From: Scleroderma bovista
Lineage: Eukaryota; Basidiomycota; Agaricomycetes; Boletales; Sclerodermataceae
Assembly (NCBI GenBank): GCA_037178675.1
Contig: JAYMGJ010000761.1
Span: 1-64,000 of the forward strand
DNA: 64,000 nt
Reading direction: 5' to 3'
In this document: positions 1-64,000 of the stretch, piece after piece
Numbering within the stretch: position 1 is the stretch's first letter
Layout: each line of letters starts with the position of its first letter
Notes under the pieces: model-generated
The model's input: only the letters and a program-made list of their open reading frames with translations
Databases searched by the model: none
Told to the model about the DNA's origin: nothing
Translations under genes and position numbers: made by a program

Positions 1-691
1 GACTCGTTTCGAAGTCGTGCAAGTGCTTCGTGAGGCAAGTTAACCATCTAATTTATCTGCGTTTGTTTGACACCTCGGTCCACGCCGATCAGGTCGTAGA
101 TCATGTCCTGAAAGACCGCGAAGCATCAGAACAAACGTTAGTCAACCGAGCTAAGGTAAATTTGTCGATGTAGACTGCGCATTTAATGAATCATTTCGGC
201 GTTGTAGGGTTTGATGATCATGGGACACATCTTCAAAACTGCGGTGCCTGATGAATCTGATGAGGTCCGCCGGGAACTAGAACGGTGCGTGATGCGCGCA
301 TATGGCTTTTGCGCCATTCTTATGCTGTACTCTTCCGGATCAGGATGGTGGCGGAAGCGGCCACCGGCAAGTCCAAGCACCACCACCTTCGAGCAACTGC
401 AAGGGGGACACGCCGGGACGGGAAGTGCACTCCCTGCAGGAACAGCGCGGAACAAGCCGAGAAAGCAGCCTCTGCAGACACCCCTCCGCAATAGCCCCAC
501 GATGAAGTGTGGGTGCAGAAAGTGACTTCATGATCACGACATGATCTAGATTTCTTCCTACCTTAATTGAGTATGCCTGTCCCATTGGAACGTTTTCTGG
601 ATACATCCATAGTAGTACATTGTAGTGATGCATACGTCCTGTTTCGGACCACAGAATACATTGTTATGTGCCCGACTTGGAAAATGTGGTA
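1..691. other. Left edge, no gene supported
   Basis: No protein family is recognisable in this stretch. On the + strand about 107-173 reads open and ends at a GTAAAT that could be a splice donor, and 211-525 is open, so the last exons of a gene entering from the left are possible. The overlapping antisense ORF (183-500) is equally long, so neither is convincing. The downstream M20 gene on the other strand ends at 692. Confidence 0.3.
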
Positions 692-2538
692 TTACAACCT
701 ATTGACGGTCCAATTGTTGGCATGAGCCTCCTTCACCTAGAGGGAAGAATAAATGATGGGCTGTATGTCAAGTGATAGACTGCCTCACCTGCTCGAATAG
801 TTTGTCATCTGCAATGATATGAAAACCTGTCCACGCCAAACCCTTCGTAACTTTCATGGTTGCTTTGTGAGCTTCCGTGCTTCTCGCAGATTCCGCAAAC
901 GCTCGCGTGTGGTTACCCCCATTGGTTACCGTTGGTATCGCTAGTGGGACCAACGGAGTGATTATAGATATCAGTCCCATGCCAAACATGATATGCTGCG
1001 GCGTACCATAAGACGGATGCAGAGATGGTACCTCTAGATGTGGGGGCTAAATATCGGACCGTGGATGATGGATATGTGCAGGACCTACCATATGATACGT
1101 TGCCCTGGGAAGATAGTTAGCACCGGCTCGGTCATACCACATTGGAGGGGGACTCACAAAGTCTGTGGATGCCCCAAATCCACGTTCGCATGTATCCATA
1201 CCAAGACTAGTGCTGACTGCGTGTGAGAAGCAGTTGGCTGGTGAAGAGACGCCAGAAATGAATATTAACCGAAAGCTGTCACGGGTGAAAGGACGCACCG
1301 AGGATGCTATTCTGACGTAGGTCGTCATACGGGACGCCCATGGTGACCTTGAGACCGCAGGACGTAGCGAGGGCGGCGCCGCTGCCAACTTCACATTAGA
1401 ACGCCAAATGAGGTGGTATGCTTTCTCAGACGAACTCGAAGCATGCTTTCACCCTGTCTCGCAAGACCGCTAGTTGGTCTCGGGTTGGCGCTCGTACTAG
1501 CCAACGCATGTTGGCATAGTCGGGTATGACTAATCGGTTAATTAACTTTACTCGACCAAGCGAGGGTCCACCAACGCCTCACCATTGGGGGAGCTCTGGG
1601 AGCCCTGGATCACGCCATGAACCCGATGATCTGGTTTGATTTGCTGGCGGAGGACGGAGATGCTTGAATAGGCCAGGAAGGCAGCATCGAGGGCATTGGT
1701 GCCATCCCAAGGGGCGTCACCCGCATGTGCCCTAGTCCCGATCGTTAGTCTGAACAAGCCAGCGTGCTTGTCTTACTCACGAGTGGCCAATAAACTCGGC
1801 TTCGATCGACTGCATGGCCAGACAACTTCCCAACGACACCGAATCCGTGGGGCCTGGCGAAGGGTGACACCTGCAAATAGGGCCATCAAGAAGTGTCCCC
1901 CAAGGAAAATCCCAGCGAAACAAACATCAGGCAAACATCCATATCCTTGTATCCACCGCGTTCTAGCAATATTGCTTTGCCACCACCACCCTCCTCCCCT
2001 GTGTGAAATTACCAATCGTGGGTAAGTGCCCCTTATCACCTGGGCAGAACTTACCTGGAGTTCCGAGAAGAATGATCCTTCCGGGTACATCGTAGGTTTG
2101 GAGTGCAGATTTAACCGTAATTGCCACCCCCACCCCACTTGCCGCGATGAGGTTGTGGCCACATGCATGGCCAATTAAAGGCAAAGCATCCATTTCTGAA
2201 TTAATCCCAAGGGTGCGACCGCCACTACCGTGGGTGAATTCTGCTCTCCATGCAGTCTCTAAACCCAGGTGGTGTCTAGTCACAACAAATCCGTGGCGTT
2301 CCATAAAGTCACACAGGGTATCATGGGCGAAGCTAGGAGAAATGAGACTAGCGCGACCCGTGATAGGGGATAATGGTACGAACTGCTCTTCAAACATAAC
2401 TTCGGGGCGGTCTTTTCAGAATGTGCAGATTATTTAGATTGGACGTTGGATTCCTGTAGTGCACTGACCGTGGATGCGAAGGCTCAAATCCCTCAAATCA
2501 TCATCTAGACTGTCCACTGTTACATTGATGGAAGACAT
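692..2538 (-). CDS. M20-family amidohydrolase / peptidase (PM20D2-like)
   Basis: Predicted zinc-dependent hydrolase of the M20 family (amidase or dipeptidase type related to PM20D2); the natural substrate is unknown. My exon model (minus strand, listed low to high) is 692-736, 789-940, 1007-1033, 1089-1104, 1158-1237, 1299-1381, 1436-1529, 1583-1731, 1781-1870, 1926-1998, 2055-2332, 2384-2411 and 2469-2538. Every junction is GT-AG and every phase fits, giving 1185 nt or 394 residues. Visible family motifs are GINSEMDALPLIGHACGHN (metal site), GTPGEEGGGGK (catalytic Glu pair), MCHPSPG, SAHAGDAPWDGTNALDA at the start of the dimerisation domain, and GASTDFGNVSYEVPSLHP near the C-terminus. The start at 2538 (MSSINV) precedes a helix typical of the family N-terminus; the frame stays open a little upstream, so a longer protein is possible. 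Substrate specificity is inference; the family assignment is strong. Confidence 0.9.
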
Positions 2539-3908
2539 CAATGCCGACCTAAATCGGAAATTGGATGGTGGATCGATATACTTGGAAGGCGAGTCGACTG
2601 AATGCACTAACCGACTTGCCGGAAAGTCGCAGCATGGTTCAAAAGGCTGAGGGATTTGATAAGTGGTGAGGCCTCGCCTTCTCCATGGGGCAAACTGTCA
2701 TACGTACAGAGTCGGCATCGGTGGCGCTGAAATGGTCTGTGGAGAGTGATTTATCATAATCATCACATTCCTTGTCTGAGCGCCGTATGATGTGCTTTGG
2801 GGACGAGCGAGCGCTAGTCCAAAAAGGCCGGAACCATCGCCGGAAGGAGAGACAACCGACGTTGGTGTGCTGATCAGGCGCGTGAGGGAACATGAAGGTG
2901 GAGGAGTCTCGCTGTCTGGGGGATATCAGAATTGATGGACACATTATGGTTACATTTATTGACGTTTCGGCGCCTGTAGGGGACACCCCGCATCACTTTA
3001 ACTTATGAAGCAGAATAATGGTCCGACATTACCGGGGGTACCGAAGGGGAGGAGTTCCAGGTGGCACCCACCTGGCGAGACACCTGTTCCGAGTCGGAAA
3101 TAGCACGCCCACACGCAGACGACTATTCCCAGAACATGCGTGCCAGAAAAAGACACGGCGTGCATGGGGCCAGTTCGTCACAGAAGGTTAGATCCCATAG
3201 ATAAGTAGCTATGTCGTCACCTCGTCCGCAGATATCTGTCGAGTAAGAAAAATTTGGCGACAAGCTTTGTCCATTTGGTTGACCTTCTCTGCGTGTGGTA
3301 GGAGCATCTTCCCCACTCAAACCCAAGATATTATCCTCTTAATCCGCGCAGCCAGCTGGCAGCGATAGACATGCCACTTCTTGGTTCAGTCCGTTGGGAC
3401 AATACTGCCGATTAGAGAAAAGCATGGTCCGATGACTTGGTTAATATTGGTCAACGTAGACAAAGGATGTCGTCATTTTCAGATTTAGGTTTACGCGCGG
3501 AGTAAATCTCTACGTGGGTCGAGTGGGGAATAACGGAAGGCAAGGGGCAGGGGGAGGTAAAATTACGGCGTGTCCAGGCTCCCGAGTCTCGAATTCGAAA
3601 CTTGTGCTTGGAGTCGTGATTCGCAATAGTCCCAGCTCCGTGGATGTAGGCGAGATGCACCATTACGTGCGCGAAGTCGTGCCAAAGCTGAGCACGGCCA
3701 AGGACCAACAGGAGATAAGAAGAATACGTCCGACGGTAGGTATTGTCCGAGCATTGTCCGCCATGAATACGCGCTATGCCCGAGATGTGCTTCGGGAATT
3801 CGGAACTGTTCATCTGGAAGAGCCTACACGACGCACACGGGCGTGTTATTCGTGGGTTCGAGTTCGAAGCCTCGATCGCGGTGAGGGTCGAGAAGAAAAC
3901 GAAAAAGC
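2539..3908. other. Intergenic, no gene supported
   Basis: About 1.4 kb between the M20 gene start and the tRNA. ORFs of 60-165 codons occur in several frames and overlap each other antisense, with no recognisable motif, repeated domain or intron pattern. The M20 promoter should lie in the left part. Confidence 0.5.
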
Positions 3909-3988
3909 GGGCCTGGCCGGGAATTGAACCCGGGACCTCCTCCATTTGGACGCCCTAAGAAGGAATCATACGACTAGACCACCAGGCC
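3909..3988 (-). tRNA. tRNA-Pro(AGG), with short intron
   Basis: The minus strand folds as a tRNA. The acceptor arms GGCCTGG and CCAGGCC pair over 7 bp. The D arm is GTCTAGTCGTATGAT. The anticodon stem is CCTTC with GGAGG, and the loop begins TTAGGG, so the anticodon is AGG (3954-3956). The T arm is CCGGG TTCAATT CCCGG. The anticodon loop has 8 extra bases (CGTCCAAA) right after position 37, the standard place for a nuclear tRNA intron. It lies 90 bp upstream of the TOR start codon on the opposite strand. A near-identical copy is at 30722-30802. Confidence 0.93.
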
Positions 3989-4078
3989 GGTGGTTCCGGC
4001 GTCGCCCGTGTCGGCTTGGCCGGGATGACTAATCACACTAGCACTGACGTCTCTACTAGACAGCGACTGGTGTCAAAC

Positions 4079-7000
4079 ATGGCGACCATCACGCCTGTCC
4101 ATGCAGACAATCTCGGTCAGATATTCCAAGCCCTGCGAAGCCAGACACACGAAACCAGACTCCAGGCAGCGATTGACCTTCGCCGCTATGTAGGTCTCCC
4201 CCGTCTCCCCGTACTTGGTTCTAAACACCTTCCAGGTCGTCACGACGGTAGTGGAGATGCCCAGCGATGCGGCGGTCAAGCTCTGGGATGACGACATCAA
4301 TAAACGCCTGTTTGACCTCATGCACAGCCAGAACAACGCGGAGAGGTTTGGTGGTTTGCTGGCAATCGGTGCGTCCCACCCCTCCGACTGGCAATCCAGC
4401 CCTCAGGTTAATTCTCCGCCCAGATCATTTGCTGGAGAACGATGGCGAAGACCTGGTTGGATCCAAGCGATATTTGTACAGATTCTACAACTACGTCAAG
4501 CAGCTGTTGCCGAACCACGATGTCAATATCATGCTTGCTGCCTCCAAGACTTTGGGACAGATTGCAGCCATCGGAGGTGCTGATTTCGGTGAAGGATTCA
4601 TGGACCAGGAGGTACCAGCTGCCGTGGAACTCCTGCAGGGGGGAGAACTACCCCGCTACGCGGGTGTTCTTATCCTCAAGGAACTCGCAAGGAACAGTGC
4701 CGTCTACTTCCACTCTCATTTAAGTCTCGTCTTCGACAAGATTCTCATTCCTCTGCGCGACCCTCGCGTTATTGTTAGGGAGAGCGCCGCTGAGCTCTTG
4801 GCAGCTTGCTTAGAAATCGTCACCAACAGAGAGCGCCAGACGCGAACAACGTACCTGAAGAAGATCTTACAAGACGCGCAGCTTGGTTTGAAGATGTCAC
4901 AGCCAGAGGTTATCCATGGCTCGCTACTCATGTATCGCGAGCTTTTATTGCACGGAGACATGGTACGTGCTTAATGGTGACCAAAAAGTGCATCTATAAC
5001 CTTGTCGCTACCACTCTAGTTTATGCGAGAATCCTTTTTGGATACAGCAGAGCAGATCCTTCGCTTTAAGTCACATAGAGACAACCTAGTCCGCAAGATG
5101 GTCATCACCCTGATCCCCACCCTTGCTGCATACGACACCCAAACATTTTCTGAACACTATCTTCACAAGTCCATGGCTCATCTACTCACGCAGCTTGAAA
5201 AACCAAATGAACGATCCTTTGGTATCCATCCCCCCTTTGTCGTTAACTACTATGTTCATTCAGTATACAGCTTTCATTGCCATTGGCCACACCGCCACTG
5301 CCGTTGGAAGCGACATGAAACCCTTCCTGGACTCCATCATGGCTCAGATCAAACAAGGGCTCCAACAGAGAGGGTAGGCGATGTACCGCCGCCGTGTCAT
5401 TCTTGCTCATCTGGAATTAGCAAGAAGAATGCTCCGTCTGAAGAACCCATCTTCCAATGTGTCGGAATGTTGGCATCCGCCGTAGGTCCAAACCTGACCA
5501 AGCTCCTTCATGACCAGTTGGACCTTTTCTTTGCATGTGGTCTCAGTGACCCACTGCGCCAAGCCTTGACAGCGATCGCACGGAATATACAACCTCTTCT
5601 AAAGACTATCCAAGGTAACCGTTTGCTGATGGATAGGAAATAACTATTGAACCTCATCAGAACGCTTATTGGACCTGTTATCCACGATTCTGTGCGGACA
5701 GCCTTATAAAGTAATCGGCACACCACCTTCTTTAGTTAGAGGCGATGTCGCTTTCCATGCACACGAATTGAGTGCATCGCAGGCTGCCAAGAATAATAAG
5801 AACCCAGAGCTTATCACGCTTGCCCTTTCCACTCTTGGTTCTTTCGAGTTCTTAGGTTAGTAAAGTGGGTCTTGTGGTGTATCGTGTTTAAGCCTCGGCG
5901 ATTTCAACAGGTCACGTGTTGAACGAGTTCGTTCGGGGAGCTGCCTTGCCCTACCTTGATGACGATAACCCCGAAGTCCGACGCGCTGCAGCTTTGGCAT
6001 GCTGCAAGGTTTTTGTGAAAGATCCTATATGCTACCAGGCCAGCAGCCATGCCATCGAAATCATCGGCGATGTTCTGGACAAACTATTGACTGTTGGTAT
6101 TGCTGATCCTGGTGCGACTTTCAGCAGAACCGCAGAGAAGGTGTGCTGAGTCCATTGCAGATCCCACTATTCGGCAGACCGTCCTTTCCTCTTTGCACGA
6201 ACGTTTTGACAAGCATCTAGCGCAAGCCGAGAACGTTCGGTCCATCTTTATTGCGCTCAATGACGAGGTTTTTGAGAACCGGGTTACGGCGGTCGGTTTG
6301 ATTGGCCGACTTGCCAAGCACAATCCCGCATATGTCATGCCATCACTCCGCAAAGCATTGATCCAGCTCCTCACAGAATTGGAATATGCAACTGTCATGT
6401 ACGGTCCCATTCTAACACCCCATACGTTGATGTGACCAGTGAATTTACAGGCGCAACCGGGAGGAATGTACCCGCCTTCTGACGCTTCTTGTGAGCGCTA
6501 CCCAGCGGCTAATCAAATCATATGCGCTACCGATTCTCCGTGTTTTGCTTACAAAGGCGAACGATCCAAACCCAACTGTGGCCGCCAACATCCTGATGTG
6601 TCTTGGGGAGCTCTCTGCCGTCGGAGGCGAGGCCGTAATTCCACATATTCCCGAGCTGATGCAAATCATCATCACCAAGCTGCAGGACCCTGCACATGCG
6701 AAACGAGACGCCGCTCTGCGTACGCTTGGTCAGCTATGCTCCAGTACAGGATACGTGATCACACCCTTGGTCGAATACCCGCAGCTTCTTCCGATCTTGC
6801 ATAAGATCTTACGGACTGAATCGGGGTCGTCCCGACGTGACGTGGTCAGAGAAGTCGTGAAGGTCCTAGGTATCCTCGGTGCACTTGACCCTTACAGGCG
6901 CAAGGTAAGTGTCAGCCCCCCTGGTCCTTCGTTGAATGTCAACGGGGTTGTAGACCAAGCCAGACGACGATGCCATCGCGGAGGGAACCCTGCCTGCCAA

Positions 7001-10000
7001 CACGACCACGGTTTCTAACGCTGCATCCTCCAGCAGTTCCGATGACTACTATCAGACAGTTGTGATCACCGCCTTGCTTGCCGTCCTGCGTGACCAATCT
7101 ATGAGCAACCATCATCACACAGTCATAGAGGCCATCATGAACATCTTTAAGACGCAAGGCTTGAAGTGTGTCATGTTCTTACCTCAGGTACTTGGTATAG
7201 CCAGACAGGTACATAGTATCATCTATCTGATGTGCGGTTCCCAGATCATCCCTGCTTTCGCTGCAGTTGCGCGCACTTCCGCGGCACGCTTGCAAGAATT
7301 CCATTTGCAACAGCTCGCAATCTTGGTAGGGATCATCAAACAGCACATCCGTAACTACACGCCAGATGTTTTTGGGCTTGTGACGGACCTCTGGGAAAAC
7401 ATCACTTTACAGCTGCCCATTGTCTCTCTCATCGAGGCTTTGGGTAAAGCATTAGATGCCGAGTTCAAGCCCTTCTTACCAACCATCTTACCGCATCTAC
7501 TCAAGGTATTCGAAGGGGAGTTGACGGACAAGCGGATGAACACCCAAATCAAGATTTTTGATTCATTCCTGACTTTTGGGTCAAACATTGAGGAGTATCT
7601 TCACCTCGTCATTCCAGTCATCGTGAAGACTGCCGAGCGACCTGACGCATCTAGCATTTTGCGGAAGCGGGCCATACAAACCATAGCTCATTTATCTCAA
7701 CGTGTTAACTTCTCAGATCATGCTTCTCGTATCATTCACCCGTTGGCTAGGGTATTGGATTCACCTAATAATGAGCTCCGGCAAGCAGTCATGGATACCC
7801 TGTGCGCAATTGTCATTCAACTTGGTTCGGATTTCGCTGTTTTTGTCCCCATGATCAATAAGGTATGTTTGCACCATCGATGTTCATCGTAACCTTCGCA
7901 CGAACCTTGCGTTCGACAGTGTTTGCTCCGAAATCGTATCCATCATCCACGTTACGAGAATCTTATCACCAAACTACTTAATGGCGAACGCCTGCCACAA
8001 GAATCCGGGATCCATGAGTTGCTGTAGGTGGACCCCCTATAATTCGGACTTGTCGGCATCTAAACACTTTGATTTTCAGGGAGAGTACCAAGGTCGCTGA
8101 GATATCAGCAGTTGCTGAGCCAGCGAAGTTGACTGTCAACCAACAACACCTAAAACAGGCATGGGATGTATCATCAATCACGACGAAGGACGACTGGATG
8201 GAATGGATGCAACGCTTGTCTGTCGAGTTTATGAAGGAGTCCCCGTCTCACGCGCTCCGCGCTTGTATGAGTTTGGTAGACATTCACCAGCCACTGGCCA
8301 AAGAACTTTTCAACGCCGCGTTCATGTCTTGCTGGACGGAGTTGTATGATCAGTACCAAGTTCGTTTCAATGACTGTAATTTCTGCTTGGTTTACTCGTA
8401 CTGAAGCACTGCTACAGGAAGGACTCGTCCGTTCGATCGAATATGCCCTCATCTCTGCAACTGCCCCTTCTGAGCTCATTCACCGCCTTCTTAGCCTTGC
8501 TGAATTCATGGAACATGAAGAAAAGCCCCTTCCTATCGAGCATCGAACCCTTGGCGAGTATGCCATGCGCTTCCACGCGTATGCAAAGGCTCTCCACTAC
8601 AAGGAACTCGAGTTCTTTACCGAAACATCGCCAAATATCATCGAAGCGCTCATTGGCATCAACACAAAGCTGCAACAGCACGACGCAGCCTGGGGAACAT
8701 TGGTCATCGCTCGGGAACAGTACGACGTCAGCAAGCACGAGGAGTGGTACGAAAGGCTTGGAAGATGGCAGGAAGCATTGGTTGCATATGACAAAAAGGC
8801 GGCCATAGATCCTGACTCTCCAGAAGTGCAAATTGGGCGAATGAAATGTCTGCACGCACTCGGCGAATGGGACCAACTTTCCATGCAGGTCGAAGAAACC
8901 TGGCAAAGTGCCAACCACGAGGAACGTCGCGAGATTTCTCCCATGGCTGCCGCTGCGGCGTGGTCGCTGCTGGACTGGGAGTCCATGGACGATTATATTG
9001 GAGTTATGAGGGTGGACTCACCTGATCGTGCTTTTTACAAAGCGGTACTTTCTGTCCACCAGAATCAGTTCCCGAAGGCGCTCAGGGAGATTGGAAAGGC
9101 GCGAGATCTGCTCGAGCCAGAGCTGACATCTTTTGTAGGGGAGGGCTACGGTCGCTCTTATAAGTGAGTGCTTTGGCCTACTGCCATGTCGATGGTTACT
9201 GATGGGCTCTAGTACTCTTGTCCGCGCTCAGATGCTTTCTGAGCTTGAGGAGATTATCATGTTCAAGCAATACGCTGACCAACCAGAACGACAACAAGCA
9301 ATGCGAAAGACATGGATGAAGAGGTGGGTTCATGTCCACTTCGCTCTTGGGGTGATTTGAACCTGTCATCAAGACTTCAGGGTTGCCAACCCGACGTTGA
9401 GACTTGGCAGCGTATTTTGCAAGTTAGAGCGTTGGTTCTGAATCCAGAAGATGATCCTGTCATGTGGATCAAATTTGCCAACCTTTGCCGGAAGTCGGAT
9501 CGAATGGCATTGGCTGAGAAAACAATACACTCACTGTTGTCCCCCGAAAGGGTATGGTTCTTCACTTCACACCCAGAGTGTACTTATCGTTGTTCTAGCT
9601 CCAGCACATACGTGATGACCAACACATGAAGGCACCGCCAAGTGTCGTCTATGCGCAGTTGAAATACATGTGGGCTAGTGGTGCGCAGGAGGAGAGCCTC
9701 ACCTTCCTCCGTCAGTTCTCTGGCAGTGTTGCGAGGGATTTACAATCGGAAACCAAGGAACATTCCCAGCGTAATGGTGTGGGAAAGCAGAAACTAGACG
9801 AGCTTGCTCGTTTGCTTGCCCGCTGTTATTTCAAGCAGGGCCAATGGCAACTCGAACTGAAAGAAGACTGGGGTGCTGTAAGCATCAACCTAGCCTTGAT
9901 ATCACCATTAACCCTGTCGCTGGCAGCGTAACGTCAAAGACATTTTGTACTGCTACAGGCTGGCCACCCATTACGATCCGAACTGGTACAAGGCCTGGCA

Positions 10001-12769
10001 CACCTGGGCGCTCGCCAACTTCGACTTTGTCAGTCATCTCGAGAGTCAAAAGGAAAGCACAGTTGCCGACGTCCCTGGAAGTGGCCTCGCAGCCCACATA
10101 GTGCAGGCTGTCCAAGGCGAGGATCAACATTCTGATGTATGATGCCGATGCTGAGATCATGTGCTACAGGATTCTTCCGGTCCATTGCGCTACGCAACGA
10201 AAATGCATTGCAAGACACTTTGCGGTTACTGACATTATGGTTCAAGTACGGCGCTCATGACGAGGTTAGTCAAGTAATGGCCGAAGGTTTCTCGAAGGTG
10301 GAGGTCGACACCTGGCTAGAAGTTATACCTCAGGTAAGCTGTGAGAACAATCTTAACTTTGTAATTCTACTCACGCCAAATTCAGATCATTGCTCGAATC
10401 CAGACGCCGAACGTCAATGTGCGCCGCAATATCAATAATCTACTTACCGAAGTCGGAAAGCATCATCCCCAAGCTCTTATATACCCCCTCACAGTAGCTT
10501 CCAAGTCCTCTAGCGTAACTCGCCGGAACGTTGCTTTGAACATTATGGATCGGATGAGGGAACATAGCCCTATAATCGTTGAACAGGTAGTTTTTGTCGC
10601 TTACCAAGACCACTCGAGGCCCTTATGATACGTCTAGGCTCTTTTGGTCAGCCAAGAGCTCATACGTGTTGCTATTTTGTGGCATGAGCTGTGGCATGAA
10701 GGCCTTGAAGAAGCTTCCAGGTTGTTCTTCAATGACAAGAACCCTGAAGGCATGATTGCCACGCTTGAACCCTTGCATGAATTGCTCGAACGCGTATGTA
10801 GAATTGTGCCGTGCTACCCAAGGATGTTACTTACCTCACCCAACGCAGGGCCCAACGACAGCACGTGAGATATCGTTTGTCCAGGCCTTTGGCAGAGACC
10901 TTCGAGAGGCACGTGAGGCTTGTCGCCGGTACAGAGAGTTTGGCGAGATGACGGAGCTGAATAAGGCTTGGGACATTTACTATGGAGTCGGTTTTTTTTG
11001 AGCGTTGGCTGTTGAGGTTTTCTCATATAGTTCTCCTTTCAGGTCTTCCGCAAGGTGGAGAAACAATTGCCTCAGCTCACCACGTTGGATTTGCAATATG
11101 TCTCGCCCCAGCTTCTGAAAGCACGCAATCTCGAGTTGGCAATGCCCGGTACGCAACACGTTTTCTTTGCGTGTGCGTCCTAAGTTGTCTTCAGGAACAT
11201 ATCAAAGCGGTCGGCCTGTGATCAAGATTGCCAGCTTCGCCACCAAACTCACTGTGATCGCTTCTAAGCAACGACCAAGACGACTATCACTAAAGGGTGA
11301 CGATGGCAAAGACTATTTGTATTGTCTCAAAGGTTAGCATTATGTGCTCCTTTGTTACTCGTTATCTCATTTCCCTGCCAGGTCACGAGGATTTGCGACA
11401 AGACGAGCGTGTTATGCAACTTTTCAGTCTCGTCAACACATTGCTCTCTGTTGATACCGATAGCTTCAAGCGACGCCTACACATTCAACGATATGCTGTA
11501 ATTCCACTGGCACCTAACGCTGGTCTGATGGGGTGGGTTAAAGATAGTGATACGCTTCATGTTCTAGTTCGCGATTACCGCGACTCTCGCAAGGTGTTGC
11601 TGAACATTGAATATCGGTTAATGCTACAGGTGATGAGAGAGGTCTTGCTTTTACTGATCACTCACTCATGTCACAGATGGCCCCCGACTATGAGAATTTG
11701 ACACTGCTCCAGAAAGTGGAAGTATTCGAATACGCCCTTGAAAACACTACCGGTCAGGACTTGTATCGGGTCCTATGGCTTAAGAGTGCAAATTCAGAAC
11801 ACTGGCTCGAGCGCCGTGCAACCTATACACGTTCGCTAGCTGTCAATAGCATGGTTGGGCACATTTTGGGTTTGGGAGATCGCCATCCATCCAATTTACT
11901 CATCGAGAGAAGCACTGGAAAGGTGGTCCATATTGATTTCGGGGACTGTTTCGAAGTCGCCATGCACCGAGAGAAATTCCCTGAGAAAATTCCTTTCCGG
12001 CTGACGAGAATGCTAACGCACGCTATGGAGGTAAGGTTACAATCCATTCATCGAACGGCATCTTCTGATGGTAATGTACAGACAAGTGGGATTGAGGGCA
12101 GCTTCCGACGGACTTGCGAAATCACGATGTCAGTACTTCGAGCCAACAAAGAGTCCTTGATGGCCGTGTTGGAAGCCTTCGTATATGATCCCCTTATTAA
12201 CTGGAGGCTCATGCAAGCGGATGTTGACGCCAGGAAACAAGATGGTACTTCGTTGAAACCCAGACGCAGAGGTGTTGGTACTTACTCCTGAACCAGATGC
12301 AGACTACGACCCAGGACGAGCTGCCGAGCTCGCAAAAGTTGCGGCATATCCCCAGGCCCCGACGAGGAGGTTACATGCAGATGAGAGTGATATCTTCAAT
12401 GGTAACTCGCCATTTATTCTTACCAACGTGGTACTGACAAGCGTACTGCAGAGGCCGTTGATGGACCATTTGCAAGACAAGAAGTGAGAAACGAGCGTGC
12501 ACTGGCCGTATACAATCGTGTGCAACATAAGCTTACCGGTTTGTGCCACGTTTCCTGGTTTGTTTTGACCTTGATTGTTTATTCTATACACAGGAAGGGA
12601 TTTCGATCCTAATGTGGTTCTTCCGGTTATTGTCCAAGTCGATAAACTCATCTTGCAGGCAACATCACTAGAAAACCTCTGTCAATGTTTCTCTGGATGG
12701 TACGTCTTCTTTGGCTGTCTCTACTGAGGTAACTGATCTGGTATTGTGTGAAGGTGTGCGTTCTGGTGA
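4079..12769 (+). CDS. TOR: TOR serine/threonine kinase (PIKK family)
   Basis: Target-of-rapamycin kinase, the catalytic core of TORC1/TORC2 that links nutrients to growth. The start codon 4079 opens exon 4079-4189 (MATITPVH...), followed by many GT-AG introns of about 50-70 nt. I estimate about 2,350 residues, the usual length. Order: N-terminal HEAT repeats (about 4080-8000), FAT region (about 8070-10600), FRB domain (about 10640-11060; motifs [41 protein letters not shown]), PI3K-type kinase domain (about 11230-12030; [26 protein letters not shown] catalytic loop, HIDFGDCFE metal loop) and C-terminal FATC ([14 protein letters not shown], stop 12767-12769). The last exons join with consistent phases across introns at 12402, 12540 and 12699. 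No frameshift or lost catalytic residue was seen. The rapamycin-contact serine (codon 10716-10718) and the FRB tryptophan are kept. One intron, after YYG in the FRB, has an unusual GTCGGT donor. Confidence 0.97.
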
Positions 12770-13205
12770 CACGCATATGTTTCTATCTATATAATGCTAT
12801 GATAACCACTTTGTATGACACGTCGGACAGCTAGCTAGTATGCATCTACCATACTATGTAATTGACCACCAGCCCCTTGCGACAAATATGGCAAGTTATG
12901 AGATGTATATGTGCGGAATCAATATACAGCGGCTGACCTCTTTCCACGACACAACGCGTATCAAACCCATTCCTTGTCGTTGTCCACCAGAGCCATGCCA
13001 CGCGGAATCCCGAACGCGAAGAAAGATGATAGTGGGATGCGATACACGTCGATGCATGTCCCTCTCGCGTATGTAGAGTAGAGTCTGTCGGCCGAGGCGC
13101 AACTAATCTTCAGAATGAAGGCCCAATCCAAAACATATGGGTGCATCATATCTCAAAACAGAGAGCCAAACGTTATGGGGAAGAAATGCCGCGCGAAAGC
13201 AAAAG
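12770..13205. other. Intergenic TOR-ARP8
   Basis: 436 bp holding the TOR 3' UTR and the ARP8 promoter. The short open frames (for example 12840-13076) show no motif. Nothing else seen. Confidence 0.5.
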
Positions 13206-15854
13206 ATGCCAGCGGAGGACACTGCACCTCCCCCTGAACAAAGGTGTGAACTCGTATCACTCCCCAGATCACCCGTGTTTTGGAGCAAACACTGAGCGGC
13301 TAGCGCAGACGTGGCTCGAATGTGATTGTCATTCACCCAGGCTCTCGATGGCTTCGCATCGGGAAAGCTTCAGAAGTTACTCCGCTTTCCATTCCAAATG
13401 TCATCGCAAGGAAGCATCAGCCGCCAGTTCCAGAGGCGGCTTTCGTCGAGGGTGTTATGCGGCCAAGGAAGAGCCGCAACACGTCGACTAGTACACCACA
13501 ACCCTCCAATGCCGACGAGTATGCGGTCACCCCAGTGTCCGATGATCCCGTGCGTTAACCCACACCTCTGTACCTGCATGGGTAGCTGACAAGACGGCCC
13601 AAGTTTGAAGTGAAACTGGCGTTCATCACGGTGTCGCTTCGGGAACGTATGAAGTTCTACAAGCTTCGGGTCACACAGAACGCGACAAGCATCGCTTCGA
13701 CTTTCAATGAGCAATTCAAACCGGAAATTATCCCAGAAGTAAATGACCCCTTTCGCGTGGATTGGGTACTTGAACCAGACGATGAATACTTAGTAGGCGA
13801 ACAAGTACGAGCTTCTTGAACCTGTCGATAGACATGTTCACCAGACTCGTAACAGGCACTTAGGATTTCCGACCCCGAGCAGCTGAACTACACCGTCAGA
13901 TGGCCAATACACGGATCGAATTTCAACACAAGAGATTATCCATCCGTCCAGATGATATTCGATGACATTAAGATCATCATTTGGACTGCTCTCCATGACA
14001 AATACAAGATGACCCGTCAGGACTACAAGGTTTGTGTTAGCTATCGTCATGGCTAGCAGTGATCTTAATGTGCATGTGCAGAAGTATTCCGTGGTTCTTG
14101 TCATCCCAGACTTCTATGACCGTTCTTATGTCCGGGAGTTTGTAAACATCCTTCTACCAGGCATGGGTTTCAAGCAGATCTGCGTTCAGCAGGTGCATGT
14201 CACGTCAAAAGTTTCTTCGAGGTCTTTTCTCACTTTTCTCACTTCTGTCCAGGTGTCCCTCGCGGCCACCTACGGCGCTGGAATAAGTAGCGCTTGTGTG
14301 GTGGATATTGGCGCTGCTTGCACGAGCGTGGCTTGTGTTGACGAAGGCCTGGTAATCGCTGACTCCAGGTAAAGGCGGTAACTTTTTTTTTGGTTAAGCT
14401 TTCTAAGCGTTTCTGTAGGATTTCCTTGAACGTCGGCGGAAATGATGTCACGGAATTTCTTTACGTGCTACTCGAAAGAATTAATTTTCCTTACCGCAGT
14501 ATCAACCTTGCTCGCTGGTATGACTGGCTTGTTATGGAAGACCTCAAGGCGCGGCTATGTACACTGGCCGAGGTAAGGAATTGTTGACAGTGGCCGGGTG
14601 TAACCTAACGAACAGGTTTAGGGCGACGTGGCGCTAAACCTGTACGACTTTGTAGTGCGACGGTATGGGAAACCGACTGAAAAATACGGTCTGCGGGCGT
14701 ATGACGAGATAATACTAGCTCCAATGGTTAGTGGCTCTGGTGTCCCACATGGAGAATTGACCAATCCCCGATCAGAGCATATTTGAGCCTCGAGTGATAG
14801 AGTTCGACAGAAAGCGGATTGGGTTACGACCGATTTCTAGTCCAGACGTGACAGAAGAGATCATTGAACTTCCCGCTGACCATGTGGTAAGGTTCATCAG
14901 TACTTCTGTCTAGATCGGTTCTTTATCTGGGATACAGACACAGGCCATGATTATTTCCACGCAGCACTTATTACCACCCCCACCTTCTGCAGTGTCGGAT
15001 CCTCCTTCGGCTCAAGTGCCCGTTCCTGCACGGTCACAAGGAGGTATGAATATCCTATCGTTACAGTTTACCTCACCCACCTCATCAACTAGGGACTCCT
15101 CCTATCCAATCAGAGAACGGAACAAAAGTCGAACAGCAAGAGGCATCATTACCCTCCACGGCCAACCCCACGCCACCTCCCACAGCGATTTCTGCGGCAG
15201 AACCTGCTGAAACAGGTACGTCGGATGCACCAGCGGAAATCATTCAAGTGGACACGGAAGAGAAAACAACGGCACACCCCACCCAGCCTTCGCATACAGT
15301 ACCACAGGCACAACTCCGCCCCATCCCGCCGACCTCGAGCTACCCGGGTGGGCTGCCCATTGATGTGTGCTTTGAAGCGAGTAAACTCCCGCTCGATGTA
15401 GCTATATTCAATAGTGCTCGGGCGTGCGGCGGTGACGACAAGATTCGCAAGTTCCTCCAGGCTGTCCTAGTTATTGGTGGGGGTGCGCATATACCGGGCA
15501 TGGCCCATGCACTCGAGAGCAGGTCTGTGTCTCAGTTTAGCATTTTGCCGCTATGATTTTATTTATTTCCAACCGCTGACTGTCGTGTAGATTGCAGGCC
15601 ATTGCGACGCCCCTTGTGCCGAACATGGAAAAGGTGCAAATTATACCATCGCCAAAGGACGTCGATCCTAGCGTCCTTGCTTGGAAGGGTGCAGCCGTCC
15701 TTGGTAAAATGGATTCGGTCGCTGATCTGTGGCTCTCACCTACTGATTGGGTACGTGTACGCTGTCTGCGAAATGGTGAATGTCTCGGTTGACTTGCACG
15801 GTACAGGACCTGCTCGGCATGCGGGGTCTGAAGGAGAGATGTTTTTACCTCTAG
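13206..15854 (+). CDS. ARP8: Actin-related protein Arp8, INO80 complex
   Basis: Actin-fold subunit of the INO80 chromatin remodeller, which helps bind nucleosomes. Exon 1 is 13206-13243 (MPAEDTAPPPEQ), spliced to 13309 so that it reads RRGSNVIVIHPGSRWLRIGK, the conserved N-terminal strand of Arp8. Later exons carry DFYDRSYVREFVNILLPGMGF, the phosphate-loop region SACVVDIGAACTSVACVDEG, LNVGGNDVTEFLYVLL, a proline/serine/threonine-rich insertion (about 14950-15340) and VLVIGGGAHIPGMAHALE, followed by a short C-terminus ending LKERCFYL and TAG at 15852-15854. The large low-complexity insertion is typical of Arp8 rather than actin. The start is the first in-frame ATG of the deduced first exon; a missed upstream exon is possible. 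The gene is co-directional with TOR but 436 bp away. Confidence 0.92.
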
Positions 15855-16206
15855 AATTTATTGGTTTTGTTAACAAGTCAATACATATCGTATACATGGG
15901 ATACAGCGTCTGAATCTAGTATTACAACAGCCGCATTGGACCAAACGTTATCAAGTCCACCAAGCACCTGGCACTGGTGGGGATCAGATAGGACTGGACA
16001 CAATGACGGCGGAACTCATCGAGGCAAATGACCATCCGTCTGCGTGATCACCTGCCCCAACGACCGGGTCTGCATGGTACGGAGGGGTGCCTCCTTAAAT
16101 GCGGCGTCTCACCGCAGAGAAAAAAATTTGTTTTAAACCCCCAAACGATTCTTGATACTGACGAAATCGAGCGACTGCAAATTCGCCCATTTAGTGGCGA
16201 GGGATG
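15855..16206. other. Convergent 3' intergenic space
   Basis: 352 bp between the convergent 3' ends of ARP8 (+) and the RING gene (-). No gene or conserved motif seen. Confidence 0.5.
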
Positions 16207-17346
16207 TCATCTCGGTTCTGCCAGTTCTGTTTGAACGGTGGGAAGGAGATTCAGCGCCGGTGGATCATGTTCGGATTTGAGAGCGGCCACGCACCTGTCT
16301 CGTTTGAGCCATTCTTGCCTTGCATGTCCTTCTTCATACCAATCGGCCAAGGGACTGGGAGCAGCTGTGGAGCCTGGATTATCTATGGCATTCGTCAGAC
16401 CGTTGACCAGGCCTTGGAGCGCACCGTCCATGGCCCTGTTCGGGGTAAAAGGGAACGTGAAATCGGATCGTGGGGGGAGATCGGGGGTACAATATAAAGG
16501 ACTTCTGCATAAAGGACAGTCAACGGATTCATGCCAACCACCACAATTGCGGTGGAGGCGGGAGAAAAACCATTTCAAGATACAGGTGGCGCAAAACGTA
16601 TGTCCGCAGTGACGGGCATGCAAGCTGTACGGACACGCCCTGTGCAAAGATGGCTTGTTCAGGATATGTGATACACCGCAACACGAGACCCAGGGAGGCT
16701 TACATGATTTCAAAGCACCTAAAATAATGGATTGTTCGGTTTATCGCTTCAGAAAAATACGGCAACGTACAGTATGCATGTGAAATATTCTTCCAAGTAC
16801 TTCAATTGGGCCTTGGCGTTGTTGGACTTGAATTCATTGACCAAGTTAGTTAGGTCGGCTATTTCGCCGAGGGCACCGTCGAGGCGCTTTTCGAGCGTCT
16901 TCAACTGTGAAGGAGGTCGTTTCTGACGTGCCCGTGCACCTGCTGCTCTTCTGGATGGCCCAGGGAGCAGAGTCTCGTGCTCCTCCGCAGGGTTCCCTAT
17001 ATGCGTGCCCCCCTGACGCAACGTTCTCTTCCCGGGACATCCGTTCCGGGAATTTACGACGCTGAACGGTGGCTCAGGATCGTGCTCAACTGAGGCAGAT
17101 CTAGCGGTGCTGGACCGTTTCTGTACCACTGTCCTAGAACGTTTCTTGCCTGGATGAGACGGTAAATATGAGTATTCATATGGGGGGTCGAAGACGTGAT
17201 GCTTTACATAAAGTGACTCTACCCCATTGGTTGGCGCCACTGCTTCTGGTACGACGGCCGCCTGCTTGCAATGAGCTGCGCGTGACAGGACCTGTCATGC
17301 TCCTCGTCACCATCGGGCGTTGGGTCGTTCTGGTTGGCCTCGCCAT
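16207..17346 (-). CDS. Coiled-coil RING-finger protein (putative E3 ubiquitin ligase)
   Basis: My model has four exons, 16207-16639, 16704-16718, 16771-17149 and 17223-17346, all GT-AG with matching phases, 951 nt or 316 residues. The N-terminus is basic and S/T-rich (MARPTRTTQRPMVTRSM), followed by KKRSR, which could be a nuclear signal. A predicted coiled coil follows (LKTLEKRLDGALGEIADL and on to about KYLEEYFT), then a RING: C-I-L-C, a C-x-x-x-C-P/H region, RHCGHTFCATCILKWFF and CPLCRS. The tail contains WYEEGHARQEWLKRD. The second zinc-binding Cys lies on a 15-nt micro-exon (16704-16718). Coiled coil plus RING suggests an E3 ligase; the partner is unknown. The 5' end is the least certain part, since open reading continues upstream of 17346 in other frames. 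Confidence 0.82.
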
Positions 17347-17859
17347 CGTTGCGGATGGGCTGAGAGGCGCACTGCGGCTGGTCAACGTTCCCCAATGGAA
17401 GGCTGTATGAGTACGCGTGGGAAATTACCGGATTTGGCGTCCCTTGTCGTCCGCCTCTTCAAAGCTTGAATGACGGACTCCGGGATTCCGTACATCGCAG
17501 AAAGGCTTTAGTTTGCTTGTTCTTTGTTCCGAGGAAGCTCGATTTAACGCGCGATCCCCCTTCGCACGGCGCTTCCATTTTTATAATACATCCCAGACAA
17601 AAGCCTATCAGTGAGTCTCTTGCACTAACCGCTTTTGCGCATGTGGTGGACGCCACAAGCGTGTGGTGGGGGAGGCGGGAGCCCTTCGCTAGGAAGGACT
17701 GGTCCCGTGGATGGGAGGGGAAGGGGGGGGGGGAACTGGTTTTCCGGCTCCCGCAAACTCCGGTCACACACAGCCATGAATGTATTACTCTCGCGGACAA
17801 AGTTCGCTGACCATACCAGAAAGGCGTGTGCAACTGCTGATTACCCCTAACAGGTTTCC
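17347..17859. other. Short intergenic / uncertain
   Basis: About 510 bp upstream of the RING gene. A minus-strand ORF (17459-17833) and its plus-strand shadow (17466-17810) overlap with no recognisable domain. A G-tract of about 9 lies near 17725-17733. No gene is claimed. Confidence 0.4.
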
Positions 17860-19560
17860 CGGCTATGTCGAGTATGTATATATGAGCCCACGATGATGTG
17901 CAGTGGGCAGAGATGAGGCTTCATGGAGGACCCTTGCCCCGGCTGCGGTTGATCGCCACAGCGTGTCTGGCTGGACGCACTCCAAAATGACCTTGTCGAT
18001 CCGAACATGGACCTTGCGCAACGTTTCGCATTTCCATACCGAGGACGTTGGTACCATTTCAGGAAGCCTGAATCAGTTGGGCCATGTGGGAACACCCAGG
18101 CCGCGCTTGCCGAACCCCCAACCCTCGACTCGTTCCAAGAGCCTTGTCGCTTCTTCCAGGCTCCGAACGAACGTGGTGCGGAATGAGATGGGCCTCTTGT
18201 TCTTCTCGTTCTTTAATGTCGGATACTTGACTTTTGACACACGACAAGTGACACACACTCACGTCTGTCAATGACCCCGACCAAACCCAAGGATCCACGA
18301 TGCCGTATGTATGGCCCTCCTTCTCTGTCAACGTCATCGAGACACAATAGATGGCCCACACAAGCGAAAGGTCGACGCCATCCCCAGACCCATGCGGCCG
18401 CCATTGAGAAGTCTGATCTACAAGGTCCGATATAGCTTCCAGAGCCGAATACGACTGTGTGTATCGAATTAGATGGTCGAGTGCAAGAGGTCGCGTCTTC
18501 GATATGACGCCATTATCCAAAGTCAACACTAATTCATGTAAAATGTATTCAATAATTGGATGGGTGTGACGTGGGTGGCTTTTTTTTTCCTCCGGCCGTC
18601 ACCGACCGAGGTCTTCCTGTGAGTGTTGCTGCATACTGGCCCTGATGGTTTCAAATGATCTCGTGGTGGCAAGGAACGAGCACGCCATCGTTGGCTGGAG
18701 GACAAGTAGCGCCCATTCTCATGGATGAGGTGTGAATGTCGCTGTTTGACGGCTTTGACGGGGGTGATGACACACGTGCCTAAGCCACCAGGGCGACGCT
18801 GAAGCTCAAAGACGCAACATACTACGAGGCGTTCAAGAGGTTGGTTTGTGGTCAGATCTAGGTAACATGGATCCAAGGTATCTGTTGCGGCAATCGGCCG
18901 ATTTAATGGAGGAAGCGGTGATTGGTGGAAAGCACCCGGGCAGTTGGCGAGGTGAGAAAAAAACATCGGCATGTGTGTCCGCTTGCCGTCGGACATCCAC
19001 CAATGGAAGCATGCGGGATGGATTTATGCGGCGGATGGTGATGATGAAGAGCACAGGCCACAGCCAGGCAAGGGATTTATATTGTAAAGCGAGACCACAT
19101 GCAGCAGTGGGGGTTGTTAAGAGCACAGAATCGGACGGGCCTGCGCACCGGTGGCGTCGCGGCAGCCATGTCCATGCAAGGGCCTCAGAAACGCCGAAGA
19201 TGGCAAGGTCGATGCAGTTTTGGAGGGAAAGGGTGCGAATGATATACTTCAGGGTCGGTGTGATCTGCCTAGTGAGAGAACGAGATGCAAGCCACTGTGG
19301 AGGATGACTGGATCATGGACGAGAGAGGTGAAGCGTGGTGATCGAGGGCGCCTTTGGGAAGCGGTACATGCCGGTGCACAAACTCTACGTTACATAAGGT
19401 CGAGGCGATGAGTTCCAGGTGCACTTTGTGCGCAGACGCTGACGGGGAGGGCGAACGCACCTTCCCATTGGGGGCGATATTGGGGATGCTGATTGGATGC
19501 GGCCCATGGCTGCGGGTCCGAACTTTGATGTCAGGTAACGTGATGACATGGGTGTGGGGT
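17860..19560 (-). CDS. Possible multi-exon hypothetical protein (exon structure unresolved)
   Basis: Several minus-strand segments look coding but no family is recognised. At about 19275-19545 an open segment contains VHLELIASTLCNVEFVHRHV. At about 19160-19270, after a CACTAG acceptor-like site, it reads LKYIIRTLSLQNCIDLAIF and SEALAWTWLPRRH, then GTGCGC. At about 18290-18530 an ORF contains LALDHLIRYTQSYSALEAI and LVWAIYCVSMTLTEKEG. At about 18075-18250 it reads RTTFVRSLEEATRLLERVEG, and at about 17870-18045 CETLRKVHVRIDKVILECV, the last two in one frame separated by a TGA that an intron could remove. The run of amphipathic segments with plausible junctions suggests one or two intron-rich genes, but I could not build a phase-consistent model. 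Treat as a region to be tested with RNA data. Confidence 0.35.
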
Positions 19561-20066
19561 GATTGTATGTACGCCGAGTCTCGGGCGGTGCTGGGCCGGC
19601 CGCAGCGGGTGATGGCACGGCTGCGGTCCGTGGAGACTTGACGATTAGTCGGGACTCAGAGACGGGACGATTGTCGTGTGATGGGAGATGGGTACTTCCA
19701 AATGCAGACACGCATGATTTGAAATAAGAAGCTGTGGTTGTCCTTGCTCGGATCTGCAGATTTCTCCTCTCGAGAAACCAATGCCACCGTTCCGTCACGC
19801 TTGTCACGGAGAGGCCAGATCCACATCGGGGCCCACTTGCAAAAGGTGCATATGGTGCGCGTACGGCCTCGTCGACGCTGACTCGGGTGGACATGGACGC
19901 TTTGTCATGGCGAGATGCGATGTGTTCACGGTGTTGGCGTAAACGAATCGTTTATGAACGACGCGGCTTCGAACCCGATCACCCCAAGATCGCGTCAACA
20001 TCATCGCATCTCCGAGTGTCCTCCATTCCTGACCCGGCTCTTGTCTGACGCGACCCTTCTTCTCCC

Positions 20067-21795
20067 ATGACTCTCTCCCAGGTCCTCCTCCAGCCTCCTC
20101 CTCTGCTCGCCCTCGCCCACCACCACCACCACCACCGCACCCTCTCCTCCCCGGCAGGCTGCCCATCCCTCTCCGTCGTCGACGATCACCTCTTCGCCCC
20201 CCTCGACAAAGAGCACCCCATGTCCGCCACAACCCGTCGTTCCCCGTTCGCAGACTCCGTCCAGTCCTCCATCTCCCCACAGTCCGGCTCCGTCACCACC
20301 CCGGACGGCGAGGCCAACTCCCCCTCCCCTGTAGAGATGTCTGCGGGTGCATTCGCTCATCACCACTTCTCGGGTTCGGCAAGTTCCCTCCCAGCTGGTC
20401 CGGATTTGGAGGCTTACCGAATGGCAAACTTGACAACGGAGCGCTATTTACGGGGAAGCGATAAATACTCGCACCCTTCACACCACTACCCCCTCCTGGA
20501 TCAGCGCCGCATGTCCGACCCAGCTATGTATGGCACCACAACAGGCACCTACCCCACTCATCCCTCTTCAGATCTAGCCGCCAACCGATATCATCTCTTC
20601 CACAACAACCACTCCTCGTATACCTCCCCTAGATCGTACCCCTTCTCCCTCCATCGCACCCCCTCCCTCGACTCCTCCTCCTCCGACCAGCTCCCCATCT
20701 CCGCGTTCGACCACCCAGTCGACATAGACCAGCCCTTGTCCCCCCTCAACCCCTCCTTCTCTGGCGGCGCCTCTCCGAACATGGGTCTCCCAGGCATATC
20801 CACCCTCCACGAGGACTACGGTCCATCCCCCCCAGGCACCGGCACCTCTTCCTCCTCAAATCCCATGGCCACGCGCCAGTACCCACTTCACGACGGTGGG
20901 TCCCCCCCCAGCTCCAAGCAGTACTCCTTTGTGTCATTGCCCGGAAACGCAGTCAAAAAACGTCCTCGCCGACGCTACGATGAGATCGAACGTCTCTACC
21001 AATGCAACTGGCCAAACTGCACAAAGGCCTACGGTACCCTCAACCACCTCAACGCCCATGTCACGATGCAAAAGCATGGCTCCAAGCGCAGTCCAAACGG
21101 TACGTCTTCATCCACCGATTTTTTTTATCGGACCAAAAATTCTTTCTTCCTGCGCCCTCGGTCCGATCGCTGACAAACCCTTCCGTTCTTCAGAATTCAA
21201 AGAACTTCGCAAACAGTGGCGCAAGGCAAAGAAGGAAGAGGCAGATGCAAGGACTTTGAATGCTTTGTCCATGCGACAGGCACCGCAGCACCACCCCCAT
21301 CGCCATCTCTCCCGCGAGTCACTATCAGACACGGATTACCCACCCTACCACACGGCGACCCACCACACCGTCCATCCCGACCAGTTTCCGCAGACCCCTT
21401 CCTCTGCTGACCTCCACGAGTCCGTCTACCATCGTGACTTGTATGCGCGCAGGCAGCGCTACAACAATGGCTATATCCAATCCAGCACGGCCACCAGCGG
21501 CCCAACCTACAACACCCATGCCCTTCACCACTCCAGTATACCCATGAACCGTCTCCCAGCAAACAGTACCCTCCTCACCCCACCTGCGGGCTACGAACCA
21601 ACCCCTTTGGGATCGGTCAACAACGCCGATGCTTATGGCCCCTACGAGCTGTATGCATCAGACAGCCGTCCAGATTCGAGCCACGGCAGTGTTGGGAGCT
21701 ATGATGAAAGAAGGCGCGGAGTATCGTACATCGAAGACGGGCGTCCGCGGTCGACCCACCTCGGCCTGGGGTCTGCCCATGGATCGGATTATTAG
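20067..21795 (+). CDS. C2H2 zinc-finger transcription factor (single finger)
   Basis: Two exons, 20067-21099 and 21194-21795, joined by a GT-AG intron inside an Asn-Glu junction; 544 residues. The N-terminal half is Ser/Pro/His-rich and disordered, including a poly-His run near residue 15-20. At about residues 300-350 lies a basic patch (KKRPRRRYDEIERLY) leading into one zinc finger, C-N-W-P-N-C ... HLNAHVTMQKHG (C-x4-C-x12-H-x5-H), then EFKELRKQWRKAKKEE, a helix encoded right after the intron. Finger plus basic helix is a conserved fungal regulator signature. The C-terminal part is again disordered. An alternative start at 20220 (MSATTRRSPF) would remove the His-rich leader. DNA target and regulon cannot be read from the sequence. 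Confidence 0.9.
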
Positions 21796-22386
21796 TGAGA
21801 GTGATGTCGTTCTCTGTTTCATTCCTTCTTCGCCTCCATGCCAGTTCCCACCCTCCATTTCGTTGCTTCTTCCTATGGCCTTCTCCCATTCACTCTTGCA
21901 TGATTTCCCCCGATTAATTTCCTCTCGCTTTCCTCGCACCGTATGTGTAGAATTATCTTCCTTTTCCCCCCATGTTAAAATCATCCTACTATTGGCGCCA
22001 GAGCCTTGAGTATACCACCTACAATTTATTATAGTGGTACTCCCCCCCTTCCTCCTACACGTGCGCGCATAGACGACCGTGCTACTCCCCTGTTTATGTC
22101 GACATAATATTTTATCGCACTTTACATCATGTCTCTTTGGATTCCCCCCCTCAGGGTCGCCCCTGTGCACACTATAATAGGCTTTGGAGTGGATACCGAT
22201 ACACTTGTACAGAAAGAATCTTGCATGACTGTAGATCTGCCTACTTGCGTGTTATCCGATCGTGAGCCGTAAGGTTTGTACATACACATAAATTGGACTT
22301 ATTATATCATGCACACAGGAAGAAGATTTTTCACCCTTTTTTCCCCGCCAGAATGGTTAGCTTTGATACGCCTATTTTATCCCATA

Positions 22387-22399
22387 CGCGCGCGCGCGC
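22387..22399. repeat. (CG)n dinucleotide tract
   Basis: Alternating CG for 13 bases. Short alternating purine-pyrimidine tracts can adopt Z-DNA; no function is claimed. Confidence 0.7.
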
Positions 22400-23620
22400 A
22401 TCTGAGCAGACATGAATCAGAATATTATGATTGTGGCCACCGAACAATGAATCATGCCATCATCCATGATACGGTTCAAGTTTCCAAATTAGCGATGTGA
22501 TATGGTGACATGATGAACAAGTCTGTCAAAGTTACTGCAGGAGAACGAACCTGGCGCTTTTCCAGACGTGTCGTGCGTCGTGCTGGGCACTGATAACGGG
22601 GGTGGTGGAGAGCGTGCTCAGTGCCCGTTGCCGTCGCCATCGCGTATCCACAGCAAAGCACCTCGGCGTAACCGCAGCCCTCCCGCGGACACCCAGGAAT
22701 GCAATGCGCCACACGACAAATAGACATGCTTCCCCCCCTCTCTCCTCAGTCAGCACCTAGGGGGAAGTCGCATTTTTTAGGGTTTACACAGCAAGCCTCG
22801 AGAGCATCTATATACGGGATGTACCTGGCCGGGTTGTCTGTGAATGGGAGGGCATGCGAAAGGGTGAGGGAAAAAGTCAATCGATCTGCTTACAACCTTG
22901 GGGGAGGCGTGTGGGCTACCATCATGGGGTGTGGTTAGCGACGGGAAAGCATGGATACATTCAATTACTCGTTTGTGCCGCGGCGTAGCTAGTAGTACAC
23001 GGCAGGCCGATTTGGACAATCATCCATGGATGCGTGGCCGGGTCTTCTTTTTATTGTTTGGTGGGTTCCGCCAGGTGCCACAGAGGCTTCGAGGGCTGGA
23101 CGGGCTCGAGAAGGCGCGTTCTGCTCTCCAAGGCATCCCATGTCTTCTTTCTTTCCGTCAGGGCCCCATCGGACGCCAGAGTGGGTTCGCATCAGCCGAG
23201 ACCTACGTATCCGAGGCCTTGCATATGGCACGCCTGCTGGCGTGGGCTTGCACTGTCGCTCGTACCATGATTGCCTATGCCGGTAACCTATCTCCCTCAT
23301 TCCGACATCGTCGCGAAACAGGAATGATGGCAGAAGGCGCCTCTGTAATGCAGCGACATTTCCGCAGTGATTTGTGGCAGGAGACAGACTCTGATGCCAG
23401 AACAGCCTGGCCCCAAAAGCGTACCCATAGATTGATTGATCACATGCTGGAAACAGACTCACTGCAAGGGTTGCCCGAGTCGACCAGTGCAGGAAATTGA
23501 TCGAGAGTCCCCTCTCCCCCCAAGTCAGGTAATACATATGTAAGGCATAGCCGTGACTGTGCGAGATGGGAGCGCGTGCACTAGCGGCGGAGGGAGGGAT
23601 CGAGACAACCTTGGAGGTGC

Positions 23621-23640
23621 CTTGCCTTGCCTTGCCTTGC
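23621..23640. repeat. CTTGC pentanucleotide microsatellite (4 units)
   Basis: Four perfect CTTGC units in tandem, with partial units on both sides and a diverged CCTTGCC about 12 nt further on. Confidence 0.85.
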
Positions 23641-26600
23641 CATTCATACTTACCTTGCCATGCCGAGGAACTGAGATGTGACTCCGTTGTCACAGCGTGC
23701 ACGGATCAGGATCAAAGGGGCCCACTAGGCTCGCATCACCACCACGTTGTGTCCGTTGCGAGGGTTAGGTTCTGGGGAGGACCCGTCTGGAATCTGGATT
23801 GCTGTTGTTGTGCTTACGCATCCATCATGCGGTTGAGAGGGGAGACCGTCAGTCAACGACAGAACCTGTGCTGGGTGCACTGCTGCGACCAATGCAATTG
23901 TGACGCATACGATCATCATCATGATCATCAACTATGGCGGCCCCCTCCCCTCCCACGACATGATTTGAGTTCTTCTGCGTGAGGCAAGATGCCACATCCC
24001 GAAACCAAAACGTACTCGGGGACTTACTGCATGCTGCATTACCTGTTGGCTTCAGGCTGGTGTTGTAATCCCGAAGCCGTACACAGACGGGAGTCGACGT
24101 TTCATCCAGGGCGAGCACACCCGCATGCGTGTGAGAGGAGATGGCCATTGGTCAAACGGGGGCCTCACCCACATGTGTGTTTGTTGTGCTCCCTCCACTG
24201 CGGCCACCTGGTCAGCACGAGGTCGGGTACATACCCAATGCATACTTCATACATCATTATGATTATGAGCCAAGGTCCGTGCGCGTACACTGATTATTAA
24301 CCGCACCGTAAGCGAACTCCGCCCGGTCAAGTCGAGGCGACCGACCACGATCCGAGCAATAACTGAGAAGAAGCACTCACACTGATTCATTCATCGCACC
24401 GCACGGTTTTTATGTTTCGCATATCATTCGAAACGTATGCATCATGAATACGGTCTCGGCGACAGTACGGTGTATCAACTACCGGCGACAAGAAGGCTGA
24501 ATCAACTTTCGGGCCTCGTTCGGTCTCCCAAAAAATCTCAGCGTTGTTTCACAGCATCCCATGGGTATTACTTACACGGCGGTGAGAAAGAGGGACAATA
24601 GACGACTCTGAAAGTTCGACAAACTTGGCATGGAAGTTTCCATTTGGCATTTCCTATGTATAAAGGCGGCCGACGAGATGAACTGTGCAAGCGTCATGAA
24701 AGTAAATATGTAACTTGCCGTTACACATATGTACTTCTCGATTGTGGCGCCTGCCCGCTTCACGTTCAACTTTTAGTGTGTCCTCAAGGTTGAAAGTTAA
24801 AACTTCGGGGATCCCGGACACGAGCGCAAGAACGCTGCACGTGGCACGTTCAAGTGCACCACCAAGTTCAAAAACCAAGTCTTCCCGACCGACCGTGGCA
24901 AAACGTGACGAGCGCCCAGATGGCCAGCCTCAATGACTCGGCAGTATAATACCAAGGTGGGCAAGTGGGTTTGAAACCCAGCAGATCGGAAAGTTACTTT
25001 TTTGCCGTGTGTATATCGGTTCAATATGACCCCCGAAGATGGGCTTGTCGAGCGCCTCTGGGTATTACTTACATGGAGGGCGATGTCAATGCGATGTTAC
25101 ATGTGTATCAGAAAACCAGTTCCAGAAACATCATGTACTGTACGTCATGTGTCCCAGCGTTGAACTCAAACTTTGAAGGGACCGAAGCGCTTTCAGTCGC
25201 TCAACGAGGTCCTACTCGACATGCCCCCTCTTTCATGGTGCTGATTTGGAGGTGAAGTGAATGTGCAGGCTGATATACCGCCGTCGTGCATACCACTTCG
25301 GCATTTCAGACCCGATCGAGTAGTAAAAGCGCCGCAATCGGCAAGATATTGCGGCTTCGCGCGGGATTTTGCGCTGTCATCCCCTTTTTGTTCTTTTATA
25401 CACGGATCTTTTTAGTCGCGTCGATCAAGAAAGTCAGCTTCCCCAACCAAACTTATCCACAATAATAATTATGTGTCGTCGCCACTGTAACTCTGCATGA
25501 CATCGTGTCGCATCCAACACAGTCAGACAGAAGGCTCTTGCAGGCACTCCAGCACTGAGCGGCACCTCTGTCTTCTCGAGTGACAGCTTGGCGCCTTTCT
25601 TGAACAGAACGGTACTACAGTAGTAATAGTTATGTCTCATGTACTCACAGTCTCACACACCAGCAAGAAGTCGTGCTGTCATAATGATCCGTCCAGTAGA
25701 TGTCTCTGACGCAGGTGCATGTGGTGGACTTCCCCATCCATATGCCACACTTTGCATCACGTGCCTTAGGCAGACAGTGGATCTCGGCAAAGCTTTCGAC
25801 CCTAACCAGATCTCGTTCTTGAAAAAGCTTCAATCTTCAGCATCTAACGACTTCCGTAATAGATTTTGCACGACGTAAGTGCGTAATTCTGCAACTACTA
25901 GCATAACACTATCTTGTGCAGTACTAATACACGCCCATTCTCTGTCCTATTGTAACCCTGACTTAACTCATGTGTCTTCTGTATGACAGAAATTATACTT
26001 TTGCCACCTGATACAACGAGGCCAACACACCGAACACACGTGTGACGGGAAGAGCGCGGGAATTACCAGGATGCAAGACAGCGAACAAATAAAACTTAAA
26101 GCAAGCAGAGAACAAAAGAAGGACCTACGCCCATGTAAACCTACATCAGAGTTCACTGATGGGCCTGTCTGACTTCTTTGTTCACGATACCTTTCAAACA
26201 GGGGAATGTCATGACGGAAACGGTACGGCATCTGAACAGTGGGGAAGATGTTATCTACGGCCCGCTCCAAGGGGCAATGCGGGGACGTACACGGTGCACC
26301 AGAGGTCCTCTCCTCAAGGTTCAACTCGATGCTTTGATGGCGACTCAAAAGCAATATATCAGATATGATTGGTGGGGGACTCGTCCTGGCACTCACCGTC
26401 ATGACGTGTGATGTCAGCCTACATAGAGCCGTCTGAAAAACATTCCGTAACCCAAATCATACGCAAGCGCAGTCACACACCCTAACCGGTCGAATACCGA
26501 CTATTCAAATAAACGCTGGGCGATTTCGCTCCTCGGGTCCCGAGATCATGAAGCATTATGTGGTAGAGATCGAGGGGGCCGTTTGTGGCGTACGGTACGC

Positions 26601-28269
26601 CATGCATGCATGCACAAACCTTATCACAGCGACCTGAACCACCCACCATGCTGGTCATCTTCTGGACCACCACGGCATGCCATTACTTGTTGCGCACGAG
26701 CATACAACTTCTAGCGCCCTCCAAGCGGGATGACATTAAATCCAAACGGGCCTAGATAATACACACGCAAGTAGGATGCTCGCCACCTTATTGGACATTG
26801 GATATATTGGAGGAAGTACCAGTCAAAAGTCCGCAGGGTATGAAGACTCACAGGATAATAACACAGGCGCAGTTTGGTGGATCAAAACGCTCAACAATGA
26901 TCGCAGTATCAGGATGGGAAGGAAAAAAAAACTGATCACGGTGATAAGACCTCAGTCGTGATGGACGTTTGTCAGAGAACGCACAAAACGGTACATAAAG
27001 TTTCAATCAATATCAATAAATCACTGGTTGATTGTGGACCACCTGTTTGTGCCATCAATTGCGGAACCGAATGCGGGTCTTGTCTATTGAATTTTCTGCG
27101 CATAGGCGAACGAGTAGGAGCATCGCACTATCTCAATCGGGTTTCAGGCTGTACGCATCTTCGTTGAGCCTGGATGTAGATCGGCGAGCCTGGATAATCC
27201 ACATGTAGATCAGTTGGGCGTATAGACACCAACGATGAACAGTTGCGTTTCCAGGGTAAATTGATGCCTCGTGACAGGCTGTGAGCGGAGAAAATAACCT
27301 TGGTGTCCAGGGCTGGTGCTTGCGTGCTAACGGATAAGACCCACCATGTGTCGTCGTACTGCATTGAGCGCAGCACTGACTTCATTGTACTGGTGTCGCA
27401 AAACAGGATATACCCGGATATATTATCCGGTGTCGTATCGGTCGTCCGAACCATTGTGACTATGTCATCAACTGTCGAGCAACAATGTTTCAAAGTCAGC
27501 TGATGACGGGGACGTGGATAAGGCGGCCGGAACGGGGAAGACCACTGGAAGCCCACGAGGTGGTACTACTAATCTGCGTCAAAAAGGTTATGCAATATCT
27601 AGCACCATCGCAATAGGAAAATACTTACGTTTAAAATAATGGCAATGACAGACAACTGCGGATGGCAATGACTGTTAGGCGTGACCTACCAACGGAACGC
27701 CCAAGGTGCTCACACATGCATGAGCGCACTGCTCAGAACGGGTTTCTCTGGCGTCAACACTGCGGCAGGGCAAAGTACGATGATGAAAGGTGAAGTGATA
27801 CTCCCTGCTGCGGGTTGCAGGTGATTTTGAAACAGATACAATGATCCATATGACGCGGAAATGGCCAATGTTCTGCTGATATTTGACAGGATACATCCAG
27901 CATGTAACTCAACTTGACAAAGAACTAGAAAAATGAGTCATACACGCCTTTTCTCGTGCTGTTTGTATTGACCGCGTAGAATTGGAATTAAACTGAAAGA
28001 AAAGGCCAATTTTCTGCTCTTCTCGCGCTGCTTCAAGTTGTCGGAATATCTACACTTTCGGCTGTAATGGACACGTCCGCATGGGCTGGCATGCCAGGAT
28101 GAGGTTCAGGTGAGACAGTAAGTAACCCCCCTCTAAGGCAGCAAAGTGACCCCTCCGCTGACATCATACAGGATTAGATGCCTCTATTGGACAAGTCAGC
28201 TCCGTTACTGGTAATTCGACGGTGGCAAAGCCGATATGATCTCCTAGCTGCGGGACTGCCCTAGACCCA

Positions 28270-30388
28270 ATGGCTCCCATGTCGTTCAGACTTGCAGAGA
28301 TACCTGTGGAGGTCCTGCTCGACAATTTCCTACCTTTGCTGCCTGTTTCCGACTTGCTTAATCTTGGATCAACGAGTCGACTCTTCTACAATCTGTGCAA
28401 TGACGATACCTTTTGGAAACGCAAAATACAGGACGATTTCAATTTTCCGTGCGACGATACGGCGAGGAGTAGTGGATGGAAATTTATATACCGTGGTTTG
28501 AGCCATCCACGCACTTATGTCTGGGGGTGAGAGAGATTATGGTCTTCCGACGGTCATCTGGCGCACGCATACTTAATTATTCGTTCACATTGTAGAGAGG
28601 CGTCCAGAGGACGATTGGGCCTAGTGAATCTCCCAAAGAAAGCCGTTGGGGACGCTCCATGGCCCCTGCCACTTCGAATTGGCGTTCCTGGTGTGCGTAT
28701 CGTGAACTTATCTGCGGCGGGAATGTGTGTACATCTGCGTCCATTAGAACGACTGAGTTGAACCTACCCACTCAGGTCATTCTTTGCCATGGATTCTAAG
28801 GGGAATCTGTATGCTTGGGGTATGCTGTTTGGTCTAGCATATTCCATCCAGCCCTTTTTGGCTGACATACTAGTTAGGCACTTTAGACGGGACAGCGTTC
28901 GCCCCTCCAAATAAAGGATATTCTGCACCGGGAAAAGCGGCTAATATCCCGATGCGACTAGACCTTCCAGTTGCGATGCGGAGCATAAGGTAACATGTTA
29001 CTCATTTTGTGCACAATTAATGTGACTGATTTCGTCCGCAGCTGTGGCAGGCTACATGCAACGACCCTGGACGAGAACCTACATGTCTGGATATTCTTGA
29101 GCTTTGGGCGACCATTCAAGTTAATCACATCTTTCCTTGATGCAAGTTCTGCCAGTGCATCACCCTATCAGGTTTTGTCCGGATGGAGCTTCTCCGCCGT
29201 GTTGACAAAGACAGGGGATGTTTACGTTTGGTTTCCGTGGGGCGAACAAATGGCACGGGAGATCTCCGAGCACAACAGTACCATGGATGAAGAAGGTCGG
29301 GATGTCCGTGAATCGGAAAAGGGTGTTATTTCCTGCGTGACTTGGGAGCTCGAACACGATCCACATAAACTGCCTAGCCTCCCTTTACTGCCGTCACTAA
29401 CTCCTGGCCCACATGTAAAGGATACTCATCTGATTAAAATCGCAGCACTGGAGCATCATATCGTCGGACTGACTAACTATGGACACGTTCTCAAGATCCA
29501 TCTCCAAGAAGGCGATTTATCGAGGCCATTGACATGGGAATATGCAAGTCTCATCGCAATCTGTTCGTAGTTAGCTTCTGATCATCTATGTAGCTTCCTT
29601 TGTTTTCTGAACCTAGCAAGATCAAGCAGCATGTGACATCTGTTGTTCCGTTGCTGCAGTTCCCAAATGATATTCGGATAACACACGTGGGCCACATCTG
29701 TGTACATCCCGTACTCCCGAGCTTACTCGCTTTACAGATTTCCGCACAATATAGAACTTTTGTTGCATATTCCACCGGATCCAGCTCTGTGGTACTCAAG
29801 GGAACAGACGAAACTCCCGTAGAAGTTCGCCCTGAAATTGTCCCTGAATTGCAAAACCGCAATATCATTTCTCTTGTGATTGGAGACTATCACTATGGCG
29901 CGCTTACATCCACAGGAAAACTGTTGACGTGGGGAGATTTTTCTCGTGGTGCGCTCGGTCTTGGAGACCCTACGGCCATTGAAGCCGGTCAACCGGGTGG
30001 TTATCCTACCGATCGTCAGAGACAGGCCGCTTCGGCCCACGGCGGGCCGTACCCTCCAAGGCTGACGGAGCCTACCGAGGTCAGGTTCGACCACCATGAG
30101 AAAAGGAGAAGGAGAAGGTTTTGTTTTGCAGCTACGGCAGCGGGATGGCACACAGGTGCACTGGCCATTGACCTCGAGGTATTGTATCCATATTTCATGG
30201 CATGTTGAGCCCAGTCTCAACGTCTTCGTTTGCATCAGCCCGACCAGGAGGACGAGGACGAAGACCCCCAGTTACAGATGCCAGGAAGTTTTCAGCCGGA
30301 ACCTCCACAATATAGACCAGCACACCTGTCAATATTCCGAGTTGGATTTGCAGGTAGAGGCCGAGGTCTGGGTGGAAGGGGGCTTTGA
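28270..30388 (+). CDS. F-box protein with RCC1-type repeats (SCF-associated factor-like)
   Basis: The start at 28270 (MAPMSF) leads directly into an F-box (RLAEIPVEVLLDNFLPLL, LLNLGSTSRLFYNLCNDDTFW). The first exon ends at 28526 with a GT donor, and the next exon resumes in phase as GEASRGRLG. RCC1/BLIP-II-like propeller blades follow, marked by SFFAMDSKGNLYAWG, SCGRLHATTLDENLHVW, SGWSFSAVLTKTGDVYVW, EHHIVGLTNYGHVL, GDYHYGALTSTGKLLTWGD with RGALGLGDP, and FCFAATAAGWHTGALAIDL. The last exon has an acidic stretch (DQEDEDEDP) and a Gly/Arg tail (GRGRGLGGRGL) before TGA at 30386-30388. F-box plus propeller indicates a substrate receptor of an SCF ubiquitin ligase; the substrate is unknown. At least five introns are needed. 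Confidence 0.88.
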
Positions 30389-30721
30389 GGAAAACTGGCT
30401 GCTGCTAGTGATCGGGGGCAGTGTATGAATAGGCTGGGAAGCACGATTCTTGGATAGTGGAGTATACACATATGCACTATTTTCTCTCCTTCAGAATTGA
30501 CTGTTAATACTGAGTATGGATCGTTAGTGTTCCCTCGGGGAGGGTTGGTGGGCCACGGAGGCCTGCGCTAGCCAATCCCTTACTAGTCAGGTTAGCAGTA
30601 ATGTACAACACCTGTGAGCATGAATTCACTCTGACCGGCGCGATTAGTATAATGCCAATAAAAAGGCAGAAGCTCATAATGTACTTCAATCAACCACTCT
30701 GCCACGAGGAAGAAAAACTTT
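30389..30721. other. Intergenic
   Basis: 3' flank of the F-box/RCC1 gene up to the tRNA. No gene seen. Confidence 0.5.
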
Positions 30722-30802
30722 GGGCCTGGCCGGGAATTGAACCCGGGACCTCCTCCATTTGGAACACCCTAAGAAGGAATCATACTACTAGACCACCAGG
30801 CC
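30722..30802 (-). tRNA. tRNA-Pro(AGG), with short intron
   Basis: Second copy of the tRNA at 3909-3988, with the same acceptor, anticodon and T arms and anticodon AGG at 30768-30770. It differs in one D-loop base and in the intron, which is one base longer (TGTTCCAAA). Mature tRNAs from the two genes would be almost identical. Confidence 0.93.
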
Positions 30803-32583
30803 GTCGGGAGTGGCGTCCACTGGCTTAACAAGTGAGCAAGACACCCAGTTAAGGCATCGAGCACCCATGTTTGTTTTGGAACCTTGTGCCGCAAATCGCT
30901 CCCATTGTCATTGGCTGCCGGGAGCGTCGTTCGATTCATGTAACGAATGACAATTGACCCAACGCCTCGGACTTTTCACATTTTTTAGTTCGAGTTCCCC
31001 TTTTAGACAGTCGTTTATTCGCAGATTCGTGTATTTATGCAAGGACGTAGATACTGGATGTATTCTCCCCAGTCGCCCCACCACATAGATTGCCTTAGCC
31101 AGTTAACCTTCCTGAATGGCCGAGATCCCCTTCACCACTACAGGAGATGCATTTCTTGAAGAAATTGTCAATCCTGAGAAGTTACGGGTTCTCAATCGCC
31201 AATGATCTCAGCTACGGGTAGGTTTTTCATTATTCGATTTAGAAAGACATAGAGGTCAGTGAAGGCGTGGGGGCTTTCGTGACCGGAATTAATGATGCGT
31301 AGGTAACGAGTACTAGTAAAGCAACAGAGGCTTTCCCATGCATCTGTTGTATGCCTTTGGACTACCAGAGCCGCGACAAGGTGAATGGCGAATCCAAGAC
31401 GGTCACTCTGTATGTATTGATACTTCCATCTGCGAAGTTGGCCTGGTCGGCGTCGGCGTGACTGCCAGCCGAGTCAAGGAGGTCAATATCTGGTCAAAAT
31501 TCGTCGGGATTCTTTCTCTTTTTTTTGTTGTTCTGGAACAGATTATACACATACAAGTGCCAGAGTTACATGAAAGAGGCCTTAGTTCAACCAGCATATG
31601 GACAATGCATTGGTGAGCATCAGCAAAAGAATATTGGAAACCAGTTTCCAATGCTTTGTGGACATTTGTCTTCCAATATTCTTTTGCCATTTTCCCCATG
31701 CTGGTCGAGATGATCCATTTCCTGGCTGATACTTAGTAAGGGCAGCACATCCAGTTGGGTCCTAGGTACCAAAGGGCCGGAGTATATCCACATAGACTTG
31801 ATAAGAACTGAGTACAGAGGTCAAGATAGGTCAAAACCCAGCAACCCAGAGGAAATGATAGTATATCTTGTGACGCCTCGTCAAAAGGATAGTAATCACT
31901 GTCAAATGCGATAAGACCCTCGGCGAGAATGCTGTAAAAATTGGAGTGGCCGATGAGATAAGACCGCCTGTAGGGCAAGTTATTATGGGAATGGCAGCCG
32001 GCTGAAGAATGTCAACTCTTGCGGAGACAAAGGATGAATATCAATGCATAAGTGTTTTGTTTGCCATAGTATAAATCGATACATTCATTAGAACCGCGAA
32101 TATTAAACAAATATAACTCAGCCCGAGTTACAAACAAGCTAAGAGTGTTACGCTCTCTTTGCCTGTAGGGCTCTCGGTTGATCCATCACCTTTTTGAATC
32201 GTGAGACATGTTTCACCGACTGATAGAAAAAATAACTTGAAAGGAATCTTAAACGGTGACGAGTGTGGATTCGTTTGTGTGGCGCTTGTTGCGAAACCGT
32301 GCCATAACGCGATGGACAAGTTTAGCGCTGCGTATCAAACTGGCCTCAGGGAAAGGTTGAGACGATCGGCAGGTGCTTGGCGGGCTGGAATATCCATGGG
32401 CCCGGTAGACAACAAGAGAGTCGGAGCTGCCTGCAAGAAACTGGGGAGCATACTAAATGGAACATCTGTGAACAGTGAGTCGAGGAGAAGAGCAAAGAAC
32501 GAACAAGTGGGTTGTATATATAAGCTTGCCGACGGCGGTAAGCTGGAACTCGCTGCAGTTGATCATCGTCAACTTCGACACTC
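30803..32583. other. 1.8-kb intergenic region
   Basis: No supported gene. Short ORFs at 31338-31616 (+) and 31403-31699 (-) are mutual shadows. It contains the strong inverted repeat at 31623-31687. The minus-strand reading at 32346-32606 contains a KRKSVEVDDDQL-like nuclear-signal motif and could be a 3' exon of the gene that follows, in another frame. Confidence 0.4.
31623..31687. repeat. 17-bp perfect inverted repeat (hairpin)
   Basis: Arms GCAAAAGAATATTGGAA (31623-31639) and its exact reverse complement (31671-31687) enclose a 31-nt loop. The left arm overlaps a second palindrome, GGAAACCAGTTTCC. No target-site duplication or coding link was found. Confidence 0.9.
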
Positions 32584-33618
32584 TTACGCTTCCGGGACTG
32601 TGTCAACAGCTGCTGTGAGGGTGGGAGCAGAAAAGAGTTCGATACCCACGTTCATAGTGTTTGGGTACATCGGCGCCTTGCCCTTCTTAATATATTGTTT
32701 GTGAGCCTTTTCCTCCCTGCGAACAAAGGCAAAGAAGTCCGCATAACTTGACCCTTTATCACTTGAAAGGAAGCAGTCTTGGGCACTTGGGTTGAGTGGA
32801 TATCTAGGAATGCTTTCTTGAGAGGTCGTCCTGACCAAAGCGTCTGAGGAGTCGACATCTTTGGTCCCTTCCTGCATATCTTCGTACTGTACCAACTTCT
32901 TACCCTTTTCGTCTGGGCCAGAGCTTGGTCTGGAGTAATTAACAACAGTATGGGTGAAGAAACATTCGCCGTCCAACATTACGGGAAAAAGAGTGTATGT
33001 CCCTCCAGATCTCTTGGGAGCATGTTCTGAAGCGGGTTGTAGCGTGTAAATAAAACGGGGTTCAGTTGGAGATGTGGCAGAGCTTGGTGATGAGTTGGAG
33101 ACAAGGACATGGCAATCAGTGGCGACAGTATAATCAACCTTGGTTATAGGATTAGTCTGACAGAAAGCAAACGATAATGCACCGACCTGTGGGGTAGATG
33201 TGGAAGGCCATTGACAGTGAACCACGGATAAACTGCCAGTGCTAAGCTGCTTAATTTGAGGGATGGTCAATTGTTTTGGTGAGCCACCCTGACCATCCAA
33301 GAAGGATAGGTGACTCGGTGACAATGCTAGAGAGAGCGAGGGATTATAGATGCATTCTGGACTCCAGAGAGTTATTTGCATAGCGGAATCCTCCCGCTCT
33401 AAAAATGCTTTGGTCCCGGCTGATAGTGAACATGAGGGAGAGGGGCTGAGTTCATCCTGTGGAATAGCCCAATGTGGACTGCGAGACGTTTGCGGGGACC
33501 AGATACGACGCAGAGCGGGTTGCCGAACGCGATTCTTCTTCGACTTCACGACACCCAGCCTCGGCAAGGTAAGCCTCACTCGGTTGTTATGAGTCGACTG
33601 AAATAACCGAGAAGGCAT
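32584..33618 (-). CDS. Hypothetical protein, no recognised family
   Basis: Uninterrupted ORF of 344 codons, long for this intron-rich region. The N-terminus is basic (HNNRVRLTLPRLGVVKSKKN). The middle contains short beta-like segments (LSLALSPSHLSFLD, RFIYTLQPASEHA, GGTYTLFPVMLDGECFF). The C-terminal part is hydrophilic, with SYADFFAFVRREEKAHK and an IKKGKAP basic patch. No membrane segment or signal peptide. The reading frame ends just inside another open frame rich in basic residues (RKRKSVEVDD), so a 3'-terminal intron or a slightly different end is possible. The function is not known to me. Confidence 0.6.
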   Translation of the reverse strand: MPSRLFQSTHNNRVRLTLPRLGVVKSKKNRVRQPALRRIWSPQTSRSPHWAIPQDELSPSPSCSLSAGTKAFLEREDSAMQITLWSPECIYNPSLSLALSPSHLSFLDGQGGSPKQLTIPQIKQLSTGSLSVVHCQWPSTSTPQVGALSFAFCQTNPITKVDYTVATDCHVLVSNSSPSSATSPTEPRFIYTLQPASEHAPKRSGGTYTLFPVMLDGECFFTHTVVNYSRPSSGPDEKGKKLVQYEDMQEGTKDVDSSDALVRTTSQESIPRYPLNPSAQDCFLSSDKGSSYADFFAFVRREEKAHKQYIKKGKAPMYPNTMNVGIELFSAPTLTAAVDTVPEA

Positions 33619-34787
33619 TCCGACGCTGGAAGTAAAGGTTAGTGAAAGATATCACATACCCCAAATCCTCTACTTGAGGGGTAAGCCCCTGGCGAGAAGG
33701 AGCACGAATAAGGAGGCACTAAAAATGACTAGGTTCACCCCACAAAGGACTTGCATGTGGCCAAAGAATAGCATTTGTTGTGCGGAACCACCGTTGCAGA
33801 TAGAGGCCGTTGGTCATTGATTGAGCTCCCGAGTACGGTGATATCCGCCAGGGTCACCGCACATATGATGGCGGTACTAAGCGGTACTGGCAGTAGCTCG
33901 CCCATGCAGACAAGAGGGTGAACACCTTTGCAATTGGATGGCGTGCATTGAATCAACGAACAATATTTACAACCTCGTCAGCGGCCCCGAAACGATTTGA
34001 GGACCTTTGAGGACGGTTCCCGGAACTCTCACGCTGGCCCGTCGGTCACCTCTGCGGCAAAGTTGCATACGACCGAATTCGTTGCTCTCGTTCGTCCATC
34101 CGCCATACAAACACATCAAGATCACGGCGTCGACCTCCGAGACTGGAGGCTGAAGCCATCTGTGACAGCAGTGTTTGCCGTGCATCTTCCAGGCTGTCCA
34201 GTGTTCGGTGGGTGTCTTCCAACAGCACCCTGCCGCTCACGCCATCATCAACATAGTCTTACCACTGCTTGATCCTACTGAACTCATTTATACCCCGGTA
34301 GGACCCTCTTTCAAACTCGACATCCCCCCCATCATTTCGTTCAAGTGGTCGTACGAGAGAATTCAAAGGGTTCGTATGGCATTCACACCTTTTGTCTGCA
34401 CCTCACCCGGAATACTTTTGTATGACGGGCCAACGGACTCCACAATTTTTCTCAGAAGACTTGAAACAGCTGGCTCACCATGTCCTTCTAACAGCCTCCA
34501 TCATATTTGACGTCCTTTTCTAGTACACGCAGTAAGTCACCCTCCAGTCTAATCTTGGCACGATGATATTCCGTTATTCTATTTGCACGTCAGTCCGACC
34601 TACATGTGTAGGAGAGACGATATGTTTCGCCATTAATCTGACCATCCCACTTCTTACTTTTGGACTCAAGGCTGATGTTTATTTTAGTAAACAGATTTCC
34701 GCGGAGTGTATAAGGTTTACTTACGGTCTCCGAATCTGACTGAGCATCACAACTCGTTCTACTTCCCTTGTTTAGTCGATTCCACCC
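33619..34787. other. Intergenic / possible small minus-strand gene
   Basis: No firm gene. On the minus strand 34046-34240 encodes a coiled-coil-like piece (LEDTHRTLDSLEDARQTLLS). It could be joined upstream through a short GT-AG gap near 34230-34265, suggesting a small helical protein. This is weak because the plus strand is open across much of the same stretch. The right end should hold the ELMO gene promoter. Confidence 0.3.
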
Positions 34788-37683
34788 ATGGCAGCTGCCA
34801 ACAATACATCGACAAGTGGTTCTCGCACCACATCTCCCTTGGCCACCAATGGCGTTCGGTCGAAGTCGACGACGGGGCTTATACCTACTAACCATGTTAC
34901 AACAAGAGAGGGCACAACTGTGCGCGCTCGGATTGATCCAACCCTCACCGTCGAGGATGTTGTACGCCAACTATGTGTCAACCTCAAAGTTACAGAACCC
35001 TCGACCAATTTTGCTTTAAGAGATCGTGACACGGAAGAGCTTTTAACCAATGAAAACCTCCGCAAGAAAATAAAAAATAAAGCTCATTTAAAGTTAGTAC
35101 CATTGCCCAACAGTGGATCTGTGCACTAACGATGTTGTCACCAAGGCTTGTCAATTCTTCGGCTATCGAAGCGGCGAACATTGTCCAAAAGCTGAGCTTA
35201 CGTGATGACAAGACATTGAGATTGTCTTTATTTTCTTTGCAGAAATTCATCCGGGTGCGTAGCTTTTGGCGACTACTTGTGTAAACGGCCTTAAATTTGT
35301 TTGTAGGAAGAGAAGTTTGCGCAAGAGTTTTTGAACCGGGATGGTCTCCGAGAGTTAGTCGATGTAATTAACACCGCACATGGGAACACTCTTGCTGTGC
35401 GTAGTGTCTGACGGTCCATTACGAGTACTGAATGATCTTCTCAGTATGCGCTTACCGCAATGCAAAATCTTATGGATCTTGACTACGGCTGGTCCACGCT
35501 GGATGACAGCTTTATTTTCAAAGTTGTCCAGATATTATCATCACCCCAATCTCTTATCAACGTCTGCAGGCCTGCCACTGCGATTTTGAAGAGGCTTGTA
35601 GAAGCTGACCCGATGAATGCTCCCGGTCCACTCATTGCAAGTTCAAGTCGAAGTTCGCCCATGGCTCCCCCGGGCTCAGTGTATAGATACGGATTCCTGA
35701 GCGTGTATGAGCAAATGCGGCTGCACAAAGGATCGTTAGATACAGTTGTTAGCCGCTTGGGAAGTGCCGATACCGCTATGGCACAACACAGGTATGTACT
35801 TCATGTGACATACAGCTGCCCATGCGCCGGAGATGACATTGTATCACGCAGCATAATGCTCATCAATTCATTATTGTCTCATGTCCATGATACCCGCTGG
35901 GATGAATTCATTACCGACCTCGAGCGGTTGAACGTTCGGAAAGCCGTCATAGTATGCCATCCTCTGGATATCACCGGAAATTGTCCTCATTGAGCTTTAT
36001 CTTGCAGCGACTGATGTCTTCGCATGTTGTTGACGATCTTACTTCCTGCGTTCTCGATTTCCAAGCAAGCATTGTTCGCGTAATTTACAGGAAAAAAACC
36101 ACCCTTGTAGAGCCTGAAGTAGAGCTCCCTCATGAAGCCGCCCTTCAATTTATCTGGGAAAGTAGCAAAGTCCAGCAAGAGTTTGATGCAGACGGGCAAA
36201 TCTTGAAATGGCGAAAAATCGGTTTCACCAGTGAAAGTATTATGGAAGAATTTCAGGAAGTCGGAGTCCTAGGCCTCGACTGCCTGGTGCACTTCGTACA
36301 AGACGATCCAGAGTTCTTTTCCAAGGTATTGACACCACCCGATTCTTGTGAATTATACTTGATTTGCCGTCGTAGGTCGTTTTGGAGCAGCTTAGTCGGC
36401 CTGAGGAACGTCGATGTCCCATAGCCAAGGCATCGAGTGAAATTGTGGAGCTACTAGCCCAACACTGGGTAATCTTCGCTCCAGCCTGTGCGTACACATA
36501 CTTTCTGGTGTACATTCTGGTGCCTTCATTTTAATCCATCTTAGACTCTACCTCGGGGACCTTTCAACCCTTCTTCCTGAACTTTTACAAGGTTCATGAT
36601 TTGGCTTTGCATTTCTTTTTGCGTATGTGGAATGAGAGTGGTTCAGCTGCCGATGATTTTGGCCGGATAGCTGCCCTGACCAGAAGCCAGTATGTGCAGG
36701 TCTCTCCACATCAACCGATCGCTGAATATCATGATCCAAGGATTAAAGTTGCACTACAACGGGAAAGCGTCAAGCCATGGCATGAAGTCGAGCGCGATTT
36801 TCTTGAATGCGAATATCGTGCAGTCAGGGACAGGCAAATGCAGGAGCTTGAAGCAGAAGACGATCTTCTGAGCAAAGTCCCAGTACGGTATGTACTTGGT
36901 GGCTGTTTGCTTTAGCGTCATCTTAGTTTTTGTGCGCGTTTCTCAGGAATCTCAAGGAGAAACTGACCCGGGAGTCTGCCGAGTTCGTTCGCCAACAAAG
37001 GATACATTGCCTACTTCAGGGCGCATGGTTCTTAAATGGCGTCCCAACCTTGCACACTGGGCCTACTCGACGGCCTAATGGGCAGTGGCGATTTATGCGT
37101 CTTGTGAGCTTCCATTTGGCTCGGCCTCTCTGCTCACCGCTCACCACTGCATCTGCCCAGGACAACGGCCTCAAATATCTTCATTATGTCGACACTTCTG
37201 CCAAGTTCGACATCCGAAATGGTTTGGAAGACCTTCCTGAGCGCATTGAGATTGCGTCTGTTAGTCAAATCTCCACCGGTACCTGTGCGCCACCTCCAAA
37301 CGTCGTCCGCGACCATCCAGATTTACCTGCGGCGGTCACACCCTCACCGTTGTCGTTCTCACTCCTGAGCGCTAATGGAGAATCACTGGCCGATCAGCTC
37401 GCCAATGACCAGTCCAGGTGGGCCGATTGGACAGATGGTTTGAATATGCTTAGACGGGACAGCGGCCACGTTACATCCGAGGAAACAGCGGGATACATCA
37501 AAGCGCTTACTGAAATTGGCCTCAAAATCAAACTCTTAGGTACGTCCGTCCCCACTCTCGCCTCCTACTGGCACTGAGTCATGCATTCCAGACCTTTCTG
37601 GCGAAAAGGTTGATATACCCAGCGGACTGGTAGGCGGACCGCCACCCACCAATACGGACTTTTTCTTCTCAGACCTGCTATGA
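34788..37683 (+). CDS. ELMO/CED-12 domain protein
   Basis: Engulfment-and-motility family protein; in animals ELMO partners DOCK exchange factors to activate Rac. Exons run from 34788 (MAAANNTSTSGSRTT, Ser/Thr-rich leader) through a ubiquitin-like or armadillo-type N-terminal part (LCVNLKVTEPSTNFALRDRD, FIREEKFAQEFLNRDGLREL, LTAMQNLMDLDYGWSTLD). The ELMO domain follows (about 36000-36600; VGVLGLDCLVHFVQDDPEFF, LALHFFLRMWNESGSAADDF). A C-terminal PH-like region comes next (FVRQQRIHCLLQGAWFLNG, KYLHYVDTSAKFD), with a final segment (KLLDLSGEKVDIPSGLVGG) ending at TGA 37681-37683. About ten short introns are needed. Domain order matches ELMO1-type proteins; that fungal partners exist is inference. 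Confidence 0.88.
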
Positions 37684-38092
37684 CGGTCTTACGGTGACCT
37701 GTAATGATCTTTGTTTAACTCTTAACTGTAGCTGGCTATCATGTGATACCAAGATGCGCGATGTGGAATAGGTGAAAATAGAGATGTAAACCATCCTCTA
37801 CTAGTTAGTCATCGATATGGCTACTGTCATGTAGAATAAGAAAGGGTCAGCAGGAGTTAGGATGCAGTTGATGCAGTTGTACGTAGGTGATGTACATGCA
37901 GCAGTTGAGGCAGATGATGCAGGAGTCAACAAGTACAGAACATGGCCGATGCTGGATATAAAAAAGCGATCGAAATAAAATGCATGAGGATTTACGGGGG
38001 TTGAACCCAAATTATCGTAAAATGAGTGTCGTGGTGAGTTGGATCATAGCGTATCGGCCAGTGACGATCGTGAACGTGGTCGTTCGGAGAGG
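37684..38092. other. Convergent 3' intergenic space
   Basis: 409 bp between the converging ELMO (+) and MTHFR (-) genes. No gene seen; a short ATGCAGTTG-like direct repeat lies near 37862-37880. Confidence 0.5.
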
Positions 38093-40307
38093 CTAGTTGA
38101 GGTTGCCGTTGACGTGCAGAGAGTTATCCCCGTTCGCACGAGAGGCTGCATACTTCTCCCCAGCCTTGAAAAAGGGTACGAATATGGCTTTCGGGTCTTT
38201 AAAGTCATTATGAACGACGTTGACGAGATAGGAGTTGTTCATGACGTCCATGATGAGCTGCCGTGACGTCGAACCAGCTTCATGTACGTTGGCCCACTTG
38301 ACCCCTAGTTCGTACGCCTCGTCCTAGCATATCGCAATAAACACCGGTATCATTTGGACATGAAACAAAAGAAGTCACCTTCCATGCCATAAAGCTGATG
38401 GCTTCGACAATTGTTGGCTGTATGATTTCCTTCCCAGGAAAGACGCCCCAAGTGACGGCGTTTGGGCCCTCCGAATGACTGTTCGTGCGCAGGTCGCCCT
38501 GCTTGTTGATGACATAATAGGTCATGAAGCTATCGGTCTCTATCTCCGAGAGTAGTAACTCAAGTAACTCCCCGTTCACAAAGAACTCTAGATAGGCCTG
38601 AATGCCGGTGAGCCCAACGTGACACTCCATCCATTGGCTCGTAAAGTACGCACCTTCTGATATACAAATCCGCTGCTTGGTCCCCACCCGAACATAGGAT
38701 CATCACTGCGCGCACCGTTAACGGCGGGTTGCGAGTTGATAGTGAGGAACCCAAGTTTGTTCATCTTCGCCAGTTCTGGAGCGATAACCGAGGTTTCACC
38801 AGAGACCGGTTGGTCTGACCATGGCAACGCGGACAGTTTCTTCTTGCAGAATTGGGTGAATAAGGCAGAGATGTCGCTGAAAGTCTTTGGTTCTCCCCAC
38901 AGCTTCAAGGCCTCCTCTTTCTGCAGACCAAGACATGTAGTTAGGCCAGTTTTCGAGGCGAAAGGTGACAATACATACCGTTTGCTTCAATGAAACGCCG
39001 TAACCGTCGAGTTCGCCGTATGCTGGACTACGCGAGTCGCCGAAACGCCCATTGGGGAACTCATCCCAGTTCTCTGTACGCGACAAGTAGGACTGTGCGC
39101 GGTTCGCCCAGAAGATGGGACGAATGTTCTCTTGTCGCCGGTTCGGGGTAAGGGACTAAGAGCGGGACCGAATAAGCCAGGGACATAGGTTAATGATGAT
39201 GCAATGCATACCTGTCTCCAGGGGAGTGGCTTGACAGTTTCCACGCGGGGTACCAAGTTAAGCTCCTGTAGAAGCATCTTGGTGCCTTTCTCGAGATTCA
39301 TAGTGTAAAAGTGTAGTCCGCGAATACCAAGGTCGGCGTCGAGAATTTTGCGACACATATCTGCGACAAGTTTGGTGCCTATCGCCCTAACCTTTTCGTC
39401 ATCGTTCTTGTGCGGCTCTAAAGCGTCCATAAAGGACTGCGGAATTTTGGTCTTTGCAAGGGAAGTGGCCTTGAGAAAGCCATTCCAGGTCTGTATGGGT
39501 GCAATTCCTGGTACGATGGGAATGGTGATACCCGCCGCTCTGATTGCTTTCACCCATTCTATGAAGACATCGACCTCGTAGAACATCTGAGTGAAGATGA
39601 AGTCGACACCAGTCTCAATCTTCGCCTTCAAGTACTGGATCTCGAGGTCGCGTTCTTCTGGAGAAAGAAGCATGTTCTGTGGGAAACCGGCCACTGCGAT
39701 GTCGAAATAGTCATCGTAATGCTTGTGGATGTGCTGGACCAAATCAACGCCATGAACGAAGCCTCCTTCCACCGCCTCCCATTCGTCTTTACCCTGAGGT
39801 GGATCTCCACGAAGAGCAAGAATGTTGCGGCAGCCATGTTTCTTTGCTTCCTGTTGGATATTGTTATGAGTTTCTTCAAAGAACGCAGAAAGGGGAGCAA
39901 ACTCACTCGAAGTGCGATGTCTACTTTCTCCTCTGGCATATTCGTACACGTCAAGTGCATGCATGTCTCGATACCGAGAACGCCCTGACATAGTCTCACC
40001 ATTTCCGATGTGAGTTCTGATGTCCGACCACCGGCGTTCCTGCGACAGAGTGAGATCATGCATCGGTGGGACACCCGAGTGGCCACACACCAAGTGATAT
40101 CAATAAACTCTGGGCCCAATGCCCTCATTCTTTCTATACGATCTAGTAGATTTTGCAGGCCCTAGGGTGAACAGACAGATGTGCCGCAGTCAATTTACTA
40201 GCTGAAAGAATTGGACCAACCTGGGCTGTCCGAGGAGGGAAATACTCGAACGACCACCATATTTTTCCCTCTTTCTGGGACTGCTCGATCTTTCTGCTGA
40301 TTCTCAT
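38093..40307 (-). CDS. Methylenetetrahydrofolate reductase
   Basis: Reduces 5,10-methylene-THF to 5-methyl-THF, supplying methionine synthesis. The start at 40307 opens an exon reading [20 protein letters not shown], the conserved N-terminal strand. Further motifs are [44 protein letters not shown] (FAD/folate site), [33 protein letters not shown] and [13 protein letters not shown]. The C-terminal regulatory domain of eukaryotic enzymes follows ([69 protein letters not shown]), ending LHVNGNLN and TAG at 38093-38095. About five introns; roughly 620-640 residues, as in the family. Whether it corresponds to yeast Met12 or Met13 cannot be told by eye. Confidence 0.95.
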
Positions 40308-40418
40308 GGAGAAGAGATGGGAGAAGAATTCTGGGTATTGGTCGTCGCAACTTTGGTTTTGTACCCACGTGACTAATTCTTTTGTTATCGTACAACATGA
40401 ATCATCACACAGGGCTTA

Positions 40419-40847
40419 TCAGCTACTACCACTGGCAATATACATGATACAAGTCACGATCACAAGGCCAGAGACAACCGTCATAAGAGAAAAGTGCACT
40501 CTGGACAGGTCTCAGGGCGTCAAGCCAGGAGAGTCGAGCAGCCCAACTCACTTCGTGCCCACGAGGAATGCCCTGACTTTGAGCAAATCCTCCACACCCC
40601 TGTGGTACTCCCACACTGCTGCTGCCATCGTGAGCACTGCAGCGATGAACTGGAGTATCGAAATGGGAAAGTTGGGCCTCTCCTTCGAGCCCGGCTTGTC
40701 TCCTGGCGCTGGGAGGCGAGTGTCCAGCAGTGTAGAGCATGAGAGTAGCAACAGCAGCAAGATCAACTTGAAGTGTGACAAGTAGTTTCGCTCCAGCATG
40801 CAAAAGTCGCGCACGCTGCTGCCCGCAATTTCACTCAGCAAAGGCAT
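40419..40847 (-). CDS. DUF202-family small membrane protein
   Basis: Two exons, 40419-40500 and 40552-40847, with a phase-consistent GT-AG intron; 125 residues. The start MPLLSEIAGSSVRDF is the first ATG. The sequence RDFCMLERNYLSHFKLILLL is the DUF202 signature; three hydrophobic helices follow (LILLLLLLSCSTLL, FIAAVLTMAAAVWEYH, MTVVSGLVIVTCIMYIA), with VRAFLVGTK between the last two. The domain is also found fused to fungal vacuolar transporter chaperones; the stand-alone form has no assigned function. MTHFR starts 111 bp downstream on the same strand. Confidence 0.85.
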
Positions 40848-40986
40848 GGTCGTGGTTTGGTCAAGGCAGAAAATCAACTCACGTGCTGGGACGTGTTATT
40901 TTCCCGTGTTTGTCTGCAGTTGGTATTTCTCTCTTTCCACAAACTTACACCCTTGCCAGGGCAGTTTACGAGCATTCACGACACTA
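40848..40986. promoter_or_regulatory. Compact divergent promoter region
   Basis: 139 bp separate the start codons of the DUF202 gene (-) and the disordered orphan (+), so both 5' UTRs and promoters must share it, unless transcription starts inside the neighbour. No clear TATA box was seen. Confidence 0.5.
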
Positions 40987-42911
40987 ATGGGAATCTTCAA
41001 GAAGTTCTTCTCTATTGGAAGTAAAAAGTCCAAAAAGCGGTTCGCAGCAAATCATGCTGCTCAGCCTCCTGCCCTCCCTTCTCCGAAACAACTCAGGGTG
41101 TTACAAGAGGACGAGGCAGAAGAAGCCGTCAGCCGCTTGTTGCGATCATCATCCGCTCGTTTTGCTGCAGAGCCCGAGGCAGATTTTTTGTCTCTCCCCC
41201 CTTTGCGTGAGTCATCGCATCCCAGAGATCGTCTCGCAAATGTGACGGTTAGACAGCTCATCCTATCAACAATGTCATCCCTACCCCAACTGGTACGATT
41301 GCCAGCGTTTCGCAGCGGAGCACCTACTCGGTCACTCTGCATGGGCGAACTGTCCACAGTCGCACAGAATTCCCTAATGCATACCCACCAATGGACCAGA
41401 TATTCACTCCCAAGCGGTCGCTCACGGACTCGGTCCGCCGTCGTTCCAAGAGCGTGCCAATAACTCCGCGCGATAAGAACCGACTGCTGACCCTTCGCCA
41501 AGACCCATCCGTTGCTAGTTTGCTCAATCATTACGATGACAGGGGATGTCTTGACTCTGGCATATTCTCGAATTCGCCGCCATCGCCTCCCAGGGAAGGC
41601 CGTGTACAGAGACGTCGCACTGGATCAACGTTGCGCCAGCTCCTCGGCCACCCGTCATCACCAGAGCTCAGAGATACCAGCGCTGATATATCATGGGCGG
41701 ACAAATTTCTTGGGTCAGTTTAACTTTTACTCAATAGGAGCTTACAGAGTACTCATGATCATGCCACGTGCAGAGAATCTGACGAAAATTCCACTCTGTC
41801 CTCGGACCCTCCAACTCCTGCAGACACTCGTTTCACTGACGCTCGTTTGAACCAAGCTGACCGCAGCATCCTTTCTACGGAGTGCGAATACCGTACTTTC
41901 TCATCGCTGGAGGTCGAGCTTAGCGTTTCAACGGATCAAGCCCATCACCAAGTTCACGACCATACTATGACACCACAAAAAGCTTCAGAAATCTTTGGTT
42001 TCCTTGCTGAGAGGAAGAAGACACCGGAGCCACTACTACCCTCCCGACTTCCCCAACTTAAGTCGACATCTCGTTTTTCTCCTGAGCCTCTGCATGTGGA
42101 TAACCATCGTTTTGATGTACCTCGTCGTAATAGTGCACATATACCCCGAACAATATCTCCACCGAGCCATCGACGCTCTTCCACCATTTCTAGCCCCACA
42201 AAAACAAATCCTGGTGGGTCGATAGCTGCTGTGCTTCGAGGCGACGCCCATAGAAGTAAACCTCTTCCGGTTGTGACTGAGAATCACACTGGACAGAGCG
42301 GCCGTGGGCCGCGCGGACCACGTGCACCACACAAGATCGCCCCACTCTCTGCGAATGGAATCGATGTCGTTCTAGCTCAGGTAGGGGATACTTTACTGCA
42401 CCCGAGTGGTGGGTATACTGCCACGCGACCTGCTCTCAGCGAGAAGTCAAATGCTAGAGCCATGTACCCGAGCCCAGCATGCACCCCGGCCACGAAGTCG
42501 CATATACCCAAGCTCCGTACGGCATCTGGTTCTACTGTAAAGTCGGTAGACTTGAAGAAAGAGGGCGAGGGGCCGACGGTCGGCCACTTTACTTCTCGGG
42601 CAACTATACCAGCCCTCTCGCTGGCCACGCCGAAAGCTGCTGCACAGCCGCCTGTCATCACGGATGAGACACCCAATGACGAGAAGGAAAACAATGTCAC
42701 GTCTCGTCTGCCACAGCCAGTGACACCCGTCAGGCCACTCGGGTTCCGCCCCCCATATATCACCGAGCCACCTTCCCCAGCGTCTTCCACCGAGCTTTCG
42801 CCGGTAGCGAAACAGATGATGGCGAACCTGCGCCAGCAGCGCATGTTGGCCCGCCAGAAGGATCGACAGACGAGCAGACTGGGGAGCAGTCAAAGCAGGA
42901 TTCGTTATTGA
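40987..42911 (+). CDS. Disordered hypothetical protein with myristoylation-like N-terminus
   Basis: Three exons, 40987-41206, 41257-41713 and 41774-42911, with consistent phases; 604 residues. It begins MGIFKKFFSIGSKKSKKR, a Gly-2 start followed by hydrophobic and basic residues, which resembles an N-myristoylation plus polybasic membrane-binding signal. The rest is Ser/Pro/Arg-rich and probably disordered, with many SP/TP sites (SVPITPRDK, PSPACTPATK, LPQPVTPVRP), suggesting phosphorylation by proline-directed kinases. A short conserved-looking end is LSPVAKQMMANLRQQRMLAR. No known domain recognised. Confidence 0.75.
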
Positions 42912-43307
42912 TTCCCACTACCACTTTCACTATTTTTTTTTTTGCTTTTGTGCCGCAAATTGTTTTGTTTTGAACAAGGACTCGCACTTGGGCCGAGAAT
43001 TTTATTTATTGGGTCTTGCGGTACTCAGCCATGCATGTCGCTCTTTCCTTTGCCTTGCAGGTTCTCGGCCATGTATACATCTCTACTTGTTACTCTCGTT
43101 GTACAGCTGTAGATCTGTGTGTGTATACTCGTCCGTTATCATGTGCCCCTTAATGGAAACCGGATTCATTTTCGGGACGGAGCTCTAAATGGTCACACGC
43201 CCTATCTTCAACCAAATACCGGACTCTCTCCTTTACTTCTCCTCGTGTCCACAACGCGCTGATAACCATACACACGACGTAGAGGACAGAGAACAGATAT
43301 TTGCAAG
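42912..43307. other. Intergenic
   Basis: 396 bp between the orphan stop and the transporter start. A T-run lies near 42933-42942. No gene seen. Confidence 0.5.
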
Positions 43308-45182
43308 ATGGTGCAGCTCTATGGCACCGTGAAGACCATGAACGGAGATGATTTGGTCGTGGACGAGCGAGAGGGAACTCTGAGCGAGGGCAGCGCGCTC
43401 CTCCAAGGAAACGCCAGCGCACGACCCAGGGAGGGTCGTGCGAGCATTACTAGTTGTGTCAGCAACCTTTCAAACACGATCATAGGGAGCGGTGCGTATG
43501 CATACATGTTCTAGCACAGAACAAGATAACCGAATGAATGCACCATTGCTGCAGGGATGCTGACATTTCCACTGGTACGTCTGGCGTTGATGTCTGATTT
43601 ACCGGGGCACTTTATGTACTGCATTCTAATCTAGACCATGGCTTCTGCCGGGATTATTCCTGGTGTCCTTACCTGTGTATTTTCAGGCGTTGTGGGTGGG
43701 TTCGGGCTATACCTACTGGCGCGCTGCGCACGGTATGCTCCCCACCGCCGAAGTTCGTTCTTTTCTGTGGCCCAACTTACGTTCCCGCAAGTGGCTGTTC
43801 TTTTTGACTGTGCAATTGCCATCAAATGCTTTGGTGTCTCTATCAGGCAAGTGCTCGTACGGCATCCGCTGGCATTTAGATAGGCTGACGGGCAGAATAG
43901 CTATCTAATTATCATCAAGTCTCTTATGCCTAACGTCGTTGCTTCGTTATACCATGACTTGACGTCTCCGACCACTAATCCTCCTCAATGGGCATTGTCT
44001 GGCCAGAACTGGATCACACTCTTTATGTTCATTCTCGTGCCCCTTGCGTTCCTTCGGCGATTAGACAGCCTTAGACATACGAGTTACGTTGCTCTGTTCT
44101 CGGTCGGTGAGTCTCTGTTATGCTGTGAGATGTCTTTGTTTCACCTACTGCTGAACACTGTGGGTGTGTTTCGGCAGCATACCTCCTTCTCATTGTTGTG
44201 CGGTGCTACTTCAAGCCATTAGAGGGTACAGTGCCACGGGGCGATGTCCACCTCGTCCACTTTACCCCTGGCTTTATCACAACATGGCCTGTTCAGGTGT
44301 TTGCATTCACATGTGGACAGAATGTAAGCCACTGGCTGATCGGTAATTTGTTAGAGTTTGTTTGATGATGCCTCCGTTAGATATTTCCGATCTTTAACGA
44401 GCTGAAGACCAACTCGCAACACCGGATGAACATCGTGATCGGAACATCCATTGGGAGTGCGATACTGACCTACGAGGTCATCGCTCTCTTTGGTTACCTG
44501 ACCTTCGGATCCAACGTCGGGGCCAACATCATTGCTATGTACCCATCTACGTCACTGTTCATTGCTATTGGACAGTTGGCTATTGTTGTGCTTATCCTTT
44601 TCTCGTACCCGTTACAACTACAGCCATGTCGGATCAGTCTCGACAAGATCATCTATGGTGGACAGGTTTCCAAACCGGCGGAGGAATCGGACGAGGAAGG
44701 GGAAGTTGCAGATGAGCACCTTGCCAGTGGCGATACCTCAATGGTGAAACACACCTTGCTTACCGGCGTGATCATCGCGTTTGGGTTTATGATCGCATAC
44801 AATGTCAGCGACCTGAAATTGGGTGAGTGGCAGTGGTTGTGATACGTTGTGCGTGCTATTGATCCGGACGAGCAGTTCTGTCGTTTGTAGGGTCGACTGG
44901 ATCCACTGCCATCTCATTTATCCTTCCAGGGCTTCTCTTTTGGAAGGTAAGTGTGTAGGTAATTGCTGTGCCATCATTGCTGATGATGCCCTCAGCTGTC
45001 TAGGGATGATCCCACGGTAAGCCGAACGCTGAACAGGAGTGCGATGGCGCTGGTCGTGTATGGAGTCGTCGTGATTGTGTTCTGGTACGTGCACTGGCTG
45101 CACACTTCCCGTACTGTCTGACCTCCGTCACAGCCTGGCATTCAATATATACCAGTTGGTCCACCCATCTTTAGGGATGTAG
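43308..45182 (+). CDS. AVT-type vacuolar amino acid transporter (AAAP family)
   Basis: Multi-pass amino acid/auxin permease family protein, most like yeast Avt5/Avt6/Avt7 exporters of the vacuole. The cytosolic N-terminus has about 45 residues (MVQLYGTVKTMNGDDL), then SCVSNLSNTIIGSGMLTFPL, the hallmark of TM1 in this family, split by two introns around a 20-nt exon near 43555-43574. Further helices include IIPGVLTCVFSGVVGGFGLY, ITLFMFILVPLAFLRRL, FAFTCGQNIFPIFNEL, TYEVIALFGYLTFGSNVG, IGQLAIVVLILFSYPLQLQP, TGVIIAFGFMIAYNVSDL, STGSTAISFILPGLLFWK and MALVVYGVVVIVF. An acidic loop (EESDEEGEVADEH) interrupts the later helices. Ends HPSLGM with TAG at 45180-45182. Substrate and direction of transport are inferred from family only. 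Confidence 0.9.
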
Positions 45183-45549
45183 TATAGTACTGTACTATGG
45201 ACATGTTATTTTGCATAGAGTAGAGCGCCCATGTTAGTTCCCACGAGATGAATTCCATCCTTTGAGCTGTCCTGCATCTTGCTTGTCCCCTAGAACCAGC
45301 GGATGTCTCTCCCTCCCGCACCGCCCAGCTCTCGCTCGCCTCGCCCGTGATCAGCCAATGCCCTTCGGTGAGTCTCTGCGCACTTGTTCGTCCCACCCAT
45401 GCTTGTCCTCTTGCCTCGATTGGTTGGCTGAGGCTGCGCATTATTCCTGTCTTTTTTCAGTCAACCGTGCAGACACATCTTGCCCACCGTTTACTTTAAG
45501 TCCGTCCGGAATCCCGCAGTCCTCATCTTCTCCTTCCCCATCCCAGGCC
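45183..45549. other. Promoter/5' UTR region of the R3H gene
   Basis: 367 bp. The R3H gene frame stays open upstream to 45262, so a longer N-terminus is possible, but the sequence there is pyrimidine-rich and leader-like. Confidence 0.4.
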
Positions 45550-48241
45550 ATGTCTGCCACCGTAGACGCCCTTAGGATTGACGCTCTCCCACCCGCCTTA
45601 CTCACCGCTCTCGACCTGGCCGCAATGCAGTCACCCTCTCGCCCCAGCTCTGAGCCCCTCGAGCCAGAGTCTGCAGTCACGGCGGGTGTCTGCTCTCTCT
45701 TGGATGTCATTCTCGAGGCCCTCAAAAGTAAAGATAGATTATACGTACTCAAACTAGGAGAGCAGATGGAGAGTTTAATCAATGATCACAGGTATGTATC
45801 TATTATCTTGTCTTTCCCAATCACTTTGCGCTTGTGCACTCCCTCGGGCGACACTCTCCCCTTTACACTCACTGTGCCTTTTGGGGAATGATCGGTCCAC
45901 TAACGACAATCTTTCAACTATCCAGAACTCGTCTTGATTTGACACCTGCGACTTCTTATCAAAGGCTTCTCGTGCACCGCTGTTCTGCCTATTACAAGTT
46001 GACGGCAGAACCAGATCCCATCACCAAAACCATCTCCGTCGTCCTCGCCGCCGAAAGCAGGATGTAGGTCTTTCTTTCCAATCCCCATGTTGTGCTCATC
46101 GTTCATCGGCACCTTCAGCCCGCCCCGCCGCATCGCGGAACTCGTCCCCGCTCAGTCACATGCTCAGCCTGCCTTCAAAATTATGCGCAGGGCCATCATC
46201 GACCGGCCGCGCTCCAAACCACAATCACTAGCAGGTTCGGCTATCGGCGAAGACGCAGAACTATCTGACGTAGAGCCATCCGAGGCTGGCAGCATTGGTG
46301 GACGAAGCAATGCCACGGGGAGCAGCAAGAAACACAAGACCATCGCCGAGCGCGAAGCAGCCTACAATGAAGCTCGCTCCAGAATATTCATGAACTTTGA
46401 AGAGAAGGAGAAAGGAAAGGACAAAGACCTCAGCGCAAGCTCGTCGAGCGCGAGCCTTACTTCGGGCTCCGTGACAAGCAGCGCAGGCGAAACAAGTAGC
46501 ACCGGTGAGTTGGACGATTCAATCAGCTCGCCTGCCACGGAGAGCGAGTGGTCTGGGCCTGCAGTGCGGGATAAACGCGACGGACGTCGGTCCAATGGTT
46601 CATCCTCGAAGCGCTCGAACCCGCCTACGTTCGGATCTAACAGCTCGCGAGGATCAAGGCCACCATCACCAGGATCGTTCAGATACCCAAGCATATACGA
46701 GCCTTCACCAGCTTCCGCTCCCTATGACCCATCGCACCATCCTATGCACCCTCCAGGATACGTCGGTCCTTACCTATACGGATACCCACAGCCAGGTCCT
46801 CCCCCCAACTACATGACACCTTATCCCTACTACGCTCCTTACCCGTACCCACCCCCTCAAGTACCCATCCACACGGGAGACTCCTGTATTCCTTCATCCC
46901 AGCCTGATGCCTTCTCACCGCAGCAACATACCACCCACCCCGGCGCCTTCGTTACCTATGGTTGGAACTGTCCTCCCCAGCAACCCCAACCGCCACCGCA
47001 CCCACCTACCCAGCAACAACCGCACCAATCGCCTGGTACCCCTATTGCACCGCCCGCTTCGCATTATTCCCCATTCCCACCTGTTCCCGGCTATGGGTCG
47101 TATCCAGTACCATTTTATCCTCCACCTCCACCACCGCCCCTGTCCCACTTTCCTTCATCACCAGGTCCTCAAAACCATCCTCACGGATCTCCGGAATATA
47201 ATGGTGGTCGTAGTGGTTCCGACGGGTTCTCTCTTGGTCATTCCTACCCAGGCGTCGCTGGACAACAGTCCCCGACAATGGCCAACAAGCCCAGGAGCGC
47301 GCCACCTGCTCGGAGTGCGTGGAGCTACGGTCCTGGGGTTGGCATGGGTGGTTTTGGAGTCAACAGTATTAATAGTCGATCTAACAGTGGCGGAGAGATC
47401 GTTGGACCACGACTGAGTTCAGCGATCAGGAGGCCTGGAAATGGACATTCAAATGTGGTCAACAGAGCACCGGCAGGCGACGAAGCATCATCTACGGCTG
47501 TGAGTAATGTTTTTAAGTGCACCGTAGTTTTGACTCATCTATCGTGTCTCTCAAGTCGTCATCTACGTCATCGTCATCTCAACGGACATTCACGTCTAGT
47601 TCATCGCAGCATCCCCTTCCAGCAAGACCTGACTGGGCTGTAGGAATAAAGGCACAGCCTACTCTTCACCCAGCGCATAACCGGCGTCATGAACATGTCA
47701 TGAACCCACGTACAATGTCACCTGCTCGCAACGGACAGCGCGGCCAACCAGCGCCACCTGCCCTCCAAGCTACTGATTTCCCACCCCTCAACCCTGTTTC
47801 TCCGGGCGAAAGACGTCCCCCGCCCGTGGTGGGAGTGTGGACCAATACGTCATCTACACGGTCTATCTTGATACCGGGTAATAACGGTTCGCAAGGTAGC
47901 GTTGTCGTGAACCATTTGTCCAACGGACGCAGTGCCATCCCTGGGCCTATCTTGAATAGCAAGCTAGAGGACTCTGAAAGTAAGTCTGCATGAGTGGGTC
48001 CTAGAACAGCTGTTTACCTATATTATTCTACTTTGCTTTAGGTGCCTGGAAGGTTGGCACTATGAACAGCAAGAGTCCCGTACCACAAGACAGAGGCGAC
48101 AAGGACAAGGAAAGAGTGAGGGGCGATATGGTGGCATCGGTCATCCTGGCAGAGAAGGTGGGGCTACTATCGATGGATGACAAGGATGGAGCCTTGAACG
48201 GCGCGAAACCTGTAGCTCCTCACATGGCATTAACGACGTGA
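45550..48241 (+). CDS. R3H and SUZ domain RNA-binding protein
   Basis: The start at 45550 (MSATVDALRIDALPP) fits the onset of ordered sequence. An R3H domain spans two introns: ALKSKDRLYVLKLGEQMESL, then RTRLDLTPATSYQRLLVHR and YYKLTAEPDPITKTISVVLA (about 45700-46060). A SUZ domain follows (FKIMRRAIIDRPRSKPQ ... KTIAEREAAYNEARSRIF ending NFEEKEKGK, about 46170-46420). The remainder is low-complexity: Ser-rich, then a Pro/Tyr-rich tract (46690-47170, PYPYYAPYPYPPP-type) and Gly/Asn-rich stretches to TGA at 48239-48241. R3H binds single-stranded nucleic acid and SUZ assists RNA binding, so a role in mRNA control or granules is likely. This is the last ordinary gene before the transposon zone. 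Confidence 0.9.
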
Positions 48242-49432
48242 GACTATACGAAACTACATACGAGGAACAGGTCGTGCTTTGCCCCCCCTCATTCGGATTG
48301 CTTTTGCGCTTCGTCATTGCTGCTTTTTTATGCTGTAGTCGAATGCTGTCGATAAGGTGGTCGTTTTTTTTGTATTGCACCTCAGGAATTTTTAGCGAAC
48401 TTGTCATCCTATACAGCTAGATATATAATTTAGATTGTTTGTAAAGTAATGCGCAGAGTCAGACGGAAAACCTCGGACACCTGAACGGACGAGCCTCGGG
48501 AGAGGGAATGGAATAGATTGACTGACTACACTAGAAGCCACCTGTAGTTCCTACTATGAGACATAACCTTGCTTCACTGCAGTGATCTAGCAAATGATAC
48601 TGTACCTCACAGCACTGTGCACTGTGGGAAGTAAATGTGCTGAAAATCAGTGTCATTGGCACTAATCCACCTCAGGCACTACTTTTCAGTAGCAATAGCG
48701 GTCTAGTAGATAGGGTTTTCTTACCAATGCATCAGCAAACTAGCCCTTTTGCTTAGCTGAGCACCCAGCTCAGCAAGTCTGTCCCAGGCTTTACACAGCA
48801 CAACAGACTGGCCCAGTGTTGCACAGCTATCACAGACACTCCAGTCAATCCAGTAGAGTACATACTATACTATTACAGCACTTTGCAAAAGTATGCAGAA
48901 AACCAAAACCAAATTTTGTCGCTGCCAAGAAGGACCCCAGAAGTAGCCCTAGATACATTTAGTATTAGTTAGCGTTAGTAGTTCGTCCTAGTAGTGCTTG
49001 TGGGCTTGCTGCTCCCGTCCACAACCACCCATGACGCAATGATGATGATGACTCACCAATACATACCATTGTCAATGACTGCAGTACGCATGCTTGCATG
49101 ACAACAAACTTACAGGTGTGAGACATCAACAAGTACTACTACCAGGCTCACCCTATAGGTGCATGGCTAGTCGATCATACCACACCATTGCAAAAATGAC
49201 AATGACAGCAACATGTACCCACCCATTGATGCTGCTGTGAGATGATTACCACGACTGGCACTGTAGCACGCACGACAACGCTGACGCCAACAACTCGTGA
49301 TGTGACCACCACCACTCTCTCACATCTGTTGAAAGTTAACCAGCATGTGTTACTGGTACTTCAGTGTGTGACCACGCGATGCTTACATAAGCATTTCAAG
49401 CGCACTATACACAGTAGCTATTTTCATTAATC
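48242..49432. other. Start of transposon-derived zone, no gene
   Basis: After the R3H 3' UTR the sequence becomes CA/AGT-rich with many CAGCAC, AGTAG and TACTG words, unlike the genic part. No long ORF. The final 105 bp (from GTTGAAAGTT at 49328) resemble the leader of the structured repeat family described under findings. Confidence 0.45.
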
Positions 49433-49564
49433 CCTCAGTACCTTGAACATCTACTGAGGGTAAGTAGTCCATTACACACTCATTTCTACACATACTCACT
49501 TGTAGTAGTTACTACAGGTACTACTCTAATTCAGTAGCTTGAACATCTACTGAGGTTACTACAG
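49433..49564 (+). mobile_element. Structured X-I-Y-X-Y repeat, copy A
   Basis: Hairpin CCTCAGTA/TACTGAGG (49433-49459) overlapping X1 (49437-49458). An intron-like spacer follows, beginning GTAAG at 49460, with a TACTCAC box and ending TAG at about 49505. Y1 is GTTACTACAG (49508-49517), then a 15-nt spacer, X2 (49533-49554, one mismatch to X1) and Y2 (49555-49564, identical to Y1). The palindromic word CTTACATAAG lies about 50 nt upstream. Confidence 0.7.
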
Positions 49565-49929
49565 GGTTACCAACTTCCTACCACAGCTTCTGTCCTCTAG
49601 GTCCACTGTAGCAACCCCCCAACACACTTTTTCCAAGAGGTTATGAGCCCTGCTCTTGCCTAGTGGAAGGAGCAGACTTGTGGAAAACAGGATTTACCCT
49701 TACCTTGAAACGATCAAGTGAAATGGTCCTTGAACTCCCTGAACTCGCGCGAAAAAACAAAACTGGAAAATTTACTGCACAAATATCCTTGATGGCGCAG
49801 CCACAGAAGGTGTAGTCAGCCACCTCGCAGGTGCAACACCAAAACCAGTCAATTTGCACGAACTCAATATAGAAAGGTGGTGGTCTGCACAGGGAAGGTC
49901 TAGCCTGAAAGAAGGGAGAAGGAGGAGAC

Positions 49930-50065
49930 CTGTAGTGTAACCTCAGTAGTCTGGCAAGCTACTTTATATTAGTATATACCTATAGGTAACTACAAGGTAT
50001 TAGTAGGTAGGAAAGTGGTTAGTAGGAATGGTACTCACCCTCAGTATGCTGGCAAGCTACTGAGG
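49930..50065 (-). mobile_element. Structured X-I-Y-X-Y repeat, copy E
   Basis: Minus-strand copy. Hairpin CCTCAGTA/TACTGAGG at 50039-50065, spacer beginning GTGAG with TACTAAC and TACTAAT boxes and ending TAG, Y1 GTTACCTATAG, short spacer, X2, and Y2 GTTACACTACAG (49930-49941). It faces copy A tail-to-tail 365 nt away. CTTACATAAG (reverse strand) lies about 40 nt outside the hairpin. Confidence 0.65.
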
Positions 50066-50169
50066 GAACTATGGTACTAGGAACTCTACTCTAGTGCGAT
50101 GCATGCTTATGTAAGTAAGTAAACAAACCATAACAGTCTGTTTATACTCCAACACTCAAAGCATGGAAC

Positions 50170-50832
50170 ATGTCTAATGCAGTGGCTAAGTATATTGTGA
50201 TGGAAGTAATTACAGATTCCCTCCTCGCACGACTCATGCACCATGAGCTCGCCCACACATTCTACAGCCACCTCGCAGCCATTTTTGGCAACCTTGAACC
50301 CATAGCTATCAAATTACCAGTGGAACGGAGCAACGAAGATGAGCCTCTTGGAGAGGACTTGCACTCAAAGTCAGATGGCGCTGACTCAACGCGCACCACA
50401 GACATTGTTGAAGGAAAAGATGTCGAACTTCGAGCTGGTGCAGCCACAGAAAACCCCAAAGAACCACCATATGCACCTGATGGACTGTCAAGCCTAGACA
50501 GGAGCCAGGAGATGGAGCAGAGTGGAAGGGAGCGCAACACGTGTGACCCAGATCGCAATAGAGACCATGGATGTCACCTATTTGAGCCAAAAATGACTCA
50601 AATCCATGATGAAAAACCCAGTGGCAGCATGCCAACTGGTATCCCCAGTATTCCCAATATGAACAATACACCTATCTACTCTAAAGACCCAGGAGACCCG
50701 CCAAACATGCCTGATGGAATGTCGAGGGGAGATGTCCAGGAGATGGCCGAAAACGGAGGGCAGTGGCAGCGCACCATGCACGAGGTGAATCAGAACGACA
50801 GAATGGCTTCGCCAGCCCCATCAGCAAGGTGA
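50170..50832 (+). CDS. Gag-like ORF of an LTR element (UBN2/copia-like, uncertain)
   Basis: 220-codon ORF. The first 50 residues (SNAVAKYIVMEVITDSLLAR, then LAHTFYSHLAAIFG) resemble the helical gag part of copia-type elements, where a short helix pair precedes an F-rich segment. The rest is hydrophilic and Pro/Asp/Asn-rich and carries two diverged internal repeats (APDGLSSLDRSQEMEQSGRE and MPDGMSRGDVQEMAENGG). No zinc knuckle, protease or polymerase follows; a satellite array begins 30 bp after the stop. Probably a solitary or decayed transposon ORF. Confidence 0.45.
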   Translation: MSNAVAKYIVMEVITDSLLARLMHHELAHTFYSHLAAIFGNLEPIAIKLPVERSNEDEPLGEDLHSKSDGADSTRTTDIVEGKDVELRAGAATENPKEPPYAPDGLSSLDRSQEMEQSGRERNTCDPDRNRDHGCHLFEPKMTQIHDEKPSGSMPTGIPSIPNMNNTPIYSKDPGDPPNMPDGMSRGDVQEMAENGGQWQRTMHEVNQNDRMASPAPSAR

Positions 50833-50859
50833 CAATTTCTCTGACAGCACTTAGGTGTC

Positions 50860-51990
50860 TTAACAGTCTGAAATGGTCTGACATGACTTAACAGTCTGGG
50901 AGCATCTGGGATCAGACTGGGAGTTCTGGAATCAGACATTTAAGACCACTCCAGAGCAGTTAGAGAAGTCAGACCCCCAGACAGTAAGTCAGTCAGACAC
51001 TTAAGACCACCCAGACCACCCAGACCAGTCAGACCCCCCAGACCATAAGTCAGTCAGACATTTAAGACCACTTCAGACCAATCAGACCAATCAGACCCCT
51101 CAGACAGTAAGTCAGTCAGACATTTAAGACCAGTACAGACCAGTCAGACCCCCCAGACAGTAAGTCAGCCAGACACTTAAGACCACCTAGACCACCCAGA
51201 CCCCTCAGACAGTAAGTTCATCAGACACTTAAGACTACCCAGACCACCCAGACCCCTCAAACAGTAAGTTAGTCAGACACTTAAGACCACCCAGACCACC
51301 CAGACCACTCAGATCCCCAGACAGTAAGTTAGTCAGACACTTAAGACCACCCAGACCATCCAGAGCAGTTAGACCCCTCAGACAGTAAGTCAGTCAGACC
51401 ACCCAGACCATCCAGACCCTTCAGACAATAAGTTAGTCAGACACTTAAGACCACCCAGACCACCCAGACTGCCTAGAGTTCTAGACAGTAATTCAGTCAG
51501 ACAACTAAGACAACTCCAGATCAGTCAGATCAGTCAGACCCTCCAGACAGTAAGGCAGTCAGACATTTAAGACCTGCCAGACCAGTTAGACCAGTCAGAC
51601 TGGTCAGACCCACCAGACAGTCAGACTAGTCAGAAGTGGCCAGACACACCAGACAGTCAGGCCAGTCAGACACTTCAGGCAACTCCAAACCAGTCAGAGC
51701 AATCAGAGCATCAGACCCCTCAGATAGTCAGAGCAGTCAGACACTTCGGACTGCTCCAGACCAGTCAGAGGGGTCAGAGAGGTCAGACCCACCAGACAGT
51801 CAGGCCAGTCAGATACTTCAGGCCAATCCAGACTAGTCAGAGTGGTTAGAGTTGTCAGACATTCTAGGCAGTCAGACCAGTCAGGCACTTCAGACTGCTC
51901 CAGACCAGTCAGTGGTCAGAGTGATCAGACCCACCAGACAGTCAGGTGAGTCAGACAGTCCAGACAGCTCCAGACCAGTCAGAACTCCCA
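50860..51990. repeat. CAGAC-type satellite with nested period
   Basis: About 1.1 kb of CAGACCA/CAGTCAGAC words about 9-10 bp long, arranged in a longer unit marked by TTAAGAC. That marker recurs at about 50940, 51001, 51062, 51124, 51177, 51229, 51281, 51341 and 51444, giving steps of 61, 61, 62, 53, 52, 52, 60 and 103. A second marker, CAGTAAGT, precedes most units. The right third (from about 51580) keeps only the short unit. Confidence 0.85.
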
Positions 51991-54231
51991 TACCAGAACA
52001 ACCAAAGAAGCAGAAGAAACAATAGAGAAACAAAGGAGAAAAGGAAGAATCATTTTTAGTGCCCAAATGTCAAATTTAGGCGCCCAGTGCCTGCATTCCA
52101 ATATTTTGAATAGCTCCACTGTTTTTGAAGCTATCAATCATGTGACTATACCATCATGGAGCCTAGACCATGGTCTATCTGCCTGTCAAGTTCCAACATA
52201 AATCCATTTATTTCCCATGGAGATATTCCACCTGCAATCCAGACACCTGCTTCATCACTCACTATGGAGTCCACATTTTCTCTGGAACGTTTCTCTGCTA
52301 TTTCAGCAGACCTCAACTATGTCCTGCTCTTGGGACAGCCTCTCCCTGAGCTCCTGTGTACTGTCTGGTACATATCTTCCCAGCCTGCTCCCTCAGTCCC
52401 TCTCATTCTCGGTCAGCGCGTTCTCCTTGTCAGTCCTGTGTCGCGCACATACTTTGGTCATCTCAAGTCTATCGTTAGACTTGGAAATTCATACCTGGTT
52501 GTCTTTGTGTCTCCTGAGTCCTCTGCATATGGTCCTTTTATCCCAGAGTCCTGTCACATCCATCTCCCTCTATCATTCATCTCGCTTCCCTGGACACGTT
52601 GAATCTGCTATTCATGTTTCACTTCCCTGCTATCCTGCAACAAACACGAATGAAACAGTGCTCTAGAACCCTTCTTAAGAGCCCTAATAGAGTACAGAAC
52701 CTTCCCCTTACTGCTCAAGGGAAGACTGCACTTTGGGAGCACCAAATTTCGCGTTTTTGCTCTACAGAAGCTCAATCCATGGGATTTGTGACACTCTGTG
52801 ACCAGCTGTGACTCTACTTGTCATTCCAGGCCCCCTGACACTGCTCTTCTGGTCGGATCAATTATTTTATTATCCCCTAGCCACTCCCATCAGTGGCACT
52901 GCTTCAGAAGCTCATCTCCAGATCTAAAGTTCAATCAATCAGAGGTTGTGCTTCCCTTCTGTCTGAGTCACACAGAGTCACTCTGGCTCACTCTGACTCA
53001 CTCTGCTGCGCATTATTCATCCCCTCTTGGCATTACTAATCCCCATTACTCCCCTTACCAATCACTTACCAATCATCCTTCAAATCATGCTTATCATGCT
53101 GCTTATCAATTCATGACTCATGCCCCTATGATTCATATGCATTATGTCATCGCATATGCTCATTTAGCTTCGATCTACTCATCCCATGCTTTCCCCCCCC
53201 TCTTTTGGGCCCCATGCAATGATTTTTCCATATTCTTGGTTATGCACCCCTTTTTGCCTGTGCTTTTGCTCTTTCCCTTGGCTCAGCAGCTTGTTCAGGC
53301 TCTCCCCATCGGTGACTCAGCCTGATTACACTGCTTATCAATCACTTACCAATTTCTTACCAAGCACTTAGTCATTTGTGCTTACAGGGCCACAGCCCCT
53401 CCTGTATATAAACCAGCAGCCAAAGGCTGCAAGGAAGTGTCTGCTTCCCCCTGAATAAAGCAACCACATTCACTCTCCCTCACTGTCTATAAGCTCCCTC
53501 TTTGTCTTTGGACTTGTAGGTCACCCAGTGCTGGCCTAAAGCTCCTATATTGCTGTTTATCAGATATATCTTGTATCTGATCATTTCTCTAGGCTGAAGC
53601 GCAGTCTAGCATCTCTGTCCACTCCATCCCATCACTGTCCATCGCATTCTTGAAGCAGGAACTGTCCCCTTGCTTCCCTGTTGCTCCATCACTGCTGTTA
53701 CACCCCTGTCATCAATCTATCATTGCTCTTCAATCCCAGGACTCTTCCTAACCACTATGGTAGGCTGAAGAGGAGTCAATACCATCCCAAGTCGCATTCC
53801 ATCCCCATCAGAAGCCCTTCCCTTCCCTCCTACATCCTGCCTGTAGGTGTGCAGCACATCCCCCTGAGGAGATTAAAAACCAGATATGCAAAGGAAGACC
53901 ACCACTCGCATTTTGCTGTCATTTGGTGTTGGTTGTTGGTTGTTCTGACCTCTTCCCTCACTTAGGCGCACAGTGTTTGACCCAGAGACTGCGGAAAGAG
54001 TTTCAGGCCTTTCGAAGTATGCATGAGGCTTCTGCCCTAGCTCCCCTCTCCCCCTGCACCGCTCCCACAGTGGTGCCCCCTCACCCTCCCTCCCCCTCCT
54101 CATCCTTGTCTATGTCCATTGTCCTGGATGGCACAGCCCACCCACAGCATAGATGGTTGCAGCCGCTGCTAGACAACAACCACTGCCCCATCTCTATCCA
54201 TCACGCCATCAATTCATCCATGGTCCCTTTT
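51991..54231. other. Transposon-derived, uncharacterised
   Basis: No recognisable domain. ORFs at 52156-52602, 52798-53325 and 53923-54276 lack motifs. Base use (CT-rich on this strand) and the LTR-like promoter at 53405 suggest one or more decayed LTR elements reading left to right. Confidence 0.4.
53405..53459 (+). promoter_or_regulatory. LTR-like core promoter and poly(A) signal
   Basis: TATATAAA (53405-53412), then the small hairpin GCAGCC-AAA-GGCTGC, then AATAAA (53454-53459). TATA box and AATAAA 40-50 bp apart is the layout of a retrotransposon LTR. The LTR ends could not be defined. Confidence 0.35.
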
Positions 54232-54531
54232 GTTGAAATTCCCGGTCCCTACAGTACTGTTCCCCTTTATTCTTAGTATGGACATGCCGAGCATTCCTTA
54301 CATAATCATGGTCATTCCTCATAGGATGTTTTTTCGTTTTGTACCTCAGTCTCTGTTTGCACAGAAGTACTGAGGTAAGACTATCCTACACACTCTTTTA
54401 CTATCATACTGACCCATGTAGTCTGTTCTGACTCTTGTCTAGGTTAGTTAAATAGAGTCTCTGTTTGCACAGAAGTACTGAGTCTGTTCTGACTCTTGTC
54501 TAGTGTCGAGCTGCACCAGTTCACCTCACAA
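54232..54531 (+). mobile_element. Structured X-I-Y-X-Y repeat, copy B, with leader and tail
   Basis: Leader begins GTTGAAATTCC (54232), then CTTACATAAT, then hairpin CCTCAGT/ACTGAGG (54344-54375). X1 is 54348-54374 (27 nt); the intron-like spacer 54375-54421 starts GTAAG, has TACTGAC and ends TAG; Y1 is 54422-54442; a 13-nt spacer (GTTAGTTAAATAG) follows; X2 is 54456-54482 and Y2 is 54483-54503, both identical to the first copies. The tail ends CTCACAAA. The bases just outside share only CCTTT, so a target duplication is weak here. Confidence 0.7.
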
Positions 54532-54727
54532 AACCTTTCTATCCTCTCAGCATGCCCAAGGATGTGCAACTGGTAGTGCAGGCCATCTTCTCTGCAGACA
54601 TGCCTCGGTTCATGGGTCTCAACTCCAACAGCGACCTCCAGGTTGCTGTCCAGGCCCCATCAGAGCTAGTGGTCAGCGCGATAGTCATGCCTGAGGGTGC
54701 TTGTTTGCCCCCACCTCCAAACATATG

Positions 54728-54872
54728 TTAGCTCAGAGGCAAACTCAGTATCTGGTGTGGAACACTGGATATATAACTGACCTAGCTCAGAGGCAAACTA
54801 AGTAAGTTAGTACTAAGTAAAGGAAAGTGTGACTAGATGTCTTACCTCAGTGTCTGGTGTGGAACACTGAGG
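54728..54872 (-). mobile_element. Structured X-I-Y-X-Y repeat, copy D
   Basis: Minus strand. Hairpin CCTCAGTGT/ACACTGAGG (54845-54872 with X1 54846-54868), spacer 54798-54845 (GTAAG, TACTAAC, TTAG), Y1 TTTGCCTCTGAGCTAG (54782-54797), 15-nt spacer (54767-54781), X2 (54744-54766, one mismatch) and Y2 (54728-54743, one mismatch). It faces copy B tail-to-tail 224 nt away. Confidence 0.7.
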
Positions 54873-55009
54873 TGAAAGCTCTTGTCGTTGTCCATTTTGA
54901 CTGACCAAGGTAGGCTTTCTATTCTGTTTGCACTTAGCTGACCTTTTCCTTCCTTTACAGCCCTTTGACATCTGTTTTGACAGGTTACCAGGTCATTCCC
55001 ACGTGGATA

Positions 55010-55600
55010 TCCACCTTGCCTGCAATCTGGCGCCCTCAAGTCGTCCGTTTCGCCTGTAGGAGGCATGTTTCAAGTCAGCAGGTCGAGTGGGTGACTCAGG
55101 ACCCTTTGGCAGGTATGTCTGTCTCTGTCTGTCCATTTCCCGTCCCTTCTAACCTCCAATTTGATCATCTCACCTCCAAACTCGAGTTTGGGGGTTGAGT
55201 CGCCTTGATGGCATGATCAGTCTCGATCAGATCGATTGGATGGTTTTGCTAACTCATTTACAGCATCCTCTTGCTGTTTCAACACGGGAGCTTGGGTGGT
55301 AGGCCCATCAGAGCCCTCAGTGCTCATTGGCACCCTCCAGCCGTCCATTTTGCGGCATTGCCTGTAGGAGGCGCGTTTCGAGTCAGCAGCTTGAGCAGTC
55401 GATTCAGGGCCCTTTGGTAGGTATGTCCCTCATCATCTGTCCACTTTTCGTCCTTTCTAATGTCCGCTTCAATTCTCTCGCCTCCAGATTTGAATTTGGG
55501 GGTCAAGTCGCTTTGATAGTGTGATCTCAGATCTCCCTTGATCGGATGGAACGGATGGATTTACTGACCCATTTACAGCTTCCTCTCAACGTCTCCACAC
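55010..55600. repeat. Two diverged tandem copies of a roughly 300-bp unit
   Basis: The segments at about 55015-55280 and 55325-55580 align. Both contain CTGTAGGAGGC, GTTTC-AGTCAGCAG, TTTGG-AGGTATGTC, GTCCA-TTT-CGTC, GAATTTGGGGGT-like sequence and CATTTACAGC. Similarity is also visible in the minus-strand reading (KWTD..HT.QR, then PPTG), and the plus reading keeps RR.VSSQQ and EFGG. Probably a duplicated fragment of an unknown transposon gene. Confidence 0.6.
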
Positions 55601-56697
55601 AGGTACTCGAGCAGTGGCTCATCAGAGCCCTCCACGGTGCTCGTTGGCATGCTCAAGCCTCCAGGTGAGTTCGAGTGTCTTTTGATGGATTGTTGGCCTG
55701 TCCTGCATGCTAACCCTCCCATTTCTTCAGTGTTTAGGTGTATTCTATGAACGGTGATGTGGCCGAGGCCGTTTGTGCTCACTATTGCAACCCTTCGGCT
55801 CTCGCCATTGAATTCGTTCAATTTTGGCTTGTTTAATTGCAGTTGGACCATTTGGCTGGGTGTTATGGAGTCATCTCCAGGGCAGTTGACATTTGATATG
55901 TCCCCTGGTGCTCCGTGCTTGAGCTTTCTGACTGGTAGTCCATTTTTAGCAAATGTTTCGCGCGGTGTCCTGTCACCAGTGATTGGGGGTATACACTGCA
56001 AGCATTTCTCAGTGTTTCATGACAAAACATTGTAAAAAAATAAAGGAAAGAGATACTCTTTTATTTACAATTTTGTTTAACAAAAAAGACAAATATCATA
56101 CAGCATCATTTTCATCTTTTTTTGTGTCAAAACATGATTTGAGATCATTTCTAATGTTGAGAATATAAAAAATTTAATCTTTTTCTTCTGCCTGTTCCTT
56201 GCAAAACAAATAAGGAAAAAACAATGTAACTTTTCTCATAGCAAGCATTTTGGCATGTTTTATTAGAAATAAGATAGCATATTATTCTTCAGAACATGTT
56301 GAAAGAAAACAACAAAATTTTCTTCAAGAAACATGGTTGTTCCTGGATGCTGATTGGCTGGCTAGTATGGCGTAATTTCTGCACATTTAGAGCCGCGCCG
56401 CGCTTTTCTCTCTTACTGTGAAAAAAAAATTTATTATGTGCACATTTAGACTAGATAGCTGCGCGTTGTTTCACACATCGGCCTCAAAATATTTGCTTGC
56501 GCGTTGTCAGACTAGTTCTGTTGCCGCAAGAAAAAAATAGATATTTCCCCACGCATTTTAGATTATTTAGCTGCGCGTTACAAGTTTTTGCTTTGTGCAT
56601 TTACTGTAAATTATTGTCGAAAGTATGTGCGCAGTGATTTATTTGCCTATGAACTTAAGAACAGTATCTGTACCCTAGATTTCTAATGTACGAGTAC
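55601..56697. other. AT-rich region with short dispersed repeats
   Basis: From about 56030 the sequence turns AT-rich (runs of A and T of 6-9). Words of the type CACATTTAGA and TAGCTGCGCGTT recur near 56387, 56439 and 56551. A minus-strand ORF (55573-56001, ITGDRTPRETFAKNGLPVRK) has no recognised domain. No gene claimed. Confidence 0.4.
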
Positions 56698-57108
56698 TTA
56701 AATCACAGGTGAAGATGGTTCAGAGGATGATGGAGAAATTGATGGCCGGAACACGAGCCGTTTCACTAGACTTTCACATACATCCAAGACAAACTTGTCT
56801 GCGTACCCAAAAGCTGTCCTCCAGTCGATAATTCGGAACATGCATGATTTGCATCCGCTGCTGACACGGCCAAAACACATATCTTTGAAGCATTTCACAG
56901 CGTCGTCGTAAGGTTGTGGATTCCGCCCATCAAGAAGAAACTTGCCCATGCCATTCCACCACACCGCATACCAGTCTTCCTCACATCCATCTGGGTCTTG
57001 ACAGTCATCTTCATGGAGAATGCTTGGTGGTTCCGCAGCTACGACGCAACAGTGTCCATCTAAGACAGTTTTTGCATATGCCAAGCCAACAAATGTATCG
57101 TTTCCCAT
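56698..57108 (-). CDS. Hypothetical protein next to an LTR insertion
   Basis: Open frame from ATG at 57108 (MGNDTFVGLAYAKTVLDGH) to the stop at 56698, about 136 residues. Cys/Trp/Asp-rich, with CEEDWYAVWWNGMGKFLLDG and SGCKSCMFRIIDWRTAFGY. No family recognised. The frame remains open beyond the ATG into the LTR that begins 9 bp away (57117), so either this is a complete small gene or its 5' part was cut off by the insertion. Confidence 0.4.
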   Translation of the reverse strand: MGNDTFVGLAYAKTVLDGHCCVVAAEPPSILHEDDCQDPDGCEEDWYAVWWNGMGKFLLDGRNPQPYDDAVKCFKDMCFGRVSSGCKSCMFRIIDWRTAFGYADKFVLDVCESLVKRLVFRPSISPSSSEPSSPVI

Positions 57109-57116
57109 GAGTTGAT

Positions 57117-57891
57117 TGTTACGGACCAACTTTTTATCTTATCTAATCTGTGGTTAGATAGCGTTTATCTTTTCTTAGTGTACAGCCTCTATCTTATCTA
57201 CCTAGTCTAGACCTGTACCTCGTGCTGTACATGCTGCCACCCTTGAAATCATTACACATAGCCTTAGCTCCACAGTGATGTCATTACATAGCCTTCTACC
57301 TGTATGTAGCCTCGTGGATAGCCTTGCGTAGCCCTCGTGTATAGTAGTATATATACAGTGCAATCCAGCACCCAGAGGCTCCCCATTCGAGCTCATCTTG
57401 GGTCTTTGCTTTAGATACTCACGTCCTATCCCTCTCAGAGTCTTAGTGTGTGGTCGGGTCCTTGGTGTTTGCCTAGGGTCATCTCACCTGAGATCGAATC
57501 TACACATCTTACTTGCTCTTCCATGCGCTGTTCCCCAGCCTAGTAAAGAGAAACTATACCCAGACTCCAGGGTTAAGGAGCTTCATCTTCACACCTTCTG
57601 TTTCGTTCACGGCCAGCCTTTAGGGCCGTTCCCATAGTGCTTCAGCATTGGGAGTTTTTAGCACTGTCTCTTTATGTACTGTACACCAGCCCAGGGTCAT
57701 GCCTGGTGTCTGAAGAGCAGCGCCCGATCAAGAGAGGTTTGCAGCCTCAAGGTGATTGAGCTATACATACTTGTAGTTCCTGCGTCCATGCAGAGGTAGA
57801 CCTGTGATCTGCAGCCACTAGCCGTTTGTTCTTTGCATAGCTGTGCCACTGCCCTGACCCGGCAAGCATGACAGGCGAACAAAGTCTTACA
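57117..57891 (+). repeat. 5' LTR of gypsy element 1
   Basis: Begins TGTTACGG and ends CTTACA (TG...CA), 775 bp. Contains a TATATATA promoter near 57348. It is followed by CTTAGTTTAGTGG, the same ACA-CTT boundary as in the LTR of element 2. Ends are inferred from these marks; the 3' partner LTR is not in the window. Confidence 0.6.
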
Positions 57892-58259
57892 CTTAGTTTA
57901 GTGGAACACCTGTGGGGATCTAGTCCCAAATAGCTTACCAATTTCCCCGTCACCTTGTCGAAGCGCAACAAGAGCGCTTGGCAATCATTTACAGTCCCCA
58001 CCCTGACACCCCCATTAAAGCACAAGAAAGGGAGTCGGCAATTGAAGAAGAGTTTCAGTTCACCAATGCTGTCGCTGCCTACAGTCGCCTTGTCAGCGAC
58101 TTCGAGATTCAAGTCCTCCTCGGCTTCCACTGTTCCCTTCCTGTCCCACCCCTGCCAGACCTCCCTCTCGCTTGCCGCCACACGTTCCGGTCTTCCGGTC
58201 TCCGACCGCTTAGACAAAGACCTACCCCCTATTCCCTCCTCCACCCCTACTAGTTTGTT

Positions 58260-59652
58260 ATGGCAGACCTCAACCAGCTCCTTGGACAGCTTATCCAGGG
58301 TCAGATCAACCTTCAGGCCCATATCACGGCCCTTGCAGCTGCACAGCCTCAGCCTGCACCGCCGCCGCGCAAGAAGGTGGTCACGGATCCCAGGAGTTAC
58401 GACGGCTCCCCTCAGAGGTTTCACGAGTGGTGGTCAAAGATCAAGATCTGGCTTCAGATCTCAATGGAGGGGGCAACCAATGCCCAGGTCACCATGGCAG
58501 TACTCTCTTGGCTCACTGGCCCGAAAGCTGGTCGGTGGGCTCAGGTCTGTCTGGACAGCTGCATGGTGGCAGCACATGCACTCGCCAATGCCCCGCCTAT
58601 ACCAGCAGGCCAGCCTGGCCCACTTGGGATGACTTCTCAGAGGAGATAGAAAGGTTCTTTCTCCCTGGTAACAATGCCAAGTGGGCACGTGCCCAACTTC
58701 TCCACCTGAGGCAGGGCCCTAGGCAGAGGATCAATGACTTCTTAGCGCAGTTCGAGGCGCTCAAGAACCAGAGTGGGTGCGTAGATGATTACGCTTGTGA
58801 CCTCCTCGAACGTGCGCTCCAGAGGAAACTCTTGGAGCAAATCTACCTGCAGAACATGCGTCGAGACACGTATGCTCGGCTTGCAGCTTCGTCTCGTGAG
58901 ATGGGGAGAGCACAGGAGCTTTTCCTTATCAATGTTCAGAGTCAGGGGTCGGCCCGCTACTACCAGGGCCAAAATTATTCATCTTCAGCCGCATCTGGGA
59001 GTGGTACCCCCATGGATATAGGTGCCGCTGAGACAAACCAGCAAAGGGGTAAAGGGCCCCAATGCTACAACTGCCAATTATTTGGCCACATTGCATGTGA
59101 GTGCACAAAGCCGCGTCGCCCTCGTCGTGGGCAACAACAAGCACGGGCAACGCAAGCCCAGCCAGAGGATGTCCGGCTAAATGCAGTAAGAGGAATGATG
59201 TTTGCAAAAATGCAGGCGTTTTTCACAGATTTAAAAGATTAGAGAGTGAGGATACATCGGGCATCCTTGCTCTCGAATCTTCTTTGGACACTGCTGTACG
59301 TATTCTGGACTATAGACTTTCTTGTGCTACTACTCCTGCTGTGCAGGAAATATTTAAATACCGTGTTGCTTTGGTACGTACAAAAATAGCGAAAACCCAT
59401 AAAAAAGTGTCTTCTGTAGTTTCTTCTGTCTCGGTTTCTCCTTCTCGCTTTTCTGTTTTATCCATTGATAGTATGGACTGTGACTTGGACTATTCTGTAC
59501 CTTCTAAGGGGGTCCCTGCAAAGGGCTTGGCGCCAGAAGTAAAATTGAGTGTGCTTAATTCCCAATCAAATAAAAATATTCTTTCTCCTTCTTTGGCATC
59601 TAAGGAACCGGAAAGTCCCGCCGGCAGCTTGGAAGTTCTCATGGACTTATGA
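58260..59652 (+). pseudogene. gag region of gypsy element 1
   Basis: Starts MADLNQLLGQLIQGQINLQA. Retrotransposon gag motifs include PRSYDGSPQRFHEWWSKIKI and WLTGPKAGRWAQ. Around 58600-58620 the coding frame must change to continue as WPTWDDFSEEIERFFLPG. A zinc knuckle CYNCQLFGHIACEC (C-x2-C-x4-H-x4-C) lies near 59065-59105. That frame stops at 59242, and reading continues in the next frame (ESEDTSGILALESSLDTAVR) to TGA at 59650. The first shift looks like decay; the change near 59230 could be decay or a gag-pol frameshift site. Confidence 0.75.
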
Positions 59653-59712
59653 AGGTCCTTCACAATGGAACATGAAGTGACAGTACCGGTCTGCATCCGT
59701 GGACCACTTAAT

Positions 59713-60001
59713 GTTGAAATTCCTACTTGATTACTACCATTCTTTGGTACTTACTGATAGTTTCCTTATTGGTGCGATGAGCATCCTTACATAAGCACAG
59801 ACTATTTTCATCCATTCGAGGATTCCTTTCACCTCAGTGTTCCAAGATGAATCACTGAGGTAAGATACTGTTACACACTCTTTTATTTAGTACTAACCTA
59901 CCTACTAAGTTGCCTCTGAGCTAGGTTAGTTATATCAAGTGTTCCAAGATGAATCACTGAGTTGCCTCTGAGCTAGTTCCCTGCACGAGCCATCTAACAA
60001 A
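59713..60001 (+). mobile_element. Structured X-I-Y-X-Y repeat, copy C, inserted in gypsy protease
   Basis: About 289 bp between two ACTTAAT heptamers (59706-59712 and 60002-60008). Leader GTTGAAATTCC, CTTACATAAG near 59786, hairpin CCTCAGT/ACTGAGG (59832-59860). X1 59836-59859, spacer 59860-59909 (GTAAG, TACTAAC, AAG), Y1 59910-59924 (TTGCCTCTGAGCTAG), 13-nt spacer, X2 59938-59961 and Y2 59962-59976, both identical to the first copies. The tail ends CATCTAACAAA. No coding capacity. Confidence 0.75.
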
Positions 60002-60002
60002 A

Positions 60003-61741
60003 CTTAATACTATTAAGGTAGACGCTCTGCTAGACAGTGGCACTACTGGTTGTTTTGTTGACAAGAGCTGGGCTCTTGATCGGCGTCTTCAGTTATCTAA
60101 GCTGGTAAAGCCCGTCCCTGTGCTTAATGTAGATGGCACTAGGAATCAGGAGGGCGATATCACGCATTATGTATTGTTGACAGTCGGTATTGGGAAACAC
60201 GCTGAAAAGCTGTGGTGTGTTGTCACCTGCCTTGGAAAAGTGCCGCTTATCCTTGGCCACACCTGGCTTCAGAAGCATAATCCTGATATAGATTGGGTCA
60301 CTGGCAAAGTTAATTTAACTAGGTGTCCTCCAGAGTGCAAGTCACTTTTGGAAACACGCTTTGCTAAAATGTTGCGAGAAAACGAATCTCAGGAAACTTG
60401 GGTCCAGGCTTTCAAAGCTCATGAATCAAAGGTCGCTATCGATGAGTCGACCCTAGAAGAAGCTCAGAAGCAGGTACCTAAAAAGTACTGGGAGTTCCTA
60501 GACGTATTTAGTAAAAAGTCGTCAGAGCACATGCTGCTAAGGAAACCTTGGGATCATGGAATTGATCTAAAAGAAGACTTCCCGCCCAAAAATGGAAGAC
60601 TTATCCCACTTTCTGTTGATGAACAAAAAGAAGTTGAATCGTTCCTTGATGATCAACTTGCTAAAGGATACATTCGGCCTTCTATTAGTCAGCAGACGTC
60701 ACTGGTCTTCTTTATCCCGAAAAAGGACAGCAAGAAGCGCATGGTACAGGATTACCAATATGTAAACGACTGGACGATTAAAAATAATTATCCACTACCG
60801 CTTATCTCTCAGCTTGTTGACAAGCTTAAAGGTTGCAAACTCTTCACGAAGATGGATCTTCGGTGGGGTTACAACAATATGAGGATTCGTGAAGGCAATG
60901 AGTGGAAAGCTGTGTTTGTAACGCACAAAGGGGCTTTCAAGCCGTTAGTTATGTATTTCAGTCTCTGTAATTCACCCGCGACATTCCAGAAGATGATGAA
61001 TGAGATTTTCCACGATATGTCGGATGTCTGCGTGGTGTATATCGATGACCTTATGATATTTACGGATACGGACGATCAGGAAAGGCATGATAGAATCGTG
61101 CTGGAAGTTTTGAAACATTTACACGATAATGATCTTTACGTTAAACCTGAGAAGTGTCACTTCAGAGTCACCGAAGTTGATTTCCTCGGTATGATCGTTT
61201 CACGTGATGATATCAAGATGGACCCTGAAAAATTTAATGCTATTTTGAAGTGGCCTGAGCCAACAAACGTAAAGCAGGTTCGCACGTTTTTAGGTCTCGG
61301 CAACTTCTATAGACACTTTATTAAAGATTATGTGATCATGGCTAGGCCCATGATGGACCTTACGTGTAAGGATACAGTGTTTACCTTTGGAGAGAAGGAA
61401 CACGCTGCGTTTGAGGCTTTGAAAGCCGCCTTTACTCGTGCTCCGGTACTCCAGTACCCTGACCAGGACCGCGAATTCCACCTGGAAACAGACGCATCTG
61501 AATTCGCCGTCGGAGGAGTGATATCCGTGAAGTGCGAAGACAGCAAATTCAGACCCGTCGCGTACATGTCACATTCCATGACACCTCCAGAACGAAATTA
61601 TCCTATTCACGATAAAGAGATGCTGGCCATCATAAAAGCAACTGAGGCCTGGCACCATTATCTCGAAGCCACTCCTTATGCTTTTGAGATATATATGGAC
61701 CACCATAATTTAACGTACTTTACCAAGTCACAGAACCTGTC
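60003..61741 (+). pseudogene. pol region of gypsy element 1 (protease, RT, RNase H)
   Basis: Aspartic protease motif VDALLDSGTTGCFVDKSW near 60018. Reverse transcriptase with QDYQYVNDWTIKNNYPLP, KMDLRWGYNNMRIREG and the catalytic YIDD in VVYIDDLMIF (about 61035-61065), then KCHFRVTEVDFLGMIVS. RNase H starts FHLETDASEFAVGG, with MLAIIKATEAWHHYLE and YMDHHNLTYFT. The frame is intact from 60003 until cut at 61741 by the next LTR, just before integrase would start. Confidence 0.88.
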
Positions 61742-62399
61742 TGTTACGACCATGCCCAACTCCGGGCCTTATCCGGTCACTCCGGTCGCATCGCAGCTCT
61801 ACAGCTCTACTCCGGTCGCTCGTCTCCTACTCCGGTCGCGCTCACGCAGATAACCTTCCGTTAAGCACGACCCTTGGTCTATGCTCTATTCGCTCGTTAC
61901 CACACTTCGCCGTTTACCCTGTCTTGACGTGAGTTCTCCGTGAACTCGATATATCCTATACCTTGTAGCATTTTCACCGGACCTGGTTTATTTTACCCGG
62001 ACCTGACTTTATTTTCATTGGACCTGACCTAGTACTTCCTCCGGTTGTCCCTTGTCCGCCTTTTAGGCTGTTTACTTGTCACCGTAAATACTCGACCCTA
62101 GTTCTCACTTAGTATAAGTACTCTGTAGATTATCCTGTACTCCTCAGTCTGAAATCAACATAAGTCACTACTCCTGTTCTCGTCCATCTCCGTCTCTGTC
62201 TCTGTCTCCTTCCCTTGACCGGAACCTACGCAAGGGGTCAACGCTCGTTGTCCTTAGTCGTTGAACCCAATCGGTCACCAACTCCGGCCGGACTAATCTC
62301 TTGTCCAGCATCTGCCCTCCTCCTTCGTCCGCTCTCGTCCGGACTTGACCGGACCTCTTACCAGAGTAGACCCGGACTTGACAGTATTTCAGACTAACA
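61742..62399 (+). repeat. 5' LTR of LTR element 2
   Basis: Begins TGTTACGACCATGCCC and ends ACTAACA, about 658 bp. The first about 180 bp recur at 63817-64000 with scattered changes. Contains many TCCGGT/CCGGAC words. Confidence 0.75.
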
Positions 62400-62452
62400 C
62401 TTGTGTGGGTTCACTGTTCCATACCCCGTACGCAAACTAGCTTCTATTTCTT

Positions 62453-63816
62453 ATGACTATGACTACGCGCTCTCATGCTCGTACCGCTGCAGCACTTGCT
62501 GAAGAAGCAGGTGCAGTAGACGACCTCCACCTCTCTGCTGCTCATCAAGCCCTGTCTAACCGCAGGCAACCTCTGGCTTCAGTTAGCCAATTCCGGAGCT
62601 TTACAGCTTGAAACCCTACAGTGCCTTTGACTCCGCGTCGAGATGCTGCATCTCAGAGCCTTCGTGGTTCTGCAGACTTAGGTCACCACGAATCCGTTTC
62701 TGGTGATTGATTCCCTTACCGTCACGACCCCACTCCGGAACGTCGCGAACCTGCCTGACACCAGTGGTTTGGCCCTGAGGACGGACCCGGAGGTGATCCG
62801 GACGACCCCGGAGATGGCGACAACAATGATGACAATGACAATGACTTCGTCGACGCCATGGACGAGCTAGACCCTGGTCTAGCTGTTTTCCAAAACCTAG
62901 CAGTCGCCATCAATCGCCTCTCCTGCTCCTCCCGCCGGACCAACGACTCCTCTTCCTCCCATGCCAAAGTCTGCGAACCGGACACCTTTGATGGTACGGA
63001 TCCCAAAAAGCTCAGGACCTTCTTGGTCCAGTGTGAGCTCTGCTTCCAGGATCGCGCCAAAGTGTTCCGCCTAGATAGGGCTAAGGTAACGTTTGCCCAG
63101 TCCTATCTCAAAGGTATGACGTTGGAGTGGTTCGAACCGGACCTCCTCCACTCCGGTGATCCGGCTGACCGTCCACTCTGGATGGACAGTTGGGTTCACT
63201 TCGTTGCTGAGCTCCAGAGCACCTTTGGACCTCACGACCCCATCGCTGATGCAGAGCATCAATTAGAGCACCTCCAGATGAAGGATGCTCACCGCGTTAT
63301 GCAGTACATAGTAGACTTCAACCGACTCGCCTCCCAGGTCCAGGACTACGGAGATGGCGCGCTCCGCTGCCTATTCTACTCCGGTCTCCCGGATCGCCTC
63401 AAGGACAAGATAGCTCGAGTTGGGAAGCCCCTGACTCTACATGGGCTTAGGGCCCTTTGTCAAGAGATCGACACGCGCTATTGGGAGCGCAAAGACGAGA
63501 TCTCTCGTACGACAAAGACCCAGTCCACCTCATCCCCAACCAAGCCCTCCAACTCCGGAGGCAACTCATCTAACTCCGGTCAGGAGAAATCCAAGACCGG
63601 AAACTCCCCCAGCCCCGCCAACTCTGGCTTGTCCAAGACGACCAGCAACCAGTCCTCCTCCGGTTCCAGACCGGACCTAACCAACAAGCTTGGTAAGGAC
63701 GGGAAGCTAACCGCAGACGAGCGCAAAAGGCGTCTGGACAACAACCTCTGCATGTTCTGCGGAGGTACTGGTCATTTTGCGGACAACTGTCCAAAAAAGA
63801 CCAAAAAGGCCAAGGC
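62453..63816 (+). pseudogene. gag of LTR element 2 with in-frame stops
   Basis: ATG at 62453 (MTMTTRSHARTAAALAEEAG). One frame runs to the end of the element but has TGA stops at 62609, about 62708 and about 62756. After the last it is open, with an acidic stretch (DGDNNDDNDNDFVDAMDELD), the retrotransposon gag core (EPDTFDGTDPKKLRTFLVQC, ALRCLFYSGLPDRLKDKIA), Ser/Asn-rich sequence and a zinc knuckle CMFCGGTGHFADNC near 63750-63790. About 25 nt later the next LTR begins, so no protease or polymerase is present. Confidence 0.75.
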
Positions 63817-64000
63817 TGTTATGACCATGCCCAACTCCAGGCCTTATCCGGTCACTCCGGTCGTGTCGCAGCTCCACAGCTCAACTCCGGTCGCTCAACA
63901 CTTACTCCGGTCACGCTCGCGCAGATATGCCTCCGTTAAGTACGACCCTTGGACTATCCTCTATTCGCTCGTTACCACACCTCGCCGTTTACCCTGCCTT
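63817..64000 (+). repeat. Second LTR of element 2 (runs off the window)
   Basis: Begins TGTTATGACCATGCCC and matches 61742 onward. The gag frame reads straight through it to the window edge without a stop. Confidence 0.8.

Follow-up and report, generated by a model that had tools for sequence, protein, structure and literature searches.

Ty1/copia LTRs of Scleroderma bovista with two putative introns and a putative stored spliced leader: a proposed landing-pad model for intron retention

An intron lying in the R region of an LTR retrotransposon should vanish at the first jump made through a spliced RNA. The window considered here, a stretch of 64,000 nucleotides of Scleroderma bovista DNA, raises the question of how such introns could nevertheless persist: it contains five copies of a repeat in which a segment X, an intron-like piece, a segment Y and a spacer are followed by X and Y again. 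These copies lie where a preliminary description had located them, and the layout itself is real (Table 1). As described there, X begins inside a CCTCAGT/ACTGAGG hairpin, the 45–50-nt piece is intron-like (GTRAG start, AG end, TACTAAC-like box), the spacer starts with GT, and Y ends with YAG. A layout-only script (GTRAG, with the preceding 12 nt repeated and 10 nt after an AG repeated) recovered four of the five copies from the 64 kb. The one that escaped it, copy B on the minus strand, did so most likely because of an indel difference between its Y1 and Y2. Copy B (two mismatches in X, an indel in Y) is the loosest copy, not copy E as had been stated, in which the repeats are exact. Copy E lies inside what looks like a Ty3/gypsy element. 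The window gave no Rfam match at gathering scores.

Table 1. Coordinates of the repeat copies and associated features in the window
Feature	Position	Strand	U3	X1	Intron 1	Y1	Spacer	N	X2	Y2	U5	Remarks
Copy A, 5′ LTR of broken element	49327–49638	+		49437–49459	49460–49508	49509–49517			49533–49555	49556–49564		LTR start TGTTGAAAGTT; PBS directly 3′ at 49639
Primer-binding site GGTTATGAGCCC, copy A element	49639–49650	+										Complements tRNA-Met anticodon arm; tRNA-Met genes with CGGGGCTCATAACC
Copy B, complete solo LTR	49868–50154	−		50061–50039	50038–49990	49989–49980			49963–49941	49940–49930		TSD TTGAG; second lineage (TGTTGGAG...CTATA); Y1 boundary placed by hand
Copy C, complete solo LTR	54231–54533	+	54231–54347	54348–54374	54375–54421	54422–54442	54443–54454	54455	54456–54482	54483–54503	54504–54533	5-bp TSD CCTTT on both flanks
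Hairpin CCTCAGT...ACTGAGG, copy C	54344–54375	+										Spans inferred RNA start (54348) and intron 1 donor (54375)
Copy D, LTR fragment	54728–54877	−		54868–54846	54845–54798	54797–54782			54766–54744	from 54743		Cut just outside hairpin and near Y2 end; ends by eye
Copy E, complete solo LTR	59712–60002	+		59836–59859	59860–59909	59910–59924	59925–59936	59937	59938–59961	59962–59976	59977–60002	TSD CTTAA

The copies lie within LTRs of Ty1/copia elements, of which they probably form the R/U5 portion. Around the layout copies, 79 intron-bearing LTRs were delimited, the remaining places having been missed by the end motifs, being broken, or not being LTRs. A perfect 5-bp TSD was found in 37 of the 44 LTR calls scored as solo; the seven misses comprise five one-base differences, a false start of a twice-called LTR (L002) and a 3′ LTR (L091). 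Paired LTRs are 96–100% alike, and the pair of L032 is 100% identical, a sequence mark of recent movement. The primer-binding site GGTTATGAGCCC(C)G adjoins the 5′ LTRs and complements CGGGGCTCATAACC in two tRNA-Met genes, the matching primer being probably tRNA-iMet, and a purine tract is present in the elements. An intact frame of 1533 amino acids encodes gag, protease, integrase and RT in the copia order, with integrase preceding RT. In the one element scanned with Pfam (L033), the frame contains Retrotran_gag_2 (73–240), Pol_BBD (345–427), rve (570–664) and RVT_2 (1056–1296). Among 50 relatives of the polyprotein, the first 14 share 46–58% identity over 32–99% of the query, four of them with named sources (Amanita, Rhodofomes, Trametes and Pisolithus) that point to a basidiomycete host. 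IMG/VR contained no relative of the polyprotein, the hairpin-donor pattern had seven matches there with the layout in none (about 150 nt inspected), and a plasmid collection gave no match. A spliced-leader RNA, suggested by the 22–27-nt exon before a hairpin donor, was rejected since the copies are LTRs.

The search of the whole genome that the preliminary description had proposed yielded many further copies. The patterns CTCAGT-N8-20-ACTGAGGTAAG and CTCAGT-N8-20-ACTGAGGGTRAG gave, respectively, 123 and 252 exact matches in the 51.8-Mb genome, these being pattern matches of which part were inspected individually, and reversed control patterns gave none genome-wide. With a looser pattern, 90 distinct places were obtained among the loci fetched, and the full layout was recognized in 71 of them by a script that tolerated up to 30% mismatch in X2. 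The remaining 19 were 14 short forms (X-intron-Y), one long copy with a foreign X2 (L029), and four that were broken, unrelated or strand artefacts. Script-based splitting into segments succeeded for 69 long copies; among these, X1 equals X2 exactly in 55 and Y1 equals Y2 exactly in 60. The order of the LTR is U3-CCTC|X1-intron 1-Y1-intron 2-U5, where intron 2 consists of the spacer, a single base N, X2 and Y2. So written, X2-Y2-U5 is the expected splice product of X1^Y1^U5. The earlier proposal that X and Y are copied jointly in each event is supported. Read as exons, the pieces fit: X2-Y2 corresponds to X1-intron-Y1 after splicing.

In 69 of the 71 long copies intron 1 ends with AG, an ending to which the script gave preference, and GTRAG was required by the search; TACTAAC with at most one mismatch occurs within it in 69 of the 71. 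X is joined to Y exactly at GT/AG both in X2-Y2 blocks and in intronless LTRs. With its GT...AG ends, its branch site and its exact removal in cDNA-derived copies, intron 1 would qualify as spliceosomal. Concerning intron 2, its putative limits are Y1|GTTAGT ... Y2 TAG|, and its removal is visible only as X-Y-U5 in copies. Y1 ends with AG before GT in 69 of 71 copies according to the script, and also, by eye, in copy B. A tandem CTAG occurs where Y2 meets U5 in 5 of 62 cases, versus 0 of 63 at the end of Y1, a distribution to be expected if Y1 supplies a donor and Y2 an acceptor that can wobble (GAG|CTAG).

The upstream edge of X2 is sharp. X1 and X2 agree in 68–71 of the 71 long copies at each of positions +1 to +12, and in 14, 3, 2, 3, 35 and 3 of them at positions −1 to −6. 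This edge, at TC|AGT, is read as the probable RNA start; TCAGT is an initiator-like motif. When 32 long LTRs of C type were compared over 306 columns, variability was highest at N, the base preceding X2 (A16 T9 C5 G2). Its sharing by nearest neighbours among 25 insertions gave no kinship signal (5.5 versus 8.3 permuted, p 0.86), and by subfamily it ranked first in variability in those of 14 and 7 insertions and ninth in that of 4. N is identical between both LTRs in all nine elements in which both are long. We interpret this behaviour as the probable trace of a base appended at the cap without a template. X1 and X2 differ at two or more positions in eight copies. In five of these (L008, L029, L044, L062 and copy B of the window) X2 equals exactly the X1 of another lineage, that of a sister lineage (CCAGACT) in copy B; in the other three (L027, L052 and L069) no exact match to another lineage's X1 was found. 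It is as if the foreign blocks had come from the strong-stop cDNA of a co-packaged sister RNA.

The hairpin lies across the probable RNA start. For the X type of copy C, the local fold was −18.2 kcal/mol with CCTC and −4.7 kcal/mol without it; the 12 X types listed gave −15 to −19 with CCTC and −4 to −9 without. The mean unpaired probability of the intron 1 donor was 0.14 with U3 versus 0.34 without, and it was lower with U3 in 83 of 90 places. Counting against such an effect, donor pairing was unaffected by the hairpin in L013 and in two X types of the A lineage (0.23/0.19 and 0.23/0.25). In favour of the hairpin, the inner pair at +4 is G-C, A-T or C-G depending on the lineage; against it, the C lineage has no pair there. 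As the hairpin covers the donor only where U3 is transcribed, the 3′ RNA copy should stay unspliced at intron 1. For intron 2, its donor can pair with the branch region of intron 1 over 9 bp in eight of the 14 X types and over 5–6 bp in the other six, the 9-bp pairing having a shuffle p of 0.035–0.054 each in X types that are not independent. Such a lock helix, as a basis for the retention of intron 2 in the 3′ copy, is suggestive only.

To account for these features we favour, with a probability of roughly 0.8, a landing-pad model in which a copia LTR carries two small introns that are kept because the spliced strong-stop lands on X2-Y2. The RNA would start at the A of TCAGT, and at its 5′ end both introns would be spliced out to give X-Y-U5. 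From a half-tRNA-iMet primer, cDNA would be made through U5, Y and X up to the cap, where an untemplated base would often be appended. In the unspliced R of the 3′ part of the RNA, the strong-stop would anneal to the X2-Y2 pad, which already has the spliced sequence, and be extended through the spacer, Y1, intron 1, X1 and U3. The resulting LTR would keep both introns, with X2-Y2 and N rewritten. CCTC, upstream of the RNA start, would pair with the intron 1 donor in a hairpin complete only with U3 transcribed, which would mask that donor in the 3′ copy and leave it free at the 5′ end. The anatomy, the equality of X2-Y2 with spliced X1/Y1, the sharp X2 start, the way N varies, the existence of three LTR forms and the hairpin sequence are features of the DNA itself; actual splicing, the RNA start, the order of steps including the transfer, and donor masking are what they suggest.

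The model predicts two side products: a strong-stop landing on X1 would give an intronless LTR, and one landing or slipping on Y1 would give a short LTR. Both forms were found. Three intronless-LTR patterns gave 2, 5 and 43 matches; the two of the first pattern share flanks and hence represent one insertion, at least two of the 43 are X2 blocks, and ten intronless matches were inspected. In two elements both LTRs are intronless. Intron-bearing matches (375 by exact pattern) far exceed intronless ones (at most 48), contrary to the loss expected of an intron in R. In the C type there are 14 short LTRs versus 43 long ones. Five elements pair one long with one short LTR (TSDs matching in three, with a one-base mismatch in one, and at a contig edge in one). 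These pairs count against the model, for plain LTR replication needs a further slip to produce them.

Among the alternatives, the least unlikely is an end-to-end jump: the spliced strong-stop would pass, from its cap end, onto an RNA that terminates where the spacer ends, and X2-Y2 would be newly made each time without annealing. It leads to identical products with an identical variable N and, as a one-off, it offers a natural origin for the first X2-Y2 block. However, had the acceptor been polyadenylated, stretches of A would be expected at the joint, and in the joints listed A never occurs four or more times in succession; annealing to X2-Y2 requires nothing unusual. The data fit both forms equally, and the landing pad is preferred because it does not call for an RNA terminating at the spacer. 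Rather doubtful, too, is a single intron with X1 spliced to Y2, the AG ending X2 serving as acceptor and Y1 and the spacer being intronic. Likewise this yields X-Y-U5, and X2 ends with GAG or GAGG in 70 of 71 long copies (CAG in L069). Yet Y1 would not be copied into Y2, whereas the Y changes among the C subfamilies are in both (columns 201 and 262, each 20/12), and both the AG|GT after Y1 and the restriction of CTAG tandems to Y2|U5 would be left unexplained. A local DNA duplication, homogenised by gene conversion or inter-LTR recombination with no role for RNA, is very improbable: nearby direct repeats can in general convert each other, but here the blocks are split precisely at intron boundaries, the edge falls at the initiator-like TCAGT with one joint base free to vary, and precise intronless LTRs occur at both ends of two elements. 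Finally, the preliminary reading as miniature relatives of Ngaro/DIRS elements, which have a tyrosine recombinase and no target duplication, can practically be discarded: X1 - Y1 - X2Y2 does resemble the A1 - B1A2B2 order of split direct repeats, but the reading is contradicted by the rve integrase, the 5-bp TSDs and the LTRs with PBS and purine tract.

Returning to the landing-pad model, it is likely that these LTR introns rebuild themselves. Splicing would define the 5′ end of the RNA, and the stored spliced leader would serve first as transfer site and then as the acceptor part of intron 2, spliced in the next round. The hairpin would mark which R is spliceable. Splicing and reverse transcription would thus be locked together and LTR length reset in each cycle. 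If true, this is a natural solution for intron retention in a reverse-transcribing element, in which splicing determines the site of strand transfer, and N, X2-Y2 and foreign X2-Y2 are a DNA record of RNA start, untemplated addition and co-packaging.

Such an LTR was not found described in the open-access literature, including the available portions of PMC5542766, PMC12786077, PMC5445492, PMC5371799 and PMC6885630 (subscription papers fall outside this scope). In the available portions, a phrase match in PMC5542766 is an engineered vector named LTR1, and the word "intron" is absent from PMC5445492. Ogre, EVADE and Cer1 are LTR retrotransposons with introns and with spliced and unspliced element RNAs, splicing giving subgenomic RNAs in Ogre and EVADE and an RNA-export protein in Cer1, according to the available part of PMC12786077. 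In the present case, by contrast, the two putative introns fall within the repeated terminus, from which they would be expected to disappear if the genomic RNA is spliced. With Ty1/copia, Drosophila copia included, the elements share the gag-PR-INT-RT order, LTRs, the 5-bp TSD and a PBS for the tRNA-Met anticodon arm; they differ in the putative introns in R/U5 and in the spliced leader (X2-Y2) stored in long LTRs. The half-tRNA primer of Drosophila copia is tRNA-iMet; use of a half-tRNA there appears in the available part of PMC5371799. The putative donor in the R region of the LTR resembles the situation in HTLV/BLV and foamy viruses. In these the splice donor lies in R or near the cap, the acceptor lies far downstream and the unspliced RNA is the genome, and we know of no duplicated spliced leader in them. 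Penelope-like elements, of a different element class, are likewise retroelements that retain introns, to our knowledge with no spliced copy beside the unspliced one. Retroviruses, too, have signals in R that are used at one RNA end only, through poly(A) hairpins and enhancers in U3. As there, U3, present only in the 3′ copy, would distinguish that copy; here, in contrast to retroviral poly(A) signals, the controlled signal would be a splice donor.

The repeats of the window belong to the long terminal repeats of copia elements. Many copies of the C type (the lineage of copy C) were paired on one strand, about 4.9 kb apart, and self-comparison gave the order 5′ LTR, GGTTATGAGCCC, gag-pol frame, GAGTGGGTG and second LTR, the LTRs being of about 306–309 bp (TGTTGAAATTCC...CACAAAA). 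Paired LTRs were 96–100% alike over their aligning part; by eye, many differences of the C-type pairs resemble C/T or G/A changes, as from RIP-like or methylation decay. In an intact frame of 1533 aa, gag, protease, integrase and RT are of copia type and follow the copia order. Perfect target duplications of 5 bp flanked 37/44 of the LTR calls scored as solo, and five of the other seven showed a one-base difference.

Assignment of the five repeat copies in the window (target duplications given as sequence are perfect, 5 bp)
Copy	Position	Strand	Target duplication	Assignment
A	49327..49638	+		5′ LTR, element broken
B	49868..50154	-	TTGAG	solo LTR
C	54231..54533	+	CCTTT	solo LTR
D	54728..54877	-	not evident (by eye)	LTR fragment, both sides cut near hairpin foot and Y2 end
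E	59712..60002	+	CTTAA	solo LTR

Other features were seen in the same region. Solo LTR E interrupts what is by eye a Ty3/gypsy-like element (57934-61853), with a gag frame bearing a CCHC-like motif, the protease motif DSGTTG and a frame for RT. A long degenerate CAGAC-rich tandem array, with spacings near 52–61 nt, lies between copies B and C (50900-51960), and an imperfect direct duplication, 73–75% alike at a distance of 308–315 nt, at 55052-55603.

The five cores of the preliminary description were borne out, each running from X1 through an intron-like stretch to Y1 and then over a spacer to X2 and Y2 (X and Y being exon-like blocks), and the family extends across the genome (51.8 Mb in 850 contigs): hairpin plus donor gave 123 exact matches for the C/D/E lineages and 252 for the A/B lineages, copy counts that are approximately upper bounds for insertions, since one intronless insertion with identical flanks occurred on two contigs (L077 and L078; C544 and C419) and some matches may likewise be one insertion seen twice. 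In the assembly these two contigs are either allelic or duplicated. The reversed control patterns of both searches gave 0 matches genome-wide. A further diverged family of like layout (L027, minus strand, 1885; X loop TTCATTCTACCATCAA, spacer GTAACTAATTGA) was seen in one copy, and another match to hairpin and donor (L013; X AGTCATCGTCTCTGGGACTGAG) lacked a second X, by chance or as a member of another family.

The places fetched were a non-random set (the first 30 on the list, followed by selected pairs and by more places from the list), with few A/B copies read. Among the 90 distinct places matching a loose pattern, copies identical over 240 nt being counted once, 71 were assigned by script to a long form, U3-X1-i1-Y1-s-N-X2-Y2-U5 (i1, intron 1; s, spacer; N, one base), and 14 to a short form, U3-X1-i1-Y-U5; L029 was a long LTR with a foreign X2, and L011, L013, L050(-) and L056 were broken, unrelated or a strand artefact. 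Exact patterns for the C type gave 43 long versus 14 short. The loose pattern requires a donor, so intronless copies (U3-X-Y-U5) are invisible to this tally and were sought separately with three patterns, which yielded 2 matches (one insertion, flanks in common), 5 matches, and 43 matches of which at most 41 are intronless, because two of them (C76 and C192) proved to be X2 blocks from intron-bearing copies. X was joined exactly to Y, and Y to U5, in 10/10 intronless copies read (all seven of the first two patterns and three of the third). Both LTRs were intronless in two elements (C459, C440), and five paired a long LTR with a short one, both orders being represented (L020/L021, L038, L002/L004, L009/L010, L060).

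X2-Y2 equals X1-i1-Y1 after excision of GTRAG...AG, and its sequence identifies it as a probable record of spliced RNA. X1 and X2 agreed in 68–71 of 71 copies at each of 12 positions from +1 on, against 14, 3, 2, 3, 35 and 3 of 71 at -1 to -6; such a sharp edge, here at TC|AGT, is what an RNA 5′ end would be expected to leave. The base that precedes X2 (N) showed the greatest variability among the 306 columns of 32 C-type LTRs, and ranked first among 14 insertions, first among 7 and ninth among 4 within subfamilies. It did not track kinship (nearest neighbours agreed in 5.5/25 versus 8.3 permuted, p 0.86), and was identical between both LTRs of an element in 9/9 both-long cases. Reverse transcriptases of the MMLV type are known to add untemplated bases at template ends (PMC6885630).

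Co-variation of Y1 and Y2, raised in the preliminary description, was found, Y2 following Y1 among the C subfamilies and columns 201 and 262 splitting alike. AG preceded GT at the Y1 end in 69/71 copies, by script, and tandem CTAG occurred at Y2|U5 in 5/62 versus 0/63 at Y1. These three observations would be explained by a second intron, with its donor at Y1 and its acceptor at Y2. The spliced leader would then be X-Y1-U5, and its copying would rewrite both X2 and Y2.

As to how introns might be retained, the strong-stop cDNA X-Y-U5 would fit, at full length, onto X2-Y2 of an unspliced 3′ R, and extension would then copy spacer, Y1, i1, X1 and U3. Landing on X1 would give an intronless LTR, and landing or slipping on Y1 a short one; the mixed long/short pairs would need an additional slip. 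Eight copies had at least two X1-X2 differences, and in five (L008, L029, L044, L062 and window copy B) X2 exactly matched the X1 of another lineage, as would follow if another RNA in the same particle had supplied the strong-stop; X2 of the other three (L027, L052, L069) had no match among the X1 sequences compared.

Since CCTC lies upstream of the putative RNA start, the CCTCAGT/ACTGAGG hairpin should form only in transcripts through U3, that is, in the 3′ LTR, where it would cover the intron-1 donor. Computed local folds were of -15 to -19 kcal/mol with CCTC versus -4 to -9 without it (12 X types printed), and the mean computed unpaired probability of the donor went from 0.14 with U3 to 0.34 without, rising in 83/90 copies; L013 and two X types of the A lineage showed no such change. 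Across copies the stem is preserved and the loops vary, pair +4 being G-C, A-T or C-G but absent in the C lineage. The intron-2 donor can pair over 9 bp with the branch region of intron 1 in 8/14 X types, which is only suggestive of a means of keeping intron 2 in the 3′ copy.

Concerning priming, two tRNA-Met genes have an anticodon arm complementary to the site that follows the 5′ LTR, a situation like the half-tRNA priming reported for Drosophila copia (PMC5371799).
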